A stretch of 64,000 nt of DNA from Dyella telluris (lineage in GTDB: Bacteria; Pseudomonadota; Gammaproteobacteria; Xanthomonadales; Rhodanobacteraceae), in assembly GCF_014297575.1 (NCBI RefSeq), contig NZ_CP060412.1, forward strand, positions 496,001-560,000, read 5' to 3'. A program made the position numbers and the translations under genes. Numbering within the stretch: position 1 is the stretch's first letter; every line of letters starts with the position of its first letter. The notes below the pieces were generated by a model, which saw only the letters and a program-made list of their open reading frames with translations, did no database searches and was not told where the DNA came from. Shown piece after piece: positions 1 to 64,000 of the stretch.

Positions 1-121
1 GGCACTGCTGCTCCAGGCTGCCCGAGGCATGGGCCTTCCGGCAGTGGGAACTGCAGAACTCGCCCTGCTTGTCGACGTAGCACTGGCAGGGAGCATAAGC
101 GCACTGGTAACCCGTAGGCAT
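1..121 (-). CDS. Metallothionein-like small Cys-rich protein (3' end cut by window edge)
   Basis: The gene reads leftwards from an ATG at 121 and runs off the window, so only its first 40 codons are visible. A strong GGAGG lies just upstream of the ATG. The visible protein has the Cys pattern C-x4-C-x-C early, then FCSSHCRKAH and one more Cys at the edge, with a His in the second cluster. This spacing fits the prokaryotic SmtA-like metallothionein family, which chelates zinc, cadmium or copper in the cytosol. Family assignment rests on Cys spacing and the FCS-x2-C block; the C-terminal part is missing. A small zinc-ribbon protein is the alternative. Confidence 0.65.
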   Translation of the reverse strand, partial: MPTGYQCAYAPCQCYVDKQGEFCSSHCRKAHASGSLEQQC

Positions 122-371
122 GGCTGTCCTCCGTTATGCAGAGAGCCCAGCTTAGTCACCAACGCCGCTGCATAAGTCATCGCTGCGTTAGGGCGACGTT
201 GGTGTTTTGATACACGTGTCAGCATGGATCGGCCTCGATGGCTGCACGACGCCTGTTCAGGCGACATATCGTCATAACAAGGCCACAAACACGTGGTGAT
301 AACAGCGAACGCATTTCCCAGGGTCCACGATCATGGCCACTCGTTCCTTTCGCAACAGGAAGGTGGCAACC

Positions 372-917
372 ATGAAACGACTGTCCTTCATCTTCGCCGC
401 AACATGCCTGGTATCCGCGTCAATGGCGGGAAACGCATGGGCGCAGGCAGCCACGTCCGGCCAGTCATCCGCGACGCAGAGCCCGCTCTCGGACCAGGAG
501 TTTTTCACACGGGCGTCCCGCGACGGGGCCATGGAGGTACAGATCAGCCAGCTCGCGGTGCGCAAGGCGTCGTCACCGCGTACGCGGGCTCTCGCCCAGC
601 AACTGCTCGACGATCATGCCGCCGCCAACAAGGAGCTCGCTGCGCTCGCAGCCAACGAGCATGAGCCTGTCGTGCAGAAGGCACCCGATTCCGCACTGAT
701 GGAGCGACTGCAGTCGCTGAACGGTGATGAGTTCGACAAAGCGTATGCCTCGGCCATGATCGGCGGGCACCAGAAGGCCATCGAATTGTTCGATGACGCG
801 ACGCATAGCAACGATCCGAACGTGCGGGCTTTTGCCAGCAAGACCCTACCTACGCTGCGACATCACCTCCAGATGGCACGGGCGATGGATACCCATGCAC
901 CACTGGGCACGCCCTGA
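372..917 (+). CDS. DUF4142 family secreted protein
   Basis: A 181-residue protein with a clear signal peptide (MKRLSFIFAATCLVSASMAG, Ala-x-Ala cleavage near residue 26) followed by a helical body beginning SDQEFFTRASRDGAMEVQIS. That opening and the later RALAQQLLDDHAAANKEL stretch match the DUF4142 four-helix family, a periplasmic ferritin-like fold protein of unknown function, often stress induced. The ATG at 372 was chosen over one at 333 because AGGAAGG sits at the right distance and it makes the signal peptide start correctly. It converges with the lipoprotein gene at 1003-1239, with a hairpin between them. Role in the cell is unknown. Confidence 0.85.
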   Translation: MKRLSFIFAATCLVSASMAGNAWAQAATSGQSSATQSPLSDQEFFTRASRDGAMEVQISQLAVRKASSPRTRALAQQLLDDHAAANKELAALAANEHEPVVQKAPDSALMERLQSLNGDEFDKAYASAMIGGHQKAIELFDDATHSNDPNVRAFASKTLPTLRHHLQMARAMDTHAPLGTP

Positions 918-948
918 AGTTTCCGTCCATCCGAGTGACGCAATGAAA

Positions 949-985
949 GACCTCCAGCCCCGGCGAATGCCAGAGGCTGGAGGTC
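949..985. terminator. Hairpin between convergent genes
   Basis: An 11-bp perfect stem, GACCTCCAGCC (949-959) with GGCTGGAGGTC (975-985), around a 15-nt loop. It lies between two convergent genes and could end transcription from both sides, but no U-tract follows on either strand. Confidence 0.5.
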
Positions 986-1002
986 GTGCCAGCAGACCGC
1001 TA

Positions 1003-1239
1003 TCAGTGCGTCGTACTTGCCGGTGCTGGCGAACTCTGCGGATAGGCCGGAGCCGCCGTCGACGCAGGCGCAGGAGCGGTTTGCGACGGTGCAGGCATGG
1101 CAGGAGACGGGGCCGCGGCGGTACTCACCGGAGCGGGCGGTGGCGTGCCGGCATTTTCACCGCCCTGGTTGCCGCAACCCGCAAGCGCAGCCGCTGCAAG
1201 CACCAGCGGTGTGAGGAATTTCATTGTCGAAGAAACCAT
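1003..1239 (-). CDS. Small Pro/Ala-rich lipoprotein
   Basis: A 78-residue protein with a type II signal peptide ending in LAGC (lipidated Cys near residue 21) followed by a low-complexity Ala/Pro/Thr/Ser tail with no recognisable domain. The ATG at 1239 is preceded by GGAGG at good spacing; a longer open frame to 1290 lacks such a site. Residue +2 after the Cys is not Asp, so an outer-membrane location is expected by the Lol rule. The disordered tail is typical of small envelope lipoproteins with spacer or anchoring roles. No function can be assigned. Confidence 0.65.
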   Translation of the reverse strand: MVSSTMKFLTPLVLAAAALAGCGNQGGENAGTPPPAPVSTAAAPSPAMPAPSQTAPAPASTAAPAYPQSSPAPASTTH

Positions 1240-1498
1240 GTCTCTTACCTCCGTGGGCGTGGGAACACATACACGCGACCGCTCGGGCACGTGGCGCTAC
1301 AACACTTACACCCATAACGGTGTTCGTGGTGTCTAATGCCGCCGCGTGTTCAGCCCGCGTCATGATTGCGCGTATGCAGGAGCCTGCATTCAGTGGGCAC
1401 TCATGCTTCTGTCAGTGCCGGTCACGGCGCGACGCCGTTGCGTTAACGCTGGCGATGCAAGGCTCCCCACTCATTGCCAATTGCGCAGGGAGAACACC

Positions 1499-1963
1499 AT
1501 GAGCAGCCTCATCGTCGCCAGGTTCGGCAGTCAGTTTGCTGCCGCCTCCGCCTTCGCCAAGTTGATGTCATGCGGCCTGTATCGCCGCAAGGGTGTCGTG
1601 CAGTGCGACGAAAGCGTGGATGGCTCACCTGCCAGCGCCAGCGCCCCCACCAGTGTGGTATCGAGCGTCAGTCACCAGGGCCGCCGCGACGGAGCAAAAC
1701 ACGTCCTGCGCGGTCCCGAGGCGTCACCCGATCCCGCCGACATGGGCAGCGCCATTCTCACCGTGGAGATCGATGACGACCAGCCACTCGAGGAGGTGAT
1801 GGAGGTCATGCGCGCCATGGATGCCGTCCACGTGCACATCCTTCCCGGCAAGATCCTCGACGACAACGATGCCCCGCTCTGGCCGGAAGAAGGCCTGGGC
1901 CGCTGGGCTGACGTGCAGCGCGCTGTGCGGGCCTCACGCCGGGGCAAGCCGCGGCTGCACTGA
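1499..1963 (+). CDS. Hypothetical 154-residue protein
   Basis: The start ATG follows GGGAGAACACC, a usable ribosome binding site. The N-terminus (MSSLIVARFGSQFAAASAFA) and the segment GSAILTVEIDDDQPLEEVME suggest an alpha/beta fold with a ferredoxin-like or general-stress-protein character: a strand, a helix scanning residues 12-25, a disordered Ser/Pro-rich middle (residues 40-70), then strand-helix-strand. It resembles the regulatory domains that pair with stress proteins in other bacteria, but I do not recognise a named family. It stands alone between a lipoprotein gene and the DUF1254 pair. Codon usage looks like the neighbours, so it is probably real. Confidence 0.6.
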   Translation: MSSLIVARFGSQFAAASAFAKLMSCGLYRRKGVVQCDESVDGSPASASAPTSVVSSVSHQGRRDGAKHVLRGPEASPDPADMGSAILTVEIDDDQPLEEVMEVMRAMDAVHVHILPGKILDDNDAPLWPEEGLGRWADVQRAVRASRRGKPRLH

Positions 1964-2084
1964 TGGCCCGGGATCACACGTTAGCCCAGTAGTTCTACTC
2001 ATGTCGATCGAGTAGTTCCACGATTGTCCAGCCCCGACGCGTCAGCAAACATCGCTCAGTGTGATCATCCTTGCGAGGTGGGCG

Positions 2085-3605
2085 ATGAAGGCGAGACGGC
2101 TGGCGCTTTACGTATCCGTGTGCGCGGCAATGACCGCCTCCCTCTGCGTGTTGAATGCCAGCGCTGCAGATGCGCCGCCGCGCATGAAGATGACCACGCC
2201 GATCCCGCCACAGATCACCACGCCTGCGGAAGTGCAGACCAGCATCGGCAAGATCAACTTCGATGACGGCGTACCCACGCCGGAAAGCACCACCAGGATC
2301 TACGACAACCTCGACACCATCCGCGCCACCGAGGTGTTCCTCAACGCCATTCCCGGCGCATCGATGGCCTCCATCCGCGCAGGCCTGCGCGAAGTCGGTG
2401 CAGTCGACAGCACGGTCGGCGTGTTCGAGACACTGATGGATTCGAAGTCACTGTTCCTCACCGCCAACAGTGAAACCATCTACTTCTGGAACTGGATGGA
2501 CCTGAAGAACGGGCCGATGGTAGTGGAGACGCCACCGAACATCCTTGGCGTGGTGGACGATTTCTGGTTCCGCTACGTCACCGACATGGGCAACGCGGGC
2601 CCCGACAAGGGCAAAGGCGGCAAATACCTGTTCGTGCCGCCGGGTTACCAGGGCGAGATTCCGGCGGGCTATTTCGTGATCAGGCCGCCGACGTTCGGCA
2701 ACCTGCTGTTCGGTCGCGCCTTCATGAAGGATGGCGATACCCGGCCGGGCGTGGCCAGCCTCAAGCAGGGCCTGCGCGTGTATCCCCTGGCCAAGGTGGC
2801 CAAGCCGCCGGCCACGCGCTTCATCAACCTGTCGGGCAAGGTGATGAACACCGTGCACGCCAACAACATCCAGTTCTACGACGAGATCAACCAGATCGTG
2901 CAGGAGGAACCGGCGGGCGCCTATGGCCCGGACATGACCGGCCTGTTCGCGTCCATCGGCATGGTGAAGGGCAGGCCGTGGGCGCCCGATGCGCGCATGA
3001 AGAAGATCCTCACCGACGGCGCCGCCATCGGCAACGCCACGGCGCGCGCCATCGACTTCCGCAGCCGCAACGAGGCGGCACTGATCTACCCCGGCAAGCA
3101 CTGGAACACACCCTTCATCGGCGGCAGCTACGAGTGGCTCAACGATGGCGCGCGGAATTTCGATGCGCGCACCATGTTCTTCTACGCCGCCACCATCGAC
3201 ACGCCGGCGATGGCCATCGCCATGCCGGGCATCGGCTCGCAGTACGCCGCGGCCAATCTGGACGCCAAGGGCAACCCGTTTGACGGCAACAAGACCTACC
3301 GGCTCCATGTTGCCGCCAACGTACCTGTCAAGGATTTCTGGTCGGTGGTGATCTACGACCCGCAGACGCGCTCCATGCTGCAGACCGACGCGCAATTCCC
3401 CAGCTTGTCCAGCGCCCATGGCCTGAAGCTCAACGCCGATGGCAGCACCGATCTTTACTTCGCGCCGAAGCGGCCGGCCAACGCGGCCAACTGGATCCAG
3501 ACGATTCCCGGCAAGGGCTGGTTCCTGATTTTCCGCCTGTACGGCCCGCTGCAGCCGTGGTTCGACAAGAGCTGGTCACTGGAAGACATCCAGTCCGTCG
3601 ACTGA
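2085..3605 (+). CDS. DUF1254/DUF1214 domain periplasmic protein, copy 1
   Basis: A 506-residue exported protein. The ATG at 2085 has GAGGTGG upstream and starts a signal peptide ending near ASA-AD (about residue 28); an ATG at 2061 lacks this. The N-terminal half carries the DUF1254 signature (YDNLDTIRATEVFLNAIPG, then TANSETIYFWNWMDLKNGP). The C-terminal third is DUF1214 (FWSVVIYDPQTRSMLQ and GWFLIFRLYGPLQPWFDKSW). These two domains usually occur together in periplasmic proteins of unknown biochemistry. The gene is followed 51 bp later by a paralogue of nearly the same length, so the two form a tandem duplication and likely an operon. Confidence 0.9.
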   Translation: MKARRLALYVSVCAAMTASLCVLNASAADAPPRMKMTTPIPPQITTPAEVQTSIGKINFDDGVPTPESTTRIYDNLDTIRATEVFLNAIPGASMASIRAGLREVGAVDSTVGVFETLMDSKSLFLTANSETIYFWNWMDLKNGPMVVETPPNILGVVDDFWFRYVTDMGNAGPDKGKGGKYLFVPPGYQGEIPAGYFVIRPPTFGNLLFGRAFMKDGDTRPGVASLKQGLRVYPLAKVAKPPATRFINLSGKVMNTVHANNIQFYDEINQIVQEEPAGAYGPDMTGLFASIGMVKGRPWAPDARMKKILTDGAAIGNATARAIDFRSRNEAALIYPGKHWNTPFIGGSYEWLNDGARNFDARTMFFYAATIDTPAMAIAMPGIGSQYAAANLDAKGNPFDGNKTYRLHVAANVPVKDFWSVVIYDPQTRSMLQTDAQFPSLSSAHGLKLNADGSTDLYFAPKRPANAANWIQTIPGKGWFLIFRLYGPLQPWFDKSWSLEDIQSVD

Positions 3606-3656
3606 CGACCACCGATGACGCTTCACCTGCCCCATCTTCCGAGAAGGACGCCTCCC

Positions 3657-5153
3657 ATGTGGTCGATGCGCGCGTATAAACCCACCCTTGTCGCCAGCGC
3701 CGTGTTGCTGGCCTTCGCCTCCACCGGCACGTTTGCGCAGAGCGCGAATCCGCACGGCTGGCTGGACAACGACCATATCCAGACGCCCTATGGCGCGCTG
3801 GACTTCAAGGGCGGCTATCCCACCCCGGAAACCACCACCCGCCTGCGGGATGCCGTCACGCTGAATCGCGCCATCGATGTCTATATGGCGCAGATGCCGA
3901 CGGTGTCCTGGTATGCCGTGTGGAAAGGCGTCGCGGAAGCCGGCAGCAAACAGCCCAACCAGATGGTGATCTGGGAAAACCTGATGGATGCGAACACCCT
4001 GCTGCTGACGGGCAACACCGAAACCGTCTACGGTCTGGCCGCCATCGATCTGCGCAAGGGGCCGGTGGTGATCGAAGTGCCCCCGAAGATGCTGGGCGGC
4101 TTCAGCGATATCCGTCAAACCGAAATCATCGGCATCGGCCCGCCGGGCGCCGACAAGGGCCAGGGCGGCAAGGTGTTGCTGCTGCCGCCGGGCTACAGCG
4201 GCAGCGTGCCTTCCGGATACATCGTCGGCCACTCGGAAACCAACCACGTGGTGTTTGGCGTGCGCGGCTTTCTCGTCGAAGGAAAAACCGACGAGGCCGT
4301 CGCGCTCATGAAAAAGACGCGGATCTATGCGCTCGCCGATGCCGCCCATCCACCGCAGCAGACCTTCATCAATGGCTCGGGCAAGGAGATCGATACGGTC
4401 TTCAACGACACCTACGACTACTTTGCCAGCTTGGGCCGCATCGCCCAGGAAGAACCGGCCAACATCTTCACCACCTCCGACCGCTTCGCCATGGCGAGCA
4501 TCGGCATCGAAAGCGGCAAGGCATTCCAGCCTGGCGATGCACAACGCAAGGTGCTCGCCGAAGCGGCGAAGGTAGGCGGTGCGTACGCACGCGTAAACGG
4601 CTTCGATTCGAATGATCCCGAGCGCCTGGTGTATCCCGATCGCCGCTGGGAGTGGACCTTCATTGGCGGCAGCGCCACCTGGGATACCCAGGGCTACGTC
4701 AATGCCGATCGCCGTGCCGGCTTCGCCTATTCCGCCATCGGCATGTCACCGGCCATGGCATCGAAAGCCGTGGGCGTGGGCTCGCAGTACATCTGGTCGA
4801 TGCGCGACAAGCACGGCGATTACCTCGATGGCGGCAAGAGCTACCACCTGCATGTCCCGCCGAATGTCCCGGTGAAGAACTTCTGGTCCGTGGTGGTGTA
4901 TGACGCTGTCAGCCGGTCCATGCTGCGCAATGGCCAGAAGTTCCCCACCGTGAGCCAGTACACCGGCCCCACCGCCAACGCCGATGGCTCGTACGACATC
5001 TGGTTCGGACCCAAAGCCCCGGCCGGCAAGGAAAAGAACTGGGTGGAAACGGTGCCGAACAAGGGCTGGTTCACCATCATGCGCTTCTATGGCCCGCTGC
5101 AGCCTTTCTTCGACAAGAGCTGGAAGGTGGACGATATCGAGCTGGTCAAGTAA
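3657..5153 (+). CDS. DUF1254/DUF1214 domain periplasmic protein, copy 2
   Basis: A 498-residue paralogue of the preceding gene. The start at 3657 follows GAGAAGGACGCC and opens a signal peptide cleaved near TFAQS (about residue 28); an ATG nine bases downstream is possible. It contains the same blocks: TGNTETVYGLAAIDLRKGP (DUF1254), FINGSGKEIDTVFNDTYDYF in the middle, and FWSVVVYDAVSRSML with GWFTIMRFYGPLQPFFDKSW at the end (DUF1214). The copies have diverged outside these blocks, which suggests an old duplication with separate substrates or partners. Co-transcription with copy 1 is likely from spacing. Function unknown. Confidence 0.9.
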   Translation: MWSMRAYKPTLVASAVLLAFASTGTFAQSANPHGWLDNDHIQTPYGALDFKGGYPTPETTTRLRDAVTLNRAIDVYMAQMPTVSWYAVWKGVAEAGSKQPNQMVIWENLMDANTLLLTGNTETVYGLAAIDLRKGPVVIEVPPKMLGGFSDIRQTEIIGIGPPGADKGQGGKVLLLPPGYSGSVPSGYIVGHSETNHVVFGVRGFLVEGKTDEAVALMKKTRIYALADAAHPPQQTFINGSGKEIDTVFNDTYDYFASLGRIAQEEPANIFTTSDRFAMASIGIESGKAFQPGDAQRKVLAEAAKVGGAYARVNGFDSNDPERLVYPDRRWEWTFIGGSATWDTQGYVNADRRAGFAYSAIGMSPAMASKAVGVGSQYIWSMRDKHGDYLDGGKSYHLHVPPNVPVKNFWSVVVYDAVSRSMLRNGQKFPTVSQYTGPTANADGSYDIWFGPKAPAGKEKNWVETVPNKGWFTIMRFYGPLQPFFDKSWKVDDIELVK

Positions 5154-5446
5154 GCCGGCCGGGGCCGGGATCTTTCCAGGGTAACTTGGTGAGACTCCGG
5201 CCAGCCGGGTTTCTCTGCGCGTCCGGGCGAAGCCAGCGCATCGACGTTGTCATCGTCGTGTACTTAAGCGGAATTACCTACGCGCTTTCCCGTAGATATT
5301 CGCTGGTCCGGCGGACGTCCAAACGGATGAAATACAGGGGTTAGCCCCCTTCCCCGGGCCGGCACACGACGGGACGCCTCTTGCCAGACACGAGCCGCCC
5401 CTGTTCCTCCAAAAGACTGGCGACACTGACTTCTCCGGAGCAGACC

Positions 5447-5980
5447 ATGGGCAAGGCTACCGCCAAGATCAAAGAAGAATTCCTGAAGATGCTCCCGCCG
5501 ACCATCTTTTTCTTCGTCGCGCTGAATCTCGTTCTGCTCATACGCGCCCTGCTTACACGGGGCACGGGGCTTTCGCTGCCCACGTTTGCCACCGTGATCA
5601 TCTCCGCACTGATCCTGGGCAAGGCCGTGTTGCTGGCCAACATGCTGCCCTTCATCAACCGCTTCCCGGAAAAGCCGCTGATCTGGAATGCAGCCTGGAA
5701 AACGGTGATCTATACCATCGTTGCCACCTTCATCCACTTTCTGGAACGCCTGCACGAGTTCTGGAAGGAAACACACGACATCGGTACGGCCAACCACCAG
5801 CTGCTGACGGAAACGAACTGGGCCCACTTCGTGGCCATCGAGATCCTGTTGCTGGTGCTGATCTTCAACTACTGCGTGTTCGCTGAACTTGGCCGCGTGA
5901 TCGGCCCGACAAGGCTCAAGGCGATGTTCCTGGGTCCCATGTCTGCGGCGACGAGTGCGGCGAGCGAAGCGGCACGCTGA
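5447..5980 (+). CDS. Four-helix integral membrane protein, unknown function
   Basis: A 177-residue protein with a charged, cytosolic N-terminus (MGKATAKIKEEFLKM) and four hydrophobic stretches near residues 15-34, 45-65, 80-100 and 125-145. The loop after the third helix holds HFLERLHEFWKETHD, rich in His and Glu. The ATG at 5447 has CCGGAG at suitable distance; a longer frame reaching to 5381 has no ribosome binding site. I do not recognise a named family. The 290 bases before it hold no gene and no obvious regulatory structure. Confidence 0.75.
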   Translation: MGKATAKIKEEFLKMLPPTIFFFVALNLVLLIRALLTRGTGLSLPTFATVIISALILGKAVLLANMLPFINRFPEKPLIWNAAWKTVIYTIVATFIHFLERLHEFWKETHDIGTANHQLLTETNWAHFVAIEILLLVLIFNYCVFAELGRVIGPTRLKAMFLGPMSAATSAASEAAR

Positions 5981-6099
5981 AGCCGCCCCGCCAGGCACGA
6001 CACCGGGACGCTCTCCCTCGCCTTCACACCTCGTTGGCAGGGGAAGGTATGCAGTGAAGAAGTCCGGCAATCCTGCTGGGCCCCACGGAGGCCATGCGC

Positions 6100-6306
6100 A
6101 TGTCCGAGCACGTCTACAAGTCCATCGAGCTCACCGGCTCGTCGAAGATCAGCTGCGACGACGCCATCCGCACGGCCATCGAACACGCCTCCAAGACCGT
6201 GCGCAACATCCGCTGGTTCCATGTCATCGAAACCCGCGGCCATGTCGACGACGGCAAGGTGGCCTACTGGCAGGTGACGCTGAAAGTGGGCTTCACCCTC
6301 GAATAG
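6100..6306 (+). CDS. Dodecin family flavin-binding protein
   Basis: A 68-residue protein beginning MSEHVYKSIELTGSS and ending GKVAYWQVTLKVGFTLE, which matches dodecin along its full length. Dodecins assemble into hollow dodecamers that bind flavins (or CoA) and buffer free flavin. The segment RNIRWFHVIETRGHVDDG includes the Trp used for flavin stacking in the family. I prefer the ATG at 6100 because GGAGG lies eight bases before it; the ATG at 6094 would be only two bases from that site. It is transcribed towards the minus-strand aminotransferase gene, 24 bases away. Confidence 0.9.
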   Translation: MSEHVYKSIELTGSSKISCDDAIRTAIEHASKTVRNIRWFHVIETRGHVDDGKVAYWQVTLKVGFTLE

Positions 6307-6330
6307 CCAGCCCACCACCCGCGGCCCCGT

Positions 6331-7536
6331 TCACGCAGTGCCAAGCAGCCACGCGGCGCAGCGCTCGACGTCGGTCGCCCCATGCCAACCGTGGAAGGCG
6401 ATGCGCAGATAGCCCTCACGCGTGCTCGTGCTGATGCCGTGCATCTGGGCGGTGCGCAGCAGCTCGTCGCTCTGCCTTGTCGGCAAGGCAAACGACAGGG
6501 TGGACCCCAGCTGGTCCGCACGCACCAGGGCATCCAGTCGCGCAGCCTCTGCAGCCCAACGCGCATCCTGCGCGAGCCTGCTCAGCAAGGCGCGTTGCAG
6601 CGACACGATATGCCTCTGCAGCGCCGCCGTGCCGCCACACTCCACCAGCAGGCGCAGCGATGACGCCAGCGCGGCACACGACAGGATCGACGGGCTACCC
6701 GCCTCCAGACGCCGGCCATCGGCGGCCCACAGCTCGTCGCTCTGCGACTGTGTACCACCCTGCGAGAAGTCATCCGGCGCGGACAGCCACGTGCCCAACG
6801 GCAGCAGCTGCTGGCGAAACGCCGGGTCAGTCCACAGCAGCCCCTGCCCCTGCAGGCCGAGCAACCCTTTATGTCCGCCGGTGGCAAAGGCGCTGACGCC
6901 CTCGAACGACGCAACCATCGTGCCCGCGCCCTGGATGCCATCCACCACCAGATGCACGCCGCGCTCGCGGCAGCCTCGGCCGAGCTTTTCCAGATCCAGT
7001 CGCACGCCGTCCTGATAGCGCACCCACGACACCGCCATGATGCGCGTGCGCGGGCCAATGGCCTCCAGCAGACGTTGCTCGGGCGTCATGCCAGCCACGG
7101 GAGCGGCGGTAACCGGCGCCGCCTGCCCTTCCCACAATGGGACTTCCCTGCAATCCACGCCGCGACGCGCCAGGGCAAGCCACGGCAGGCGGTTGCTCGG
7201 AAATTCGCCAAGCGGAAGCAACACCTCGTCGCCGTCCTGCCACGGATAACCCAGCGCCACCGCTTCCAGGCCACTCGACGTGCAGGTCACCAGGCTGATG
7301 TCCTGCTCCACCACGCCCAGCAGCGTGGCACCGACCTGGCGCAGCGAGCGCTGTACGTCGAGGAAGTCCTCGCTCCAGCGCACCTCCCACGGACGCAGCT
7401 CCGTCTCCATCAGCGCGCGCACAGCAGCAGCGGACGCTCGCGGCAGCGGGCCATCCTTGCAGTGCGAGAACCAGTACACCCCAGCGGGCATGTCGAACCA
7501 TTCGCGAGGCAGCAACGGCGAGGGAAGGTGCGACAC
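6331..7536 (-). CDS. Class V aminotransferase (PLP-dependent)
   Basis: A 401-residue fold-type I PLP enzyme. The Schiff-base lysine is in ATGGHKGLLG (about K223), and the pyridine-binding Asp is in VVDGIQG (about D199), with the usual 24-residue separation. The N-terminal part (CTSSGLEAVALGYPWQDGDEV) carries the phosphate-binding turn. Class V covers cysteine desulfurases, kynureninases, isopenicillin-N epimerase-like and serine-glyoxylate enzymes; the sequence lacks the catalytic Cys loop of cysteine desulfurases, so an aminotransferase or epimerase-like role is more likely. Substrate unknown. It is a single gene, divergent from the sigma-54 micro-protein locus. Confidence 0.8.
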   Translation of the reverse strand: MSHLPSPLLPREWFDMPAGVYWFSHCKDGPLPRASAAAVRALMETELRPWEVRWSEDFLDVQRSLRQVGATLLGVVEQDISLVTCTSSGLEAVALGYPWQDGDEVLLPLGEFPSNRLPWLALARRGVDCREVPLWEGQAAPVTAAPVAGMTPEQRLLEAIGPRTRIMAVSWVRYQDGVRLDLEKLGRGCRERGVHLVVDGIQGAGTMVASFEGVSAFATGGHKGLLGLQGQGLLWTDPAFRQQLLPLGTWLSAPDDFSQGGTQSQSDELWAADGRRLEAGSPSILSCAALASSLRLLVECGGTAALQRHIVSLQRALLSRLAQDARWAAEAARLDALVRADQLGSTLSFALPTRQSDELLRTAQMHGISTSTREGYLRIAFHGWHGATDVERCAAWLLGTA

Positions 7537-7652
7537 GGTGGATATTCCTTGTTACCGGCATGACGGAAGCCCGCAAACCTAGCACAGCATGCTCGAGTTA
7601 CCTGGCGCACCGGACCTGCTTTCACCTCACCTGCACATTTGCGCACTGCTTG

Positions 7653-7706
7653 CGGACAGTGGGTGTCCGGCGTCCATGCCGCGTTGTCCGGACACCGTCC
7701 GCGGAC
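7653..7706. promoter_or_regulatory. Three TGTCC/GGACA inverted repeats (candidate enhancer sites)
   Basis: Three clustered dyads share one half-site: CGGACA-N5-TGTCCG (7653-7669), the perfect palindrome TGTCCGGACA (7685-7694) and GTCCGCGGAC (7697-7706). They lie about 70-125 bp upstream of the sigma-54 promoter at 7774, the usual distance for upstream activating sequences of AAA+ enhancer-binding proteins. The sites are read directly; the activator is inferred and is not encoded nearby. Confidence 0.65.
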
Positions 7707-7773
7707 ACTCGAAGGTGCGCGGAGCGCAACAGAAAAACGGCACAACGGCGCGGGTTTCCAGCCATCGGCACGG

Positions 7774-7790
7774 TTGGCACGAGGCTTGCC
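7774..7790 (+). promoter_or_regulatory. Sigma-54 (RpoN) promoter
   Basis: TTGGCACGAGGCTTGCC matches the -24/-12 consensus TGGCACG-N4-TTGC exactly, with GG and GC 12 bases apart. The predicted start of transcription is near 7801, giving a 35-nt leader before the ATG at 7836 that includes AAGGAG. Confidence 0.8.
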
Positions 7791-7835
7791 ATCTATCCAG
7801 TGAAAGCCACTCAACCCTGTTCAAGGAGAACGATC

Positions 7836-7991
7836 ATGAAATTCGAGAACCTGATGCTGCATAGCCTGTTCGCCGCCTGCCTGCTGGTCTGCGTGCTGAC
7901 GCTGGGCGCCATGATCACCGCACCGGCTTTCACCCCCGCTTCCGTGGCAAGCAATGCACCGGCAGCCACCGCCACGCAGCCGGCCGGCTGA
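7836..7991 (+). CDS. 51-residue single-span membrane micro-protein, sigma-54 controlled
   Basis: The reading frame starts at an ATG preceded by AAGGAGAACGATC and codes for MKFENLMLHSLFAACLLVCV, continuing through one hydrophobic segment (about residues 7-32) to a Thr/Ala/Pro/Ser-rich tail of about 20 residues ending in Gly. It could be a membrane peptide with an external tail or an exported peptide. The upstream perfect RpoN promoter with enhancer-like dyads argues strongly that it is a real regulated gene. I recognise no family. No partner gene is co-directional nearby; a 20-bp palindrome follows at 8069. Confidence 0.75.
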   Translation: MKFENLMLHSLFAACLLVCVLTLGAMITAPAFTPASVASNAPAATATQPAG

Positions 7992-8068
7992 GCGAGCGGA
8001 CCATGCGCAGCGCCACGTCCATCACGGCACGTCGGGAAGGCTGGTCGCACGGAACCCCTGAAGAATGA

Positions 8069-8088
8069 GCCCCGGGATATCCCGGGGC
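8069..8088. terminator. 20-bp perfect palindrome downstream of the micro-protein
   Basis: GCCCCGGGAT followed directly by ATCCCGGGGC. It could fold as a GC-rich hairpin ending the sigma-54 transcript, although no U-tract follows; a protein-binding palindrome is the alternative. Confidence 0.4.
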
Positions 8089-8164
8089 CCGAAGAGCGCA
8101 AGGGCGTGCGCTTGAAGACGACGAGTTCGCTTCGAAAGATGGATCGCCCCACGTTGCCGCTTGA

Positions 8165-8461
8165 TCAGCGCGCGGAGGAAACCCTTCGGCTCAACTCGGT
8201 AAGCGCGTGGCGCTCCATGGTGGCGTAGACCTGCTCCCACCACCAGCGACGGTCTGCCTGGTCGATGGTTATCGCGGGCACGTGCACCAGTTGCTCGAAT
8301 GCCGCCCACAGATCCTCTTCGGGTGCGTCGAGGGAAGCGAGACGGCACAGCTCGGTATCGAGCTCTGCAAACTTCACGGCCAGTTGTTCTCTGGAATAAC
8401 GCACAAGCACCACGCCTCGACACGGTTGACCCACCGTTGCATCGCTTCCTTTCTGTCGCAT
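8165..8461 (-). CDS. Hypothetical small acidic Trp-containing protein
   Basis: A possible 98-residue protein. The core from YSREQLAVKFAELDTELCRL onwards looks like a genuine helical protein, with an acidic stretch and the motif ADRRWWWEQVYATMERH. The first 20 residues read like non-coding translation, so the true start may be a GTG near codon 17-20 rather than the ATG at 8461. No family recognised. It lies alone between the micro-protein and a small membrane protein on the same strand. I treat it as probable but not certain. Confidence 0.5.
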   Translation of the reverse strand: MRQKGSDATVGQPCRGVVLVRYSREQLAVKFAELDTELCRLASLDAPEEDLWAAFEQLVHVPAITIDQADRRWWWEQVYATMERHALTELSRRVSSAR

Positions 8462-8713
8462 TTCATGCCGAGCGGATGCACGGGCCCGGCAAGCGCCCCA
8501 GAAAACGGGTACCTGCGCCTGGATGCCCCCAGCCGTCGTCGGGCTGTTCAGCCCACAACCCAGCGGTTTGCGGCACGTTCGGCGGCGTTCCCTGCAGACC
8601 GCGCACTGTCATCCTTCGATCCGGACGGCCAAACCGCACCCCGAGCGCGACCCTGAACAGCCTGCCGCCGTCCTTGCGGCATCAGCTGGCGTTCATCGCC
8701 ACGCCACGGCCAC

Positions 8714-8971
8714 TCACTTCCGTACCGCCCTGGCCAAGGTCGAGGCGCCGAGGACAACAAACAGCACACCGACGCCGCCGAACACCACGAATCTGCCGAT
8801 GGCGGCAGCGAGCAAGAACATGCATCCCGCGGCGATGAACAGCACGCCGCTGCGTTTTCCGTTACGTGTGCCTGGCAATGCTGCCCCCTGTTCTGATGAC
8901 GTCGCTGCGCTGCTGATGACCTTGCTGGGCTTTCCATCGCCAGCAGCAATAACCTGCGCATTGGCGCACAT
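8714..8971 (-). CDS. Small two-span membrane protein
   Basis: A possible 85-residue protein with a polar N-terminal 40 residues and two closely packed hydrophobic helices (GVLFIAAGCMFLLAAAIG and FVVFGGVGVLFVVLGAS), ending in a basic ARAVRK. The hairpin topology is typical of many small inner-membrane proteins. No ribosome binding site is visible before the ATG, so the start may lie further in. Stop is 284 bases upstream of the poxB end sequence on the same strand. The 250 bases on its downstream side (8462-8713) show no other convincing gene. No function can be given. Confidence 0.5.
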   Translation of the reverse strand: MCANAQVIAAGDGKPSKVISSAATSSEQGAALPGTRNGKRSGVLFIAAGCMFLLAAAIGRFVVFGGVGVLFVVLGASTLARAVRK

Positions 8972-8999
8972 TCATGCTGCCGCATGACGGTAACGCGCA

Positions 9000-10730
9000 T
9001 CAACGGAAGAGGTTGGTCTTCGCCAGTTCGATCAGTTCGTCACCGCGCCCGTTGATCACGGTGCGCAATGCCCAAAGGCCAAAACCCTTGGCCTGCTCCA
9101 GCTTGATGCTGGGCGGCAGCGCCAGCTCCTGCGTGTTGGTGACCACATCGAGCAAAGCCGGACCGTCGTGAGTCAGGATGTCCTTCACCGCTGCCGGCAG
9201 ATCGCCCGGATCTTCCACGCGTATGCCATGCACACCGATGGCGCGCGCCATGGCCGCGAAATCCGGATTCACCAGCGACGTGCCGGTTTCCAGATAGCCA
9301 CCGGCCTTCATTTCCAGTGCGACGAAGCCCAGCGTGTGGTTGTTGAACACCACCACTTTCACCGGCAGCTTGTGCTGCACCAGCGTGAGGAAGTCGCCCA
9401 TCAACATGGAGAAACCGCCGTCACCGGAAAGACTGATCACCTGCCGGCCCGGAAACGCCGCCTGCGCGCCGATCGCCTGCGGCATCGCATTCGCCATCGA
9501 GCCATGCACCAGCGAACCGATCATCCGTCGCCGTCCGTTCATGGCCAGATAGCGCGCTGCCCAGATCGAGGGCGTGCCCACGTCGAAGGTAAACACGGCA
9601 TCGTCGGCGGCGGCCTCGCTGATCAGGCGGGCGAGGTACTGCGGATGGATGGGCTTGCGTCCCGGCTGGCCCGTGGCCAGATCGTCCAGGCCCTCGCGCG
9701 CCTTGCGGTAGTGCGCCAGGCAGGCGTCGAGGTGCGCCCTCTCCGTCCTCGGCCTCAGCCGGGGCAACAAGGCCTCGATAGTGGCACCCACATCACCCAC
9801 CAGGCCCACGTCCAGCCGCGCGCGGCGCCCCAGGTTCTCGGCACGGAGGTCCACCTGGGCAATCTTCGCGTCCGTCGGGTAGAACTGGCGATACGGAAAA
9901 TCCGTGCCCAGCATCAGCAAGGTGTCGCAGTTCAGCATGGCGTGGTAACCGGAACTGAAACCGATCAGGCCGGTCATGCCGACGTCGTACGGGTTGTCGT
10001 ATTCGACATGTTCCTTGCCGCCAAGCGCGTGCACAATCGGCGCCTTCAGCGTTTCGGCCAGCTTCACCAGCGGGTCATGCGCACCGGCGCAACCGCGACC
10101 GCACAGCAAGGTGGTCTTGCCGCTGCCATTGAGCAATTGTGCAAGTGCATCGACATCCGCGTCGGCCGGGCGCACTACGGGCGGACGCAAGGCAATGGAA
10201 GCACCTGCTGACGGTTTTGCGTTCAACTCGCGCAGCGCGACATCGCCGGGAATGATGACCACGGCCACGCCACGCAGCCCGATCGCTGCGCGCATCGCGC
10301 TCTCCAGCACGCCGGGCAGCTGCTCTGCGCTCGATACCAGCTCGCAGTAATGGCTGCACTCGCGGAACAGCGACTCCGGGTGCGTTTCCTGGAAATAGCC
10401 GCGACCGATCTCGGCACTGGGAATGTGCGCCGCAATGGCCAGCACGGGCACGCGTGAGCGATGGCAATCGAACAGGCCGTTGATGAGGTGCAGGTTGCCG
10501 GGGCCGCAACTGCCTGCGCATACGGCCAGCTCGCCCGTGAGGTGTGCTTCGGCACCGGCGGCAAACGCCGCCGTTTCTTCGTGGCGAACATGGATCCAGT
10601 CGATGTCGCCACGACGGCGCAGGGAATCGGTGATGCCGTTGAGGCTGTCGCCCACTACGCCGTAGATGCGCCGCACACCCGCTACGTGCAGCGTTTCCGT
10701 CAGGACATCAGCCACTTTCGTGTTCGCCAT
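9000..10730 (-). CDS. poxB: Pyruvate dehydrogenase (quinone) / pyruvate oxidase
   Basis: A 576-residue ThDP enzyme that oxidatively decarboxylates pyruvate to acetate and CO2 and passes electrons through FAD to the quinone pool at the inner membrane. The N-terminal domain has the ThDP-activating Glu in [17 protein letters not shown]; the C-terminal domain has the Mg/ThDP motif [12 protein letters not shown]...VVVFNN (about residues 434-462). The last residues ([17 protein letters not shown]) closely match the membrane-binding tail of E. coli PoxB, which separates it from acetolactate synthases. The ATG at 10730 has AAGGATCC upstream. In E. coli PoxB acts mainly in stationary phase. Confidence 0.92.
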
Positions 10731-10857
10731 AACCCGGATCCTTGAGAGGATGGAAGAACGCAACCGTTACCGGCCGTCGTTCTTTCGAGTATGGCGATGG
10801 CCTCGTGACAGAGGCGTCAGACCCACCGGGCGCAGCGGCGCACCCGCGCAGCTGGCG

Positions 10858-11688
10858 CTACTCGCTGGCTGAGCGCTCCCAGCGCGCGAGCTGTTCACGC
10901 AAGGCTTCGTTGTCGGCTTTCAACTCGGCCACTTCCGCCGTCAGCTCCGCTACCTGGCGGCGCAGCGTGGGCAGGTCTTCGTCGCCACCGGCTTCCGGCT
11001 CTTTCTTCGGTTTACGTTTGGCGTCGCGTGCGCGCTTGGCCGCCTGCTTGAGTTCGTCGTCGCCCGCAACAGCCGCGGCGCGCTGTTCTTCTTCCGGCAG
11101 GCTGGCCACCGCGGCAGCGGCGTTGATCGAGAGCACGCCGGATTTCACGGCGGCCACCACTTCGGGCGCGGCCTGCTTCTGGATCTTCTCGATCATCACC
11201 ACCTGGTTATTGCTCAGGCGTGCCTCGCGCGCCAGGTCCTGGCGGCTGGGCAAGGGTTCGGCTTTCGCAGGTGCCTCTGCAGGCATCGGCGCCGGCGCAT
11301 CCGGCGTGGCCTCGACCACGGGCGCCGGGGCGGCTTCGTCCACAAGCTGTTTTGCGCGGGAACGGCGCTCGGCCATGATCTCGCGCTTGCGCAGCGCCAG
11401 CACGCCGCGCTGGAAATCGGACACGCTGCGACGTCCCAGGTGCTGCTCGATCATCCACAGGTGCACGTCTTCCATGGACTGGAAACGCGTGTTCTGCACC
11501 GTATTGAACGGCAGGTCGTGCTTCTTGCAGATGCCGTAGCGATTATGGCCGTCTACCAGCACATTGCCCCACAGCACCAGCGAGTCCCGGCAACCTTCAG
11601 CCAGCAGGCTGCGTTCCAGCGCCTCGTGTTCGTCCGGGGTCAGCGGATCGATGTAGGCCTTGAGTTCTTCGTTGACGACGATGTCCAT
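10858..11688 (-). CDS. ParB/Srx-fold DNA-binding-like protein with C-terminal coiled coil
   Basis: A 276-residue protein. The N-terminus (MDIVVNEELKAYIDPLTPDE) leads into a ParB-like nuclease/CTPase fold with LWGNVLVDGHNRYGIC, the DGHNR motif of that superfamily. An Ala/Pro linker (residues 125-155) separates a helical section containing a possible helix-turn-helix (ARLSNNQVVMIEKIQ), and the last 50 residues form a Leu-heptad coiled coil (LRRQVAELTAEVAELKADNE). It is not next to a parA, so chromosome partition is unlikely; related proteins are often labelled plasmid replication/partition related. The start at 11688 fits the conserved N-terminus although no clear Shine-Dalgarno is present. Confidence 0.75.
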   Translation of the reverse strand: MDIVVNEELKAYIDPLTPDEHEALERSLLAEGCRDSLVLWGNVLVDGHNRYGICKKHDLPFNTVQNTRFQSMEDVHLWMIEQHLGRRSVSDFQRGVLALRKREIMAERRSRAKQLVDEAAPAPVVEATPDAPAPMPAEAPAKAEPLPSRQDLAREARLSNNQVVMIEKIQKQAAPEVVAAVKSGVLSINAAAAVASLPEEEQRAAAVAGDDELKQAAKRARDAKRKPKKEPEAGGDEDLPTLRRQVAELTAEVAELKADNEALREQLARWERSASE

Positions 11689-11718
11689 GGGTACGTGCTG
11701 ATACGGCAAAGGGGTCGC

Positions 11719-11724
11719 ATTGTA
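11719..11724 (-). promoter_or_regulatory. Candidate -10 box of the ParB-like gene
   Basis: TACAAT on the minus strand, 31 bases before the chosen start codon at 11688. No good -35 is seen, so this is a tentative promoter. Confidence 0.35.
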
Positions 11725-11789
11725 GAGAACCCCGGCCCGCGTTTCGCGGCTTGCATTGGCGGAGCGAACGTGCACTCGCCGCCCCCCTC

Positions 11790-11871
11790 CTGCAGGAGCG
11801 CACTCGTGCGCTGCTGGCCTCCCCGGGCAGCCATGGCTCCCAGCCGATCGCGCACAAGTGCGCTCCTACAG
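11790..11871. repeat. REP-like palindromic repeat, copy 1
   Basis: Imperfect inverted arms CTGCAGGAGCGCACTCGTGC (from 11790) and GCACAAGTGCGCTCCTACAG (to 11871). It sits between the divergent ParB-like and cyclophilin genes. Same family as the elements at 23383, 26006, 27693, 31991 and 52217. Confidence 0.8.
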
Positions 11872-11929
11872 GGAAGGCGCGAGATTCCCTGCTCTGCTAC
11901 CTTCGGACTTTCCATCCAGGGGGAGTTCC

Positions 11930-12868
11930 ATGCTGCTGCGCCGTTGCCTTGCCCTTGCACTTGCCGTTTCGCTGCCCGCGATTGCCGTGGCCGACGAAGC
12001 GAAGCCCGCCCACACGCCCACGCCCAAGGAGCTGCTCGCCAAGTCGCAGCCGCAGGAGTGGCGTACGCCCGATCCGAAGAACCTGATGGTGATGGATTTG
12101 CCGCAGGGGCGCGTGCTGATCGAGCTGGCGCCGGACTTCACGCCGCTGCACGTGGCCAATATCCGCACCATGGCGCACGAACACTATTACGACGGGCTCG
12201 TGATCGAACGCGTGCAGGACAACTTCGTGACCCAGTGGGGCGATGCGGCCAACGAGGACGAGGGGAACGACAAGAGCAAGCTCAAGCCGCTAGGTTCGGC
12301 CAAGGATCGCCTGCCGCCCGAATACACCCGCCCGTACGATGCCAAGCTGCCCTTCACCGCCCTCAAGGACGGCGATTTCTATGCGCCCGAGGTGGGCTTT
12401 TCCGAGGGCTTCCCCGTGGCGCGCGACAAGGCCCATCAACAGGAATGGCTGACGCACTGCTACGGCATGGTGGGCGTGGGTCGCGACATCGATCCGGAAA
12501 CCGGCAGCGGCAGCGAGCTGTATGCGGTGATCGGCCAGGCCCCGCGCACGCTGGATCGCAACATCGCGCTGGTGGGCCGCGTGCTGCAAGGCATGGAATA
12601 TCTGTCGGGCCTGCCGCGCGGCACCGGCCCGCTGGGCTTCTACGAGAAACCCGAGCAGCGCATCACCATCCGCTCCGTGCGCCTGGCGTCCGACCTGCCG
12701 GCCGGTGAGCGGCCGAACGTGGAAGTGCTGCGCACCGACAGCGCCACCTTCACCGCGCTGGTGGAGGCCAAGCGCAATCGCGTCGACGATTTCTATCGCC
12801 TGCCCACCGGCAAGATCGACGTGTGCAACCTGAGCATTCCCGTACGCGACGCCAAGGCGGCGCATTGA
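11930..12868 (+). CDS. Periplasmic peptidyl-prolyl cis-trans isomerase, cyclophilin type
   Basis: A 312-residue protein with a signal peptide (MLLRRCLALALAVSLPAIAV, cleavage near AVA-DE). The start at 11930 follows AGGGGGAG. The body contains cyclophilin blocks: VLIELAPDFTPLHVANIRTM near the N-terminus, HYYDGLVIERVQDNFVTQWGD (the FVxQ-GD core), and GMVGVGRDIDPETGSGSELYAVIGQ corresponding to the family's GxxxMA..dP.tngSQFFi region. Large insertions of charged residues separate these blocks, so it is a divergent, longer cyclophilin. Role: folding of exported proteins in the periplasm. A strong hairpin follows the stop codon. Confidence 0.88.
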   Translation: MLLRRCLALALAVSLPAIAVADEAKPAHTPTPKELLAKSQPQEWRTPDPKNLMVMDLPQGRVLIELAPDFTPLHVANIRTMAHEHYYDGLVIERVQDNFVTQWGDAANEDEGNDKSKLKPLGSAKDRLPPEYTRPYDAKLPFTALKDGDFYAPEVGFSEGFPVARDKAHQQEWLTHCYGMVGVGRDIDPETGSGSELYAVIGQAPRTLDRNIALVGRVLQGMEYLSGLPRGTGPLGFYEKPEQRITIRSVRLASDLPAGERPNVEVLRTDSATFTALVEAKRNRVDDFYRLPTGKIDVCNLSIPVRDAKAAH

Positions 12869-12875
12869 TGCTACG

Positions 12876-12904
12876 GAACGTTGCCGCCTCCGGCGGCAAC
12901 GTTC
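12876..12904 (+). terminator. 13-bp perfect hairpin after cyclophilin gene
   Basis: GAACGTTGCCGCC, loop TCC, GGCGGCAACGTTC, beginning eight bases after the stop codon. Very stable, but followed by CGCGG rather than a T-run. Confidence 0.6.
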
Positions 12905-13121
12905 TCGCGGCACGCCAGGCCTGCATCCGGCGCTTTGCCACACTCAGGTTCATGTTCGATCCACGAATGGCAGCGTGACGCGCCTGTTGCAGCCACGGGT
13001 GGCTTTTGCCACTGAATCAACGCGGGCTGCGTGAATATTGCCTTACCGCTACACCCCAAGACCACGCGATCTTCACCCCTTGGGCGGTCAGGATGCCTGC
13101 GTGGTCGCAATGGAGTGAGGC

Positions 13122-15287
13122 ATGCCGCGGGTCTGGAAAATCGTGTCGTGGATCATCGGTGTCTGTGTGGCGCTGATAGTGGTGCTGTTGATCGTGATCG
13201 CCACCTTCGACTGGAACCGGCTCAAGCCCACCATCAACACGCAGGTCAGCCAGACCATCGGTCGGCCCTTTGCCATCAATGGCGACCTGAGCGTGCGCTG
13301 GCAGCGCGAACGACGCGCCAGCGGCATCGGAAGCTGGATTCCGTGGCCCGAGTTCGTCGCGCAGGACATTCGCGTCGGCAACCCCGATGGCGCCAGCCAA
13401 CCCCTGTTCGCACAACTGGAAGCGCTGCGCTTCCGCCTCGCGCCCCTGCCCTTGCTTGCGCATCGCGTGGAAATTCCGGTGCTGTACCTCACCCAGCCCA
13501 GCATCGACCTGGAACGCAATGCCCAGGGCCAGGCCAACTGGAATTTCGACCTTGCCGACAGCGGCTCGTCGTCGACGTGGCAGCTGGATCTGCATGCCAT
13601 CGGCTTCGATCGCGGCCACGTAACGCTCAATGACGCGATAACCAAAAGCAACCTGCAGATCACCATGGAAACGCTGCAGCGTGCCATTCCCTACAGTGAG
13701 ATCGTTGCACAGCAGTCGAGCGATGCCCGCGAACAGGCTTCGAAAACCGTGGGCGCCAGCGCGAAGACCGCACTGGCCAAGCAGGCTGACAAGGAGGGCA
13801 ATGAACCGGGCAAGACCAACGCCGCCTATCAGTTCGTGTGGCAAGCCGTGGGTAAATACCAGGGCCTGACGGTGGATGGTAATGGCAAAACGGGTGGCGT
13901 GCTGGCCTTGCAGCAGACCGACCAGCCCTTCCCGTTGCAGGCCGACGTGCACATCGGCGATTCGCACATGGCGCTGGTGGGCACGCTGACCGATCCGCTG
14001 CATCTGGCCGCGCTCGACATCCGCCTGTGGTTCTCGGGCACGAGCATGGCCAAGCTGTATCCGCTGATTGGCGTGACCCTGCCCGATACGCCGCCCTATG
14101 CCACCGAGGGACATCTACGCGCCAACCTGAAGCGCGGGGCGAGTCATTTCTCCTACGACCACTTCCGCGGGCGCGTGGGTGGCAGTGATCTCTCGGGCAG
14201 CCTCACCTTCGACACCGGCGGTGCACGCCCGAAGCTGAGCGGCACGCTGAGTTCCCAGTTGCTGCGCTTCGCCGACCTGGCGCCGCTGATCGGCGCGGAC
14301 AGCAATGCGCAGAAGCAGCAACGCGGCGATGCCACGCCGCAACCGGCCGACAAGGTGCTGCCGGTGGAGCCCTTCCGCACCGATCGCTGGCGGGCCATGG
14401 ACGCCGATGTCACTTTCAGCGCTGCCCGTATCGAGCGCGAAGCACAGCTGCCGATCAATGCCTTGTCGACCCACGTGATCATGGACAACGGCGTGCTTAC
14501 GCTTGATCCGCTGGACTTCGATCTGGCCGGTGGCAAGGTGGCCAGCAACCTGCATCTGGACGGCAGCACCACGCCGATGAAGGGCACCATCCGGCTCAAG
14601 GCGCGCCATCTGAAGCTGAAGGAGCTGTTCCCCACCTTCGAGCCGATGAGCACCAGCTTCGGCGAAATCAACGGTGACGCGGCGCTGGATGCGCGCGGCA
14701 ACTCCGTGGCCGAGTTGATGGGCACGTCCACCGGCGAGCTCAAGCTCCTGATGAACGATGGCGCGATCAGCAAGACGCTGCTTGAAACAGCCGGCCTCAA
14801 CGTGGCCAACATCGTCATCGCCAAGCTGTTCGGCGACAAGACGGTGAAGATCAACTGCGCCGCCTCCGACCTGACCGCCACCAACGGCCTCTATGACACC
14901 CGCCTGTTCGTGTTCGATACCGAGGACGCCACCATCCGCGTGAACGGCACGGTCAACTTCGCCAGCGAGAAGCTGGACCTCGATGTGAGGCCGGCATCCA
15001 AGGGCCTGCGCATCCTGTCGCTGCGTTCACCGCTGTACGTCAAGGGCACGCTGAAGAATCCGGACGTGGGGGTGCAGCCGGGGCCGCTGATCCTGCGCGG
15101 CGGCGGCGCGGTGGCACTGGGTATCTTCGCGGCCCCCGTGGCCGCCCTGCTGCCGCTGGTGGCCGCCAGCCGGGGCGCTCCAGACAACACCTGTGCCACG
15201 GTGCTGGAGCAGATGCGCGGCTCGTCGAAGGCGCATCCTGCCCCGCTACCGGCGAAGACGGCACCCAAGGCCACCCCGGCGCACTGA
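13122..15287 (+). CDS. AsmA family protein
   Basis: A 721-residue envelope protein with one N-terminal membrane helix (about residues 5-28) and a long periplasmic beta-rich region. The N-terminal AsmA block reads TFDWNRLKPTINTQVSQTIG, continuing with the expected FAINGDLSVRW. The C-terminal portion has the AsmA repeat (GELKLLMNDGAISKTLLETA, then LDLDVRPASKGLRILSLRSP and LYVKGTLKNPDVGVQPG). AsmA-like proteins are long bridge-type proteins linked to phospholipid transport between membranes and outer-membrane homeostasis. The start has GGAGTGAGGC upstream. It appears to be a single gene. Confidence 0.9.
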   Translation: MPRVWKIVSWIIGVCVALIVVLLIVIATFDWNRLKPTINTQVSQTIGRPFAINGDLSVRWQRERRASGIGSWIPWPEFVAQDIRVGNPDGASQPLFAQLEALRFRLAPLPLLAHRVEIPVLYLTQPSIDLERNAQGQANWNFDLADSGSSSTWQLDLHAIGFDRGHVTLNDAITKSNLQITMETLQRAIPYSEIVAQQSSDAREQASKTVGASAKTALAKQADKEGNEPGKTNAAYQFVWQAVGKYQGLTVDGNGKTGGVLALQQTDQPFPLQADVHIGDSHMALVGTLTDPLHLAALDIRLWFSGTSMAKLYPLIGVTLPDTPPYATEGHLRANLKRGASHFSYDHFRGRVGGSDLSGSLTFDTGGARPKLSGTLSSQLLRFADLAPLIGADSNAQKQQRGDATPQPADKVLPVEPFRTDRWRAMDADVTFSAARIEREAQLPINALSTHVIMDNGVLTLDPLDFDLAGGKVASNLHLDGSTTPMKGTIRLKARHLKLKELFPTFEPMSTSFGEINGDAALDARGNSVAELMGTSTGELKLLMNDGAISKTLLETAGLNVANIVIAKLFGDKTVKINCAASDLTATNGLYDTRLFVFDTEDATIRVNGTVNFASEKLDLDVRPASKGLRILSLRSPLYVKGTLKNPDVGVQPGPLILRGGGAVALGIFAAPVAALLPLVAASRGAPDNTCATVLEQMRGSSKAHPAPLPAKTAPKATPAH

Positions 15288-15303
15288 TGCCGGGGGACAA
15301 CGG

Positions 15304-15309
15304 TAGAAT
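15304..15309 (+). promoter_or_regulatory. Candidate -10 box of the EamA exporter
   Basis: TAGAAT 27 bases before the ATG at 15337. No convincing -35 or Shine-Dalgarno is visible, so support is limited. Confidence 0.35.
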
Positions 15310-15336
15310 GTCGGGCCCTCTTTCCGACGTCCGACC

Positions 15337-16260
15337 ATGCAACCGGCAATCAAGGCCCGCTGGCAGATCCACTTCTGCGTCCTGCTCTGGGGCTTCACCG
15401 CTATTCTCGGCAAGCTGATCACCCTGCCGGCCCTGCAGCTGGTGTGGTGGCGCACGCTGCTCGTGGCCGGTTCGCTGCTGCTCATTCCACGGGTACGGCG
15501 CGGCCTGAAGGCCATGCCGGCGAAGTTGCGCTGGGGCTATGCCGGCATCGGCGTGCTGGTGTCGCTGCACTGGCTTACCTTCTACGCCGCGATCAAGCTG
15601 GCCAATGCCTCGGTGGGTGCCACCTGCATCGCGCTGGGCCCGGTGTTCCTGTCGCTGGTGGAGCCATGGATCGCCGGGCGCAAGTTCGACCCGCGCGAGC
15701 TGCTGATCGGCGTGGCCGTGGTGCCTGGTGTAGCGATGGTGGTGGGTGGCGTGCCGCTGGACATGCGCATGGGCATCGTCGTGGGCACCGTGTCGGCCCT
15801 GCTGGTAGCCCTGTTCGGCGCCTTCAACAAGCGGCTGGTGGAACACGGGGATCCGCTGACCGTGACCTGCATCGAGCTGGGCACCGGCACGCTGTTCCTG
15901 ACCCTGCTCGCGCCGTTGCTACCCGGACCGGCCTTCGTGCTGCCCAGCCTGCATGACGGCATTTTGCTGCTGGTGCTGTCGTTCGGCTGCACGCTGTTGC
16001 CGTTCGCGCTGGCGCTGGTGGCGCTGCGCCACATGACGGCCTTCGGCACGCAGATGGTGACCAACCTGGAGCCGGTCTACGCCATCGTGCTGGCCATTCT
16101 GCTGCTGGGCGAACAGCGCCAGCTGGACGGCTGGTTTTACGGTGGCGTGGCGGTGATCCTCGCTGCCGTGTTCATCCATCCACTGCTGTCGCGCAAGCAG
16201 ACCCCGCCCTCCCAGCCCGAATTGCTGGGCACCGCGGAAAGCCACAGTGTGATTGAATAA
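15337..16260 (+). CDS. EamA/DMT family transporter
   Basis: A 307-residue integral membrane protein with ten predicted helices in two homologous halves, the layout of the drug/metabolite transporter family. Half one begins WQIHFCVLLWGFTAILGKLI and includes SLHWLTFYAAIKLANASVGA; half two ends with MVTNLEPVYAIVLAILLLGE, the highly conserved EamA signature (nlePv.a...a.l.lgE). Such proteins export amino acids or other small metabolites; the substrate cannot be read from sequence. The stop is 95 bases before the ChaA-type gene in the same direction. Confidence 0.88.
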   Translation: MQPAIKARWQIHFCVLLWGFTAILGKLITLPALQLVWWRTLLVAGSLLLIPRVRRGLKAMPAKLRWGYAGIGVLVSLHWLTFYAAIKLANASVGATCIALGPVFLSLVEPWIAGRKFDPRELLIGVAVVPGVAMVVGGVPLDMRMGIVVGTVSALLVALFGAFNKRLVEHGDPLTVTCIELGTGTLFLTLLAPLLPGPAFVLPSLHDGILLLVLSFGCTLLPFALALVALRHMTAFGTQMVTNLEPVYAIVLAILLLGEQRQLDGWFYGGVAVILAAVFIHPLLSRKQTPPSQPELLGTAESHSVIE

Positions 16261-16355
16261 GCCACCGCCGCGACCGGGCACCATGCCCCGCGGCTTCGGC
16301 TGACTGATCCGCGACGGGATGCGTCGCTTCAGGATGGTTCGGGGAGGGACGGTCG

Positions 16356-17471
16356 ATGACGTCGGGCGGTTTCCCAAGGCTCTTGCGGCGCGAATGGTTT
16401 CTTGCCATCAGCGTTGCCACGTCCATCGCATTCCTGCTGGCCGGTCCGCGCCTGCTTGAAGGCCTGGACCAGCCCGTATGGCTGACCATCCTGTTCGCGT
16501 GGCTGTTCGCGGTGATCCTGGGTTCCGCGCTTGCCGTGGTACGTCATGCGGAGCGCCTGGGCGAACGCCTGGGCGAGCCTTACGGCACGCTGGTGCTGAC
16601 GCTGTCCATCACCGCCATCGAAGTGATCAGCATCACCGCGATCATGCTGCACGGTGACAACAACCCCACGCTGGCGCGCGACACGTTGTTCGCCGTCACC
16701 ATGATCGTGCTCAACGGCATGGTCGGCCTCTCGCTGCTGGCCGGCGGCTGGCGGCATCGCGAGCAGAACTACAACCTGCAGGGCGCCAATGCGTACCTCG
16801 GCGTGGTGATTCCGCTGGGCATCCTCGCGCTGGTCATGCCCAATTTCGCCAGCCACGGGCTGAGCGTGCTCACCTTTGCGCAGGAAGTCTTCCTGGCGGT
16901 GATCTGCGCCGGGTTGTACGTCGCTTTCCTGGGATTGCAGACGCGACGTCACCGCGCCTATTTCGCCGCGGACGACAGCAGCGAGGACGAGGCCGCGCTG
17001 GTGGTGCGTGGCGGCACCGCGCGCAGCCTGCTGCACGCGGCACTGCTGCTGGCCTACATGGTGCCCGTGGTCTACCTGGCCGAAAAGCTCGCCCACCCGG
17101 TGGATTACGTGGTGGAGACGCTGCACAAGCCCGCCGCGCTGGCGGGACTGGTGATGGCCGTGCTGGTTGCCACGCCGGAAGGCATCGGCGCAGTGCGTGC
17201 AGCGCGCGGCAACCACATGCAGCGCTCGGTGAACATCTTCCTCGGTTCGGTACTGTCCACCATCGGGCTGACCATCCCGGCGATCCTGGTGATCAGCCAT
17301 CTCACCGCACATCCCATTGAACTGGGGCTGCAGCACACCGACCTGGTGATGTTCCTGCTCACCCTCACGGTGAGCCTGGTGACGTTCTCCAGCGGCCACA
17401 CCAACGTGCTGCAGGGTGGCGTGCACCTGATCCTGTTCGTGGCCTACCTGTTCTACATGTTCCAGGGCTGA
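16356..17471 (+). CDS. ChaA-type Ca2+/cation:proton antiporter, copy 1
   Basis: A 371-residue membrane protein of the CaCA (sodium/calcium exchanger) superfamily. The first exchanger repeat carries GEPYGTLVLTLSITAIEV and ARDTLFAVTMIVLNGMVG; the second has VLVATPEGIGAVRAARGN followed by GLTIPAILVISHLTAHP. The acidic residues in these blocks form the cation site in the family. A GGGGAGGG ribosome binding site lies before the ATG. It probably exchanges Ca2+ or Na+/K+ for protons across the inner membrane and contributes to alkaline or salt tolerance. A second paralogue lies at 33149-34303. Confidence 0.88.
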   Translation: MTSGGFPRLLRREWFLAISVATSIAFLLAGPRLLEGLDQPVWLTILFAWLFAVILGSALAVVRHAERLGERLGEPYGTLVLTLSITAIEVISITAIMLHGDNNPTLARDTLFAVTMIVLNGMVGLSLLAGGWRHREQNYNLQGANAYLGVVIPLGILALVMPNFASHGLSVLTFAQEVFLAVICAGLYVAFLGLQTRRHRAYFAADDSSEDEAALVVRGGTARSLLHAALLLAYMVPVVYLAEKLAHPVDYVVETLHKPAALAGLVMAVLVATPEGIGAVRAARGNHMQRSVNIFLGSVLSTIGLTIPAILVISHLTAHPIELGLQHTDLVMFLLTLTVSLVTFSSGHTNVLQGGVHLILFVAYLFYMFQG

Positions 17472-17475
17472 TGGC

Positions 17476-18372
17476 TCAGCCCTGCGCGGCGACCGTCGCG
17501 CGCATGTGGTCGATGAAGGCACGCACCTTGGCCGGCGGCTGGCGTCCCGGATACACCGCGTAAATCCCGCAGTCGGGCAGGCTGTACTGCGCCATCAGCA
17601 CTACCAGTCGCCCCTCGCGGATATCGTCGGTCACCAGGTAATCCGGCAGCACGCTGACACCCGCGCCGTGCTGCACCAGCGCGTGCGTCGCCGTGACGTT
17701 GTTGGCCTGCGCAACCGGTCGCATGCGCACGGTGCGACGTGAACCATCAGGTGCCGTGAACGTCCAGCGCAATGGCGTCGCCAGCAAGGCCAGCGCCACC
17801 CAGTCGTGCGAGGCCAGATCGGTGATCACGCGCGGTGTTCCGCGGCGCGCCAGGTAATCGGGCGAGGCCACCATCAGCTGGCGAAAGCTCCCCAGCCGTG
17901 CCGAACGCAGATTGGAATCGCGCAGCCAGCCCATGCGGATGGCCATGTCGAACCGCTCGGCAATCAGGTCGCTCATGTGATCGGTGAGCACCAGATCGGC
18001 CTGGATGTCCGGATGCACGCGCAGGAACGCAGCGAGCGCCGGGGCCACCACCACCGTGCCGTAGTCGCCGGTGGCGGTAAGGCGCAGCGTGCCGCTGGGC
18101 TTTTCCTGGCCTTGCCCCACCTGCGCAATGGCCGCCTCCGCCTCCGCCAGGATGCGCACGCAGGCTGCGTGGAAAGTGGCACCGGCTTCGGTCAGCGTCA
18201 TGCGTCGCGTACTGCGCGAGAGCAGCGTCACCCCCAGTTCGCTTTCCAGGCGCGCGATGTGCTGGCTCACCATCGCCTTGGTCATGCCCAGCACGTCGGC
18301 GGCCGCCGTGAACGAGCCCGCGCGCACCAGCGCCACGAACACGGACAAACGGTTGAGATTGACGTCGGCCAT
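17476..18372 (-). CDS. LysR-family transcriptional regulator
   Basis: A 298-residue regulator. Residues 1-60 form the winged helix-turn-helix (LNRLSVFVALVRAGSFTAAA, then MVSQHIARLESELGVTLLSR); the remainder is the periplasmic-binding-like effector domain beginning GTLRLTATGDYG. The start at 18372 follows AGGAGGACCGGC; a longer frame to 18393 is less well placed. It is transcribed divergently from an NAD(P)-dependent reductase gene, and LysR proteins usually control such a neighbour. The closest subgroup by sequence feel is the AaeR/DmlR-like set that often regulates reductases, but the inducer is unknown. Confidence 0.9.
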   Translation of the reverse strand: MADVNLNRLSVFVALVRAGSFTAAADVLGMTKAMVSQHIARLESELGVTLLSRSTRRMTLTEAGATFHAACVRILAEAEAAIAQVGQGQEKPSGTLRLTATGDYGTVVVAPALAAFLRVHPDIQADLVLTDHMSDLIAERFDMAIRMGWLRDSNLRSARLGSFRQLMVASPDYLARRGTPRVITDLASHDWVALALLATPLRWTFTAPDGSRRTVRMRPVAQANNVTATHALVQHGAGVSVLPDYLVTDDIREGRLVVLMAQYSLPDCGIYAVYPGRQPPAKVRAFIDHMRATVAAQG

Positions 18373-18385
18373 GCCGGTCCTCCTG

Positions 18386-18408
18386 ACTGTCAAGTGAAAC
18401 TTTACAGT
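18386..18408. promoter_or_regulatory. Candidate LysR operator in divergent promoter region
   Basis: ACTGT (18386-18390) and ACAGT (18404-18408) form an inverted repeat 13 bases apart in the 172-bp region between the lysR and reductase genes, close to the lysR start. Dyads of this kind with T and A at the ends are usual LysR binding sites. Confidence 0.45.
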
Positions 18409-18544
18409 GAATTACCTTTTGATGCGTTTATCCGCATCTATCGCAGGCGCATCATGGCGCCTGTTCCCACTGCAGGCGGATCGTTCACGCCCCGCGCGTC
18501 ATCGTCCGCCGCACTCCCCTTTTCCCCGCTGGAGAGCACCATCC

Positions 18545-19186
18545 ATGAAGATCGCCCTGTTCGGCGCGACCGGCCATGTCGGCCACGCCATCCTCGACGA
18601 AGCCCTGTCACGCGGCGACGACGTCACCGCCATCGTGCGCGACGCCTCGCGCCTGGCAAACCCCGACCCGCGCGTGAAGGTGGTGGTCGGCGACATCGCA
18701 GAGCCGAAAACCTGGCTGGATGCCGTGCGTGGCAGCGACGTTGTCGTGGTGAGCATCTCGGCCCGCCGCGACAATTCGAACGATGCCATCCCGGCCAAGG
18801 CCGCCGCCGTGCTCGAGGCACTGCCCCAGGCCGGCGTGAAGCGCCTGGTATGGGTGGGTGGCGCCGGTTCGCTGGAAGCCGCGCCGGGCGTGCTGGTGGT
18901 GGACGATCCGAACTTCCCCGAAGCGTGGAAGCCCGAAGCACTTGGCCAGGCCAAGGCACTGGACGTGTTCCGCCAGTACAAGGGTGACGTGGAGTGGACC
19001 TTCATCAGCCCGGCCGCCCTGCTCGAAGATGGCCCGCGCACCGGCAAGTATCGCGTGGGCGGCGACCAGCTGCTGGTGGACGCCAACGGCAAGAGCCACA
19101 TCAGCGTGCCTGACTACGCCGTGGCCCTGCTCGACCGCGTCGCCAAGAACGATGCGCGCAAGCAGCGCATTACGGTGGCTTACTGA
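18545..19186 (+). CDS. NAD(P)-binding oxidoreductase (NmrA/SDR-like)
   Basis: A 213-residue Rossmann-fold protein. The dinucleotide-binding loop is GATGHVGHAI at residues 7-16, with KVVVGDIAEPKTW marking the next nucleotide contact and KRLVWVGGAGSLE the central strand. It lacks the Tyr-x3-Lys pair of classical SDRs and looks like the YwnB/NmrA-type atypical group (WTFISPAALLEDGPRTGKYR). These act as reductases or redox sensors. The ATG at 18545 follows GGAGAGCACC. It is divergent from the LysR gene, which probably controls it. Substrate unknown. Confidence 0.88.
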   Translation: MKIALFGATGHVGHAILDEALSRGDDVTAIVRDASRLANPDPRVKVVVGDIAEPKTWLDAVRGSDVVVVSISARRDNSNDAIPAKAAAVLEALPQAGVKRLVWVGGAGSLEAAPGVLVVDDPNFPEAWKPEALGQAKALDVFRQYKGDVEWTFISPAALLEDGPRTGKYRVGGDQLLVDANGKSHISVPDYAVALLDRVAKNDARKQRITVAY

Positions 19187-19220
19187 TCGTCTGCGGCGGA
19201 TGGCCTTGGGCTATCCGCCG

Positions 19221-19262
19221 TTCTTGTCGCGCTGTTCTGGTCGCGCTGTTCTTGTCGCGCTT
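19221..19262 (+). repeat. Three tandem 14-bp repeats
   Basis: TTCTTGTCGCGCTG, TTCTGGTCGCGCTG and TTCTTGTCGCGCTT follow directly after each other downstream of the reductase stop codon. One mismatch in the second copy and one at the end of the third. Confidence 0.85.
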
Positions 19263-19350
19263 TGGAGCTGCCAACAAAACACCGCTGGTCGGCGCTGGTC
19301 AGAGCCAGTTAGCGATCACCGTTCGGCTTCGCGGCAACGTGCGCTCATCC

Positions 19351-19450
19351 CTCACCGTCATCCCCGCGAAAGCGGGGATCCAGTGCCTTTGGGCACGCAC
19401 AGGAAAGTCGAAAGTCGCTGGATCCCCGCTTTCGCGGGGATGACGGTGAG
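19351..19450. repeat. 33-bp perfect inverted repeat of the CGTCATCCCCGCGAAAGCG family
   Basis: Arms 19351-19383 and 19418-19450 are exact reverse complements, each containing its own small hairpin (CCCCGCGAAAGCGGGG), with a 34-nt spacer. It lies between convergent genes. The same dispersed sequence recurs in diverged form at 31440, 31513 and 32473. The 311-bp interval 19187-19497 holds only this and the 14-bp tandem repeats. Confidence 0.85.
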
Positions 19451-19497
19451 GTAGTTGCCATGCCGCCTCAAGATCGTGAGCAGCCTCTTGGATGTGC

Positions 19498-20109
19498 TCA
19501 GTGCATGTGCTCATGATCATGCTCGTCGGCGTGCTCATGATGATCGTCACCGCCCTGCGCGCCATCATCGTCATGGTGGTGCTCATGCCCACCATGACCA
19601 TCATCCGCTGCCCTGCCCGCCGCAGCCTCGAACGCGGCCTGATCCATCGCCGGCAGCTTCCGCACGAAAGCCACCATGTCCCAGATGGCTGCATCGTCGT
19701 GGCTGCGGCCCCAGGCCGGCATGGCAGTGAGCTTCACGCCATGCTTGATCACCCAGAACGCTTCGGCGGGATCATGCACGCCGTGCTTCGACAGATCCGG
19801 CGGCTGCGGATAAAGCCCCTTGCGCAGCTCTGTCTGCGACAGGCCCGGCGCGAGATGGCAGGACGTGCACATCTCGGCGTAATGCTCCGCGCCTCGCTGG
19901 ATACGCTGCGGATCATCCAGGTCGGGCACGCTGATGCCGTCGGCGTGACGCTCGATGGAGCGGTCACGCAAGGTGCCGATCACGCGCTCCGTCAACGCCC
20001 AATGGGGCTTGTCCGCCCCGATGTCGTAGCTACCCGACACCACGAAGGCCGCCAAACCCGCAAGAGCCAGAACCACCACCAGCACCACGATCGTCATGGT
20101 CTTTTTCAT
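19498..20109 (-). CDS. Cytochrome c with His-rich C-terminal tail
   Basis: A 203-residue protein, last gene of the copper operon. One N-terminal membrane helix or signal (residues 4-24) leads to a single class I cytochrome c domain: haem attachment CTSCH at 81-85 and a likely axial Met in LTAMPAWG (M130). After the domain, residues 171-203 hold 12 His plus many Asp/Glu, a likely metal-binding tail. The gene starts 11 bases after copB ends. A haem protein next to the multicopper oxidase CopA suggests it moves electrons or supports Cu(I) oxidation in the periplasm; the tail could bind Cu or Zn. Both ideas are inference. Confidence 0.9.
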   Translation of the reverse strand: MKKTMTIVVLVVVLALAGLAAFVVSGSYDIGADKPHWALTERVIGTLRDRSIERHADGISVPDLDDPQRIQRGAEHYAEMCTSCHLAPGLSQTELRKGLYPQPPDLSKHGVHDPAEAFWVIKHGVKLTAMPAWGRSHDDAAIWDMVAFVRKLPAMDQAAFEAAAGRAADDGHGGHEHHHDDDGAQGGDDHHEHADEHDHEHMH

Positions 20110-20120
20110 CGCCGTTTACC

Positions 20121-21128
20121 TCAAAGCCAGATGCGAACGCCAGCCACCCAGGTGGTTTCCCGCGCATGCACGTCAGGCACGCCAGGCTCGTTGTCGAAAC
20201 TGCCGAAGCGGCGTGTCCAGTTCACGCCCACGTAGGGCGCGAACTTGCGGCTGATCTCGTAACGCAGACGCAGCCCTGCTTCCACGTTCGACAACCCGGA
20301 GGCAATGCCTCGCCGCGGGTCGTCCTTGCCGTAGAAGTTGAGCTCCACCTGGGGCGTCAGGATCAGGCGTTGCGTGAAGCGCATGTCGTAGCTGGTCTCC
20401 AGCCGCAGCGCGGTGCGCCCTTCTTCGCCAACATAGAACGTTGCCTGCGTTTCGAACCAGTAAGGCGCAAGCCCTTCCACTCCGGCAGCAAGCCACTGGC
20501 GATCCGGCCCCTGCCCGAAGTCGTGGCGCGCACCGAGCTGCCAGTCCCAGAAGCTCGCAAAGGCATGGCTCCACAGCGCCTCGACGCGCCCATCCTGCGT
20601 ACCGCTGTCATCGCGCTCGCCTTCGGTCTTCAGCCACAGCCGGTTGATGGCATTGCCGTACCAGCCTTCGGCCTCCCAGCGGGTGGCGTAGTCGCCCGAG
20701 GTACTGCGGCTGCGCTCGAGCCGATCGAGCGTGAACATGCCCAGCGATGCGTTGTCGTCCATCTGCATCATGGCGTTCATCTGCGCCGGGGTCATGTCAT
20801 GCGGCACCGATTGCGGCGGCGGTGGCGGCATGTGGTCGTTCGGCGGCAAGGCCTTTGCATCCATGCCTTGCATGTCATGCCCGGACATATCGTGGCCTTG
20901 CATGGCCTGCATGCCCGTCATGTCATGGCCCGTGTGATCCATGGCGGCAGGCTGCGCATCGGTTTTCTCCGGTGCGGCGACGTGATGCTGGTGCGCCGGT
21001 GCATGGCTGTCCTGTGGCGGTGACATCGCCATGCCCGGCATGTCCTGCATAGCCACGGCCTGCGCAAAGCCTGCCACCGGCAGCACGCCAAGGCTGGCGA
21101 CAATCCAGCGCGAAAGTGTGCTGCTCAT
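20121..21128 (-). CDS. copB: Copper resistance outer-membrane protein CopB
   Basis: A 335-residue protein with a signal peptide (cleavage near GFAQA) then a Met/His-rich stretch (MQDMPGMAMSPPQDSHAPAH, later MQGHDMSGHDMQGMDAK) that binds copper in this family, followed by a CopB beta-barrel domain with WYGNAINRLWLKTEGE and ending in a Trp-Leu outer-membrane signature (VAGVRIWL). The ATG overlaps the copA stop codon (ATGA), so translation is coupled. CopB helps sequester or move copper at the outer membrane. The chosen start has support from this coupling; an open frame extends upstream only as shadow of copA. Confidence 0.93.
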   Translation of the reverse strand: MSSTLSRWIVASLGVLPVAGFAQAVAMQDMPGMAMSPPQDSHAPAHQHHVAAPEKTDAQPAAMDHTGHDMTGMQAMQGHDMSGHDMQGMDAKALPPNDHMPPPPPQSVPHDMTPAQMNAMMQMDDNASLGMFTLDRLERSRSTSGDYATRWEAEGWYGNAINRLWLKTEGERDDSGTQDGRVEALWSHAFASFWDWQLGARHDFGQGPDRQWLAAGVEGLAPYWFETQATFYVGEEGRTALRLETSYDMRFTQRLILTPQVELNFYGKDDPRRGIASGLSNVEAGLRLRYEISRKFAPYVGVNWTRRFGSFDNEPGVPDVHARETTWVAGVRIWL

Positions 21129-22867
21129 GCCACCACCACTTCGCGGAACATGCCCGCTTCCATGTGATAAAGCAGGTGGCAGTGGTAAGCCCAGCGTCCC
21201 ACCGCATCTGCACTCACGCGATAGGCCAGGCGCTGCGCCGGCTGCACCATCACGGTGTGCTTGCGCACCTGGAACGTGCCATTGGGCGCTTCGAGTTCGC
21301 TCCACATGCCGTGCAAATGGATGGGATGCGTCATCATGGTGTCGTTCACCAGCACAATGCGCACATGCTCGCCATGGCGCAGGCGCAGCGGCTCCGCACC
21401 CGAGTAGCGCTTGCCGTCGAACGACCACAGATAGCGCTCCATGTTGCCGGTAAGGCGCAGGGTCAGCTCGCGATCCACACTGGGCGAGATGGGCGCGTCC
21501 ACGGCATGCAGGTCGGCGTAGGTGAGCACGCGGCGGCCGTTATCGCGCAAGCCCACGCCAGGATCGTCGAGGTTGGTACGCGGCATTGGCACGCGCATGT
21601 CCACCTCGGGGCCGGTCTTCAATGACGGATCCTGCATGCCCGCATGCGACATCGCCATGCCGGGCATCGCCATCATGTCCATGCCGGCCATATCGTGCCC
21701 CATGCTGGCGTGATCCATGCCGCCATGATCCATCTGCCCCATCATGTCGCCCATGCTGAGCAGCGGACGGCGATCCAGCGCCGGTACGTCTGCCGTCATG
21801 CCGGCGCGCGGCGCCAGCGTGGCACGTGCATAACCGGTACGGTCCATGCTCTGCGCGAAGATGGTCCATGCGCGATCCGCCGACGGCTGCACGATCACGT
21901 CATAAGTTTCGGCCGTGCCGATGCGGAACTCGTCCACCGTAACCGGCTCGATGGCCTGACCGTCGGCGGCGACCACCGTCATCTTCAGGCCAGGAATGCG
22001 CACGTCGAAGAACGTCATGGACGAGCCGTTGATGAAACGCAGGCGGATCTTTTCCCCCGCGTTGAACAGGCCCGTCCAGTTGCCCGCGGGCGTGCAGCCA
22101 TTCACCAGATGGGTATAGGCCACCGCCGAGACATCGGCCAGATCCGTGGGATCCATGCGCATCTGGTTCCACATGCGCCGGTCAGCCAGCGCCTTGGCGA
22201 TGCCTTCGCTGCCGGCATCGTGCGCGAAATCGCCCACGGTGCGCTTGCCGACGTTGTAGTAGGCGCTCTGCTTCTTGAGATTGGCGTAGATGGTTTCCGG
22301 ATCAAGATCGGTCCAGTCGTTGAGCATCACCACATAGTCGCGATCCGCCGGATGGCCCTCGCCGTCGCGCGGCTCGACCACGATGGGGCCATACAGGCCG
22401 GTCTGTTCCTGGAAGCGCGAATGACTGTGGTACCAGTAGGTGCCCGACTGGTTCACGGTGAACCGATAGGTGTACTCGCCGCCTGCCGGAATGCCATCGA
22501 AACTCAGGCCCGGCACGCCATCCATATCCGCCGGCAACACGATGCCGTGCCAGTGGATGGAGCTGGCCACCTTGAGGCGGTTGCGCACGCGCAACGTCAC
22601 CGTGTCGCCCTGCTTCCAGCGCAACAGCGGCGCCGGCAGCTGGCCATTCACCACGGTCGCCACGCGACGCGTTCCGGTGAAATCCACCGGCAGCTCGCCG
22701 ATCTCCAGGTCGAAGTGATTGCCGCGCAATTCCGCTCGCGGAGCGGCCGCTTGCGCCAGCGCATTGCCGCGCCACAAGCCCAACCCGGCAGCCACTCCGC
22801 CGAGCGCCAATCCTTGTACGAAACGCCGACGCGGCAGCTGAAAGCCGCGCGGTTCCTGCTTGTTCAT
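21125..22867 (-). CDS. copA: Multicopper oxidase CopA, copper resistance
   Basis: A 580-residue periplasmic copper oxidase exported through Tat: the signal carries RRRFVQGLALGGVAAG. Three cupredoxin domains supply the copper ligands, seen as SIHWHGIVLP, YWYHSHSRFQ, THPIHLHGMW and YHCHLLYHMEAGM. A Met/His-rich insert (DHGGMDHASMGHDMAGMDMM) near residues 400-430 is typical of CopA/PcoA and binds extra copper. It oxidises Cu(I) to less toxic Cu(II). The start at 22867 follows GGAGTCAAGGC. copB overlaps its end by four bases; the Cys-rich secreted protein gene lies 83 bases upstream in the same direction. Confidence 0.95.
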   Translation of the reverse strand: MNKQEPRGFQLPRRRFVQGLALGGVAAGLGLWRGNALAQAAAPRAELRGNHFDLEIGELPVDFTGTRRVATVVNGQLPAPLLRWKQGDTVTLRVRNRLKVASSIHWHGIVLPADMDGVPGLSFDGIPAGGEYTYRFTVNQSGTYWYHSHSRFQEQTGLYGPIVVEPRDGEGHPADRDYVVMLNDWTDLDPETIYANLKKQSAYYNVGKRTVGDFAHDAGSEGIAKALADRRMWNQMRMDPTDLADVSAVAYTHLVNGCTPAGNWTGLFNAGEKIRLRFINGSSMTFFDVRIPGLKMTVVAADGQAIEPVTVDEFRIGTAETYDVIVQPSADRAWTIFAQSMDRTGYARATLAPRAGMTADVPALDRRPLLSMGDMMGQMDHGGMDHASMGHDMAGMDMMAMPGMAMSHAGMQDPSLKTGPEVDMRVPMPRTNLDDPGVGLRDNGRRVLTYADLHAVDAPISPSVDRELTLRLTGNMERYLWSFDGKRYSGAEPLRLRHGEHVRIVLVNDTMMTHPIHLHGMWSELEAPNGTFQVRKHTVMVQPAQRLAYRVSADAVGRWAYHCHLLYHMEAGMFREVVVA

Positions 22868-22950
22868 TGCCTTGACTCCGTCAGGTGCGCCCACGACGCA
22901 GGCGCATCGAATCGGCCGGTACACGCCGGCCCGTTGCGATCAACGGGAGA

Positions 22951-23307
22951 TCAGACGACCGGTGGCCGCAGCGGCGGCTCGTAGACGGGTTGCGGGGCAG
23001 CTTCGCGGCGCGCCTGCCAGAGGGAACCTGCCGCCTGCACGTGCAGCACGTGCGGCACCGCCGACGCGGGCACCGAGGCCGGCACGTGGGTGCAGCAGCT
23101 GTCGGAGGCGAGCGTCGACGCATGGCCTGCGGCGTGATCCGGCGCGACATGCTGCATGGCCATCACGCCCATGGCCCCTGACGAGGGACAGCAATCGTCA
23201 TGCCGGGGCATGGCCCAGGCCACGCTGGACAGCGTCAGCCACGCGCACAGGGCCAGCACCAGCAAGGCGCGGCAACGGCGTAGATGACGGAACAGGTGGC
23301 GGGTCAT
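22951..23307 (-). CDS. Small Cys/His secreted protein at head of copper operon (DUF2946-like)
   Basis: A 118-residue protein with a basic N-terminus and a signal or membrane helix (ALLVLALCAWLTLSSVAWA), then a region with two Cys pairs (HDDCCPSSG and DSCCTH) and Met/His residues. Size, layout and position before copA fit the small DUF2946-type proteins often found in copper loci; that name is an inference from context. The Cys pairs may bind Cu(I). The ATG at 23307 has only a weak ribosome binding site. No regulator gene (CopR/S or CueR) is adjacent. Confidence 0.7.
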   Translation of the reverse strand: MTRHLFRHLRRCRALLVLALCAWLTLSSVAWAMPRHDDCCPSSGAMGVMAMQHVAPDHAAGHASTLASDSCCTHVPASVPASAVPHVLHVQAAGSLWQARREAAPQPVYEPPLRPPVV

Positions 23308-23382
23308 GGGGCCGAGGATAGTCGCGCCGGAGCGGTGCCTCAACTCTGGAGCAGGCTCCAGGCGGCCTGACGCCGATGTCTC

Positions 23383-23464
23383 CTGCAGGAGCGCACTGGT
23401 GCGCGACCGCCATGCCTTGTGGCCGACGCTTTGCAGGATCTCGCGCACAAGTGCGCTCCTACAG
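23383..23464. repeat. REP-like palindromic repeat, copy 2
   Basis: Arms CTGCAGGAGCGCACTGGTGC (from 23383) and GCACAAGTGCGCTCCTACAG (to 23464) in the divergent region between the copper operon and rlmJ. It is immediately followed by the rlmJ promoter area. Confidence 0.8.
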
Positions 23465-23487
23465 GGGAATCGCCCCACCCGGTCACC

Positions 23488-23493
23488 TATAAT
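23488..23493 (+). promoter_or_regulatory. Consensus -10 box of rlmJ
   Basis: Perfect TATAAT ending 28 bases before the rlmJ ATG. The -35 would fall at the edge of the palindromic repeat and is poor. Confidence 0.5.
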
Positions 23494-23521
23494 GACCCAC
23501 CCTACGGCGCGTCCCCTTGCC

Positions 23522-24403
23522 ATGAACTATCGCCACGCCTATCACGCCGGCAACTTCGCCGATGTCCTCAAGCACACCGTGCTGCTCGCGTTGATCGAGG
23601 CGCTGCAGGCGAAGTCCACGCCGTTCGCCTTCGTCGACACGCACGCCGGCAGCGGCTGCTATGCGCTGGACAGCGCCGAGGCCGGCAAGACCGGCGAATA
23701 CAAGGACGGCATCGCGCGCCTGCTGTTCCCCGACCTGCACCAGGGCAACGCCAACGCCGGCACCCTGCCCCCGCTGCTGCGGCGCTGGCTGGACGCCATC
23801 CTGCGCCTGCCCGGCAACGAACACGGCCTGAAGCTCTACCCCGGTTCGCCGCTGCAGGTGGCGAACGCCATGCGGGACACCGACAGCGCGCAGCTGTGCG
23901 AGCTGCACCCGGAAGAGGCAACGCGCCTGAAGGAACTGTTCCATCACGACCACCGCGTGCACGTGCATCATCGAAACGGTTACGAAGCGCTCAAGGCGCT
24001 GCTGCCGCCGAAGGAAAAGCGCGGTCTGGTGTTGATCGATCCGCCGTACGAGGCACAGGAATCCGAGTACCGCGTGATCGAGCAGTCGATCAAGGCCGCG
24101 CTGGAGCGCTGGCCCACCGGCGTTTACGCGGTGTGGTACCCGATCAAGCTGCGCAGCCAGGTGCAGCCGTTCCACCGCTGGCTGCAGCGCTGCGGCGCGC
24201 GTCGCGTGCTGCGTGCCGAGCTGCTGGTGCATCCGGATGACTCGCCGCTGCGCCTCAACGGTTCGGGCATGGTCATCCTCAATGCGCCTTGGAAGCTGGA
24301 CGATGCCCTGCGTGACTCTCTGCGCGCCATGGCACCGCTGCTGTCGCAGGAACGTCCGGCGCAGTGGCGCCTGGACTGGCTGGTGGAAGAAAGCGCCAGC
24401 TGA
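23522..24403 (+). CDS. rlmJ: 23S rRNA (adenine(2030)-N6)-methyltransferase
   Basis: A 293-residue SAM-dependent methyltransferase that modifies A2030 of 23S rRNA. The N-terminus (MNYRHAYHAGNFADVLKHTV) is the RlmJ hallmark. The SAM site includes FVDTHAGSGCYAL, and the catalytic motif is DPPYE (in VLIDPPYEAQESEYR). The insertion typical of RlmJ (RLLFPDLHQGN to the LPGNEHGLKLYPGSP region) is present. Length fits the E. coli enzyme (280 residues). It is a stand-alone gene behind a TATAAT box. Confidence 0.93.
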   Translation: MNYRHAYHAGNFADVLKHTVLLALIEALQAKSTPFAFVDTHAGSGCYALDSAEAGKTGEYKDGIARLLFPDLHQGNANAGTLPPLLRRWLDAILRLPGNEHGLKLYPGSPLQVANAMRDTDSAQLCELHPEEATRLKELFHHDHRVHVHHRNGYEALKALLPPKEKRGLVLIDPPYEAQESEYRVIEQSIKAALERWPTGVYAVWYPIKLRSQVQPFHRWLQRCGARRVLRAELLVHPDDSPLRLNGSGMVILNAPWKLDDALRDSLRAMAPLLSQERPAQWRLDWLVEESAS

Positions 24404-24513
24404 ACACCGCGGCCCGCGTCCACCTGCCGAACACCTTCTGCCCGGCCAGCCCGCTAAGGTGACACCGACCAGGGTTCGCCTTAGGCTCGAACCAACATTC
24501 GGGGAAACCGGCC

Positions 24514-25032
24514 ATGAACCAGCACCTCACTCACATTCTCCTGCGCGGCGCCGCCGCCTTTGGCCTGCTGGCGCTGGCCGCCTGTGCGCCGGCACCGATC
24601 TACAAGCCTTCGCCCACCACGGTGGTCACCTCGCCGGACATCGTGTCGCAATCGCCCGGCCAGTTCGCCAACGCCGACGTGATCTGGGGCGGCCAGGTGG
24701 TGGAGGTGCACAACCTGGCCGACCACAGCGAAGTGGAAATCGTGGGCTACCCGCTGGACAGCTCGCAACGTCCCAAGGTGGCCAACCACGGTGGCTGGGG
24801 CCGTTTCATCGCCGTGTTGCCGGGCTACGTGGAATCGTTCGATTACCCGACCGGTTCGCTGGTCACCCTCACCGGCCACATCGCCGGCTCGCGTGACGGC
24901 AAGGTCGGCGAAGCCAACTACGTCTACCCGCTGGTCAGCGTGGCCCAGTCGCATCGCTGGACCCCCGACGAAATGAACGCCGGCAAGTCGAACGTGAGTT
25001 TCGGCGTGGGTGTGGGCGCCGTCATTCACTGA
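24514..25032 (+). CDS. Slp family outer-membrane lipoprotein
   Basis: A 172-residue lipoprotein: the signal peptide ends LALAACAPAPIYK, with the lipidated Cys near residue 25. The mature part reads VIWGGQVVEVHNLADHSEVE and YPLDSSQRPKVANHGGWGRF then GSLVTLTGHIAG, which are the conserved blocks of the Slp (starvation/carbon-limitation inducible) family. Slp proteins sit in the outer membrane and relate to acid or starvation stress; molecular role unclear. Ribosome binding site GGGGAAACC precedes the ATG. It is followed by a CDF transporter 48 bases later, possibly co-transcribed. Confidence 0.9.
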   Translation: MNQHLTHILLRGAAAFGLLALAACAPAPIYKPSPTTVVTSPDIVSQSPGQFANADVIWGGQVVEVHNLADHSEVEIVGYPLDSSQRPKVANHGGWGRFIAVLPGYVESFDYPTGSLVTLTGHIAGSRDGKVGEANYVYPLVSVAQSHRWTPDEMNAGKSNVSFGVGVGAVIH

Positions 25033-25080
25033 GGGAAATTGGCCGGCTAAACTGCTTTCCCTCGTCCAAAGGATGGAACG

Positions 25081-25989
25081 ATGTCCGGCCAAGCCAATTC
25101 ACTGAGGGCCATCCTGCTTGCCCTCGGCGCCAATTTCGCCATTTTCGTGAGCAAGCTCGTTGCCGCGTTGATCACCGGCTCGGGCGCCATGCTGGCCGAG
25201 GCCGTGCACTCACTGGCCGATTGCGGCAATCAGGGCTTGTTGCTGCTGGGCATGCGCCAGGCGCATCGTCCGGCCTCCGACGAATACCCGCTGGGCTGGG
25301 GCCGCGCCCTGTACTTCTGGTCGTTCCTCGTGGCCATACTGCTGTTCAGCGTGGGCGGCATGTTTTCGATCTACGAGGGCATCCACAAGCTCAACCACCC
25401 CGAGCCGCTGAAGTGGCCGTGGCTGGCCATCGGTGTGCTGGCCTTCGGCGTGGTGGCCGAATCCATTTCCATGCGCGGCTGCCTGACGGAAGTGAACAAG
25501 GCCCGGGACGGCCGCAGCCTGTGGCGCTGGTTCCATGAAACGCGCTCCAGCGAATTGCTGGTGATCTTCGGCGAAGACCTCGCCGCCTTGTTCGGCCTGT
25601 GCGTGGCGCTGGTGGCCGTGCTGGCCACGATGATCACCGGTAACCTGCTCTACGACGCCATCGGCACCATCGTCATCGGTGCACTGCTGATGGTGGTGTC
25701 CATCGCCGTGGCCAGCGAGGTGAAGGACCTGCTGATTGGCCAGGGCGTGGAACCCAAGCGCCGCGAAGCACTGATCGCCTTCATCAATGCGCGCCCGGAA
25801 GTGGATGTGGTGCTCAACCTGATCACCCTGCAGATGGGTCCGGACGTGATGGTGGCGGTGAAGGCGCGCATGGCACCCGCACCTGACCAGAGCTCGCTGA
25901 TCCAGGCGATCAACAGCGTCGAACACGCCATGAAAACGCAGTTCCCCGATATCCGCTGGAGCTTCTTCGAGCCGGATATCGCTGACTGA
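25081..25989 (+). CDS. Cation diffusion facilitator family transporter
   Basis: A 302-residue CDF exporter with six predicted helices and a C-terminal cytosolic domain. TM2 holds HSLAD (H43, D47), the usual metal-binding pair. The paired motif in TM5 is GEDLAAL rather than the HxxxD of zinc exporters, which places it with the SLC30A9/TMEM163-like branch rather than FieF/ZitB. The cytosolic domain (RPEVDVVLNLITLQMGPDVM) has the CDF ferredoxin-like fold. It likely exports Zn2+, Mn2+ or a similar ion. AAGGATGG precedes the ATG. A palindromic repeat separates its end from the convergent VOC gene. Confidence 0.88.
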   Translation: MSGQANSLRAILLALGANFAIFVSKLVAALITGSGAMLAEAVHSLADCGNQGLLLLGMRQAHRPASDEYPLGWGRALYFWSFLVAILLFSVGGMFSIYEGIHKLNHPEPLKWPWLAIGVLAFGVVAESISMRGCLTEVNKARDGRSLWRWFHETRSSELLVIFGEDLAALFGLCVALVAVLATMITGNLLYDAIGTIVIGALLMVVSIAVASEVKDLLIGQGVEPKRREALIAFINARPEVDVVLNLITLQMGPDVMVAVKARMAPAPDQSSLIQAINSVEHAMKTQFPDIRWSFFEPDIAD

Positions 25990-26005
25990 AGCCGCCACTG
26001 ATTTT

Positions 26006-26088
26006 CTGTAGGAGCGCACTGGTGCGCGACCAGCCAGCGAGGCGTGGAAGCCGCTGCGTTCCGGTCGCGCACCAGTGCGCTCCTGCAG
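26006..26088. repeat. REP-like palindromic repeat, copy 3
   Basis: Arms CTGTAGGAGCGCACTGGTGC (from 26006) and GCACCAGTGCGCTCCTGCAG (to 26088), located between the convergent CDF and VOC genes. Confidence 0.85.
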
Positions 26089-26102
26089 TGGGAACTTCCG
26101 TA

Positions 26103-26498
26103 TCAATCCTGCTTCAACTGCAGCAGATCCCACTTGTTGCCATACAGATCCTGGAACACCACCACCGTGCCGTAAGCCTCATCGCGCGGCGCTTCGCAGA
26201 AGGTGACGCCAGCGGCGTCCATGCGACGGTAGTCGCGCCAGAAGTCGTCGGTGTGCAGCAGCAGGAACACGCGACCGCCGGTCTGGTCACCCACTCGCGA
26301 CGATTGCCCGGCGTTGGTGGCCTTGGCCAGCAACAGGCGCGTTTCGCTGGAGCCCGGCGGCGCCACCACCACCCAGCGCTTGCCGCCGCCCATGTCGGTG
26401 TCCTCCACCAGGGTGAAGCCGAGTACGCGGGTATACCAGTCGATGGCCTCGTCGTAGTCGGCCACGACGAGGGCGATGCTGCCGATGTATTGCTTCAC
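26103..26498 (-). CDS. VOC superfamily (glyoxalase-like) protein
   Basis: A 131-residue protein with two betaalphabetabetabeta modules of the vicinal oxygen chelate fold: IGSIALVVADYDEAIDWYTR at the start and the second module from VFLLLHTDDFWRDYRRMDAA to FQDLYGNKWDLLQ. The first module lacks the His usually coordinating metal at the start, while Glu in FCEAPRDEAYG and the GNKWDL end are kept. Function could be a dioxygenase, isomerase or resistance protein; not determinable. It overlaps the end of the YjbR-like gene by four bases (ATGA), so both are made from one mRNA. Confidence 0.88.
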   Translation of the reverse strand: MKQYIGSIALVVADYDEAIDWYTRVLGFTLVEDTDMGGGKRWVVVAPPGSSETRLLLAKATNAGQSSRVGDQTGGRVFLLLHTDDFWRDYRRMDAAGVTFCEAPRDEAYGTVVVFQDLYGNKWDLLQLKQD

Positions 26499-26884
26499 GT
26501 GTGTTTTTCCTCAGGGAGCGGCCACTCGCCCAGCTCCGCCTGCAGCTTCTTGGTGAGCTTGCGGCGGATCAGTCCATAAGCCGTGCGGATGAGCTCGGAC
26601 AGTTCCTTCGTGGCGAAACGCTGTGGCTCCACCACCTGGATCCAGCGGGCACGGGCGAGATAGGGGGCGGCGATCATACCCGGCTGGTCGCTGAGCTCGA
26701 GGAAACGTTCGTCCTCGACCTTGAAGGCCAGCCGGCCTCCGTTCTCGGGCATGACCAGGAACATCTTGCCGCCCACGCTGAAAACCAGCTCGGCGCCCCA
26801 CTTGATGTCCGTGGTGACGCCCGGCCACGCGGCGCAAAGCCGCTCCGCCTGCCGAGGGGTGATGCCTTTGGACGCAGCTGCCAT
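26495..26884 (-). CDS. MmcQ/YjbR-like DNA-binding fold protein
   Basis: A 129-residue protein of the CyaY-like MmcQ/YjbR family. The conserved opening is RQAERLCAAWPGVTTDIKWG and the core is FSVGGKMFLVMPENGGRLAFK, ending with ELIRTAYGLIRRKLTKK. Proteins of this family are small, often annotated as DNA-binding by structural similarity, and their function is unknown. The start at 26884 keeps AAGGA at a reasonable distance; a GTG nine bases upstream is possible. Translation is coupled to the VOC gene that follows. Confidence 0.88.
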   Translation of the reverse strand: MAAASKGITPRQAERLCAAWPGVTTDIKWGAELVFSVGGKMFLVMPENGGRLAFKVEDERFLELSDQPGMIAAPYLARARWIQVVEPQRFATKELSELIRTAYGLIRRKLTKKLQAELGEWPLPEEKHT

Positions 26885-27052
26885 GGATTTCACCGTCCTT
26901 CAACGCCGCCCGATCCGGGAAGGCGCATTCTGCCCCGGCGCGGCGAGCCGTCCCAACCGGATCGGGTCGGAAAGCCGTGCGGTGCGACAAGACGCCACGA
27001 AAATCCTTTATGGATAAGACCCTTTGTTCATGTTGCGGTGCACACAATACGG

Positions 27053-27058
27053 TAAAGT
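27053..27058 (+). promoter_or_regulatory. Candidate -10 box seven bases before GNAT start
   Basis: TAAAGT ends at 27058 and the ATG is at 27065. If used, transcription would begin at or next to the start codon and give a leaderless mRNA; no Shine-Dalgarno is visible. Confidence 0.3.
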
Positions 27059-27064
27059 ACGGAT

Positions 27065-27673
27065 ATGAGCCCAGCCATCGACTACTTGAACAGCCGCCAC
27101 GCACTGGTTCCCGCGCGGAGCAATGAGCGGTTCGTGCGCCCTCGTCTGGTGGAAGTGGCCAAGCCGAGGGGCGAGCGGGTGCAGGCCCACGATGGTCGCG
27201 AGCTGTACCTGCGCGGCATCGAACCCGACGACGTTGCCGCGCTCAAGCGCCAGTTCGCCCGGCTGTCACCGGAGGACATCCGTCGGCGTTTCCTCCATTC
27301 CATGGGGGAACTGCCTGATTCGCTGGCTTACCGCCTGACCCACATCGACCCCGCCCTGGAAACGGCCTACGTGCTGATGGACGAGACGGTGCGTCCGGCA
27401 GAATTGCGTGGCGTGGGCCGCATCTTCGTGGACCGCTCGGCCAACAACGCCGAGTTCTCGGTGCTGGTGGAGCCGGAATGGACCCGCCAGGGCCTGGGCG
27501 CCCTGCTCATGCAGCGTCTGGTGGACGACTGCCGCCGCCGTGGCCTGAGCGAGATCTGGGGCTACGTGCTGCTGGAAAACCGTCCCATGCTGCACCTGTG
27601 CAAGGAACTGGGCTTCGTGCGCCGCCTGTCGCCGGACGAACCCGGCACCACGCTGATCTCGCTGCAGCTCTGA
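27065..27673 (+). CDS. GNAT family N-acetyltransferase
   Basis: A 202-residue protein. The first 40 residues are a basic extension; the GNAT domain starts around RELYLRGIEPDDVAALKRQF and holds the acetyl-CoA pyrophosphate loop RQGLGALLMQRLVDD and the SEIWGYVLLENRPMLHLCKE block near the end. The domain resembles the C-terminal acetyltransferase part of Pat-type protein acetyltransferases (LSPEDIRRRFLHSMGELPDS is a typical phrase), so lysine acetylation of a protein is a reasonable guess. It stands alone; no ribosome binding site is visible. Confidence 0.85.
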   Translation: MSPAIDYLNSRHALVPARSNERFVRPRLVEVAKPRGERVQAHDGRELYLRGIEPDDVAALKRQFARLSPEDIRRRFLHSMGELPDSLAYRLTHIDPALETAYVLMDETVRPAELRGVGRIFVDRSANNAEFSVLVEPEWTRQGLGALLMQRLVDDCRRRGLSEIWGYVLLENRPMLHLCKELGFVRRLSPDEPGTTLISLQL

Positions 27674-27692
27674 CCCCTGCTACGGTCGTTTC

Positions 27693-27780
27693 CCTGTGGA
27701 AGCGCACCCTGTGCGCGACTGCACACGGCGACACGGCCGATGCCCCCGAGGGGTTGTTGCGCACACGAGGCGCTCCCACA
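27693..27780. repeat. REP-like palindromic repeat, copy 4 (degenerate)
   Basis: CTGTGGAAGCGCACCCTGTG near 27694 and a mutated right arm ending GAGGCGCTCCCACA at 27780. The arms no longer pair fully, so this copy is decaying. It lies between the GNAT and mfd genes. Confidence 0.65.
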
Positions 27781-27795
27781 TCGAAAGACATGAAA

Positions 27796-27819
27796 CCGCC
27801 CCGGCCCTGTCCGGGGCGG
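27796..27819 (+). terminator. GC-rich hairpin upstream of mfd
   Basis: CCGCCCCGG, loop CCCTGT, CCGGGGCGG: 9-bp perfect stem without a U-tract. Likely ends transcription from the GNAT gene or stabilises its 3' end. Confidence 0.5.
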
Positions 27820-27883
27820 CCGCGTTACACTTGCCCGCTTTCCGGGCGAGGCCGGACGCCACGCCATCGATAGCCGGGTTCGC

Positions 27884-30800
27884 ATGACCAAGTCGATTCC
27901 CCACCCTTCCCTGCCCACCAGCCCCAAGCAACGCCGTTACTGGACGTCGCCGCACGGCTCATCGCGCGCCCTGCTGGTCGCCGAAGCCGCACGCACGCAC
28001 CAGGGCCTGCTGGTGGCCGTCACGCGCGACACCCAGCGGGCAAGCGCACTGGAAGACGAGCTGCGCGTATTCGCGGGCAATCTCCCCGTGCTGCATTTCC
28101 CCGACTGGGAAACGCTGCCCTACGACGTGTTCAGCCCGCACCCGGAGATCGTCTCCCAGCGCATCTCCACGCTGTACCAGCTGCCCAACGTGCAGCGCGG
28201 CGTGCTGGTGGTGCCCATCGCCACGCTGATGCAGCGCATCGCCCCGCGCAGCCACATCACCGGCGCCGGCCTGGTGGTGAAGAAGGGACAGAAGCTCGAC
28301 CTTGCCGCCGAACAACGACGCCTGGAAGCCGCCGGCTACCGCAACGTGCCGCAAGTGGGTGAACCGGGTGACTTCGCGGTGCGCGGTGCGTTGATCGACA
28401 TTTTCCCGATGGGCTCGGTGGAACCGTACCGCATCGAGCTGTTCGACGACGAAGTGGAATCCATCCGCAGCTTCGACCCGGAAACGCAGCTCTCGCAACA
28501 GCAGGTGGAGCGCATCGAACTGCTGCCTGCGCGCGAGTTCCCGTTGACCGAGAACGCCGCCAAGGACTTCCGCACGCGCCTGCGCGAACGCTTCCCCATC
28601 GACGTGCGTCGCTGTCCGCTCTACCAGGACATGAAGGAAGGCGTGACGCCCGGAGGCATCGAGTACTACCTGCCGATGTTCTTCGAGCAGACCGCCACCT
28701 TGTTCGACTATCTCGCCGACAACGCCGTGTTCCTGCTGGGCGAAGGCTCGATGGAATCGGCCGACCAGTTCTGGACACAGACTGGCGAGCGCTACGACCA
28801 GCGTGCGCACGACATCGAACGCCCGGTGCTGCCGCCGGCAGAACTCTACCTGCCGCCGGATCTGCTGCGCGAGCAGCTCAACAAACGCCTGCGCGTGGAG
28901 CTGGTGGAAAGCGGCCACGAGCACGCCCTGCCCAGCGGCACGCAGCCCGCACCCGAGCTGCCGCTCAACCGCAAGGGCGAGGAACCCGGCACCTCGCTGC
29001 GCCATTTCCTGTCGAGCTACCCCGGGCGCGTACTGATCGCCGCGGATTCGGCCGGCCGTCGCGAGGCTCTGATTGAACAGCTCGCCAGCGCCGGCCTCAA
29101 GCCGGACACCGTGGACGGCTGGCAGGCATTCATCGGCGGCGCGGACAAGCTGCGCCTGGCCATCACCATCGCCGGTCTCGAGCAGGGCTTCGCGCTCAAC
29201 GAACCCGCCTTCACCGTACTCACCGAACGCGAACTGTTCGGCGAGCGCGTGCGCACGGAACGCAAGCGTCGCCGTGGCGCGGCGCGCGATCCGGAAAGCA
29301 TCATCCGTGACCTCACCGAGCTGACCATCGGTGCGCCCATCGTCCACGTCGACCACGGTGTAGGCCGCTACCAGGGCCTGGTCTCCATGGAACTGGGCGG
29401 CATGGAGGGCGAGTTCCTCACCATCGAGTACGCCAAGGGCGACAAGCTTTATGTGCCCGTGGCGCAGCTCGGCCTGGTCAGCCGCTACACCGGCACCGCA
29501 CCCGAACTCGCGCCACTGCACTCGCTGGGCGGCGACGCCTGGGAGCGCGCGCGCCGCAAGGCGGCGGAAAAAGTGCGCGACGTGGCCGCCGAACTGCTGG
29601 CCATCTACGCACAGCGCGAGGCGCGTGGCGGCGAGTCCATGCCGATCGACCGCCAGATGGTGGAGGAATTCGGCGCCAGCTTCCCGTTCGAGGAAACACC
29701 CGACCAGGAACAGGCCATCGATTCGGTGCTGAAGGATCTGGCCGCGCCGCGCGCCATGGATCGTGTCATCTGCGGCGACGTGGGTTTCGGCAAGACCGAA
29801 GTCGCGCTGCGCGCCGCCTTTGCTGCCGCCACGGCGGGCAGGCAAGTGGCCGTGCTGGTGCCCACCACCCTGCTCGCCCAGCAGCACTATCGCAACTTCG
29901 CCGACCGTTTCGCCGACTGGCCGGTGAAAGTAGACGTACTTTCTCGCTTCAAGTCGTCCAAGGAAGTGAACGACGCGCTCAAGCGCCTGGGCGAAGGCCA
30001 GATCGACGTGATCGTCGGCACGCACAAACTGCTTGCGCCGGAGATCAAGTTCAAGAACCTCGGCCTGGTCATCGTGGACGAAGAGCAGCGCTTTGGCGTG
30101 CGCCAGAAGGAACAGCTGAAGAAGCTGCGCGCCGAAGTGGACCTGCTCACCATGACGGCCACGCCGATTCCGCGCACGCTCAACATGGCGATGAGCGGCC
30201 TGCGCGATCTATCCCTGATCGCCACGCCGCCGGCACATCGCATGGCCGTGCGCACCTTCATCGCGCAGTGGGAACCGGCGCTGGTCCGCGAGGCGTTCCA
30301 GCGCGAGCTGGCGCGTGGCGGCCAGGTCTACTTCCTGCACAACGAGGTGGACACCATCGAACGCGCCGCGCGCGAACTCGAAGAGTTGATCCCCGAAGCC
30401 CGTATCGGCGTCGCCCACGGCCAGATGGCCGAGCGCGAACTGGAACGCGTGATGGCGGATTTCCACCGCCAGCGTTTCAACGTGCTGGTGTGCACCACCA
30501 TCATCGAAACCGGCATCGATATTCCGACCGCCAACACCATCATCATCAACCGCGCCGACCGCTTCGGCCTGGCGCAGTTGCACCAGCTGCGCGGTCGCGT
30601 GGGCCGTTCGCACCACCGCGCGTACGCGTACCTGGTGGTGCCGGATCGCAAGGCCATGACGGCCGACGCGGAAAAGCGCCTGGAAGCCATCGCCTCGCTG
30701 GAAGAGCTCGGCGCGGGCTTCACCCTGGCCACGCACGACCTTGAGATCCGAGGCGCGGGCGAGCTGTTGGGCGATGAGCAATCCGGCCAGATCCAGGAAA

Positions 30801-31339
30801 TCGGTTTCGGCCTCTACACCGAACTGCTGGAACGCGCAGTGCGCGCACTGAAGTCCGGCAAGCTGCCCGACTTCGACCTCAGCAGCGAGCACGAGACGGA
30901 AGTCGAACTGCATCTCCCTGCGCTTATCCCAGACGATTACCTGCCCGACGTGCACACGCGACTGACGCTGTACAAGCGCATCGCCAGCGCACGCAACCAC
31001 GACCATCTGCGTGACCTGCAGGTGGAAATGATCGACCGCTTCGGCCTGCTGCCTGATGCCGCCAAGCAGTTGTTCGCCGTGGCGCAGCTGAAGCTGATGG
31101 CCACGCCGCTGGGCATCCGCAAGCTCGACTTCGGCGCCAATGGCGGGCGCATCACTTTCCGCGACAAGCCGGAACTCGATCCGATGGCGATCATCCGCCT
31201 GATCCAGGGCCAGCCGCGCGTGTACAAGCTGGATGGGCAGGACAAGCTCAAGGTGAACCTGGAGTTGCCTGGGGCTTCGGAGAGGATTCGCGCGGCGCAG
31301 GAAGTGTTGGTGCAGTTGGGGGCGCGGCGGCCGGGGTGA
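27884..31339 (+). CDS. mfd: Transcription-repair coupling factor
   Basis: A 1151-residue SF2 translocase, the usual length for Mfd. It removes RNA polymerase stalled at DNA lesions and recruits UvrA. In order: UvrB-homology module (LLVAEAARTHQGLLVAVTRD, later HFPDWETLPYDVFSPHPE), RNA-polymerase-interacting Tudor-like domain (IVHVDHGVGRYQGLVSMELG, about residue 485), the motor with Walker A GDVGFGKTEVALRAAF (about 630) and DEEQRFGVRQKEQLKK (about 730), then TRG motif and the C-terminal UvrA-binding domain (LPALIPDDYLPDVHTRLTLY). All helicase motifs appear intact. It is a single gene, followed by the repeat-rich 1.37 kb region. Confidence 0.97.
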   Translation: MTKSIPHPSLPTSPKQRRYWTSPHGSSRALLVAEAARTHQGLLVAVTRDTQRASALEDELRVFAGNLPVLHFPDWETLPYDVFSPHPEIVSQRISTLYQLPNVQRGVLVVPIATLMQRIAPRSHITGAGLVVKKGQKLDLAAEQRRLEAAGYRNVPQVGEPGDFAVRGALIDIFPMGSVEPYRIELFDDEVESIRSFDPETQLSQQQVERIELLPAREFPLTENAAKDFRTRLRERFPIDVRRCPLYQDMKEGVTPGGIEYYLPMFFEQTATLFDYLADNAVFLLGEGSMESADQFWTQTGERYDQRAHDIERPVLPPAELYLPPDLLREQLNKRLRVELVESGHEHALPSGTQPAPELPLNRKGEEPGTSLRHFLSSYPGRVLIAADSAGRREALIEQLASAGLKPDTVDGWQAFIGGADKLRLAITIAGLEQGFALNEPAFTVLTERELFGERVRTERKRRRGAARDPESIIRDLTELTIGAPIVHVDHGVGRYQGLVSMELGGMEGEFLTIEYAKGDKLYVPVAQLGLVSRYTGTAPELAPLHSLGGDAWERARRKAAEKVRDVAAELLAIYAQREARGGESMPIDRQMVEEFGASFPFEETPDQEQAIDSVLKDLAAPRAMDRVICGDVGFGKTEVALRAAFAAATAGRQVAVLVPTTLLAQQHYRNFADRFADWPVKVDVLSRFKSSKEVNDALKRLGEGQIDVIVGTHKLLAPEIKFKNLGLVIVDEEQRFGVRQKEQLKKLRAEVDLLTMTATPIPRTLNMAMSGLRDLSLIATPPAHRMAVRTFIAQWEPALVREAFQRELARGGQVYFLHNEVDTIERAARELEELIPEARIGVAHGQMAERELERVMADFHRQRFNVLVCTTIIETGIDIPTANTIIINRADRFGLAQLHQLRGRVGRSHHRAYAYLVVPDRKAMTADAEKRLEAIASLEELGAGFTLATHDLEIRGAGELLGDEQSGQIQEIGFGLYTELLERAVRALKSGKLPDFDLSSEHETEVELHLPALIPDDYLPDVHTRLTLYKRIASARNHDHLRDLQVEMIDRFGLLPDAAKQLFAVAQLKLMATPLGIRKLDFGANGGRITFRDKPELDPMAIIRLIQGQPRVYKLDGQDKLKVNLELPGASERIRAAQEVLVQLGARRPG

Positions 31340-31512
31340 TCCTTCGCCTTGGATTTCCCCCTCTTCCCTTCGGGGGACGGGCTGGGGAGGCGCTCCGAAG
31401 AGGGGCGAAGGTCGTGGGATCGCCTCACCGCTTCGACATCGTCATCCCGGCGCAGGCCGGGATCCAGTGACTCGGTTGTTGGTTTTTTACCTCACCGTTC
31501 CATCGCTTTTGC

Positions 31513-31706
31513 CCGTCATCCCAGCGAAAGCTGGAGGCGCTTTTCAACAGCCGTAGGGCTGGTCATCCAGTGCCTTGGCTCTTGGCCTACGGTCTCGCGC
31601 GCTGCCGCGACCTGGCCGCTTACGCCGCGGGGGCGTTTCGACCTTCTGCCGAAGGCCGAGTCACTTTTCTTTGCTGGCCCAAAGAAAAGTAACCCAAAGA
31701 AATGGC
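31513..31706 (+). repeat. Left arm of composite inverted repeat
   Basis: Starts with the CGTCATCCCAGCGAAAG family repeat, then CAGTGCCTTGG, then CCTGGCCGCTTACGCCGCGG and CTTTTCTTTGCTGGCCCAAAG to about 31706. About 95 bp from 31612 align closely (roughly 85 percent by eye) with the reverse complement of 32321-32433, with one 28-bp gap on the right side. Confidence 0.7.
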
Positions 31707-31990
31707 CTTAAAGGCTGGCAGCATTCCGATGGGATAAGCCAGAACGGTTGAGGACCGTTGCTGCGTGGCAACCTCCGCCTCTACACAGCGGGTACTTCCA
31801 AGCGCTTCGCAACGCGCCGATGCGAAGAGGACTTAACGCGGAGCGTCGTGCCGCTGCGCGGCACATCCTTCCTTGCCACTCGGGTGTTCACATTGAACAT
31901 CACCTGCCGCTCGTCCTCTCCCGTTCGGGAGAGGACTGGGGTGAGCACGGAGGTGAGAGAGAAACAGCCTTCACACGGTGCGAGACACCC

Positions 31991-32075
31991 CTGTAGGAGC
32001 GCACCTTGTGCGCGACCGCAGCGCCATGTCGATACCGCTCCGTCAGGTGGTCGCGCACAGGGTGCGCTCCTACAG
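31991..32075. repeat. REP-like palindromic repeat, copy 5
   Basis: Arms CTGTAGGAGCGCACCTTGTG (from 31991) and CACAGGGTGCGCTCCTACAG (to 32075). It is nested inside the composite inverted repeat. Confidence 0.8.
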
Positions 32076-32228
32076 ACAAGCTAAGCCGGCGCTAAACAGG
32101 CCGTCGCCCTGCGACGCGATGTGCAGCGCAGCTGCACGAGCCGTCTGCTTTTGACCTACCCGCCCCCTTGAGCGGCAGTGAGGGGCGGACGAGAAGGCCC
32201 GCAGGGGGATCGGCAAGGATGCCGATCC

Positions 32229-32262
32229 CTTTTCGACAGGACACGGAGGTCCTGTCGAAAAG
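32229..32262. repeat. 14-bp perfect hairpin inside the repeat mosaic
   Basis: CTTTTCGACAGGAC, loop ACGGAG, GTCCTGTCGAAAAG. Unlike the surrounding repeats it appears once in the window. On either strand the arm ends in AAAAG/CTTTT, so it could act as a terminator. Confidence 0.6.
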
Positions 32263-32320
32263 CCCGGCCGACCCTCACGCACTGGCCGGCTTCACCGGCC
32301 AGCGCTGCGATGGGGTGCCC

Positions 32321-32508
32321 CTTTCTTTTGGTTACTTTTGACGCGCAGCTAATCCCCGTGGGACTTTGGGCAAGCAAAGAAAAGTAACCCGGCCTCCGGC
32401 AGGAGGTCGGAACGCCCGCTGCGTAAGCGGCCAGGTAACGGGAACCTTTGAGGCGAAGACCCAAGGCAAAGTCACTGGATTCCTGCCTTCGCAGGAATGA
32501 CGGCGCTT
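32321..32508 (-). repeat. Right arm of composite inverted repeat
   Basis: Reverse orientation copy of the left arm: read on the minus strand it gives a CGTCATTCCTGCGAAGG repeat, CAGTGACTTTGCCTTGG, CCTGGCCGCTTACGCAGCGG, then CTTTTCTTTGCTTGCCCAAAG and a 28-bp insertion before AAAAGTAACCAAAAGAAAG. Encloses about 615 bp with the left arm. Confidence 0.7.
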
Positions 32509-32713
32509 ATGAAGCCATGAGGCGAGGTTGCCCCTCACCTTAACGCCCTCCCCGCCCATCAAAGCCGCCGCGATTCAGGGCGGCTCTCCGAGCACCCCGA
32601 AAGGGCCCGGTGGAAAAAGCAGCCCCCTACCCCCGTGACAACCAACATCACCCACCAAGCACACCCCAAGGCGCATCTTCCCGCCATTCCAAAGACACCA
32701 CCGGCGATCCCCC

Positions 32714-33136
32714 ATGATCACCAACCGCTCCATGCCCCCCGGCATCATCATCCCCGAGCTCGCCTACCCGGACGTCCTCGTGGCCTCTGCCTGGCTATGT
32801 CGCGCACTGGGCTTCCGCGAACGCCTGCGCATCGCCGATCACCGCGTCCAGCTCATCTACGAAGGCAGCTCCATCGTGGTCACTGAACTGATGCACGAGG
32901 ATCGGTCAGTCGATCACGCACACGCGGTTATGATGCATGTCGACGATGTGGACCAGCACCATGCACGAGCCGTGGCGGCGGATGCAAAGGTGCTGCAGCC
33001 GCCCACCGATTACCCTTATGGTGAACGCCAGTATTCCCTCGAGGACATCGGCGGCCACCACTGGAAGTTTTCCCAATCCATCGCCGATGTCGACCCTGCG
33101 CAATGGGGTGGCGAGCTGATGACAGACACCCCCTGA
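32714..33136 (+). CDS. VOC superfamily protein, second copy
   Basis: A 140-residue glyoxalase/bleomycin-resistance fold protein (IIIPELAYPDVLVASAWLCR opening, then HAVMMHVDDVDQHHARAVAA and GERQYSLEDIGGHHWKFSQS). The final block GGHHWKFSQS is the second module end with the HxW pattern that is typical of PhnB-like and epimerase-like VOC proteins. No Shine-Dalgarno is clear; an ATG at 32732 is an alternative start. It may be co-transcribed with the ChaA paralogue 12 bases downstream. Substrate unknown. Confidence 0.85.
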   Translation: MITNRSMPPGIIIPELAYPDVLVASAWLCRALGFRERLRIADHRVQLIYEGSSIVVTELMHEDRSVDHAHAVMMHVDDVDQHHARAVAADAKVLQPPTDYPYGERQYSLEDIGGHHWKFSQSIADVDPAQWGGELMTDTP

Positions 33137-33148
33137 GCCGGAGTAACC

Positions 33149-34303
33149 ATGACCCTCGACTCACCGCGCCCCGAAGGGCAGCCGATGTTCAATCCCAGGA
33201 TGTTGATACGTCCCGCCGCAGCGTGGGCCACGGTGGCGTTGTTCCTGATTTTCGGCTCGGACTGGATGGCGCACCTGAGTCGCCATGAGATCGGCCTGTC
33301 GCTGTTCGCCTGGTTGTTCTTCGTGATCGTCTGGGGTTCGTTCGGCGTAGTGCACGAGGCCGAAGAACTGGCCGGCCTGCTGGGCGAGCCGGTCGGCACG
33401 CTGGTGCTCACCTTGTCCATCGTACTCATCGAGGTGGTGCTGATCTCCGCGGTCATGCTCGGCGCGGGCGATACCGCCACGCTGGCGCGCGACACCATGT
33501 TCGCGGTGTTGATGATCGTGTTGAACGGCGTGGTGGGACTGGGCTTGTTGATCGGCGGCATCCGCCATCATGAGCAGGCCTATAACCTGCACGGCGCGTC
33601 GGCCTTCCTGGCGGTCATCATTCCGCTCGCCACCATCGCGCTGGTGCTGCCCAACTTCACCACCTCGACATCCGACGGCTCGCTCACCGCGGTGCAGGCG
33701 GTGGCCTTCTCCCTCCTCACCATCGGCCTGTACGGCCTGTTCCTGTGGCTGCAGACCGGACGCCACAAGGGTTATTTCGTCGAGCCGCGCTCCGATTCCG
33801 ACGAGAACATCCCGGCCGATCCGCCGGCGCCGCCGCGTCGACCGCGCAAGGGTGAAATGCTGTTTCACCTGCTCATGTTGCTGATCAACATCCTGCCCAT
33901 CGTGATCCTGTCCAAGAGCCTGGCCAAGGTGCTGGACTACGGCATCGCCGCCACCGGCGCGCCGCATTCGCTGGGCGGCATCATCATCGCCATGCTGGTG
34001 TTCACGCCGGAAGGCATTTCCGCGCTGATCGCCATCCGCCGCGACCAGCTCACCCGCGCGATCAACCTGTGTCTGGGTGGCGCGGCGTCCACCGTGGGCC
34101 TTACCGTACCTGCCGTGCTCGCCATCGGCCTGTTCACCGGCAAGCCGGTGGTGCTTGGGTTGCCGGCCGCCAGCATCGTGCTGCTCACCTCCACGCTGGT
34201 GCTGAGCACGCTGACGTTCTCGGGTTGGCGCACCACCATGCTCGAAGGCGCGGTGCACCTGTCGATGTTCGTGGTGTTCCTGGTGCTGGTGTTCAGCCCG
34301 TAG
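33149..34303 (+). CDS. ChaA-type Ca2+/cation:proton antiporter, copy 2
   Basis: A 384-residue paralogue of the protein at 16356-17471. It has the same exchanger motifs: GEPVGTLVLTLSIVLIEVVL and ARDTMFAVLMIVLNGVVGLG in the first half, VFTPEGISALIAIRRDQLTR and GLTVPAVLAIGLFTG in the second. A charged cytosolic loop (RRPRKGEMLF) joins the halves. GGAG precedes the ATG. The two paralogues are 16 kb apart and are not tandem, so they may serve different ions or conditions. Downstream, EgtD is convergent. Confidence 0.88.
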   Translation: MTLDSPRPEGQPMFNPRMLIRPAAAWATVALFLIFGSDWMAHLSRHEIGLSLFAWLFFVIVWGSFGVVHEAEELAGLLGEPVGTLVLTLSIVLIEVVLISAVMLGAGDTATLARDTMFAVLMIVLNGVVGLGLLIGGIRHHEQAYNLHGASAFLAVIIPLATIALVLPNFTTSTSDGSLTAVQAVAFSLLTIGLYGLFLWLQTGRHKGYFVEPRSDSDENIPADPPAPPRRPRKGEMLFHLLMLLINILPIVILSKSLAKVLDYGIAATGAPHSLGGIIIAMLVFTPEGISALIAIRRDQLTRAINLCLGGAASTVGLTVPAVLAIGLFTGKPVVLGLPAASIVLLTSTLVLSTLTFSGWRTTMLEGAVHLSMFVVFLVLVFSP

Positions 34304-34318
34304 CGACGGGCACGGACG

Positions 34319-35305
34319 TCAGGCCGGCCGGGCGCCGGCCCTGACGAGGTAATACACGGCGAACATGCCGGCCGGGTCACGCCATCCCTGGGCCACGGCC
34401 AGGCCGGCCTTTCCGGCCAGCGCAGCGAAATCCTCCGGCGAATATTTGCAGCTGTATTCCACCTGCATGGCCTCTTCCGCCGCAAAGTTCACCTGCTGCT
34501 TGCCGACGCGCACCTTCTGGTCACGCGCACTGACCAGGAAGGTTTCGATGCGGCCGGCCATCGCGTTGTAGTGCGCGCGGTGGCGGAAGCCGGAGAGATC
34601 GAAATCGCTGCCGATTTCCCGATTGAGGCGCACCAGCATGTTGAGCGTGAACTCGGCGGTGACGCCGGCCTTGTCGTTGTAGGCCGCCTCGATGGTGGCG
34701 GTGTCCTTCTTCAGGTCGGCACCGATCAGGATGCCGCCGTTGTCGCCCATCTCGTTGCGCATCTTGCGCAGCAGCTCGGCCGCGTCGCGCGCCTCGAAGT
34801 TGCCGATGGTGGAGCCCGGGAAATAGATCACCGTACGACGCGGCGCGCGCGGCGGAATCGGCAGGCGCAAGGGACGGGTGAAGTCCGCATGCAAGGGCTG
34901 CACGGGAACGTTCGGGAAACGCTCGCTCAACACCTGCGTGCTGATGCGCAGCGGCTCGTGGGAAATCTCCACCGGCACATAGGACACCGGCGCATGGAGA
35001 TGCTCCAGCAGCATGCGCGTCTTGATCGCGTTGCCGCTGCCGTATTCCACCAGGCGAACGTCCTCGCCCAGCACCTCGGCGATGTCACCGGCGTGCCCGT
35101 CCATCAGCGCGATCTCGCTGCGCGTGAGGTAATACTCGGGCTGTTCGCAGATCTCTTCGAACAGCCGTGAGCCGCGCTCGTCATAGAACAGCCATGAGGG
35201 CAGGCGCTTGGGTCGTGCGCGCAGGCCGCGCTGCACGATGCCGAGCAGATCGTCGACAGGTGGGCGGCGGTCGTCGTCGCGGATCTCGAAAGCTTGCACA
35301 CTCAT
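34319..35305 (-). CDS. egtD: L-histidine N-alpha-methyltransferase, ergothioneine biosynthesis
   Basis: A 328-residue enzyme that trimethylates histidine to hercynine using SAM. EgtD/DUF2260-type blocks are seen: RLPSWLFYDERGSRLFEEIC, QPEYYLTRSE, LVEYGSGNAIKTRMLLEHL (SAM loop), VIYFPGSTIGNFEARDA and GRIETFLVS. The ATG overlaps the egtB stop (ATGA), indicating coupled translation. Together with egtB these two genes can make ergothioneine from histidine and a thiol donor, as in organisms that carry only EgtB and EgtD. Confidence 0.93.
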   Translation of the reverse strand: MSVQAFEIRDDDRRPPVDDLLGIVQRGLRARPKRLPSWLFYDERGSRLFEEICEQPEYYLTRSEIALMDGHAGDIAEVLGEDVRLVEYGSGNAIKTRMLLEHLHAPVSYVPVEISHEPLRISTQVLSERFPNVPVQPLHADFTRPLRLPIPPRAPRRTVIYFPGSTIGNFEARDAAELLRKMRNEMGDNGGILIGADLKKDTATIEAAYNDKAGVTAEFTLNMLVRLNREIGSDFDLSGFRHRAHYNAMAGRIETFLVSARDQKVRVGKQQVNFAAEEAMQVEYSCKYSPEDFAALAGKAGLAVAQGWRDPAGMFAVYYLVRAGARPA

Positions 35306-36600
35306 CGGTCTTGTCCCAAACGGATCCCCATGAACTGCCAGCGCGCATGGGGAGGAAAGAAATTCCGGTAGGTCGCGCGCAGATGCTCGCGTGGCGTCGC
35401 ACAGGAACCACCGCGCAACACCCACTGCCCGCACATGAATTTGCCGTTGTACTCGCCCAGGGCGCCGGCCAGCGGCTTGAAGCCCGGGTAGCTGACGTAG
35501 GGCGAAGCCGTCCACTCCCACACGTCACCGAACATCTGCAGCATGCCGGCGCCTGTCGCCGCGGCCTGCGGATGCAGGGTCATCGCGTCGAGCAGGTTGC
35601 CCTGCACCGGCAAGGCCGCGGCCGCGCTCTCCCACTCCGCTTCGGTGGGCAGGCGCGCGCCGGCCCAGCGGGCAAACGCGTCGGCTTCGAAGTAGCTCAC
35701 GTGGCTTACCGGCGCATCCGGATGGATCGGTTGCACGCCGGCGAGGGTGAATTCGCTGGCGAGATCGTCCTGCCAGTAGAACGGCCGCCGCCACTGCTCA
35801 CGGCACACGGTGTCCCAGCCTTCGGACAGCCACAGCGATGGCTCTTCGTATCCGCCGTCGTGCACGAAGGCGGCAAACTCGGCGTTGGTAACCAGTCGGT
35901 TCGCCAACGCATGCGGCTGCAGCAGCGTGCGGTGACGCGGCGACTCGTTGTCGAACGAGAAGCCGCTGCCCTGATGTCCGATCGCCACGATGCCTTCGCG
36001 GCCCGTGACGAACGTCATCGGCACGGGCGCCGCGGCAGGCGACGACGCCAGCACATCGGTATACACCGGCAGCAACGGGTTGCTGAAGAACGCATGCTTG
36101 ATGTCGGTGAGCAACAGCTCCTGATGCTGCTGCTCATGCTCCAGGCCCAGTTCGATGATGTTCGCCGTGGTGGCATCGACGCCACGCGACAACCACTCGC
36201 AGATTTCCTCATCCACCTGTTCGCGGTAGCCGCGGATCTGCGCGACGCTCGGACGCGAGAGCAACCCGCGTCGCGGACGCGAATGCATCGGTCCTACCGT
36301 CTGGTAGTAAGAGTTGAGCAGGAAGTGCCATTCCGGATGCGCCGGGCGGTACGCCGCGTTGCGCTCCAGCACGAAGCGTTCGAAGAACCAGGTGGTGTGC
36401 GCAAGATGCCACTTGGCCGGACTTGCGTCCGGCATCGACTGCACCATCATGTCTTCCGGTGTCAGCGGTGCGCACAGGGCCATGCTGCGGGAGCGGATCC
36501 TCCGGAATCGCAGCATCAGCGCCTCAGCCTGCACGGCCGTTTGCGCCAGCGTCACTGCCGCCCCCAACGTGGGTTCGCGGGGTCGGCCAGACTGTTCCAT
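35302..36600 (-). CDS. egtB: Ergothioneine biosynthesis sulfoxide synthase
   Basis: A 432-residue non-haem iron enzyme. The N-terminal DinB-like domain supplies metal ligands in KWHLAHTTWFFE (H68) and HEQQH (H155, H159). The C-terminal FGE-sulfatase-like domain has MFGDVWEWTASPYVSYPGF and QWVLRGGSCATPREHLRATY. This is the type that joins hercynine to a sulfur donor (gamma-glutamylcysteine or cysteine) with O2. No EgtA, EgtC or EgtE gene is adjacent, as in two-gene ergothioneine loci. There is no clear ribosome binding site before the ATG at 36600. Confidence 0.93.
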   Translation of the reverse strand: MEQSGRPREPTLGAAVTLAQTAVQAEALMLRFRRIRSRSMALCAPLTPEDMMVQSMPDASPAKWHLAHTTWFFERFVLERNAAYRPAHPEWHFLLNSYYQTVGPMHSRPRRGLLSRPSVAQIRGYREQVDEEICEWLSRGVDATTANIIELGLEHEQQHQELLLTDIKHAFFSNPLLPVYTDVLASSPAAAPVPMTFVTGREGIVAIGHQGSGFSFDNESPRHRTLLQPHALANRLVTNAEFAAFVHDGGYEEPSLWLSEGWDTVCREQWRRPFYWQDDLASEFTLAGVQPIHPDAPVSHVSYFEADAFARWAGARLPTEAEWESAAAALPVQGNLLDAMTLHPQAAATGAGMLQMFGDVWEWTASPYVSYPGFKPLAGALGEYNGKFMCGQWVLRGGSCATPREHLRATYRNFFPPHARWQFMGIRLGQDR

Positions 36601-36740
36601 TCGTAGTGACTCATACCGCGATCAGTGCGCCATGACATTCACGCACCATGCCGGAGCATGCGTTCAAAAGGTGTGATGCGAAGATGGCGAATGGCTGACA
36701 ACGCCAACGCCGTCACGTGCTGCAGCGCAGCATCCACCGC

Positions 36741-36774
36741 GCAAAAACAAAGCCCGGCACAAGGCCGGGCTTTG
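36741..36774 (-). terminator. Rho-independent terminator of the Tyr/Pro-rich protein gene
   Basis: 11-bp perfect stem CAAAGCCCGGC / GCCGGGCTTTG with loop ACAAG. On the minus strand the stem is followed by TTTTTGC, the form of a classical terminator; the plus strand has TTTGTC only. Confidence 0.8.
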
Positions 36775-36800
36775 TCATTGCCACAAGGGCAAGGGTTTGC

Positions 36801-37139
36801 TTAGTGACCGTAGTGACGGTAACCATCGCGATAGTAGTAACCGCCGCCGTGGCGGTAGTAGCCCGGATGGCCGCCAACGATGACCGTGGCACCCACCGCA
36901 GCCGGATAGACCACCGGGGCCGGCGCGTAATAGACCGGCGGCGGGGGCGGGGCGTACACCACGGGTGCCGGTGCATAGACCACCGGGGCCGGCGCGTAAT
37001 AACCGCCAACCACCGGCAGACCCACGCCGATGTTCAAGCTCACGTGGCCCGCGAACGCCGGTGCGACGGCTGCACAGCCGATCAGCATGACGGAGGCCAG
37101 GGCTGCGCGCTTGATGATGGAGGTCTTGTTCGTGTTCAT
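36801..37139 (-). CDS. Secreted Tyr/Pro/Val repeat protein
   Basis: A 112-residue exported protein: signal peptide with Ala-x-Ala near AFAGHV, then SLNIGVGLPVVGG, three tandem copies of a YAPAPVVY-type unit, and a Gly/His/Tyr-rich tail (YYRHGGGYYYRD). Related low-complexity proteins occur as small outer-membrane or surface proteins in Xanthomonadales and Burkholderiales. The ATG at 37139 is behind GGGAG; an upstream in-frame ATG at 37196 would add a non-signal extension. A terminator follows. Function unknown. Confidence 0.8.
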   Translation of the reverse strand: MNTNKTSIIKRAALASVMLIGCAAVAPAFAGHVSLNIGVGLPVVGGYYAPAPVVYAPAPVVYAPPPPPVYYAPAPVVYPAAVGATVIVGGHPGYYRHGGGYYYRDGYRHYGH

Positions 37140-37265
37140 GTGTTTGTCTCCCAAGGGAGGCTTGATTCCGACGGAAGGACTCAGGCTGCCTTCCATCGCT
37201 CTTTGCCGTGGTTAATGCTCTGACTTTCGCGCTGAATCCGGACTGAGTAGAAAGCGTGAAAAGCC

Positions 37266-39473
37266 TTAACGACGACCCTGATTCCGGACGTGGTTCACAC
37301 TGCCGCCCCAGGGCGACTCCCCGGTCGATTCGGTCGTGTGCAGGCGCAGCAGCCAGCACCCGTGGATATCTGACCGGCGGGTAAAGTCGAAGGGGATGCT
37401 GGGTGCGCTCCAGTCCTCGATCCTGAACCGTTCGGCCAGCGCCTCATGGTCCAGTTTGAAGCGGCGGAAGTTGTTGGAGAACACGATGACGCCGTCGCTG
37501 TTGAGACGCTCCGCGCAGGCCAGCAGCAGTTGGACATGGTCGCGCTGGACGTCGAAATCCTCCGCCCGCTTGGAATTGGAGAACGTCGGCGGGTCGACGT
37601 AGATCAGCCCGTAGCGGTCGCGCTCCTGGCGCAGGAAGGCCATGGCATCGGCCTGCATCAGCCGGTGCTTGCCGCCGGTGAAGCCGTTAAGCGACAGGTT
37701 GCGCGAAGCCCAGTCCAGGTAGGTACCCGACAGGTCGACGCTGGTGGTGTCTCGGGCGCCACCGGCGGCGGCATAGACGCTGGCCGTGGCCGTATAGGCG
37801 AACAGGTTCAGGAAGCGCTTGCCCGACGCCAGCTCGCGCACCTTGGCGCGCACCAGGCGATGGTCGATGAACAGGCCGGTGTCGAGGTAATCGGTGAGGT
37901 TCACCAGGAAGCGCAGACCGCCCTCGTCCACCTCGACGAACTCGCCGCGCTGGTCGAACTGTCCATACTTGGAGCCACCCTTGCCGCGTTCGCGCGTCTT
38001 CAGGGCGATGCGGTCGCGGGGCACGCCGAGCACCTCGCCCGCCACGCGCACGATCTCGCGAAGACGCACGCGAGCCGTCTCCACCGGAATGTCGGCGGGA
38101 GCGCGGTACTCCTGGATATGCAGCCACTGCTTGCCGCCTTCGTCGCCGTAGACATCCACGGCGGCGGCGTACTCGGGCAAGTCCTGGTCGTAGGCGCGCC
38201 AGCAATGGATGCCTTCGCGCTCAAGCCGCTTGCGCAGATGGCGCAGGTTCTTCTCCAGCCGGTTGCGCAGCATCTGCGCGCCTTCGGAGAGCGGCTTGGC
38301 TTCGCGCGGGGTTTCGCTACGCGCATGAAGCTCGAAGACCAGCAGCACGGTTTCCAGTGCGCCGTTATAGAGGGCGTATTTCTTTTCCGCACGCAGCGGG
38401 ATCGCCTGGCCCAGCTCGGCATCGCCCGCCAGCACGGCGGCGCGCCAGCCAGCGAAGCGTTCGCGCAGGGTTTCGCCGATCGCGCGATAGAGCTTGGGCA
38501 TCTCCACGCGATCACCCAGACGCTCGCCGTACGGCGGATTGGTGATCACCAGGCCACGGGTGTAACCCGGCGGCGGGGCCACGTGCGTGGCGTCGTGCTT
38601 GTCCAGCGTCAGGAAGCCGGAGACGCCGGCTTCCTGCGCGTTGCGCTTGGCCGTCTGCACCATGCGCGGGTCGGCATCGCTGCCGAAGAAGCAGGCGCGC
38701 AAGGCGCGCAGGCCGGTTTCCGCACGCTGGCGCGCTTCGTCCAGCAGGCTGCGCCACAGCGCGATGTCGTGCTGTGCCCAGCCCAGGAAACCGTAGTACT
38801 CGCGATGCAGGCCGGGGGCGACATCCGCCGCCATCCAGGCGCCTTCGATCAGCAAAGTGCCGGAACCGCACATGGGATCGAGCAGCGCGCCACCTTCGGC
38901 GTAGATCTCCGGCCAGCGCGCACGCAACAGCATGGCGGCGGCCAGGTTTTCCTTCAGCGGGGCCTCGCCCTGCAGCTCACGCCAGCCGCGGCGATGCAGC
39001 GGTGCGCCGGCCAGGTCGATGGACAGCGTGGCGCGGTCGCGGCGCAGGCGCAGGTTGATGCGTACATCCGGCTCATCGGTATCCACGTCCGGGCGCGAAC
39101 CATCGCGCTGGCGGAACTGATCAACCACGGCATCCTTCACGCGCTGGGCGATGTACTGGCTGTGGGTGAGCTTGCTCTGCGCCGAGTTGGCGTCCACCGC
39201 CAGCGTGGCGCGGGCGCCCAGGTGCGTCGACCAGTCGATGGATTGCACGCCGGCGTAAAGCGCGTCGTCGGTGGCGGCGTCGAACTCGGCCAGCGGCATC
39301 AGCACGCGGCTGGCCAGGCGGGACCACAGGCAGGCGCGGTAGGCGGTTTCCAGCGAACCGGAGAAATGCACGCCGGCCAGCGCCTCGCGCACATCGGCGG
39401 CGCCCAGGGCCACCAGTTCGTCGCGCAGCAGATATTCCAGGCCCTTCGGGCAAGTGGCGAAGAACGTGCTCAT
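37266..39473 (-). CDS. rlmL: Bifunctional 23S rRNA methyltransferase RlmKL
   Basis: A 735-residue fusion that makes m2G2445 (RlmL half) and m7G2069 (RlmK half). Order: N-terminal THUMP (FFATCPKGLEYLLRDELVAL), the RlmL methyltransferase with DPMCGSGTLLIEGAWM and TNPPYGERLGDRVEMP (catalytic NPPY), then the RlmK half with FLNLFAYTATASVYAAAGGA and IYVDPPTFSNSKR. Length agrees with E. coli RlmKL (702). Its start overlaps the last bases of the hydrolase gene (39470-39991) by four bases, so the two are in one operon with the hydrolase first. Confidence 0.95.
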   Translation of the reverse strand: MSTFFATCPKGLEYLLRDELVALGAADVREALAGVHFSGSLETAYRACLWSRLASRVLMPLAEFDAATDDALYAGVQSIDWSTHLGARATLAVDANSAQSKLTHSQYIAQRVKDAVVDQFRQRDGSRPDVDTDEPDVRINLRLRRDRATLSIDLAGAPLHRRGWRELQGEAPLKENLAAAMLLRARWPEIYAEGGALLDPMCGSGTLLIEGAWMAADVAPGLHREYYGFLGWAQHDIALWRSLLDEARQRAETGLRALRACFFGSDADPRMVQTAKRNAQEAGVSGFLTLDKHDATHVAPPPGYTRGLVITNPPYGERLGDRVEMPKLYRAIGETLRERFAGWRAAVLAGDAELGQAIPLRAEKKYALYNGALETVLLVFELHARSETPREAKPLSEGAQMLRNRLEKNLRHLRKRLEREGIHCWRAYDQDLPEYAAAVDVYGDEGGKQWLHIQEYRAPADIPVETARVRLREIVRVAGEVLGVPRDRIALKTRERGKGGSKYGQFDQRGEFVEVDEGGLRFLVNLTDYLDTGLFIDHRLVRAKVRELASGKRFLNLFAYTATASVYAAAGGARDTTSVDLSGTYLDWASRNLSLNGFTGGKHRLMQADAMAFLRQERDRYGLIYVDPPTFSNSKRAEDFDVQRDHVQLLLACAERLNSDGVIVFSNNFRRFKLDHEALAERFRIEDWSAPSIPFDFTRRSDIHGCWLLRLHTTESTGESPWGGSVNHVRNQGRR

Positions 39474-39991
39474 GCGGAAAGCCCCGCAAGGAACAGGCCG
39501 AACTGCTCCACGATGCGGTCCACGCTGTCGCTCAGCCGATGGTCATCGTCCACTACCACCAGCGGCAGGCGGCGGCGACCGGCGAAGGCCAGCACGCCCG
39601 CCGGCGGGCAGATGTCGTCGCGCCAGCCGTGATAGAGCAGCGTGGGCACGCCCTCGGCCACGTCGAAGGCCTGGCGGTAACCCGGGATCTCGCTGGGCGT
39701 GGCGAGCAGGAACAGCCCCGCCACCGGGCGTTGCAGGGAGGCCAGGCCGGACACGAACGAACCCATGCTGGAGCCGACCAGTACCGGCGGTGCGTCCAGC
39801 GTGTCGATGGCGGCCAGCAGGCGCTGGATGCGCGGATCCACCGAGCCGGCGTAGCCCGGCAGGTCGTCCGACCGGTAATCCGGGCGCTGGGTTTTCCAGC
39901 CCAGCGATTCGGCGAAAGCAGCCAGCACGCTGACCTTGGTGGCGTCCGGACCGGAGTCCGAGCCATGCGAAAGAATGATCTGGCCGCGCAT
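39470..39991 (-). CDS. Small alpha/beta hydrolase
   Basis: A 173-residue compact hydrolase. The opening IILSHGSDSGPDATKVSVLA has the oxyanion-type HGS-GP pattern, and the nucleophile elbow is VGSSMGSFVSG (Ser in GxSxG). A catalytic Asp and His are probable in HGWRDDICPP and DDDHRLSDS. It resembles the small RBBP9/YdeN-like or dienelactone-type hydrolases. ATG at 39991 follows GGAGACCGCG. It is the first gene of an operon with RlmKL (4-base overlap); a functional link to rRNA modification is not established. Confidence 0.85.
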   Translation of the reverse strand: MRGQIILSHGSDSGPDATKVSVLAAFAESLGWKTQRPDYRSDDLPGYAGSVDPRIQRLLAAIDTLDAPPVLVGSSMGSFVSGLASLQRPVAGLFLLATPSEIPGYRQAFDVAEGVPTLLYHGWRDDICPPAGVLAFAGRRRLPLVVVDDDHRLSDSVDRIVEQFGLFLAGLSA

Positions 39992-40052
39992 CGCGGTCTC
40001 CGAAACAACGTCTGTATGGCTGCGAATGGTAACAGGCGACGTCTCAAGGCAT

Positions 40053-40070
40053 CCGGGAATACACTCCCGG
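40053..40070 (+). promoter_or_regulatory. Hairpin containing -10-like box just before amidase start
   Basis: CCGGGA, loop ATACAC, TCCCGG ends three bases before the ATG at 40073. TACACT at 40060-40065 is a plausible -10 only seven bases before the ATG, and there is no Shine-Dalgarno. Could be a leaderless promoter or a translational control structure. Confidence 0.3.
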
Positions 40071-40072
40071 AC

Positions 40073-40639
40073 ATGCCCCTGACCATCGTCGACCAGCCCC
40101 TGCCCTACGTCTCCCTCCTGCCGGAGCGACCCGCCAGCGCGGTGGAAATGGTGGTGATCCACTGCACCGAGCTGCCGGATCTGGCCGTAGCCCGCGAATA
40201 CGGCGAGCGCGTGCTTTATGACAGCGGCGCCGGCGCCAGCGGGCATTTCTATATCGACCGCGACGGCAGCATCCATCAGTACGTGCCGGGCACCCGGGTG
40301 GCCAACCACGTGCGCGGGCACAACCCCCATTCCATCGGTATCGAGCTGGTGAACCTGGGGCGTTACCCGCACTGGTGGGATTCCCGCCACCAGACCATGA
40401 CCGAGCCCTATGCCCCGGCCCAGCTTGCCGCCCTGCGCGCCCTGCTGGCCCAGCTGAGGCTCCAATACCCGAACCTGCGCCAGATCGCCGGCCATGAGGA
40501 CCTGGACACGGCCCGGCTGCCCGCCAGCAATGATCCGTCGCTGGAGGTTGCGCGCAAGCTGGATCCGGGCCCGCTGTTCCCCTGGCCCGAGGTACTGGAA
40601 GACAGCGGGCTGGAACGCATCACCACCCCCGGCCGCTGA
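40073..40639 (+). CDS. N-acetylmuramoyl-L-alanine amidase (AmpD-like)
   Basis: A 188-residue amidase_2 protein. Zinc ligands can be seen as H in VVIHCTELPD, and the pair at GHEDLDTARL; SGHFYIDRDGSIHQYVPG and NPHSIGIELVNLGRYPHW are conserved blocks. Family members cut the amide bond between N-acetylmuramic acid and the stem peptide; AmpD-type proteins do this on recycled muropeptides in the cytosol. No signal peptide is seen, in line with a cytosolic recycling role, and E. coli AmpD has a similar length (183). The start codon has no clear ribosome binding site. Confidence 0.85.
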   Translation: MPLTIVDQPLPYVSLLPERPASAVEMVVIHCTELPDLAVAREYGERVLYDSGAGASGHFYIDRDGSIHQYVPGTRVANHVRGHNPHSIGIELVNLGRYPHWWDSRHQTMTEPYAPAQLAALRALLAQLRLQYPNLRQIAGHEDLDTARLPASNDPSLEVARKLDPGPLFPWPEVLEDSGLERITTPGR

Positions 40640-40659
40640 AGCCGGGCCGGGGCGCCGGC

Positions 40660-40665
40660 TATAAT
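40660..40665 (+). promoter_or_regulatory. Consensus -10 box upstream of tesB
   Basis: Perfect TATAAT in a GC-rich setting (GGCTATAATCGCCGG) 37 bases before the tesB ATG. Upstream there is no good -35. Likely promoter of the gene. Confidence 0.5.
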
Positions 40666-40702
40666 CGCCGGCCTCTTACCTTCTCCGCCGAGCTTTTCTC
40701 CC

Positions 40703-41566
40703 ATGACGGAAACCAACGTCCGCGAACTCGTCGATCTGCTCGAACTCGAGCGACTCGAGGACAACCTTTTCCGCGGCCAGAGCCGCGACATCGGGACCCA
40801 TTTCGTCTTCGGCGGACAGGTACTTGGCCAGGCGTTGTCGGCGGCCCAGCGCACGGTGGATTCCGAGCGTGAAGCTCATTCGCTGCACGCCTACTTCCTG
40901 CGTGCTGGCGATATCAACGCCCCCATCGTCTACAGCGTGGAGCGCACGCGTGACGGCGGTACGTTCTCTTCGCGCCGGGTGGTCGCCATCCAGCACGGCC
41001 AGCCCATCCTCAACGGCTCCATTTCTTTCCAGGTGCCGGAGACCGGCTTCGAGCACCAGTCCTCGATGCCTGACGTACCGATGCCCGAGGACATCGAGCC
41101 GATGCAGCCGTTGCCGCCGGAACAGCTGGCCAAGCTGCCGGAAAAGCTGCAGCGCTGGCTGGGCGTGGACGCCCCGTTCGAGTTCCGCCATGTGTGGCCG
41201 CAGGACAAGCTCCACCCGGTGAAGCGCCCGCCGCTCCAGCACATCTGGTTCCGGCTGACCGCGCCTGTGGGCGACTCGCCTGAACTGCACCGCTCGCTGC
41301 TGGCCTACGCCTCCGACTTCAACCTGATCGGCACGGCCACCCTGCCGCACGGCATCTCGTACTACACGCACAACGTGCAGATGGCGAGCCTGGATCATGC
41401 GCTGTGGTTCCACCGTCCGTTCCGCACCGACGAATGGCTGCTGTACTCCTTTGACAGTCCGACGGCGCAGGGCGCCCGCGGCCTGGCCCGTGGCCAGATC
41501 TTCACCCGCGACGGCCGCCTGGTGGCCTCGACCGCCCAGGAAGGCCTGATCCGCCTGCGCGGCTGA
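40703..41566 (+). CDS. tesB: Acyl-CoA thioesterase II
   Basis: A 287-residue protein with the double-hotdog fold of TesB. It starts LLELERLEDNLFRGQSRDIG and contains GGQVLGQALSAAQRTV, HSLHAYFLRAGD and the C-terminal hotdog (LDHALWFHRPFRTDEWLLYS) with the Asp-Gln-type active site. It hydrolyses medium- and long-chain acyl-CoA to free fatty acid and CoA. Length matches E. coli TesB (286). It is single and behind a TATAAT box. Confidence 0.95.
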   Translation: MTETNVRELVDLLELERLEDNLFRGQSRDIGTHFVFGGQVLGQALSAAQRTVDSEREAHSLHAYFLRAGDINAPIVYSVERTRDGGTFSSRRVVAIQHGQPILNGSISFQVPETGFEHQSSMPDVPMPEDIEPMQPLPPEQLAKLPEKLQRWLGVDAPFEFRHVWPQDKLHPVKRPPLQHIWFRLTAPVGDSPELHRSLLAYASDFNLIGTATLPHGISYYTHNVQMASLDHALWFHRPFRTDEWLLYSFDSPTAQGARGLARGQIFTRDGRLVASTAQEGLIRLRG

Positions 41567-41656
41567 CCCGCCCGGACCACGTAGTACCATCCGGGCAGGC
41601 CGGCCCCACGGCCCGCCCCGTGCTCGCCCGCCCCGGCGACGAACCAAGGTTGCTCC

Positions 41657-42049
41657 ATGCGTCAGCTCTATACCTCGCCCCGCCAGGAAAACATCGACCG
41701 CGTCGCGACCATGCTCACCGAGCAGGGTATCGAGTGCACCATCGAGAACCGCTCCAATTACCGGCGCCCCAGCTACCAGCGCTTCAGCTATACGCAGCGC
41801 AACGAGGACCGTGACAGCTGGGCCCAGGTCTGGGTGACCCGGGCGGACGATTACACCCGCGCCCGTGCCCTGCTGAAGGAACTGGGCATCGAGCCGGTGA
41901 TCCGTCACGGCGAGGAGTTGGCCCTGGCCCGCAACCCCACCCCGGACATGCGACGCCAGAGCACCGCCACCCGCATCCGCAGGATCGTGCTGCTGGCCGT
42001 GGCCGGTGCCTTCGTGGTGCTGATGCTGCGGTATATGGGCGTCATCTGA
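41657..42049 (+). CDS. DUF2007-like protein with C-terminal membrane helix
   Basis: A 130-residue protein. The N-terminal 85 residues (MRQLYTSPRQENIDRVATML and AQVWVTRADDYTRARALLKE) resemble small pathogenicity-related or DUF2007-type proteins that pair an alpha/beta domain with a membrane anchor. A single helix, IVLLAVAGAFVVLMLRYM, ends the protein. AAGGTTGCTCC precedes the ATG. It lies between tesB and bpt and may be co-transcribed with them. Function unknown. Confidence 0.7.
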   Translation: MRQLYTSPRQENIDRVATMLTEQGIECTIENRSNYRRPSYQRFSYTQRNEDRDSWAQVWVTRADDYTRARALLKELGIEPVIRHGEELALARNPTPDMRRQSTATRIRRIVLLAVAGAFVVLMLRYMGVI

Positions 42050-42113
42050 ACGGCCGAGGGCCGGATCAGCCCTAGCAGATCTGGCCTATCGACACAGTGA
42101 GCCAGACCAGACA

Positions 42114-42119
42114 TAGAAT
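42114..42119 (+). promoter_or_regulatory. Candidate -10 box immediately before bpt
   Basis: TAGAAT ending seven bases before the ATG at 42126. TCGACA at 42089 is a weak -35 with a 19-base spacing. If used, the bpt transcript is leaderless. Confidence 0.3.
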
Positions 42120-42125
42120 CAGGCC

Positions 42126-42836
42126 ATGCGCTCTGACCGTGTCCGCCTCTTCCAAACCCTGCCGCACGCCTGCGGCTACTTTGCCGAGCGCACGGCACAG
42201 AACCTGGTGATCGATCCGGCGGCCCCGCAGCTGGACCAGTTGTACGGTCCGGCGCTGGAACGCGGCTTCCGACGCGCCGGCGGGCACCTCTACTATCCCT
42301 ATTGCACCAGCTGCCGGGCCTGCACGCCCTGCCGCATCGACGTGCAGCGCTTCGAGCCGGACCGCAGCCAGCGCCGTTGCCTGAAGCGCAACGATGACCT
42401 GCAGGTCATCGAATCCATGGCCGGCTACAACGCCGAGCGCCATGCGCTGTATGAACGCTACCTGCGCCAGCGCCACCCCGGCGGTGGCATGGACGAGGCC
42501 GACGCCAGTGACTTCCGCCGGTTCCTGACCGCACCGTGGAGCCCCACGATGTTCCTGGAGTTCCGCAAGGGCTCGCGCCTGCTCGGCGTGGCGGTCACCG
42601 ATGTCTGCCTGCAGGGGCTTTCGGCCGTCTATACGTTCTACGACCCGGACGAAACGGCACGCGGCCTGGGCACGTTCGCCATTCTCCAGCAGGTGGCCCT
42701 GGCCAAGCGCCGCGGCCTGCCGTGGATCTACCTGGGCTTCTGGATCGCCGGTCACCCGAAGATGGATTACAAGCGCAAGTTCCGACCGATGCAGATCCGC
42801 ACCAGCGAAGGCTGGGTGGAGATGACCGAGCCCTGA
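42126..42836 (+). CDS. bpt: Aspartate/glutamate leucyltransferase
   Basis: A 236-residue protein in the arginyl-tRNA-protein transferase family. Bacterial Bpt adds leucine from Leu-tRNA to N-terminal Asp or Glu, exposing proteins to ClpS/ClpAP. The N-terminal Cys cluster CTSCRACTPCR (residues 59-69) and the C-terminal GNAT-like blocks (YDPDETARGLGTFAILQQVA, LPWIYLGFWIAGHPKMDYK) are characteristic. No good ribosome binding site is present; see the -10 box entry. Stop precedes the convergent adhP gene by 54 bases. Confidence 0.93.
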   Translation: MRSDRVRLFQTLPHACGYFAERTAQNLVIDPAAPQLDQLYGPALERGFRRAGGHLYYPYCTSCRACTPCRIDVQRFEPDRSQRRCLKRNDDLQVIESMAGYNAERHALYERYLRQRHPGGGMDEADASDFRRFLTAPWSPTMFLEFRKGSRLLGVAVTDVCLQGLSAVYTFYDPDETARGLGTFAILQQVALAKRRGLPWIYLGFWIAGHPKMDYKRKFRPMQIRTSEGWVEMTEP

Positions 42837-42890
42837 GGCTCGGCGGCCAAACCCTGGGCTCCCCACCAGGGCATGACCAAAGAACATGAT

Positions 42891-43928
42891 TCAGGGCGTG
42901 CCGATATCCAGCACCACGCGCCCCTGGATGTTTCCATCGCGCAATCCCTGCAGCACGTCGTTCACGTCTTCCAGTTTGCGCCGCTCGATGGTCGGCACGA
43001 TCTTCCCTTCCGTTGCGAAAGCCACGGCTTCGGCAAGATCCTTGCGCGTGCCCACGATGGAGCCGCGGATGGTGAGTCGTTTCAGCACTACGTCGAAAAT
43101 CGGCGTGGCGAAATCACCGGGCGGCAGTCCCACCAGGCTCATGGTTCCGCGTCGGCGGGTAAAGCCCAGCGCCTGCGAGAACGCCGGCGGCGATACGGCC
43201 GTCACCAGCACGCCGTGCGCACCGCCGCCGGTGACGTCGAGCACCTCCTCCACCGCCTTGGGCTGGCGCGCATCCACCGTTGCGGATGCACCCAGCTTGC
43301 GCGCAAGGGCGAGCTTGTCTTCGGCCACATCCACCGCGACCACCTGCAGGCCCATCGCCGTCGCATATTGGATGGCCAGATGGCCCAGGCCACCGATGCC
43401 GGAGATGGCGAGCCATTCGCCCGGCCGCGCCTCCGTTTCACGGATGCCCTTGTAGGTCGTCACGCCGGCACAGAGGATCGGCGCCATCGCCGCGAAGTCC
43501 ACGTCCTGGGGAAGGCGCGCCACATAGGCGGCATTGCCGATGGCGTATTCGGCGAAGCTGCCGTCCACGCTGTAGCCACTGTCGTGCTGCGTTTCGCACA
43601 GCGTTTCCCAACCGGTGATGCAGTACTCGCAGTGACCGCAGGCGTCGTGCAGCCAGGCGATGCCCACGGCGTCGCCCACCTTGAGGTTCTCCACGCCCTC
43701 GCCCAGCGCCGCCACCACACCGACGCCCTCATGACCAGGGATGAAAGGAGGGTTCGGCTTGGCTGGCCAATCGCCATCGACCGCGTGCACGTCGGTATGG
43801 CAGACGCCAGTGCAAACGATCTTCACCAGCACCTCGCCGCGCGACGGCACCGGCACGGGCACTTCCTCGATGCGCAAGGGTTCACCGAAGCGGTGCGCCA
43901 CGGCAGCTTTCATCGTCCTGGGGGTCAT
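42891..43928 (-). CDS. adhP: Zinc-dependent alcohol dehydrogenase, AdhP type
   Basis: A 345-residue MDR dehydrogenase. Catalytic zinc ligands: C43 (CTGVCHTDVHA), H66 (GHEGVG) and C153 (ILCAGVTTY); structural zinc: C97, C100, C103, C111 (CGHCEYCITGWETLC). The NAD site is SGIGGLGHLAI (about 176-186). It oxidises primary alcohols to aldehydes, or the reverse. It lacks the long N-terminal extension that an earlier start (44051) would add; the ATG at 43928 follows GAGGAGCAC. 284 bases to the next gene hold a terminator and presumably its promoter. Confidence 0.93.
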   Translation of the reverse strand: MTPRTMKAAVAHRFGEPLRIEEVPVPVPSRGEVLVKIVCTGVCHTDVHAVDGDWPAKPNPPFIPGHEGVGVVAALGEGVENLKVGDAVGIAWLHDACGHCEYCITGWETLCETQHDSGYSVDGSFAEYAIGNAAYVARLPQDVDFAAMAPILCAGVTTYKGIRETEARPGEWLAISGIGGLGHLAIQYATAMGLQVVAVDVAEDKLALARKLGASATVDARQPKAVEEVLDVTGGGAHGVLVTAVSPPAFSQALGFTRRRGTMSLVGLPPGDFATPIFDVVLKRLTIRGSIVGTRKDLAEAVAFATEGKIVPTIERRKLEDVNDVLQGLRDGNIQGRVVLDIGTP

Positions 43929-44167
43929 GCAGTGCTCCTCGAGTCGTGAGACGCCACGGCCGTGCCACTTCGTGTAGCCAACGTCGCCGTGCACATCGGG
44001 TGTGACCTCGAAAAGATGCCGTGCGCAGCGTGATGGCAGGGTGACCAGCATGCGGGCCAGTGCGGCATGGTGGCGCTGCGCTTCGGCGCACGCGTACGGT
44101 CAATGACGAAGCACTCTGCCGGCTTTTGCGTGCCTGGCACGATTCGCAGCATGGCGGCGTGCACCAA

Positions 44168-44198
44168 AAAAAAGCCGGCATGATGCCGGCCTTTTTCC
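44168..44198 (-). terminator. Rho-independent terminator between adhP region and GltB-like gene
   Basis: GCCGGC stem with inner loop ATGAT, flanked by an A8 run on the left and T5 on the right, so on the minus strand the stem is followed by eight T residues. It ends the gene at 44213-45736; on the plus strand CTTTTT also follows the stem. Confidence 0.85.
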
Positions 44199-44212
44199 GA
44201 TACGGATGACGA

Positions 44213-45736
44213 TCAGCCCCGTGGCGACGGCGCCTGTGGCACTACCGGATACGGATACAGTTTCACCAACGGCACCGACAGGCCATCGTCGCCCACCACG
44301 CGGCAGTGCGTGCGGTTGAGCTGGCGTGGCTCGTCCACGCCACAGCTGTGCGCGATGATGCCCACTTCCTTCATCACGTTGGTGGCGTAGTGCGCCACGC
44401 GCTCGCTCTTGTCCGCCACCACCAGGCCGCGCTGCAACTTGGGATTCTGCGTGGTGATGCCGGTGGGACAGGTGTTGCGGTTGCACTGCAACGACTGGAT
44501 GCACCCCAGCGCCAGCATGAAGCCGCGCGCCGAGTTGACGAAATCCGCGCCCATCGAAAGTGCCCATGCCACGTCGTAGGCGGTGATGCACTTGCCGGAG
44601 CAGATCACCTTGACGCGATCGCGCAGGCCCTGCACCACCAGCATGTCGACCAGCGCCGGCAAGGCCTCGTGCAGCGGCAGGCCCACGCCTTCCATGAGCG
44701 TTTGCGGGGCCGCGCCCGTGCCGCCTTCCGAACCGTCCACGATGATGAAGTCGGGAGCGCTTTCGATGCCGCGCTTCTTCACTTCCTGGCAAAGGTCGGC
44801 GATCCAGTCGACACCACCGAATACCGCCTTGAAGCCCACCGGCTTGCCGGTGAGTTCGCGGATGTGATGGATGGAATCCATCAGCTCCTGCACGTTGCCG
44901 ATATCCAGGTGACGGTTGGGGCTCTGCGAATCCTCACCCACGGGAATGCCGCGGATGGCGGCGATTTCCGGCGTGACCTTGGCCGCCGGCAGCAGCCCGC
45001 CCATGCCGGGCTTGGCGCCCTGGCCGAGCTTGATGCTGACCATCTTCACCTGCTCATGCGCGCAGATGGCGAGCAGCTTGTTGTCATCCAGCTTGCCATC
45101 GGGCGTGCGCACGCCGTACTTGGCAGTGCCGATCTCGAAAATGATGTCGCAGCCGCCTTCGAGGTGGTACGGCGCCAGGCCGCCCTCACCCGTATCCATC
45201 CAGATACCGGCCTTTTTCGCGCCGTGCGACAACGCGCGCACCGCCGGCGCGGACAGCGCGCCGAAGCTCATTGCCGAGATGTTGAAGAAAGCGGAATGCG
45301 TGTAGGGCTGACGCGAGTACGGGCCCAGCGTCACCGGCAACGGCGTCACATGCTTCTCGCCCAGTGCGGGGAACGGCGCATTGACGAAGAACGGCACGCC
45401 TTCGCCACGCAGGTCGCGGGTGGAACCGAACGCGTTGGTGTTCTCTGCGTTCTTCGCCGCGCGGTAAACCCACATGCGCTGCGCACGGTTGAACGGCAGC
45501 TCTTCACGGTCGCTGGAATACAAGTACTGGCGAAAGAATTCGCCCAGGTGCAGGAACCAGTAACGGAAGTGGCCGATGACCGGAAAGTTGCGCAGCACGG
45601 AGTTGCTGGTCTGGTTGCGGTCGACCAGCCAGACCACGCCCACTACCACCACCAGCAGGGCCAGCAACAACAGGAACAGGGCGGCGAACGTCTCGACGAC
45701 GACGACCAGCCAATGCGCGAATCCCGATGATTCCAT
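44213..45736 (-). CDS. Membrane-anchored FMN-binding glutamate synthase family protein
   Basis: A 507-residue protein. Residues 8-38 form one or two hydrophobic helices, then a glutamate synthase large-subunit-like FMN domain from about residue 110. Blocks: ISAMSFGALSAPAVRALSHG, AKVTPEIAAIRGIPVG, DFIIVDGSEGGTGAAPQTL and CSGKCITAYDV; the iron-sulfur loop CIQSLQCNRNTC has the C-x5-C-x4-C spacing of GltS 3Fe-4S centres. It has no amidotransferase domain, so it is not a complete GltB. It may use ammonia or reduce another substrate at the membrane. The ATG at 45736 follows CCGGAGAGAG. Confidence 0.88.
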   Translation of the reverse strand: MESSGFAHWLVVVVETFAALFLLLLALLVVVVGVVWLVDRNQTSNSVLRNFPVIGHFRYWFLHLGEFFRQYLYSSDREELPFNRAQRMWVYRAAKNAENTNAFGSTRDLRGEGVPFFVNAPFPALGEKHVTPLPVTLGPYSRQPYTHSAFFNISAMSFGALSAPAVRALSHGAKKAGIWMDTGEGGLAPYHLEGGCDIIFEIGTAKYGVRTPDGKLDDNKLLAICAHEQVKMVSIKLGQGAKPGMGGLLPAAKVTPEIAAIRGIPVGEDSQSPNRHLDIGNVQELMDSIHHIRELTGKPVGFKAVFGGVDWIADLCQEVKKRGIESAPDFIIVDGSEGGTGAAPQTLMEGVGLPLHEALPALVDMLVVQGLRDRVKVICSGKCITAYDVAWALSMGADFVNSARGFMLALGCIQSLQCNRNTCPTGITTQNPKLQRGLVVADKSERVAHYATNVMKEVGIIAHSCGVDEPRQLNRTHCRVVGDDGLSVPLVKLYPYPVVPQAPSPRG

Positions 45737-45828
45737 CACTCTCTCCGGTGGTTAGCTGTGTACTCCGCCCCTCCGGGCGGATGATTGATTCTGCGACGAT
45801 GCCGTTTCAAATGCAGCGGCACGCGTCC

Positions 45829-45853
45829 ATGCCCCAACCAGGGGGTGGGGCAT
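45829..45853 (-). terminator. Hairpin downstream of purT
   Basis: ATGCCCCA (45829-45836) with TGGGGCAT (45846-45853), 8-bp stem with a 9-nt loop, seven bases after the purT stop on the minus strand. No U-tract follows. A further small stem TCCGCCC/GGGCGGA lies at 45764-45781. Confidence 0.45.
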
Positions 45854-45859
45854 CCGCCC

Positions 45860-47041
45860 TCAGAGCTCGATGCGCAGTGCCTTGGCCGCGCGGATCGCCT
45901 TGGCCTTGGCCGCTTCGATAGTCTCGTCGCGCGCCAGAGTGACGGCCATGCGGCGGCGGCCCTTCACCGTCGGCTTGCCGAAGATGCGCAACTGCGTATC
46001 TGCTTCCAGCAATGCATCGGCAACGCCATGGTAACGGGGCGCAGTACCCTCGCCTTCCACCAATACCGCGCAGGACGCCGACGGTCCCCACTGGCGGATC
46101 ACGGGAATCGGCAGGCCCAGGATGGCGCGCGCGTGCAGCGCGAATTCCGAAAGGTCCTGCGACACCAGCGTCACCAGGCCAGTGTCATGCGGGCGCGGGC
46201 TCACTTCCGAGAAGATCACGGCGTCGCCTTTCACGAAGAACTCCACGCCAAACACGCCCCAGCCGCCCAGCGCACCGGTGATGGCCTCCGCCTGGCGCTG
46301 TGCCTCGGCCCATGCCACCGGGCTCATCGGCTGCGGCTGCCATGATTCGCGATAGTCGCCGTCTTCCTGGCGATGACCGATCGGCGCGCAGAAGCTGACA
46401 CCGTCCTTGTGGCGCACGGTAAGCAGGGTGATCTCGTAATCGAAATCGACGAAACCTTCGACGATCACCCGGCCCTTGCCGGCACGACCGCCGGACTGTG
46501 CGTAGTCCCAGGCATGCCGCAATTCGCCTTCGTCCCGGACCACGCTTTGCCCCTTGCCGGACGAGCTCATCACCGGCTTGATGACGAACGGCAGGCCGAT
46601 CGATGCGGCCGCGTCACGGTACTCCGCTTCGGTATCGCAGAAGCGGTAGCGTGAGGTCGGCAGGTTCAGCTCTTCAGCAGCCAGGCGGCGGATGCCTTCG
46701 CGATCCATGGTCAGCCACGCCGCGCGGGCGGTAGGGATCACGCGCAGGCCCGCCTTTTCCAGCTCCACCAGCGTGGGCGTGTGGATGGCCTCGATCTCCG
46801 GCACCACCAGATCCGGCTGCTCCTTCTCGATCACCGCGCGCAGGGCCGCGCCGTCCAGCATGTCGATGACATGGCTGCGATGCGCCACCTGCATGGCCGG
46901 CGCGTCCGGGTAGCGGTCCACCGCGATGACTTCCACGGCATAGCGCTGCAGCTCGATGGCCACCTCTTTGCCCAGCTCCCCCGACCCCAGCAGCAGCACG
47001 CGCAACGCATGGTCGGAATAAGGCGTGCCAAAGGGCTTCAT
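45860..47041 (-). CDS. purT: Formate-dependent phosphoribosylglycinamide formyltransferase
   Basis: A 393-residue ATP-grasp enzyme that formylates glycinamide ribonucleotide using formate and ATP, a step of purine synthesis. N-terminal substrate part [23 protein letters not shown]-grasp blocks [19 protein letters not shown] (P-loop) and [20 protein letters not shown] (metal ligands), with [10 protein letters not shown] nearby. Length agrees with E. coli PurT (392). The start at 47041 follows GGAGAGACCC. No other purine gene is nearby. Confidence 0.96.
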
Positions 47042-47186
47042 GGGTCTCTCCGGAGGTGACAAAGCGCCATTGTAAGCGGGCCATTGATGGATCGCGCCAC
47101 ACGCGCCCGGTCATCACGCAGATTCCATTGACGAACGTCACGGACCGGCGTTCACTGCAACCGTCGCCGTCCCCACGGATAGACCC

Positions 47187-48689
47187 ATGCGCAAGTGGCT
47201 TGCCACGCTGCCATTGGTGCTCGCACTGAGCCCTGCCCCCGCGGTTCTTGCACGGGCCGTGGAAGCTGCGCCCGGAACCACCACCACGTGGATGACGGTG
47301 ATGCTGGCCGGCCAGCGCATCGGCCACCTGCGCCTGGACCGCAGCCTGGGCGGAAACGTGGTGACCACCACGCAGGACCTGAAGATTGAGCTCAACCGTA
47401 ACGGCAGCGTCGTGCCCATGGAGGTGCTGACGCGCAGCGTGGAAACGCTGGACGGCCAACCGCTGGGCTTCTATTCCCGCAGCACTCTTTCAAATGCCGA
47501 CAGCATCGTCGATGGCCAACGCCAGGCTGACGGCAGCTATGCAGTCACTTCCACCGTTGCCGGACTGGCCACCCACACCTCCCTGGTGTGGCCAACGGGC
47601 GCATTGCTCAGTGACGGCCAACGAAAGGCCATGGCCAGCGCCATCGACCGCACCGGACAGTACACGCTGAGCCTGTTCGACCCTTCCACCCGGGCCGTAG
47701 CCTCGGTGGAGGTGGAAGTGCTCGGCAACGAGTGGATCACCCTTCCGGACGGCCCGGAGTGGCTCAACCACCAGCGCGAGGTGTTGCAGACCTCGCGCGA
47801 CGTGCAGCGCATGGACCTGTGGATCAACGCACGCGGCGAAACCCGCAAGGGCGAGCTGCAGATGCTCGGCCACCAGTTGGATATGCTGGCTTGCAGCGAG
47901 ACGTGCGCGCTGGCCCCGGTGCAGGAGATCGACATGCTCCGTGCCGCCATGGTGGATTCGCCCTCTCCCGTCACGGCATCCATGCGCCGTGGTGGACTGC
48001 GCTATCTCATCCACAGCGGGGACGAGAACATCCAGCCGCTGATCGCCACGGACGAGCAGCGCATCACGCCCCTTGGGCATGGCGACTGGCTGGTGGAGGT
48101 GGGTGATGCTTTGCCCGGCGGGCAACCACCACCGAGTGCGGAGGACGCCCTTCCAAACGCCTGGCTGCAATCCGATGCGCCGGAAGTGCGCGTGCTGGCG
48201 GTCAGGGCGGCAGGCCGTGACGGCAGCGACCTGCAGAAGATGGCCCGGCTGCGCGATTTCGTCAGCAGCTACATCATCGAACGCGGCAAGGATGTCGGGT
48301 ATGCCTCCGCCGTCGAGGTCGTGCGGACGCGCAAGGGCGACTGCAAGGAATCAGCGGTGCTGCTGGCTGCGCTGGCCCGGGCCGAGGGCATTCCGGCCCG
48401 CGTGGTGTCCGGCATGGTCTACGCCAACCGCTACGGCGGCAGCTCGCAGGTTTTCGTGCCACACGCCTGGGTGCAGGCCTGGGTCGATGGTCGCTGGCAG
48501 AGCTATGACGCCGCCCTTGGCCATTTCGACAGCAGCCACATCGCCCTGGACAGCGGTGACGGTAATCCGTGGCACTTCACCAACCTGGCCAACCTGTTCG
48601 GCCAGATGCACATCGCCCAGATCAGCCCGGCGCCGGAGTTGGCCCACTCCGTGCCGCGAGGCGCTGCGGTGGCCACCCGTGACTGGTGA
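47187..48689 (+). CDS. Secreted transglutaminase-like domain protein
   Basis: A 500-residue protein with a signal peptide (MRKWLATLPLVLALSPAPAV). The first 350 residues contain beta-rich repeats typical of DUF3857/DUF3858-like companions; the C-terminal transglutaminase core has the Cys in RKGDCKESAVLLAAL (C386), the His in FVPHAWVQAWVD (H426) and an Asp at SYDAALG (D441), an intact triad. Such periplasmic proteins may cross-link or cleave peptides. The ATG at 47187 has no strong ribosome binding site. It lies upstream of the SPFH gene on the same strand, 65 bases apart. Confidence 0.85.
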   Translation: MRKWLATLPLVLALSPAPAVLARAVEAAPGTTTTWMTVMLAGQRIGHLRLDRSLGGNVVTTTQDLKIELNRNGSVVPMEVLTRSVETLDGQPLGFYSRSTLSNADSIVDGQRQADGSYAVTSTVAGLATHTSLVWPTGALLSDGQRKAMASAIDRTGQYTLSLFDPSTRAVASVEVEVLGNEWITLPDGPEWLNHQREVLQTSRDVQRMDLWINARGETRKGELQMLGHQLDMLACSETCALAPVQEIDMLRAAMVDSPSPVTASMRRGGLRYLIHSGDENIQPLIATDEQRITPLGHGDWLVEVGDALPGGQPPPSAEDALPNAWLQSDAPEVRVLAVRAAGRDGSDLQKMARLRDFVSSYIIERGKDVGYASAVEVVRTRKGDCKESAVLLAALARAEGIPARVVSGMVYANRYGGSSQVFVPHAWVQAWVDGRWQSYDAALGHFDSSHIALDSGDGNPWHFTNLANLFGQMHIAQISPAPELAHSVPRGAAVATRDW

Positions 48690-48703
48690 CCCCCCTCCCT
48701 TGA

Positions 48704-48730
48704 AATTAGATATCACTTTGATATCTAATT
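48704..48730. promoter_or_regulatory. 12-bp perfect AT-rich inverted repeat (operator candidate) before SPFH gene
   Basis: AATTAGATATCA, spacer CTT, TGATATCTAATT. Located in an AT-rich island of a GC-rich genome, 15 bases after the upstream stop and 25 before the SPFH ATG. Likely a regulator binding site, possibly for the ribbon-helix-helix protein encoded downstream; that pairing is inference. Confidence 0.65.
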
Positions 48731-48731
48731 C

Positions 48732-48750
48732 AGTCCTCCCAGGGAGGACT
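48732..48750 (+). promoter_or_regulatory. Hairpin covering the SPFH ribosome binding site
   Basis: AGTCCTCCC, A, GGGAGGACT: 9-bp stem with a single-base loop that contains the Shine-Dalgarno (GGAGG at 48743-48747) for the ATG at 48755. It may limit translation when folded; loop size makes the innermost pairs weak. Confidence 0.5.
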
Positions 48751-48754
48751 CCCC

Positions 48755-49624
48755 ATGAACGAACAGCAAGGCTTTTCGACCGCCGGCATTCCGACCGTCT
48801 TCGTTGTCTTTGTTCTTTTCCTGCTCGGCCTGGCCTGCGAGGGCTATGGCCTGGCGAGCCAGCATCTGGGCTATGCCGGACTGGGTGTCTTCATCCACGT
48901 CATCGCCGTGTTCATGACCAAGGGCTTCTTCCAGGTGGCGCCCAATGAAGGCCAGGTGCTGCAACTGTTCGGCAAGTACCACGGCACCGTTCGCGAGGAA
49001 GGCCTGCGCTGGACCAACCCCTTCTGCAGCCGTCGCCGCGTATCGCTGCGCGTGCGCAATTTCGAAAGCAGCAAACTCAAGGTCAACGACAGCGACGGCA
49101 ACCCCATCGAGATCGCCGCGGTGGTGGTGTGGCAGGTCATCGACACTGCAGAAGCGGTGTTCTGCGTGGACGACTACGAGAACTTCGTGACCATCCAGAG
49201 CGAGTCGGCCGTACGCCAGATGGCGCAGAACTACCCTTATGACGCCCACGACGACGGCAAGCCTGCACTGCGCAGCCACGGCGAAGTGATCAACAATCAC
49301 ATGCGCGACGAGATCCAGGCGCGACTGGACAAGGCCGGCGTGCGCGTCGTCGAAGCCCGCATCAGTCACCTCGCCTACGCGCAGGAAATCGCCCAGGCGA
49401 TGCTGCAGCGCCAGCAGGCAAGCGCCATCGTGGCGGCGCGCGAGCGCATCGTGGACGGCGCGGTGGGCATGGTGGCCATGGCGCTTGATCGTCTGAAGAC
49501 GCAGGGCGTGGTGGAGCTGGACGAAGAGCGCAAGGCCGCCATGGTCAGCAACCTGCTGGTGGTGCTGTGCGGCGACCGTTCCACACAACCGGTGGTGAAC
49601 GCCGGCACGCTCTATGGCGGCTGA
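48755..49624 (+). CDS. SPFH domain protein (stomatin/prohibitin family)
   Basis: A 289-residue protein with two N-terminal hydrophobic helices (about 12-30 and 38-58) and an SPFH domain: [60 protein letters not shown] and a C-terminal helix ([20 protein letters not shown]). SPFH proteins oligomerise and organise membrane microdomains. The start has GGGAGGACTCCCC upstream. Its last 11 bases overlap the small ribbon-helix-helix gene, so the two are expressed together. This pairing is also known from other bacteria. Confidence 0.9.
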
Positions 49625-49805
49625 GAAGAAGGCCTACCCCTTACGCATCAGCGCTGCCGTGCTCGAAGCCATGCAGCGCTGGGCCGACGACGATCTGCGC
49701 AGCGTCAACGCGCAGATCGAGTTCGTTCTGCGCGAGGCGTTGCGCAAGCAGGGGCGGCTCAAGCGCGAGACCTCAGACCCGGTGCCCGACGACAACACCG
49801 ACTGA
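49614..49805 (+). CDS. Ribbon-helix-helix (Arc-like) DNA-binding protein
   Basis: A 63-residue protein: KKAYPLRISAAVLEAMQRWA is the N-terminal beta strand and first helix, then DDDLRSVNAQIEFVLREALR with NAQIE at the turn, the pattern of Arc/MetJ-type ribbon-helix-helix repressors. The tail is charged and disordered. It overlaps the 3' end of the SPFH gene by 11 bases. A small dimeric DNA-binding protein might autoregulate the operon through the 12-bp palindrome at 48704; this is inference. Confidence 0.85.
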   Translation: MAAEKKAYPLRISAAVLEAMQRWADDDLRSVNAQIEFVLREALRKQGRLKRETSDPVPDDNTD

Positions 49806-49900
49806 CGCCCCGGCGGGACCGCGTTGACTCCGATTCGACGCGACTTGCACGACGCGGGGACTAGCTTTTTCCACCGCCCGTCACGCCTGCGGAGAACGCC

Positions 49901-50104
49901 ATGACCAGCAACGAAACCTATCCCGCGCTGCCGGAAGGCCCCGTATTTTGCGAAGACTGTTCGCGGCCCGGCGCCAAGGTAGAGATGGAACCCCATCGCA
50001 CGCTGCCCCGGGAAGCCCGCCAGTGGGCCGAGGAACAGGGTGTGGAACTGCGGAGTTACCGCTGCCCCGATTGCGAAGCCATCCAGGTGTTCCGCGTCAG
50101 CTGA
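49901..50104 (+). CDS. Small zinc-ribbon-like protein
   Basis: A 67-residue protein with two Cys-x2-Cys motifs, FCEDCSRPG and YRCPDCEAIQVF, separated by about 35 residues, so a zinc ribbon or rubredoxin-like knuckle is probable. ATG follows CGGAGAACGCC. It is followed by a DUF1203 gene 77 bases later. No specific function recognised. Confidence 0.75.
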   Translation: MTSNETYPALPEGPVFCEDCSRPGAKVEMEPHRTLPREARQWAEEQGVELRSYRCPDCEAIQVFRVS

Positions 50105-50181
50105 CGGCGGCGCAAGAACCGGATATTCACCGCAGGTATCAGGCGCCACGATGGGATCATCAACCCCACGGAGTACCTGCC

Positions 50182-50646
50182 ATGCGCTTTCGCATTTCCG
50201 GCCTGCCGGCCGAACCGTTTGCCGAACTGTTCGCGCTTTCCGATGAAGCCCTGGCGGAGCGTCGCGCTGTGCGCGTGATCGCCGACACCGCCCACGGTTA
50301 TCCCTGCCGCATCAGCCTCACCGACGCCCAGGCCGGGCAAGCACTGATCCTGCTCAACTACGAGCACCAGCCGGCGAATTCTCCTTTCCGCTCAACTCAC
50401 GCCATCTACATCCGCCAAGGCGAAGAGCAGTTCGATCGCGTGGACGAGGTACCTGAGCAGTTGCGTCGACGCCTGTTGTCCGTGCGCGGGTTCGATGCCC
50501 AGGGCATGCTGCGGGATGCGGATGTCGCCCAGGGCACGGCATTGGAACCGCTGATCGAGCGCCTGTTCGCGGACGAAAAGGTGGCCTACCTGCACATCCA
50601 CATGGCCAGGCCCGGTTGCTACGCTGCTCGCGTGGACCGCGCCTGA
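50182..50646 (+). CDS. DUF1203 domain protein
   Basis: A 154-residue cytosolic protein matching DUF1203: MRFRISGLPAEPFAELFALS, YPCRISLTDAQAGQALILLN and FRSTHAIYIRQGEEQFDRVD, ending VAYLHIHMARPGCYAARVDR. No catalytic activity is known for the family. Start codon has GGAG at suitable distance. Convergent with the DUF423 gene, six bases away. Confidence 0.88.
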   Translation: MRFRISGLPAEPFAELFALSDEALAERRAVRVIADTAHGYPCRISLTDAQAGQALILLNYEHQPANSPFRSTHAIYIRQGEEQFDRVDEVPEQLRRRLLSVRGFDAQGMLRDADVAQGTALEPLIERLFADEKVAYLHIHMARPGCYAARVDRA

Positions 50647-50652
50647 CAGCCG

Positions 50653-51039
50653 TCAGCGCGCAGTGCGATCCACCCTGGCCGCCAGCGCCATGCCAAGGGC
50701 GATCCAGCCGACGATGAAGGCCACGCCGCCCAGCGGCGTGATTGCCCCGAACCAGCGCGGCGCACCCAGCGCGAGCGCGTAGAGGCTGCCACTGAAAAGC
50801 ACGATGCCGATGGCATACGCAGCCGTGGCGACGCGAGCCGCGCGCCCTGTTGGCGCCGTCGCGGCGAACACCAGCGCGAGCGCGTGCCAGAAGTGGTAGT
50901 TCACCGCCGTGTGCCACAGCTCCACGCCGCGATCGTCCAGCACGCCGCGCAGCGCGTGTGCGCCAAACGCGCCGAGGACCACGGCACTGGCGCCGGCCAG
51001 GCCGACCAGCAGCCCTGTCGGGAAGGCAGGTTGTCGCAT
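50653..51039 (-). CDS. DUF423 (YwdK-like) membrane protein
   Basis: A 128-residue membrane protein with four hydrophobic helices; the opening GLLVGLAGASAVVLGAFGAH and the next LWHTAVNYHFWHALALVFAA are hallmarks of DUF423/TMEM256. The family is widespread with unknown function. ATG at 51039 follows AGGAGCGACAAC. Divergent from the SCO gene, with 81 bases between starts. Confidence 0.9.
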   Translation of the reverse strand: MRQPAFPTGLLVGLAGASAVVLGAFGAHALRGVLDDRGVELWHTAVNYHFWHALALVFAATAPTGRAARVATAAYAIGIVLFSGSLYALALGAPRWFGAITPLGGVAFIVGWIALGMALAARVDRTAR

Positions 51040-51120
51040 GGTTGTCGCTCCTGGGCGTGCCGGGCTCCGGCAAGGCGGGCAGTGTCGTATGCTGGCGAAA
51101 TGATTCCCATCGATTCTCGC

Positions 51121-51738
51121 ATGAAGCTTTGTCGCACCCGTCGCTGGCTGATGCTGTTGATGCTGGCCTTTGGCGTCGTGATCCTTGCCGGCTGCCATCG
51201 CGACAACGGGATCGACTGGCGACTCACCAATGTCACCGGCCACATGCCCGACCTGGACTTCCGCCTGCTCGACGACCACGGCAAGAACGTCAGTGGCCAG
51301 GACTATCGCGGCAAGGTGGTGCTGCTCTACTTCGGCTACACGCACTGCCCGGATGTGTGCCCGCTGACCCTCGCCCAACTGCATGTGGTGATGCAGCGAC
51401 TGGGGCCACTTGCCGATGGCGCGCGCATCCTGTTCGTCAGCGTCGATCCGGCGCGTGACACGCCAGAAGTCATGCACGCCTACGTCAATGCCTTCGATCC
51501 GCGAGCGGTCGGGTTGTCGGGCTCGCCCCGTGACGTCGAGGCGCTGAGCAAGCGCTACCGTTCCGCATTCACGCGGGAACCCGATCGCGCGGGCGGCCAG
51601 TACGAAGTGACCCACAGCTCCGCCATCTATCTGTTCGACGGCGAAGGCAAGGCACGCCTGCTCGCCACGCCCAACAACTCGCAGGACGACCTGGTCCACG
51701 ACCTGCACCTGCTGCTGAGCCTGGGAACCCAGTCATGA
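51121..51738 (+). CDS. SCO1/SenC family copper chaperone lipoprotein
   Basis: A 205-residue thioredoxin-fold protein anchored in the membrane: the signal peptide ends VVILAGCHRDN, a lipoprotein signature. Copper-binding Cys pair is in HCPDVCPLTL; the partner His is in EVTHSSAIYLFD. SCO proteins mature the CuA centre of cytochrome c oxidase. Two starts are possible, 51100 (seven residues longer, preceded by TATGCT) and 51121; neither has a strong ribosome binding site. It overlaps the PCu(A)C gene by four bases, and a CtaG gene lies nearby, fitting an oxidase-assembly group. Confidence 0.9.
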   Translation: MKLCRTRRWLMLLMLAFGVVILAGCHRDNGIDWRLTNVTGHMPDLDFRLLDDHGKNVSGQDYRGKVVLLYFGYTHCPDVCPLTLAQLHVVMQRLGPLADGARILFVSVDPARDTPEVMHAYVNAFDPRAVGLSGSPRDVEALSKRYRSAFTREPDRAGGQYEVTHSSAIYLFDGEGKARLLATPNNSQDDLVHDLHLLLSLGTQS

Positions 51739-52196
51739 GTCTTCGCACTGCCCTCGCCCTGCCCCTGCTTGCTGCAGGCCTGATGTTTGGCACCACGGCG
51801 CAGGCCAGCGAGGCCGACCATATCCGTGCCAGCCAGGCGTGGATACGCGTGCTGCCTGGCGATCTTCCGGCGGGCGCCTACGTCACCCTGGAGAACACCG
51901 GTGACCAGCCCGCGAGCCTGCGCGGCGCGCACACCGCGAGCTACGCAGGCGCCATGCTGCACCAGAGCAGCGGCGAAGGCGGTGTCAGTCGCATGTCGAT
52001 GGTCGATGCGCTGGCCATTCCCGCGCACGGCAAGGCGGAACTCTCGCCCGGCGCGTATCACCTGATGCTGATGAACGCCAAAACGCCGGTCAAGGTGGGC
52101 GACAAGATCAAGGTGACGCTCAGCTTCGGCGACGGCAGCACGCTCGATGCCGACTTCATCGCCCGGCCAGCCAACGCCACTGGCGCCAGCGGCTAA
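51735..52196 (+). CDS. PCu(A)C periplasmic copper chaperone
   Basis: A 153-residue exported cupredoxin-like protein. The Cu(I) ligand pattern H-x10-M-x21-H-x-M is fully present (AMLHQSSGEGGVSRMSMVD, later YHLMLMN). It donates copper to SCO or directly to the CuA site of terminal oxidase. Signal peptide MSLRTALALPLLAAGLMFG is cleaved near AQA-SE. The gene starts inside the SCO stop codon region (4-base overlap), so both are co-expressed. A 36-bp perfect inverted repeat follows. Confidence 0.93.
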   Translation: MSLRTALALPLLAAGLMFGTTAQASEADHIRASQAWIRVLPGDLPAGAYVTLENTGDQPASLRGAHTASYAGAMLHQSSGEGGVSRMSMVDALAIPAHGKAELSPGAYHLMLMNAKTPVKVGDKIKVTLSFGDGSTLDADFIARPANATGASG

Positions 52197-52216
52197 CCCG
52201 CCAGCGACCCGCCCCA

Positions 52217-52365
52217 CTGTAGGAGCGCACTGGTGCGCGACCGCAGCGTTGCGGGTCAATGCCAGGGGTCGGCTTTAGCGATACGCATCAAGGCATGGTC
52301 GATGCAAACGCCTTAGCCTCGGCAAGGCGGCAACGCTGCGGTCGCGCACCAGTGCGCTCCTACAG
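52217..52365. repeat. REP-like palindromic repeat, copy 6 (long perfect arms)
   Basis: Arms 52217-52252 and 52330-52365 are exact reverse complements over 36 bases, starting CTGTAGGAGCGCACTGGTGC, with a 77-nt spacer. It lies between the convergent PCu(A)C and CtaG genes. The best preserved copy in the window, so probably the youngest. Confidence 0.9.
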
Positions 52366-52377
52366 CTGGTTGCAGGT

Positions 52378-53241
52378 CTATTGCCGTGCTGTCGCCGGCG
52401 CGCGCCGCGTCGGCCACGGCTTGCGGCGGATGCGGCCGCTGCGCGACAGGCGCAACCACTGGCGCATGGCCAGCAGACCGCCCACCGATTCGATCAGCGC
52501 CGCGGGTACCCACATGATCACGCCGCCCACCAGCTGCGCGGTGAGCACGTTGAAGGTGAAGGCGCGACCGCAGATCTCGAAGATGGGATAGAGGTCTGCC
52601 TTGGAGAACGTGACGATGGCACCGGCGATGATCTGCGGTGTCATGGTAATGCCCGGCGACAACACGCGGACGCCCGGCGTCATGCGACCAGGCGGACGCG
52701 GACGGTGGTCCAGCACCAGCCACCAGTAGGTGAAGCCACTGGCTAGCATCGACCAGTTCATGAAGCGATAGATGCGCCAGTCCAGCATGGCGAGCGTCTG
52801 CATGGACGGCACCAGCCACATCAGGATGAAGGCGACGAACACCACCGTGGCCACGGCCGGGTTGCACCATACGGCGCTGGCGGCGCGCCACGGCCATGAA
52901 CGTCGCACGGGCCGCAGCAGGCGCAGGCGCCAGCGGAACGGCAGCCCCTTGTGCAGCACGGTGCCGGGATACGAGGCGATGATCAGCAGCGGCGCCAGGT
53001 GATGCAGCAGGATCTGCTGGATGCGATGCATGAAGAACTCATGCTCGAAGTAGTAATCCAGATAGGTATGCAGCGATGCGTAGATCAGCAGCATGCCGAG
53101 CCAGAATGACAGGCGGCGCCCCACACTCACATGCAAACGACGGCAACCGCGCACGTAGAGCACGGCGGTGGCGACGAAGGCCAGCAGGAAAACCCAGGAG
53201 AACTCCCAGGGCACGATCCACTTGAGCACGCTTGCCATCAT
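52378..53241 (-). CDS. Cytochrome c oxidase assembly factor CtaG (caa3 type)
   Basis: A 287-residue protein with about seven membrane helices. HxxxE/H patterns (FEHEFFMHRIQQILLHHLAP, and SLHTYLDYYFEHEFF) and the block ITMTPQIIAGAIVTFSKADL with YPIFEICGR match the CtaG_caa3 family, which helps assemble copper-containing oxidases. It lies head to tail with the SCO-PCu(A)C pair across the repeat, so the group probably serves one terminal oxidase encoded elsewhere. The gene may start at 53241 or the next ATG. Confidence 0.85.
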   Translation of the reverse strand: MMASVLKWIVPWEFSWVFLLAFVATAVLYVRGCRRLHVSVGRRLSFWLGMLLIYASLHTYLDYYFEHEFFMHRIQQILLHHLAPLLIIASYPGTVLHKGLPFRWRLRLLRPVRRSWPWRAASAVWCNPAVATVVFVAFILMWLVPSMQTLAMLDWRIYRFMNWSMLASGFTYWWLVLDHRPRPPGRMTPGVRVLSPGITMTPQIIAGAIVTFSKADLYPIFEICGRAFTFNVLTAQLVGGVIMWVPAALIESVGGLLAMRQWLRLSRSGRIRRKPWPTRRAPATARQ

Positions 53242-53334
53242 CGATCGAACCCGGCCCTGATCAGCGGCGACCCGGCATCATACGCCCGGCCACCGCATCC
53301 ACGGCACGAGGCTGCGACACATCGCCGCCAGCAC

Positions 53335-55245
53335 TCATGCGCGCCACCGGCGACTGCGCCGCGAACGGCGCCAGCCATAAAGCAGGCCGAACAGCGTGAC
53401 CAGGGCCGGGATCAGCACGATGTTGAGGAATTTCAAGCGCAGCCCAAGCGCATCGATCTCTGCATTGAACTGATGCTGCACGTCACGCAGCTGCTTGTTG
53501 ATGGCCAGCTGGCGCTGCAGGAACTGTTCGATCTCCGCGCGCTGCTCCGGCGTGGTGGTGTCACCACGCCCGGCCGATTTGGCCGGCTGCAACTCGCTGA
53601 GGCGCGAGCGCGTCACCGCCAGTTCGCGCTGCAGCTCCTGCTTCTTGGCCAGGAACTTCTGGTCGGCCGCGCTCTGCAATGCCAGCACGCGGGTAAACGG
53701 ACGCTGCGAGCTGACCCGCCCATGGATCGACAGCAGTGCCGACGAACCACTCAGGTTGTCAGCAATATTGGTGATCAGGTCGCCGTTGTTGGCGATGGCA
53801 CTCAGCTGCTGCTGGCCCAGCAGGCTCTGCGCGTACGACACCCACAGGCGATCACTGAGCAGGTCGGTGTCGCCCACGAGGATCACCTCCGCACTGCCCT
53901 TGGCGGCCGCCAGATGGCCCTGCCCGCTCGAGCGCTCCGGGAAGGCGCTGGCAAACGTGCCGCGCACGCGGGCCGCGATGACGTAATGGATGTTGTCGGG
54001 CTTGTAGTTGTCCAGCAGCGCGGCCGGGTTGTTGAGCGATTCGCGCACGCGCTGGCTCGACACCACTTCGGCATCGGTGGTGGATTGCATCAGCGGCACC
54101 AGCCGCGACGTGGTGCCCGGCTCCAGGTCGAAGTAACCCACGCTGGATACGTTGATGCGCTGCAGACTCGCCGTGGTGACGTCATCGTGGTTGAGCTCCT
54201 GCTGGCCCAGGCCAAGCATGGCCGGATGGCTCATGGAGCTGTTGTCGGCCAGCTCGATGCGCAGCGCGCGTGAGCGATCCAGCACGACCTTCTGCGGGTC
54301 GTACTGCACGCCCCACGCGGTGAACAGGCGCGACAAGTTGGAGTTGTGGTCGTCGGTGACGCCGTTGCTGTCGACGAACGGAGTGCTATCCATCTCCGCC
54401 ACGGGGTCGACAAACACCACCAGGTGCCCACCGTTCAGCACGTACTGGTCGATGGCGTACAGCGCATCGGCCGGCAGGTGCTTGGGATGGATCACCAGCA
54501 GGGCCTTGATGTCACTGTCGACGCTCTTGATTTTCGCCGGGTCCAGCATCTTCACGTCGAACTGCTGCGCCAGCTGGCGCATCACCGTCCACGGCTCTTC
54601 GCCGATCACCGGATTACCCTGTACCGGCAGGCTGCTGATCAGGCCGACATGCGGCTTGGACGGCTGGTCCAGTTCGTACAACAGCTTGGCAATGTCGTAC
54701 TCGAGGAAGGTTTCACGCGACGGATCGAACAGCGGAATGGCCTGCACTTTCCTGGGCAAGCGATCCTCGCCTTCGACATCGAAATCGCCATCAGCGCCCT
54801 TCGACACGGTGCTGCCCACCAGACCGAAGAACACGCGCTCGCCATTGGTGCCGCCGTTGATCGGCGACAGGCCGTAGCCCTCGGCGCTGGCCTCGTCATC
54901 CGAGTACGGCACGGGGTCGACGATCTGCAGGCGGATCCGGCCACGCGAGCGCGCCACCATCTCCTGCAGCATTTCGGCCACGCGTTGCTCGTAACTGCGC
55001 AGCTGCGGCAGGTCGCGGGTGGCGTGGCTGGAGAAGTAAAGCCGCAGGCGCAGCGGCGCATGCAGGCCTTCCACGATGTGCACGGTGCCCGGCGTCAGCG
55101 TGTAGAGCTTGTCGGAGGTAAGGTCCACGCGTCCCATGCGCCAGCGGCTGCTGGCAAGCACGAACACCACGAACAGAATGGCCAGCAGCGCCAGGGCGAC
55201 GAGCAGCGCGGCACGACGACTGAAGTAAAGACGCCTCATGTTCAA
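53335..55245 (-). CDS. GldG-like ABC transporter auxiliary protein
   Basis: A 636-residue membrane-anchored protein. N-terminal helix (ALLVALALLAILFVVFVLAS), then VDLTSDKLYTLTPGTVHIVE and VAEMLQEMVARSRGRIRLQI: the DUF4350/ABC_transp_aux region of GldG. A C-terminal coiled coil (residues about 545-600) is followed by a second membrane helix (LNIVLIPALVTLFGLLYGW). Its start overlaps the permease gene by four bases. In Bacteroidetes GldAFG work in gliding; in Proteobacteria the same trio is common with unknown cargo. Orthologous sets usually add a DUF4340 gene; none follows here. Confidence 0.9.
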   Translation of the reverse strand: MNMRRLYFSRRAALLVALALLAILFVVFVLASSRWRMGRVDLTSDKLYTLTPGTVHIVEGLHAPLRLRLYFSSHATRDLPQLRSYEQRVAEMLQEMVARSRGRIRLQIVDPVPYSDDEASAEGYGLSPINGGTNGERVFFGLVGSTVSKGADGDFDVEGEDRLPRKVQAIPLFDPSRETFLEYDIAKLLYELDQPSKPHVGLISSLPVQGNPVIGEEPWTVMRQLAQQFDVKMLDPAKIKSVDSDIKALLVIHPKHLPADALYAIDQYVLNGGHLVVFVDPVAEMDSTPFVDSNGVTDDHNSNLSRLFTAWGVQYDPQKVVLDRSRALRIELADNSSMSHPAMLGLGQQELNHDDVTTASLQRINVSSVGYFDLEPGTTSRLVPLMQSTTDAEVVSSQRVRESLNNPAALLDNYKPDNIHYVIAARVRGTFASAFPERSSGQGHLAAAKGSAEVILVGDTDLLSDRLWVSYAQSLLGQQQLSAIANNGDLITNIADNLSGSSALLSIHGRVSSQRPFTRVLALQSAADQKFLAKKQELQRELAVTRSRLSELQPAKSAGRGDTTTPEQRAEIEQFLQRQLAINKQLRDVQHQFNAEIDALGLRLKFLNIVLIPALVTLFGLLYGWRRSRRSRRWRA

Positions 55246-55976
55246 GGCGTCCGCTTCAGGTCGAGCGTAAGTACGCCCGCAGTGAGCCAGGCGGCCATGC
55301 TCGCCACGAAGTACAGCAGGTCACGCAGGTCCAGCACGCCGCGCGAAATCGCCTCGAAGTGACGCACCATGCTCAGGTGCGCCAGGGCATTCACCAGCTT
55401 ACGCGGCATCGCGCCCTGGAAGAACTCCATCACCTGCGGCTGGCCTACCAGGATCAGCAGGAAGCACACCACCAGGGTGAGCACGAATGCCACCACCTGG
55501 CTCTGCGTCACCGCCGACAGGCAGGCGCCGATGGCGAGGAAGGCGCCGGCCATCAGCCAGCTGCCGATATAACCGGCGAGGATCACGCCGTTGTCGGGCG
55601 AGCCGAGGTAGTTCACCGTGATCCAGATCGGGAAGGTCAGTACCAGGGCCAGCCCGATGAAGATCCACGCCGCCAGGAATTTACCGAGCATGGCCTGGGC
55701 CAGGGTGAGCGGCAGGCTCATCAGCAGCTCCAGGGTGCCGCCCTTGGCCTCTTCCGCCCACATGCGCATGGACACCGCCGGCACCAACACCAGGTAGAGC
55801 CAGGGGTGCATCACGAAGAATGGCTGCAGGTCCGCCTGTTTGCGCTCGTAGAAATCGCCCGCGTAGAACGTGAGGATGCCCGACAACACCAGGAAGATCA
55901 CCAGGAACACGTACGCCACCGGCGTCACGAAGTAGCTGCGCAGTTCGCGGCGCGTCACCGCGGCAATGGGGCTCAT
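55242..55976 (-). CDS. GldF-like ABC transporter permease
   Basis: A 244-residue membrane protein with six helices. The N-terminal AVTRRELRSYFVTPVAYVFL and the central EEAKGGTLELLMSLPLTLAQ match ABC-2 type permeases of the GldF/NosY group. It pairs with the ATP-binding protein upstream and the GldG-like protein downstream, each joined by 4-base overlaps. The cargo is unknown. Confidence 0.92.
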   Translation of the reverse strand: MSPIAAVTRRELRSYFVTPVAYVFLVIFLVLSGILTFYAGDFYERKQADLQPFFVMHPWLYLVLVPAVSMRMWAEEAKGGTLELLMSLPLTLAQAMLGKFLAAWIFIGLALVLTFPIWITVNYLGSPDNGVILAGYIGSWLMAGAFLAIGACLSAVTQSQVVAFVLTLVVCFLLILVGQPQVMEFFQGAMPRKLVNALAHLSMVRHFEAISRGVLDLRDLLYFVASMAAWLTAGVLTLDLKRTP

Positions 55977-56905
55977 TCCCGGTTCTCCGCGCCCGCGGTG
56001 ATCTGGCGGAACACTTCGTCCAGGCGTCCGCGTTCCAGCTGGATTTCCGACACTTCAAGCCCCTGTTGGCGCAGCAAGGTTTCCACCGGCTCCAGGATGC
56101 GCTCGCCCGGTCGTGGGAATACCGTGATGCGACCGTCCATCGGATCCACCTCGATCGATGCCACCTGCGGCAGTCGGCCCAGCATTTCCTGCGACACGCC
56201 ACTGCCCGGCGCACTGAACGACACCGCGCCGTGGTAACGCGAACGCGACTCCAGTTCTGCAGGCGTGGCATCGACCAGCAGGCGTCCGTTGGCAATGATC
56301 ACCACGCGGTTGCACAGCGCGTGCACTTCTTCCAGCAGATGCGTGGAAATGAGGATGGTGCGGTCGCGCGCCATCTGGTCGATCAGCTGGCGCACCGTGT
56401 GTTTCTGGTTCGGATCGAGACCATCGGTGGGCTCATCGAGCATCAGCACCTGGGGGTTGTGCACGATGGCCTGCGCCAGGCCCACGCGGCGCTTGAGGCC
56501 TTTCGACAAGGTATCGATACACTGGTCGAGCACACCTTCCAGTTGCAGCCCGCCAACGACGCGCTCAAAGCGCCGGTAACCCTCGTCACGCTGCAGGCCA
56601 CGCATGCGCATGATGAAGGTAAGGAATTCACGCACCGTCAATTCGCCGTAGCTCGGCGCACCTTCAGGCAGATATCCCAGCGCGCGCTTGGCCTTCAGCG
56701 GCTCCTTGCGCACGTCGTAGCCGCAAACGCGGGCGGTGCCCGAACTGGGCGCCAGGAAGCCGGCAATCATGCGCATGGCGGTGGTCTTGCCGGCGCCATT
56801 GGGCCCCAACAGACCCAGCACCTGGCCGGGCTCGGCGCGGAAACTCAGCGAGTCCACTGCGGTAAGGGTGCCGTAGCGGCGTGTGAGCTGTTCGGTTTCG
56901 ATCAT
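55973..56905 (-). CDS. GldA-like ABC transporter ATP-binding protein
   Basis: A 310-residue ATPase, first gene of the operon. Walker A is LLGPNGAGKTTAMRMIAGFL (about 33-52), the signature region reads STLSKGLKRRVGLAQAI with the Q-loop at GYLPEGAPSYGEL, and Walker B is QVLMLDEPTDGLDPNQ. After the H-loop (LISTHLLEEVHALC) there is a C-terminal extension of about 90 residues, common in the NosF/GldA group. It energises the GldF/G-like components. Confidence 0.95.
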   Translation of the reverse strand: MIETEQLTRRYGTLTAVDSLSFRAEPGQVLGLLGPNGAGKTTAMRMIAGFLAPSSGTARVCGYDVRKEPLKAKRALGYLPEGAPSYGELTVREFLTFIMRMRGLQRDEGYRRFERVVGGLQLEGVLDQCIDTLSKGLKRRVGLAQAIVHNPQVLMLDEPTDGLDPNQKHTVRQLIDQMARDRTILISTHLLEEVHALCNRVVIIANGRLLVDATPAELESRSRYHGAVSFSAPGSGVSQEMLGRLPQVASIEVDPMDGRITVFPRPGERILEPVETLLRQQGLEVSEIQLERGRLDEVFRQITAGAENRE

Positions 56906-57020
56906 GTCCTGAGTCGTCAGTGGCGTGCGTCTGCCGCACGCGTGTCGCGGGCCCCACCAGCGACGTCGACCCGCAATGTACCTGAAAAGTTCTCGGGAAC
57001 CGGAGCCTGTGCGCCACGAA

Positions 57021-57050
57021 AATGAAAAGGCCCTCCACCAGGGAGGGCCT
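57021..57050 (-). terminator. Rho-independent terminator of the SRPBCC gene
   Basis: 9-bp stem AGGCCCTCC / GGAGGGCCT with loop ACCAG, 27 bases after the stop codon at 57077. On the minus strand it is followed by TTTTCATTTT. Confidence 0.8.
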
Positions 57051-57076
57051 CTTCAATGCTTTACAGCGACGGCGAC

Positions 57077-58420
57077 TTACTTGCCGGTGCTGGAGTCGCT
57101 GGCCGGAGCGGCAGCGGTGCTGGACGAGGCCGGAGCCTGGTCGGCGCTGTCGTCAAGCGACGGCGGCTTGATGCCGGCAGCCTGTTCCGGGGTCTGGTCC
57201 GGAGCCCAGCTCAGCGGCAGGTACACGTCGTATTCGGCGTACTGCTTCACGTCGTCGCCCTGCTTCACTTCCGGCTTGGCTTCGATGTCATAGAAGCGGT
57301 TGACCACTTCGTCGAACTTGTAGCCGTGCGTCTGGGCATAGGCCTTCATCAGGTCGCGGGTCTGCGGCACGCCAGCGGCGGTACCGTTCCACACGGCCTT
57401 GAGGGCCGGGCCGCCGAAGGCGAGGTAAGCACGCACGTCGTTGTCGACGATCAGGCGACCGAAGCGGTCATGGCCACCCGGGGTGGTGTCGCCACCGGCG
57501 TTGGCATCGGCAGCGGTGCTGGCGGTTGCCGGGTTCAGGTCGGGCGACTTGGCAGCGGTCAGTTCCACCGTCTGGCCGGCAACGTTCAGGCTGGTCGCGC
57601 TGATCGGCATGGCCACGTCGAAGGTGTAGTTCTGGTCGCCGTAGTTGGTCGTGTAGATGATGCGCGGACCGGTGGTGGTCACGCCCAGCTTCTTGGCAGC
57701 CGCCTGGATCTGGCCGATGGCCTTGTTGGTGGCGTCATCAAGGGCCTCGAGGCCGCCCTTGCGCTCGATCGAGGTCGACACCGCCAGCACGGCCGTCGGC
57801 TGGGTCTGCTCGATGTACGGGATCAGCTTGGTGTAGTCGACGTTCTGGACCGAAGCCAGCACGTTCTGCAGGTTGTTCAGGGTGGACTGGACGAACACGT
57901 CCGGGTCACCGTGAATGTACAGGCTGGAGTAACGGTTGATCAGGTTGAAGCCGTAGTCGACGTCATACGACCAGGTCACCTTGGTCAGCTGACCGCGGCT
58001 GCCGTTGCGTTCCAGGTCAAGCGTGAAGTGCTTGTCGTTGCCGCGCCAGTCGTTGTCGATGTTCCAGATCACGGTGGCCTTCTTGGCGGTACCGTCGACC
58101 TTGTCGAAACTCGGGTCGGCCGAAGCAATGGTGAACTTGCCATTGCCGATCTTGCCGTCTTCGCTGGCCCAGCTGATCTCGGCGCCCGGACCATAGGCCT
58201 TGCCGGAGAAGTCGAACTTGATGTTGCGGTCAGCATCGCGCTGCTCGGAGTACTCCGGGAAGCGGCGGAAGTTGTTCAGCACGTCATAGACCTGACGCAT
58301 GTCCTTGCCGATCACCAGCTGTCGTTCGATATGACCACTGCTGGGCATCACCACACCCACCACCACCGCCGCGACGACGACAATGATCAGGGCCACAATA
58401 AATTCAAGAACACGCATCAT
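57077..58420 (-). CDS. SRPBCC/GyrI-like domain membrane-anchored protein
   Basis: A 447-residue protein with one N-terminal membrane helix (VLEFIVALIIVVVAAVVVGV). Residues 30-180 look like an SRPBCC polyketide-cyclase-type domain (MRQVYDVLNNFRRFPEYSEQ, FDFSGKAYGPGAEISWASED). The middle part (DVAMPISATSLNVAGQ, GPRIIYTTNYGDQNY) is like the GyrI effector-binding fold. A long Ala/Ser/Pro tail ends the protein. It is transcribed after a two-component system on the same strand, but there is 240 bp between them. Binding of a lipophilic ligand is plausible. Confidence 0.8.
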   Translation of the reverse strand: MMRVLEFIVALIIVVVAAVVVGVVMPSSGHIERQLVIGKDMRQVYDVLNNFRRFPEYSEQRDADRNIKFDFSGKAYGPGAEISWASEDGKIGNGKFTIASADPSFDKVDGTAKKATVIWNIDNDWRGNDKHFTLDLERNGSRGQLTKVTWSYDVDYGFNLINRYSSLYIHGDPDVFVQSTLNNLQNVLASVQNVDYTKLIPYIEQTQPTAVLAVSTSIERKGGLEALDDATNKAIGQIQAAAKKLGVTTTGPRIIYTTNYGDQNYTFDVAMPISATSLNVAGQTVELTAAKSPDLNPATASTAADANAGGDTTPGGHDRFGRLIVDNDVRAYLAFGGPALKAVWNGTAAGVPQTRDLMKAYAQTHGYKFDEVVNRFYDIEAKPEVKQGDDVKQYAEYDVYLPLSWAPDQTPEQAAGIKPPSLDDSADQAPASSSTAAAPASDSSTGK

Positions 58421-58663
58421 TCCGGGGTTCTCCGCACGTCACTCTGTATCTGTATACGGCACACAAGGGCAGTCGCCGGAGACCGGCCCGCCACGGGCGA
58501 TTCCCGAGGAATCACTGCATGAACGAGGGGTCGGCCAGCGCCGAAGCCACCGATACTACTTGCTCGCGCGCCTGAACGCCATCCGGCCGTAAAGACTGCC
58601 CGACAGGGGCCCTCCGGACGCCCGCGAATGGCGTCAGACCGGGCCCCGCGAGGGGTCGGGCGA

Positions 58664-59305
58664 TCAGACGATCCCCAGCTCCAGCGCCTTCAGCACGGCA
58701 CGGGTGCGGTCGCGCACCCCCAGCTTGGAGAGGATGTTGGAAACGTGGTTCTTCACCGTTCCCTCCGCCACCTTCAGGGAGTTGGCGATCTCCTTGTTGC
58801 TGTAGCCACCGGACAGCAGGCGCAGGATTTCCGTCTCGCGCTCGGTCAGAGGATCGGGCTGCTCCAGGCTGGTGAACTGGTTCTGCATGCGGCCCACGCC
58901 GGCCAGCAGGCGCTGGGTGACCATGGGTGCCACCAGCGAGCCACCGGCGGCGACGGTGCGCACGGCCTCCACCAGCTGCTCCAGCGACACGTCCTTCAGC
59001 AGGTAGCCGCGGGCGCCGGCCTTCAGGCCCTGCAGCACGAGCTGATCGTCGTCGAAGGTGGTGAGGATGATGGTGGGCGGCAGTTCGTTGCGGGCGGACA
59101 GCGCCTGCAACACTTCCAGGCCACTCATGTTGGGCATGCGCAGGTCCAGCAACACCACGTCGGGCTTTACCCGCGGGATGTCCTGCACGGCCTGGGCGCC
59201 GTCGGCGCATTCGGCCACCACGCGGATGTCCTCCGCCAGGTCCAGCAGTGAACGGACGCCCTGTCGAACAAGGTTCTGGTCGTCAACGAGACAGACGGAA
59301 ATCAT
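58664..59305 (-). CDS. NarL/FixJ-family response regulator
   Basis: A 213-residue two-component regulator. The receiver has the phosphoacceptor in VLLDLRMPNMSG (D54) and the conserved Lys in ARGYLLKDVS (K104). The C-terminal LuxR-type helix-turn-helix reads DPLTERETEILRLLSGGYSN and EGTVKNHVSNILSKLGVRDR. The ATG at 59305 follows GAGGATTCG. It works with the histidine kinase that precedes it in transcription (106-bp gap). Confidence 0.96.
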   Translation of the reverse strand: MISVCLVDDQNLVRQGVRSLLDLAEDIRVVAECADGAQAVQDIPRVKPDVVLLDLRMPNMSGLEVLQALSARNELPPTIILTTFDDDQLVLQGLKAGARGYLLKDVSLEQLVEAVRTVAAGGSLVAPMVTQRLLAGVGRMQNQFTSLEQPDPLTERETEILRLLSGGYSNKEIANSLKVAEGTVKNHVSNILSKLGVRDRTRAVLKALELGIV

Positions 59306-59411
59306 CGCGAATCCTCGAAACGTTTGTGGTCGGCGTGCGATGCCCGCGACCAACGGGGAAGAACGATGCTGCTATCCAAGCAGCACATTTTGGCACGACC
59401 TTCACACAAGG

Positions 59412-60641
59412 CTACAGCATGCCCAGCGCGGGAGGCTCGAACCGTGACGGCGTGTGCGCCAGCTCCGGGACTTCGCCCAACGGCAGCCTGACGGTCAACG
59501 CAAACCCTTGATTCAATGCGGTGTCCACCGTGACGCTGCCATCGAACTCCACCAGCCGCTCACGCATGCCCGACATGCCGTTGCCCGGCCGGAAATTCGC
59601 CACGCCGCGGCCATCGTCCCGCGCATAGAGCTCCAGCAGGTTGGCGTTGACGTAGTCAAAGCGCAGCCACAGGTTGCGCGCGCCGGCATGGCGCGCCGTA
59701 TTGGTGATGATTTCCTGCGCACAGCGCAGCAGCACCTGGGCGCGGCGCGGGTCTTCCACGCTGAAACGCGGCGGCGTCTGCATGTGCACGCTGAGGCCGG
59801 GCACGCCCTCGGTGAGGCTGCGCAAAGCCACGGTCAGGTCGATGGCGTCGTCCTGACGCAGTTCGCTCACCACCTCGCGCACGTCCGACAACAGGTGCTT
59901 GGCCGTGACCTGGGCCTTCTGCACATGCTCGGCCGCCTGCGCGTTCACCAGGTGGCTGGCCACTTCCAGGTTCAGGCTCAGCGCGGTCAGGTGATGGCCC
60001 ACCAGGTCGTGCAGGTCGCGGGCAATGCGCATGCGCTCGGCGATGCGGGTGGATTCGGCCAGCAAGGCGCGGGTGGCGCGCAGTTCGGAATTGAGCCGGC
60101 GCTGCACCTCGCGCTCCTCGGCCTGCAGGCTGGCGATCATCGAGGTGAAGAACACCAGCGCCGAGATGCCCAGGTACATGACCACCTGCAGCAGCGCCGT
60201 CACGATGGTCCAGCCCATGTAGCTGGCAATGATGGGGATCAGCATCAGGTTCTGCAGCAGCATCCAGGCCAGCCCTGCCCCCACCGGCAGCTGCCAGGGC
60301 AGCACCACCGCGATCACCAGCATGAGCATGGCGGACAGGCCACTCTGGCTGAACCAGCCCATGGCCACCGCCGAGCCGGTGAGCACCACCAGCCCCAGCA
60401 GCTGGATCACCGACGGGTAGCCGGTCTGCCGGGTCATGGCCGACCGCCGGGTCAGCAGCAGGTAGGTCACGCCGAAGATCAGGTAGGAAAGGATCCAGCC
60501 CGTGATGTTCGGGTTGCTCCACCACGCACTGACCTCCGCCAGGCCACCGGGGCCCGACAGCAGCGGCAGCGCGATGCACAGGTACGTGAACAGACCAGCG
60601 TACCGGAGCAGCCGGATGTGATTAATGTTTGACCAGGCCAT
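59412..60641 (-). CDS. Sensor histidine kinase, DesK/HisKA_3 type
   Basis: A 409-residue membrane kinase. Five or six hydrophobic segments fill residues 13-170. The dimerisation helix has the phospho-His in ARDLHDLVGHHLTALSLNLE (H211), and the ATPase has ITNTARHAGARNLWLRFDY, LYARDDGRGVANFRPGNGMS and GMRERL. The topology and HisKA_3 class resemble DesK-type kinases, which sense membrane fluidity or envelope stress; the ligand here is unknown. It is transcribed before the response regulator. Confidence 0.95.
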   Translation of the reverse strand: MAWSNINHIRLLRYAGLFTYLCIALPLLSGPGGLAEVSAWWSNPNITGWILSYLIFGVTYLLLTRRSAMTRQTGYPSVIQLLGLVVLTGSAVAMGWFSQSGLSAMLMLVIAVVLPWQLPVGAGLAWMLLQNLMLIPIIASYMGWTIVTALLQVVMYLGISALVFFTSMIASLQAEEREVQRRLNSELRATRALLAESTRIAERMRIARDLHDLVGHHLTALSLNLEVASHLVNAQAAEHVQKAQVTAKHLLSDVREVVSELRQDDAIDLTVALRSLTEGVPGLSVHMQTPPRFSVEDPRRAQVLLRCAQEIITNTARHAGARNLWLRFDYVNANLLELYARDDGRGVANFRPGNGMSGMRERLVEFDGSVTVDTALNQGFALTVRLPLGEVPELAHTPSRFEPPALGML

Positions 60642-60852
60642 GTACGCATCATCAGCTGCGGGCAGGCGTGGTGCAATGCGTGAGAAGTCACTCCCCCACC
60701 CCTGCCATAAGGCACGACCGCTCGGGCTTTACAAAGGTTTTACATGGTGCGCCGTGTTATGTGCGGCCGCCGAACGCATGTCATAATGCGCGCCGATAAC
60801 GGGGGCCGATCCAACGGTCTTATCACTCGAACCACATAGAGCGGAGCAACGA

Positions 60853-61473
60853 ATGGCCCTTGCCATCCGCGACGTGCGCGAGCACGACCTGGATGCCGTA
60901 CTGGCGCTCAACAACGCCGCCGGCCGCACCATCCTCGCCCTTGACGCGGCTCAGCTGCGCTACTTCTACGAACACGCGGATTATTTCCGCGTGGCCGAGA
61001 TCGATGGCCACCTGGCCGGGTTCCTGATCGCCCTGCGCGAAGGTCGCAACTACGACAGCCCGAACTATCTGTGGTTTGCCGAGCATTACCCGCAGTTCGC
61101 CTACATCGATCGCATCGTCATCGCCAACGCCTACCGTCGCCACGGCCTGGGTCGCATCTTCTATTGCGACGTGACCAGCTTTGCCGAGGTGCGCGTGCCG
61201 CTGCTGACCTGCGAGGTGTTCCTGGAGCCGCGCGACGACGTGGTGGTGCTGTTCCACGGCACCTATGGCTTCCAGGAAGTGGGCCAGCAACGCATGGGCG
61301 AAGACGGTCCGCAGGTGAGCCTGCTCGCCAAGGACCTGCCGAGCTATGCTTTCGTGCGTGAAACCTACCTGGACCACGACGGCCTGCCCGATGTGCCGTG
61401 GCTGGCCGAGCGCCAGCGCCCCGTCCATCCCGATACCCCCCAGCGCCGCCTCGCGGGAGAGCGGCGCCCGTGA
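60853..61473 (+). CDS. GNAT family N-acetyltransferase
   Basis: A 206-residue protein. It starts MALAIRDVREHDLDAVLALN; the acetyl-CoA loop is IDRIVIANAYRRHGLGRIFY (RRHGLG) and LLTCEVFLEPRDDVVVLFHG is the later strand. Similar GNATs are found next to minC in Xanthomonadales. ATG has GAGCGGAGCAACGA upstream. Its stop codon TGA is shared with the GTG start of minC (GTGA), so translation of minC is coupled. Substrate not known. Confidence 0.92.
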   Translation: MALAIRDVREHDLDAVLALNNAAGRTILALDAAQLRYFYEHADYFRVAEIDGHLAGFLIALREGRNYDSPNYLWFAEHYPQFAYIDRIVIANAYRRHGLGRIFYCDVTSFAEVRVPLLTCEVFLEPRDDVVVLFHGTYGFQEVGQQRMGEDGPQVSLLAKDLPSYAFVRETYLDHDGLPDVPWLAERQRPVHPDTPQRRLAGERRP

Positions 61474-62249
61474 ATGCAAGAATGGATACTCAAGACGCCT
61501 GTGACCTGCGCTTTGGCCAGGTCGGCATAGCCAATGTGCGCATCAAGCGCGTGGACGCCGCTGCACTCTGCGAAGAGCTGGAACGCCGCGTTCGCACCGC
61601 CCCCCAGTTGTTCGCCCGCGCCGCCGTGGTGCTGGACCTTAGCCACCTGCTGAACCTGCCCGATGACGGCACGGTCGACGCCCTGCTGGAAGCCGTGCGC
61701 AGCGCCGGCATGCTGCCGGTGGGCCTGGCTTACGGCACCAGCGAAGTCGACGCGCTGGCCCAGCGCATGGGCCTGCCCCTGATCGCCAAGTTCCGCGCCG
61801 CCTATGAGCCGGCCGACGGCGGCAGCATCGCCCCGCCGGCGCCTGCCGCCGTGGCGCCGGAACCGCCGCGCCGCGCCGAACCCGTGCGGCACGAACCGGA
61901 GCCGGTACCGGCCGGCCCCGTGCTCGGGGCGCAGCATGTCGACGGCACCGTGCGTTCGGGCCAGCAGGTCTACGCGCGCGATCGCGACCTGGTCGTTACC
62001 GGCACCATCGCCAACGCCGCAGAAGTGATTGCCGACGGCAGCATCCACATCTACGGCAGCCTGCGCGGCCGTGCGATGGCCGGCGCACAGGGCGATGAGA
62101 AAGCACGCATATACATTTCGAACTTCCACGCGGAACTGGTGGCCATTGCCGGCCACTACCGCGTGTTCGAACAAATTCCCAAGGACCTGGAAGGCCAGTC
62201 TGTGCGATGCTGGCTCGAAGGTGAAAAACTGCTGATCGCCAAGCTGTGA
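61470..62249 (+). CDS. minC: Septum site-determining protein MinC
   Basis: A 259-residue inhibitor of FtsZ assembly. The N-terminal FtsZ-interaction domain includes RFGQVGIANVRIKRVDAAAL and RAAVVLDLSHLLNLPDDGTV; an Ala/Pro-rich linker (residues about 105-150) joins the C-terminal beta-helix domain with VRSGQQVYARDRDLVVTGTI, AEVIADGSIHIYGSLRGRA and HAELVAIAGHYRVFE, the MinD-binding surface. I chose the GTG at 61470, overlapping the GNAT stop, because a GGGAG lies ten bases before it; an ATG at 61482 is an alternative. Confidence 0.93.
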   Translation: MNARMDTQDACDLRFGQVGIANVRIKRVDAAALCEELERRVRTAPQLFARAAVVLDLSHLLNLPDDGTVDALLEAVRSAGMLPVGLAYGTSEVDALAQRMGLPLIAKFRAAYEPADGGSIAPPAPAAVAPEPPRRAEPVRHEPEPVPAGPVLGAQHVDGTVRSGQQVYARDRDLVVTGTIANAAEVIADGSIHIYGSLRGRAMAGAQGDEKARIYISNFHAELVAIAGHYRVFEQIPKDLEGQSVRCWLEGEKLLIAKL

Positions 62250-62291
62250 CGATCACTACTACTACAACAAAGCATTACGCGGAGATGAGCC

Positions 62292-63107
62292 TTGACTGCT
62301 GAGATTATCGTTGTCACCTCGGGCAAGGGCGGCGTGGGCAAGACCACGACCAGCGCCTCGCTTGCCACGGGCCTTGCCATGTCCGGCAAGAAAGTCGCGG
62401 TGATCGATTTCGACGTCGGCCTGCGCAACCTCGACCTGATCATGGGCTGCGAGCGTCGCGTGGTGTACGACTTCGTCAACGTCGTGCACGGCGAAGCCAC
62501 GCTCAAGCAGGCGCTGATCAAGGACAAGCGCTACGAGAGCCTGTACGTGCTGGCCGCCAGCCAGACGCGTGACAAGGACGCCCTCACCCAGGAAGGCGTC
62601 GAGAAGGTGCTCGAAGAGCTGGGCAAGGAAGGCTTCGATTACGTCGTCTGCGATTCGCCGGCCGGTATCGAAAAGGGTGCACACCTGGCGATGTACTTCG
62701 CCGACCACGCCGTGGTGGTGGTGAACCCGGAAGTGTCTTCCGTGCGCGACTCGGACCGCATCCTGGGCCTGCTTTCCAGCAAGACCCGCCGCGCCGAACG
62801 TGGCGACGGCGCCATCAAGCAGCACCTGCTGCTGACCCGTTACAACCCGGCTCGCGTGGCCGTGGGCGAGATGCTGAGCGTGAAGGACGTCGAGGAAATC
62901 CTCGGCATCAACGTGGTCGGCGTCATCCCCGAATCCGAGAACGTGCTGGCCGCGTCGAATGCGGGCGTGCCGGTGATCCTGGACGACAACTCCTTCGCCG
63001 GTCAGGCCTATAGCGACACGGTGGCCCGCATCCTCGGCGAGGAACGCGTCATGCGCTTCCTCGACGCGCCCAAGAAGGGCTTCTTCCAGCGCGTATTCGG
63101 AGGCTGA
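62292..63107 (+). CDS. minD: Septum site-determining ATPase MinD (TTG start)
   Basis: A 271-residue ParA-type ATPase. Deviant Walker A is [15 protein letters not shown] (residues 10-24), with [20 protein letters not shown] and [20 protein letters not shown] (Walker B) following. The amphipathic C-terminal helix [17 protein letters not shown] targets the membrane. The codon at 62292 is TTG with GGAG nine bases upstream; no ATG is available near the conserved N-terminus. MinD binds MinC and oscillates with MinE to place the septum. 42 bases separate it from minC. Confidence 0.97.
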
Positions 63108-63112
63108 TCTCG

Positions 63113-63382
63113 ATGGGTATTCTTGATTTCCTGAAGCGCAAGCCGGAACCCACCGCTGCCGTCGCCAAGGAGCGTCTTCGCATCATCGTGGCCCAGGAGC
63201 GCTCCACCCGTGGCGCGCCTGACTACCTGCCGTTGCTGCGCAACGAGCTGCTCGAAGTGATCAAGAAATACGTCCACGTCGACCTCGAAGCCATCAACAT
63301 CAACGTCGAGCGCGACAGCGGACACGAGATCCTCGAGCTTTCGGTAGCACTGCCCGAACACGCCGAAGCCAAGTCCGGCTGA
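63113..63382 (+). CDS. minE: Cell division topological specificity factor MinE
   Basis: An 89-residue protein, five bases after minD. The N-terminal membrane/MinD-binding segment is [20 protein letters not shown], then [20 protein letters not shown], and the C-terminal domain ends IEISVALPE-like ([15 protein letters not shown]). It displaces MinC from MinD and stimulates MinD ATPase. Length agrees with E. coli MinE (88). A terminator follows. Confidence 0.97.
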
Positions 63383-63420
63383 TGTCGTGGCGCGGCCTGG
63401 CCGCGCCACCTTGCCATGCC

Positions 63421-63449
63421 ATCGCCGCCGCGAACCGGCGGCGATTTTT
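63421..63449 (+). terminator. Rho-independent terminator of the min operon
   Basis: 10-bp perfect stem ATCGCCGCCG / CGGCGGCGAT with loop CGAAC, directly followed by TTTTA, 38 bases after the minE stop. Confidence 0.9.
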
Positions 63450-63455
63450 ATTCCC

Positions 63456-63962
63456 ATGTCAGCACCCTCCTCTCCCAACGAAGCAAGCGTGATGCGCCTG
63501 GCCGAAATCGGCTTCGAGGCACCTGCCCGCCTGCTCGCCCGCTACGGGCTCACGCTGGAGCGCGTGGCCGCCGGCACGGCCATTCCCGGCAGTTTCTGGG
63601 GGGACGAGGAAGCCGGCATCATCGGCAGCACGGTGTATGCCCGCGACGACACGCCGGTGCACTCGCTGTTGCACGAGGCCGGCCACCTGATCGTGCTGCC
63701 GCCCGAGCGGCGCGCCTTCGTGCATACCGACGCCACCGATTCCATCGCCGAAGAAGACGCCACCTGCTATCTGGAGATCGTCCTTGCCGACGAACTGCCG
63801 GGGGTCGGACGCAGGCGCCTGATGACCGACATGGATGCCTGGGGCTATACGTTCCGGCTCGGCTCGGCGCAGGCATGGTTCGAACAGGATGCGGACAACG
63901 CGCGACAGTGGCTGGTCGAACACGGTTTGCTGGATCAGGACGGGCAGCCGGTTTACAGCTGA
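63456..63962 (+). CDS. Small HExxH protein, putative metallopeptidase
   Basis: A 168-residue cytosolic protein. The motif SLLHEAGHLIVLPPERRAFV carries HEAGH, a typical HExxH zinc site, and a Glu-rich stretch (TDSIAEEDATCYLEIVLADE) 20-30 residues later could provide the third ligand. There is no signal peptide. The start at 63456 is close after the min terminator with no ribosome binding site; an ATG at 63492 is possible. Family not recognised; peptidase activity is inferred only from HExxH. Confidence 0.65.
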   Translation: MSAPSSPNEASVMRLAEIGFEAPARLLARYGLTLERVAAGTAIPGSFWGDEEAGIIGSTVYARDDTPVHSLLHEAGHLIVLPPERRAFVHTDATDSIAEEDATCYLEIVLADELPGVGRRRLMTDMDAWGYTFRLGSAQAWFEQDADNARQWLVEHGLLDQDGQPVYS

Positions 63963-63963
63963 G

Positions 63964-63986
63964 CCGCGGCCTGGGCACGGCCGCGG
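63964..63986 (+). terminator. Hairpin after the HExxH gene
   Basis: CCGCGGCC, loop TGGGCAC, GGCCGCGG, 8-bp perfect stem two bases past the stop codon; no U-tract before the window ends. Confidence 0.45.
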
Positions 63987-64000
63987 TAGCCTGGCTGCGC

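Follow-up and report, generated by a model that had tools for sequence, protein, structure and literature searches.

The question raised by this locus is why a promoter of the sigma-54 (RpoN) type, preceded by an array of enhancer-like dyads, stands in front of a gene for a membrane peptide of only 51 residues. The locus lies in the window, by which we mean the whole stretch of DNA analysed (64,000 nucleotides, positions 496001-560000 of a genome of 4,991,029 bases in a single contig), and it comprises the following features, given in window coordinates.

7664-7669, plus strand: outer half-site TGTCCG of the enhancer array, belonging to the everted pair at 7654-7668, invariant in the window and its seven closest orthologs; such half-sites are found repeatedly, in phase, on the upstream side of the core dyad
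7685-7694, plus strand: upstream dyad TGTCCGGACA, a putative enhancer, invariant in the same eight sequences
7697-7707, plus strand: core dyad GTCCGCGGACA, likewise invariant and recurrent genome-wide
7774-7790, plus strand: RpoN (sigma-54) -24/-12 promoter TTGGCACGAGGCTTGCC, supported by sequence, counts and conservation
7801, plus strand: transcription start predicted from the -12 element
7823-7828, plus strand: ribosome-binding site AAGGAG, conserved in close orthologs
7836-7991, plus strand: 51-codon gene (ATG at 7836, stop at 7989-7991) for a single-span membrane micropeptide of type A, with orthologs and a hydropathy span at about residues 11-29

The promoter TTGGCACGAGGCTTGCC starts at 7774, where the first-pass annotation had placed an exact RpoN consensus, with the GG of the -24 element at 7776-7777 and the GC of the -12 element at 7788-7789 at the fixed spacing of such promoters; because of the positions of these elements, transcription is expected to start near 7801. 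The consensus TGGCACGNNNNTTGC occurs once in the 64-kb window against 0.11 occurrences expected from shuffles, and the dyad sequences TGTCCGGACA and GTCCGCGGAC also occur once each, against 0.02 and 0.21 expected, respectively. In the whole genome TGGCACN5TTGC is found 26 times against eight for the reversed pattern, and the RpoN core alone is therefore not decisive. When the window is aligned with its seven closest orthologs, full invariance is seen in the TGTCCG half-site, both dyads, the -24 and -12 elements, the ribosome-binding site, portions of the leader and a few short spacer blocks. The distance between GTCCGCGGAC (7697-7706) and the TGGC of the RpoN site is 68 bp in the window, and the upstream sites are helically phased. 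Of the three TGTCC/GGACA dyads that had been reported upstream, two stand as inward dyads (7685-7694 and 7697-7707), whereas the third (7654-7668) is an everted GGACA-N5-TGTCC, of which the relatives keep the TGTCCG half-site at this position but not the pair. By eye, no obvious IHF-like site was found in the spacer of the window. It is unlikely that the dyads also serve, divergently, the aminotransferase-like gene at 6331-7536 (minus strand): no exact RpoN core is present on the minus strand of the window, and the orientation of the conserved parts is that of the plus strand.

The 51-codon frame is a real gene, as had been proposed. In codons 1-26 the seven closest orthologs differ from the window by 24 synonymous changes and one non-synonymous change, and over the 21 orthologs examined the pooled values are pS 0.25 and pN 0.084, with single more distant pairs reaching a dN/dS of up to 1.14; on these counts this part of the peptide is under purifying selection. 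With the 51-residue sequence as the query, matches at E <= 0.1 were obtained in 37 of 61 genomes, namely in all 20 of the genus (its own genome included), in 13 of 17 from other genera of the family and in four of 24 from other families, two of the 13 (0.018 and 0.065) and all four of the last group (0.006-0.095) being weak. An alignment-based search of 250 genomes of the order gave at least 45 with a match at E <= 1e-4, all from the same family, with seven listed family members lacking a match; 185 further genomes had none, and first-look candidates were scored in part, so that the count is a lower bound. Up to ten peptide matches were found in one genome. The peptides fall into two types, which have the conserved membrane helix in common: type A, to which the peptide of the window belongs, is of about 50 residues with a variable Ala/Thr-rich tail, and type B is of about 67 residues with a C-x-LPPDGVVCPR-like tail (25 and 27 of 52 peptides, respectively, by a rough rule). 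This genome encodes one peptide of each type. The helix is better conserved than the tail; the type B tail motif is conserved across genera, and the type A tails are without a clear conserved core. In an alignment of 34 peptides of both types, which is a hand-picked subset of those found, Met1 and Glu4 are invariant and Leu8, Leu11, Phe12 and Met26 are nearly so. The peptide of the window matched no family in Pfam or NCBIfam, and among its 62 database relatives the named ones are all 'hypothetical protein'.

According to the list of open reading frames, the next downstream genes point the opposite way, so that nothing else is likely to be contained in the transcript, and the claim that the promoter can control only the peptide gene probably holds. 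Downstream of the gene there is a perfect palindrome, GCCCCGGGATATCCCGGGGC, at 8069-8088, and similar ones are located next to the gene in some orthologs (L040, L042 and L043); no T-run follows the palindrome of the window, and a terminator scan found nothing.

The peptide had also been described as an isolated micro-protein, which is correct for its transcript but not for its regulon, as four dyad promoters are present in this genome: that of the window gene, that of the type B paralog (2000798), that of an exporter operon (1226080, minus strand) and that of an S33 hydrolase (2589918). The genome-wide scan for dyads near RpoN sites that had been proposed was carried out with the composite pattern GTCCGCGGAC-N45..75-TGGC-N8-TGC, with the reversed pattern as the control, on 41 genomes of the family taken as an even draw; exact GTCCGCGGAC dyads only were counted, which biases the result toward strong members. 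The scan defines a regulon, with 121 sites in 35 of the 41 genomes against three for the reversed pattern. The spacings between dyad and core are confined to 45 (three sites), 55-58 (15 sites) and 64-70 (103 sites), that is, to 12 of the 31 allowed values, in steps of about one helical turn. A chance match is ruled out by the 121 composite sites against three and by the restricted spacing. The conservation of the elements, the helically phased fixed spacing and the genome-wide recurrence all argue for RpoN control and for the enhancer role of the dyads, both of which had been predicted from the window.

The first genes after the 121 sites encode a micropeptide (55), a MacA-like adaptor (33), an S33 hydrolase (10), a MacB-like permease (9), a DUF885 protein (2), a kinase remnant (1) or other products (11), the classes having been assigned automatically, using BLAST against the proteins of this genome and a profile derived from the clearest peptides in the set itself. 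Nine of the 55 micropeptide sites have two frames that fit the profile, and most of these frames look like tandem peptides. Among the 11 unclassed sites, two (L245 and L253) resemble chance matches in coding sequence when inspected by eye. Extra half-sites within 80 bp upstream of the core are found in 54 of 55 micropeptide, 31 of 33 adaptor, six of ten S33 and eight of eight permease promoters, against two, two, one and none, respectively, in an equal stretch of the transcribed region, and in the 32 micropeptide promoters with a spacing of 68 the half-sites cluster near -79, -100 and -112. Named genomes, many of whose species are shared with the 41-genome set, were scanned separately with a stricter pattern and gave at least 121 promoters among the matches listed, from at least 120 records, with the same kinds of target: at least 56 micropeptide, 37 adaptor, seven S33, six permease and 11 other genes, together with at least two ATPase genes (one at 28% identity), one DUF885 gene (27%) and one activator-like gene (27%). 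Outside the family, among the matches listed, a dyad and RpoN site precede a homologous adaptor gene in records named Roseateles (55-65% identity) and Mitsuaria (58%), at L291, L312 and L350, and in an Acidobacteria MAG (36%), at L339, and the exporter module with its dyad operator therefore seems to extend beyond the peptides; such a module would be older or have been transferred.

Between the dyad and the promoter, sites fitting a relaxed version of the IHF consensus are enriched in some promoters, occurring in ten of 55 micropeptide, six of 33 adaptor, two of ten S33 and none of eight permease promoters, against means of 0.3, 0.2, 0.02 and 0.01, respectively, in single-base shuffles. The same interval contains ATGGCTT-N5..8-TGCGG, a loose pattern, in 15 of 30 type A promoters (for example L188, L203 and L206; shuffle mean 2.7) and TGACAANNGTCA, TCACTTG or IHF-like pieces in 13 of 20 type B promoters (for example L181 and L223; shuffle mean 0.3), where the patterns were picked after seeing the data and the split into types is rough. 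Additional regulators, or IHF, may bind at these spacer patterns.

The search for an activator whose own promoter carries the dyad, which had likewise been suggested, led to the exporter operon. From the dyad promoter at 1226080 the order of genes is the adaptor, an ATPase, eight permeases with MacB_PCD and FtsX domains, a DUF885 protein, an activator and a kinase, and this stretch of about 18 kb is apparently one transcript. Its last two genes, in genome coordinates, are as follows.

1210255-1211613: NtrC-type activator (receiver, AAA+ and Fis-type HTH domains)
1208368-1209792: kinase of the exporter operon

The genome has one sigma-54 (RpoN) gene and encodes five strong AAA+ proteins with a Sigma54_activat domain, which from their neighbours and sequences we read as FleQ-like, VpsR-like, PilR, NtrC and the exporter-linked activator, the family models having been run on the last of these. 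Orthologs of the exporter-linked activator (69-100% identity) are present in 40 of the 41 genomes. Thirty-four genomes have both the activator and strict dyad sites. In 31 of these a dyad promoter precedes the activator on the same strand at a distance of 5-37 kb, against about 0.55 expected by a rough uniform estimate and none in the mirror (downstream) control, and in the remaining three (G033, G067 and G074) the sites and the activator are on different contigs; the exporter-linked activator is therefore likely to be the regulator. The segment LSRQALYRR of its HTH is identical in all of the activators compared, which are 30 of the 40. Six of the 41 genomes, with activator identities of 70-73%, have the activator but no strict site; two of them, G023 and G034, have LSRQALYRR, so that this segment alone is no predictor of a strict site. 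Of the 23 more distant activators included, one (47% identity, in G081) is linked to a dyad promoter, and paralogs might therefore share the operator. The VpsR-like activator was rejected as the regulator; an RpoN core lies nearby (1596611), with no dyad beside it. This core (L069, plus strand) is situated between argD and the VpsR-like activator gene with no obvious protein gene downstream, and it could possibly belong to a small RNA. In this genome and in two relatives, the kinase has two predicted membrane spans with about 24 residues between them (the pattern caught three of 30 loci), a loop that would suit sensing within the membrane or through the exporter.

We consider it likely that the locus is a sigma-54 promoter with an enhancer array driving a small inner-membrane peptide of a conserved regulon, with the exporter-linked NtrC-type activator as the most likely regulator. 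As read from sequence, the peptides are best understood as inner-membrane helpers of an RpoN-driven envelope or peptide-stress regulon. In such a circuit the kinase would sense envelope or peptide stress, perhaps via the co-transcribed exporter, and the phosphorylated activator would bind the TGTCCGGACA/GTCCGCGGACA array, whose elements share one face of the helix some 70-110 bp upstream, and would remodel the sigma-54 polymerase. The four promoters of this genome would then fire together, giving the type A peptide, the type B peptide, the exporter operon and the apparently secreted S33 hydrolase. Finally, and this is the weakest step, the peptide would reside in the inner membrane via its conserved helix with the short variable tail outside, where it might modulate or stabilise the exporter or another membrane partner. 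Since the two peptide types have different tails but one conserved helix, they may interact with the same partner in the membrane, most naturally the co-regulated exporter; alternatively, the helix serves as an export signal. Counting against such a partnership, adaptor genes with a dyad promoter are also present in two genomes (G025 and G032) in which no peptide was detected.

This alternative, the main rival reading though on balance unlikely, holds that the peptides are themselves exported, with the shared hydrophobic N-terminus as a leader for the co-regulated MacAB-type exporter and with the tail (Ala/Thr-rich in type A, with a Cys-x-LPPDGVV-Cys loop in type B) secreted as a signal or an antimicrobial, which the co-regulated hydrolases would trim. 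It would account for the promoter type being shared with the adaptor, the ATPase, the eight MacB/FtsX-type permeases, the DUF885 protein and the S33 hydrolase, for the type B tail motif being kept across genera and for the presence of up to ten peptide matches in one genome, and it is the model of the darobactin-export ATPase that gives the ATPase of the exporter its highest score, although one below the cut-off. However, a helix more conserved than the tail is unusual for a mere leader, the type A tails show no clear conserved core, and adaptor genes with a dyad promoter are found in genomes with no detected peptide (G025 and G032), which implies that the pump has other work. In a broader form that we hold to be rather doubtful, both peptide types would be substrates or signals of the co-regulated multi-permease exporter in a family-wide system of peptide communication or antagonism, with export directed by the shared helix; the sigma-54 two-component system embedded with the exporter would then control peptide genes at scattered places on the chromosome.

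That the promoter is RpoN-dependent but its array is served by a different one of the five clear activators encoded here, or by several sharing it, appears improbable. Besides the number of such proteins, G065 speaks for it, as a micropeptide whose dyad promoter is intact persists in this genome although a close ortholog of the exporter-linked activator is missing, and another activator is possibly acting there. The other dyad promoter of G065 (L170, G065:C1:1742400-1746597) is followed by a frame in which an ISL3-type transposase domain is fused to the end of a histidine kinase, so that loss of the exporter/activator operon is likely in this genome. QseF/GlrR sites also have related half-sites, TGTCN10GACA (PMC8745638). 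On the other side stand the linkage of the exporter-linked activator to a dyad promoter in 31 of 34 genomes and the distance of about 62 kb between the nearest other activator and any of the four dyad promoters of this genome. Small RNAs driven by RpoN do exist, GlmY being RpoN-dependent. That the transcript acts as such an RNA or as a leader, with the frame incidental, would fit its short predicted length, the palindrome beyond the gene and the precedent of the GlmY/QseF pathway (PMC8745638), but it is very hard to reconcile with the 24 synonymous changes against one, the conserved ribosome-binding site and the lack of any Rfam family at gathering score in the window.

The circuit that we favour, in which the peptides are inner-membrane helpers, has partial counterparts among known systems. 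PspF is not known to have a receiver domain, whereas the linked activator here is a two-component regulator with a receiver domain, encoded in a MacAB-type exporter operon; it scores 250.5 bits with the PspF model TIGR02974, against a cut-off of 443.55, and is thus not identified as PspF. By logic the nearest precedent is nevertheless pspG, a separate gene for a small inner-membrane protein in a membrane-stress sigma-54 regulon: according to PMC2763126, the PspF regulon of E. coli consists of pspABCDE and pspG under sigma-54 and a membrane-stress activator, with PspG as a small integral inner-membrane protein encoded by a separate gene and predicted to have two helices, whereas here two peptide types share one helix. 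Like GlrR/QseF, the candidate is an NtrC-type two-component activator associated with TGTC/GACA half-sites, which it would bind. The QseF consensus is TGTCN10GACA (PMC8745638) and a known target is the small RNA GlmY, whereas the sites here are of the TGTC-N4-GACA type or tighter, the dyads of the window being TGTC-CG-GACA and (C)GTC-CGCG-GACA and the core often being TGTC-N4-GACA in the relatives. With the NCBIfam GlrR model the activator scores 294.7 bits against a cut-off of 763. With 128.4 bits against a cut-off of 94.9, the adaptor is recognised by the general RND_mfp model; it is similar to DarC and MacA, as the ATPase is to DarD and MacB, all below the DarC, DarD, MacA and MacB equivalog cut-offs; for the darobactin exporter, the adaptor reaches 83.4 of 450 bits (DarC) and the ATPase 259 of 375 bits (DarD). 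The operon here differs from darobactin and MacAB exporters in having eight distinct permeases, together with a sigma-54 activator and a kinase encoded within it. In Bce-type kinase-transporter modules, a kinase with a short outer loop is found beside an ABC transporter, and the response regulators are not known to be of the sigma-54 type. The short-loop kinase beside the ABC transporter in the present operon is similar, and transport-coupled sensing is putative here.

The peptide appears to be part of a conserved, uncharacterised response circuit, and a lone hypothetical micro-gene is thereby turned into a member of a defined regulon with a candidate activator, an operator sequence, a spacing rule and a list of targets, which opens the role of two unnamed types of membrane peptide to experiment. 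Dispersed membrane micropeptides that are under sigma-54 control along with a peptide-type exporter may serve as a useful model for the ties of small membrane proteins to transporters and envelope stress. No publication apparently concerning this regulon was found by title and the start of the abstract in the open-access papers searched. Among the genomes of other families, G039:C1 contains, at L073, L093 and elsewhere, a periodic repeat of about 127 bp that carries GTCCGGAC and TGGCCAGTATTTGC and is often in tandem.
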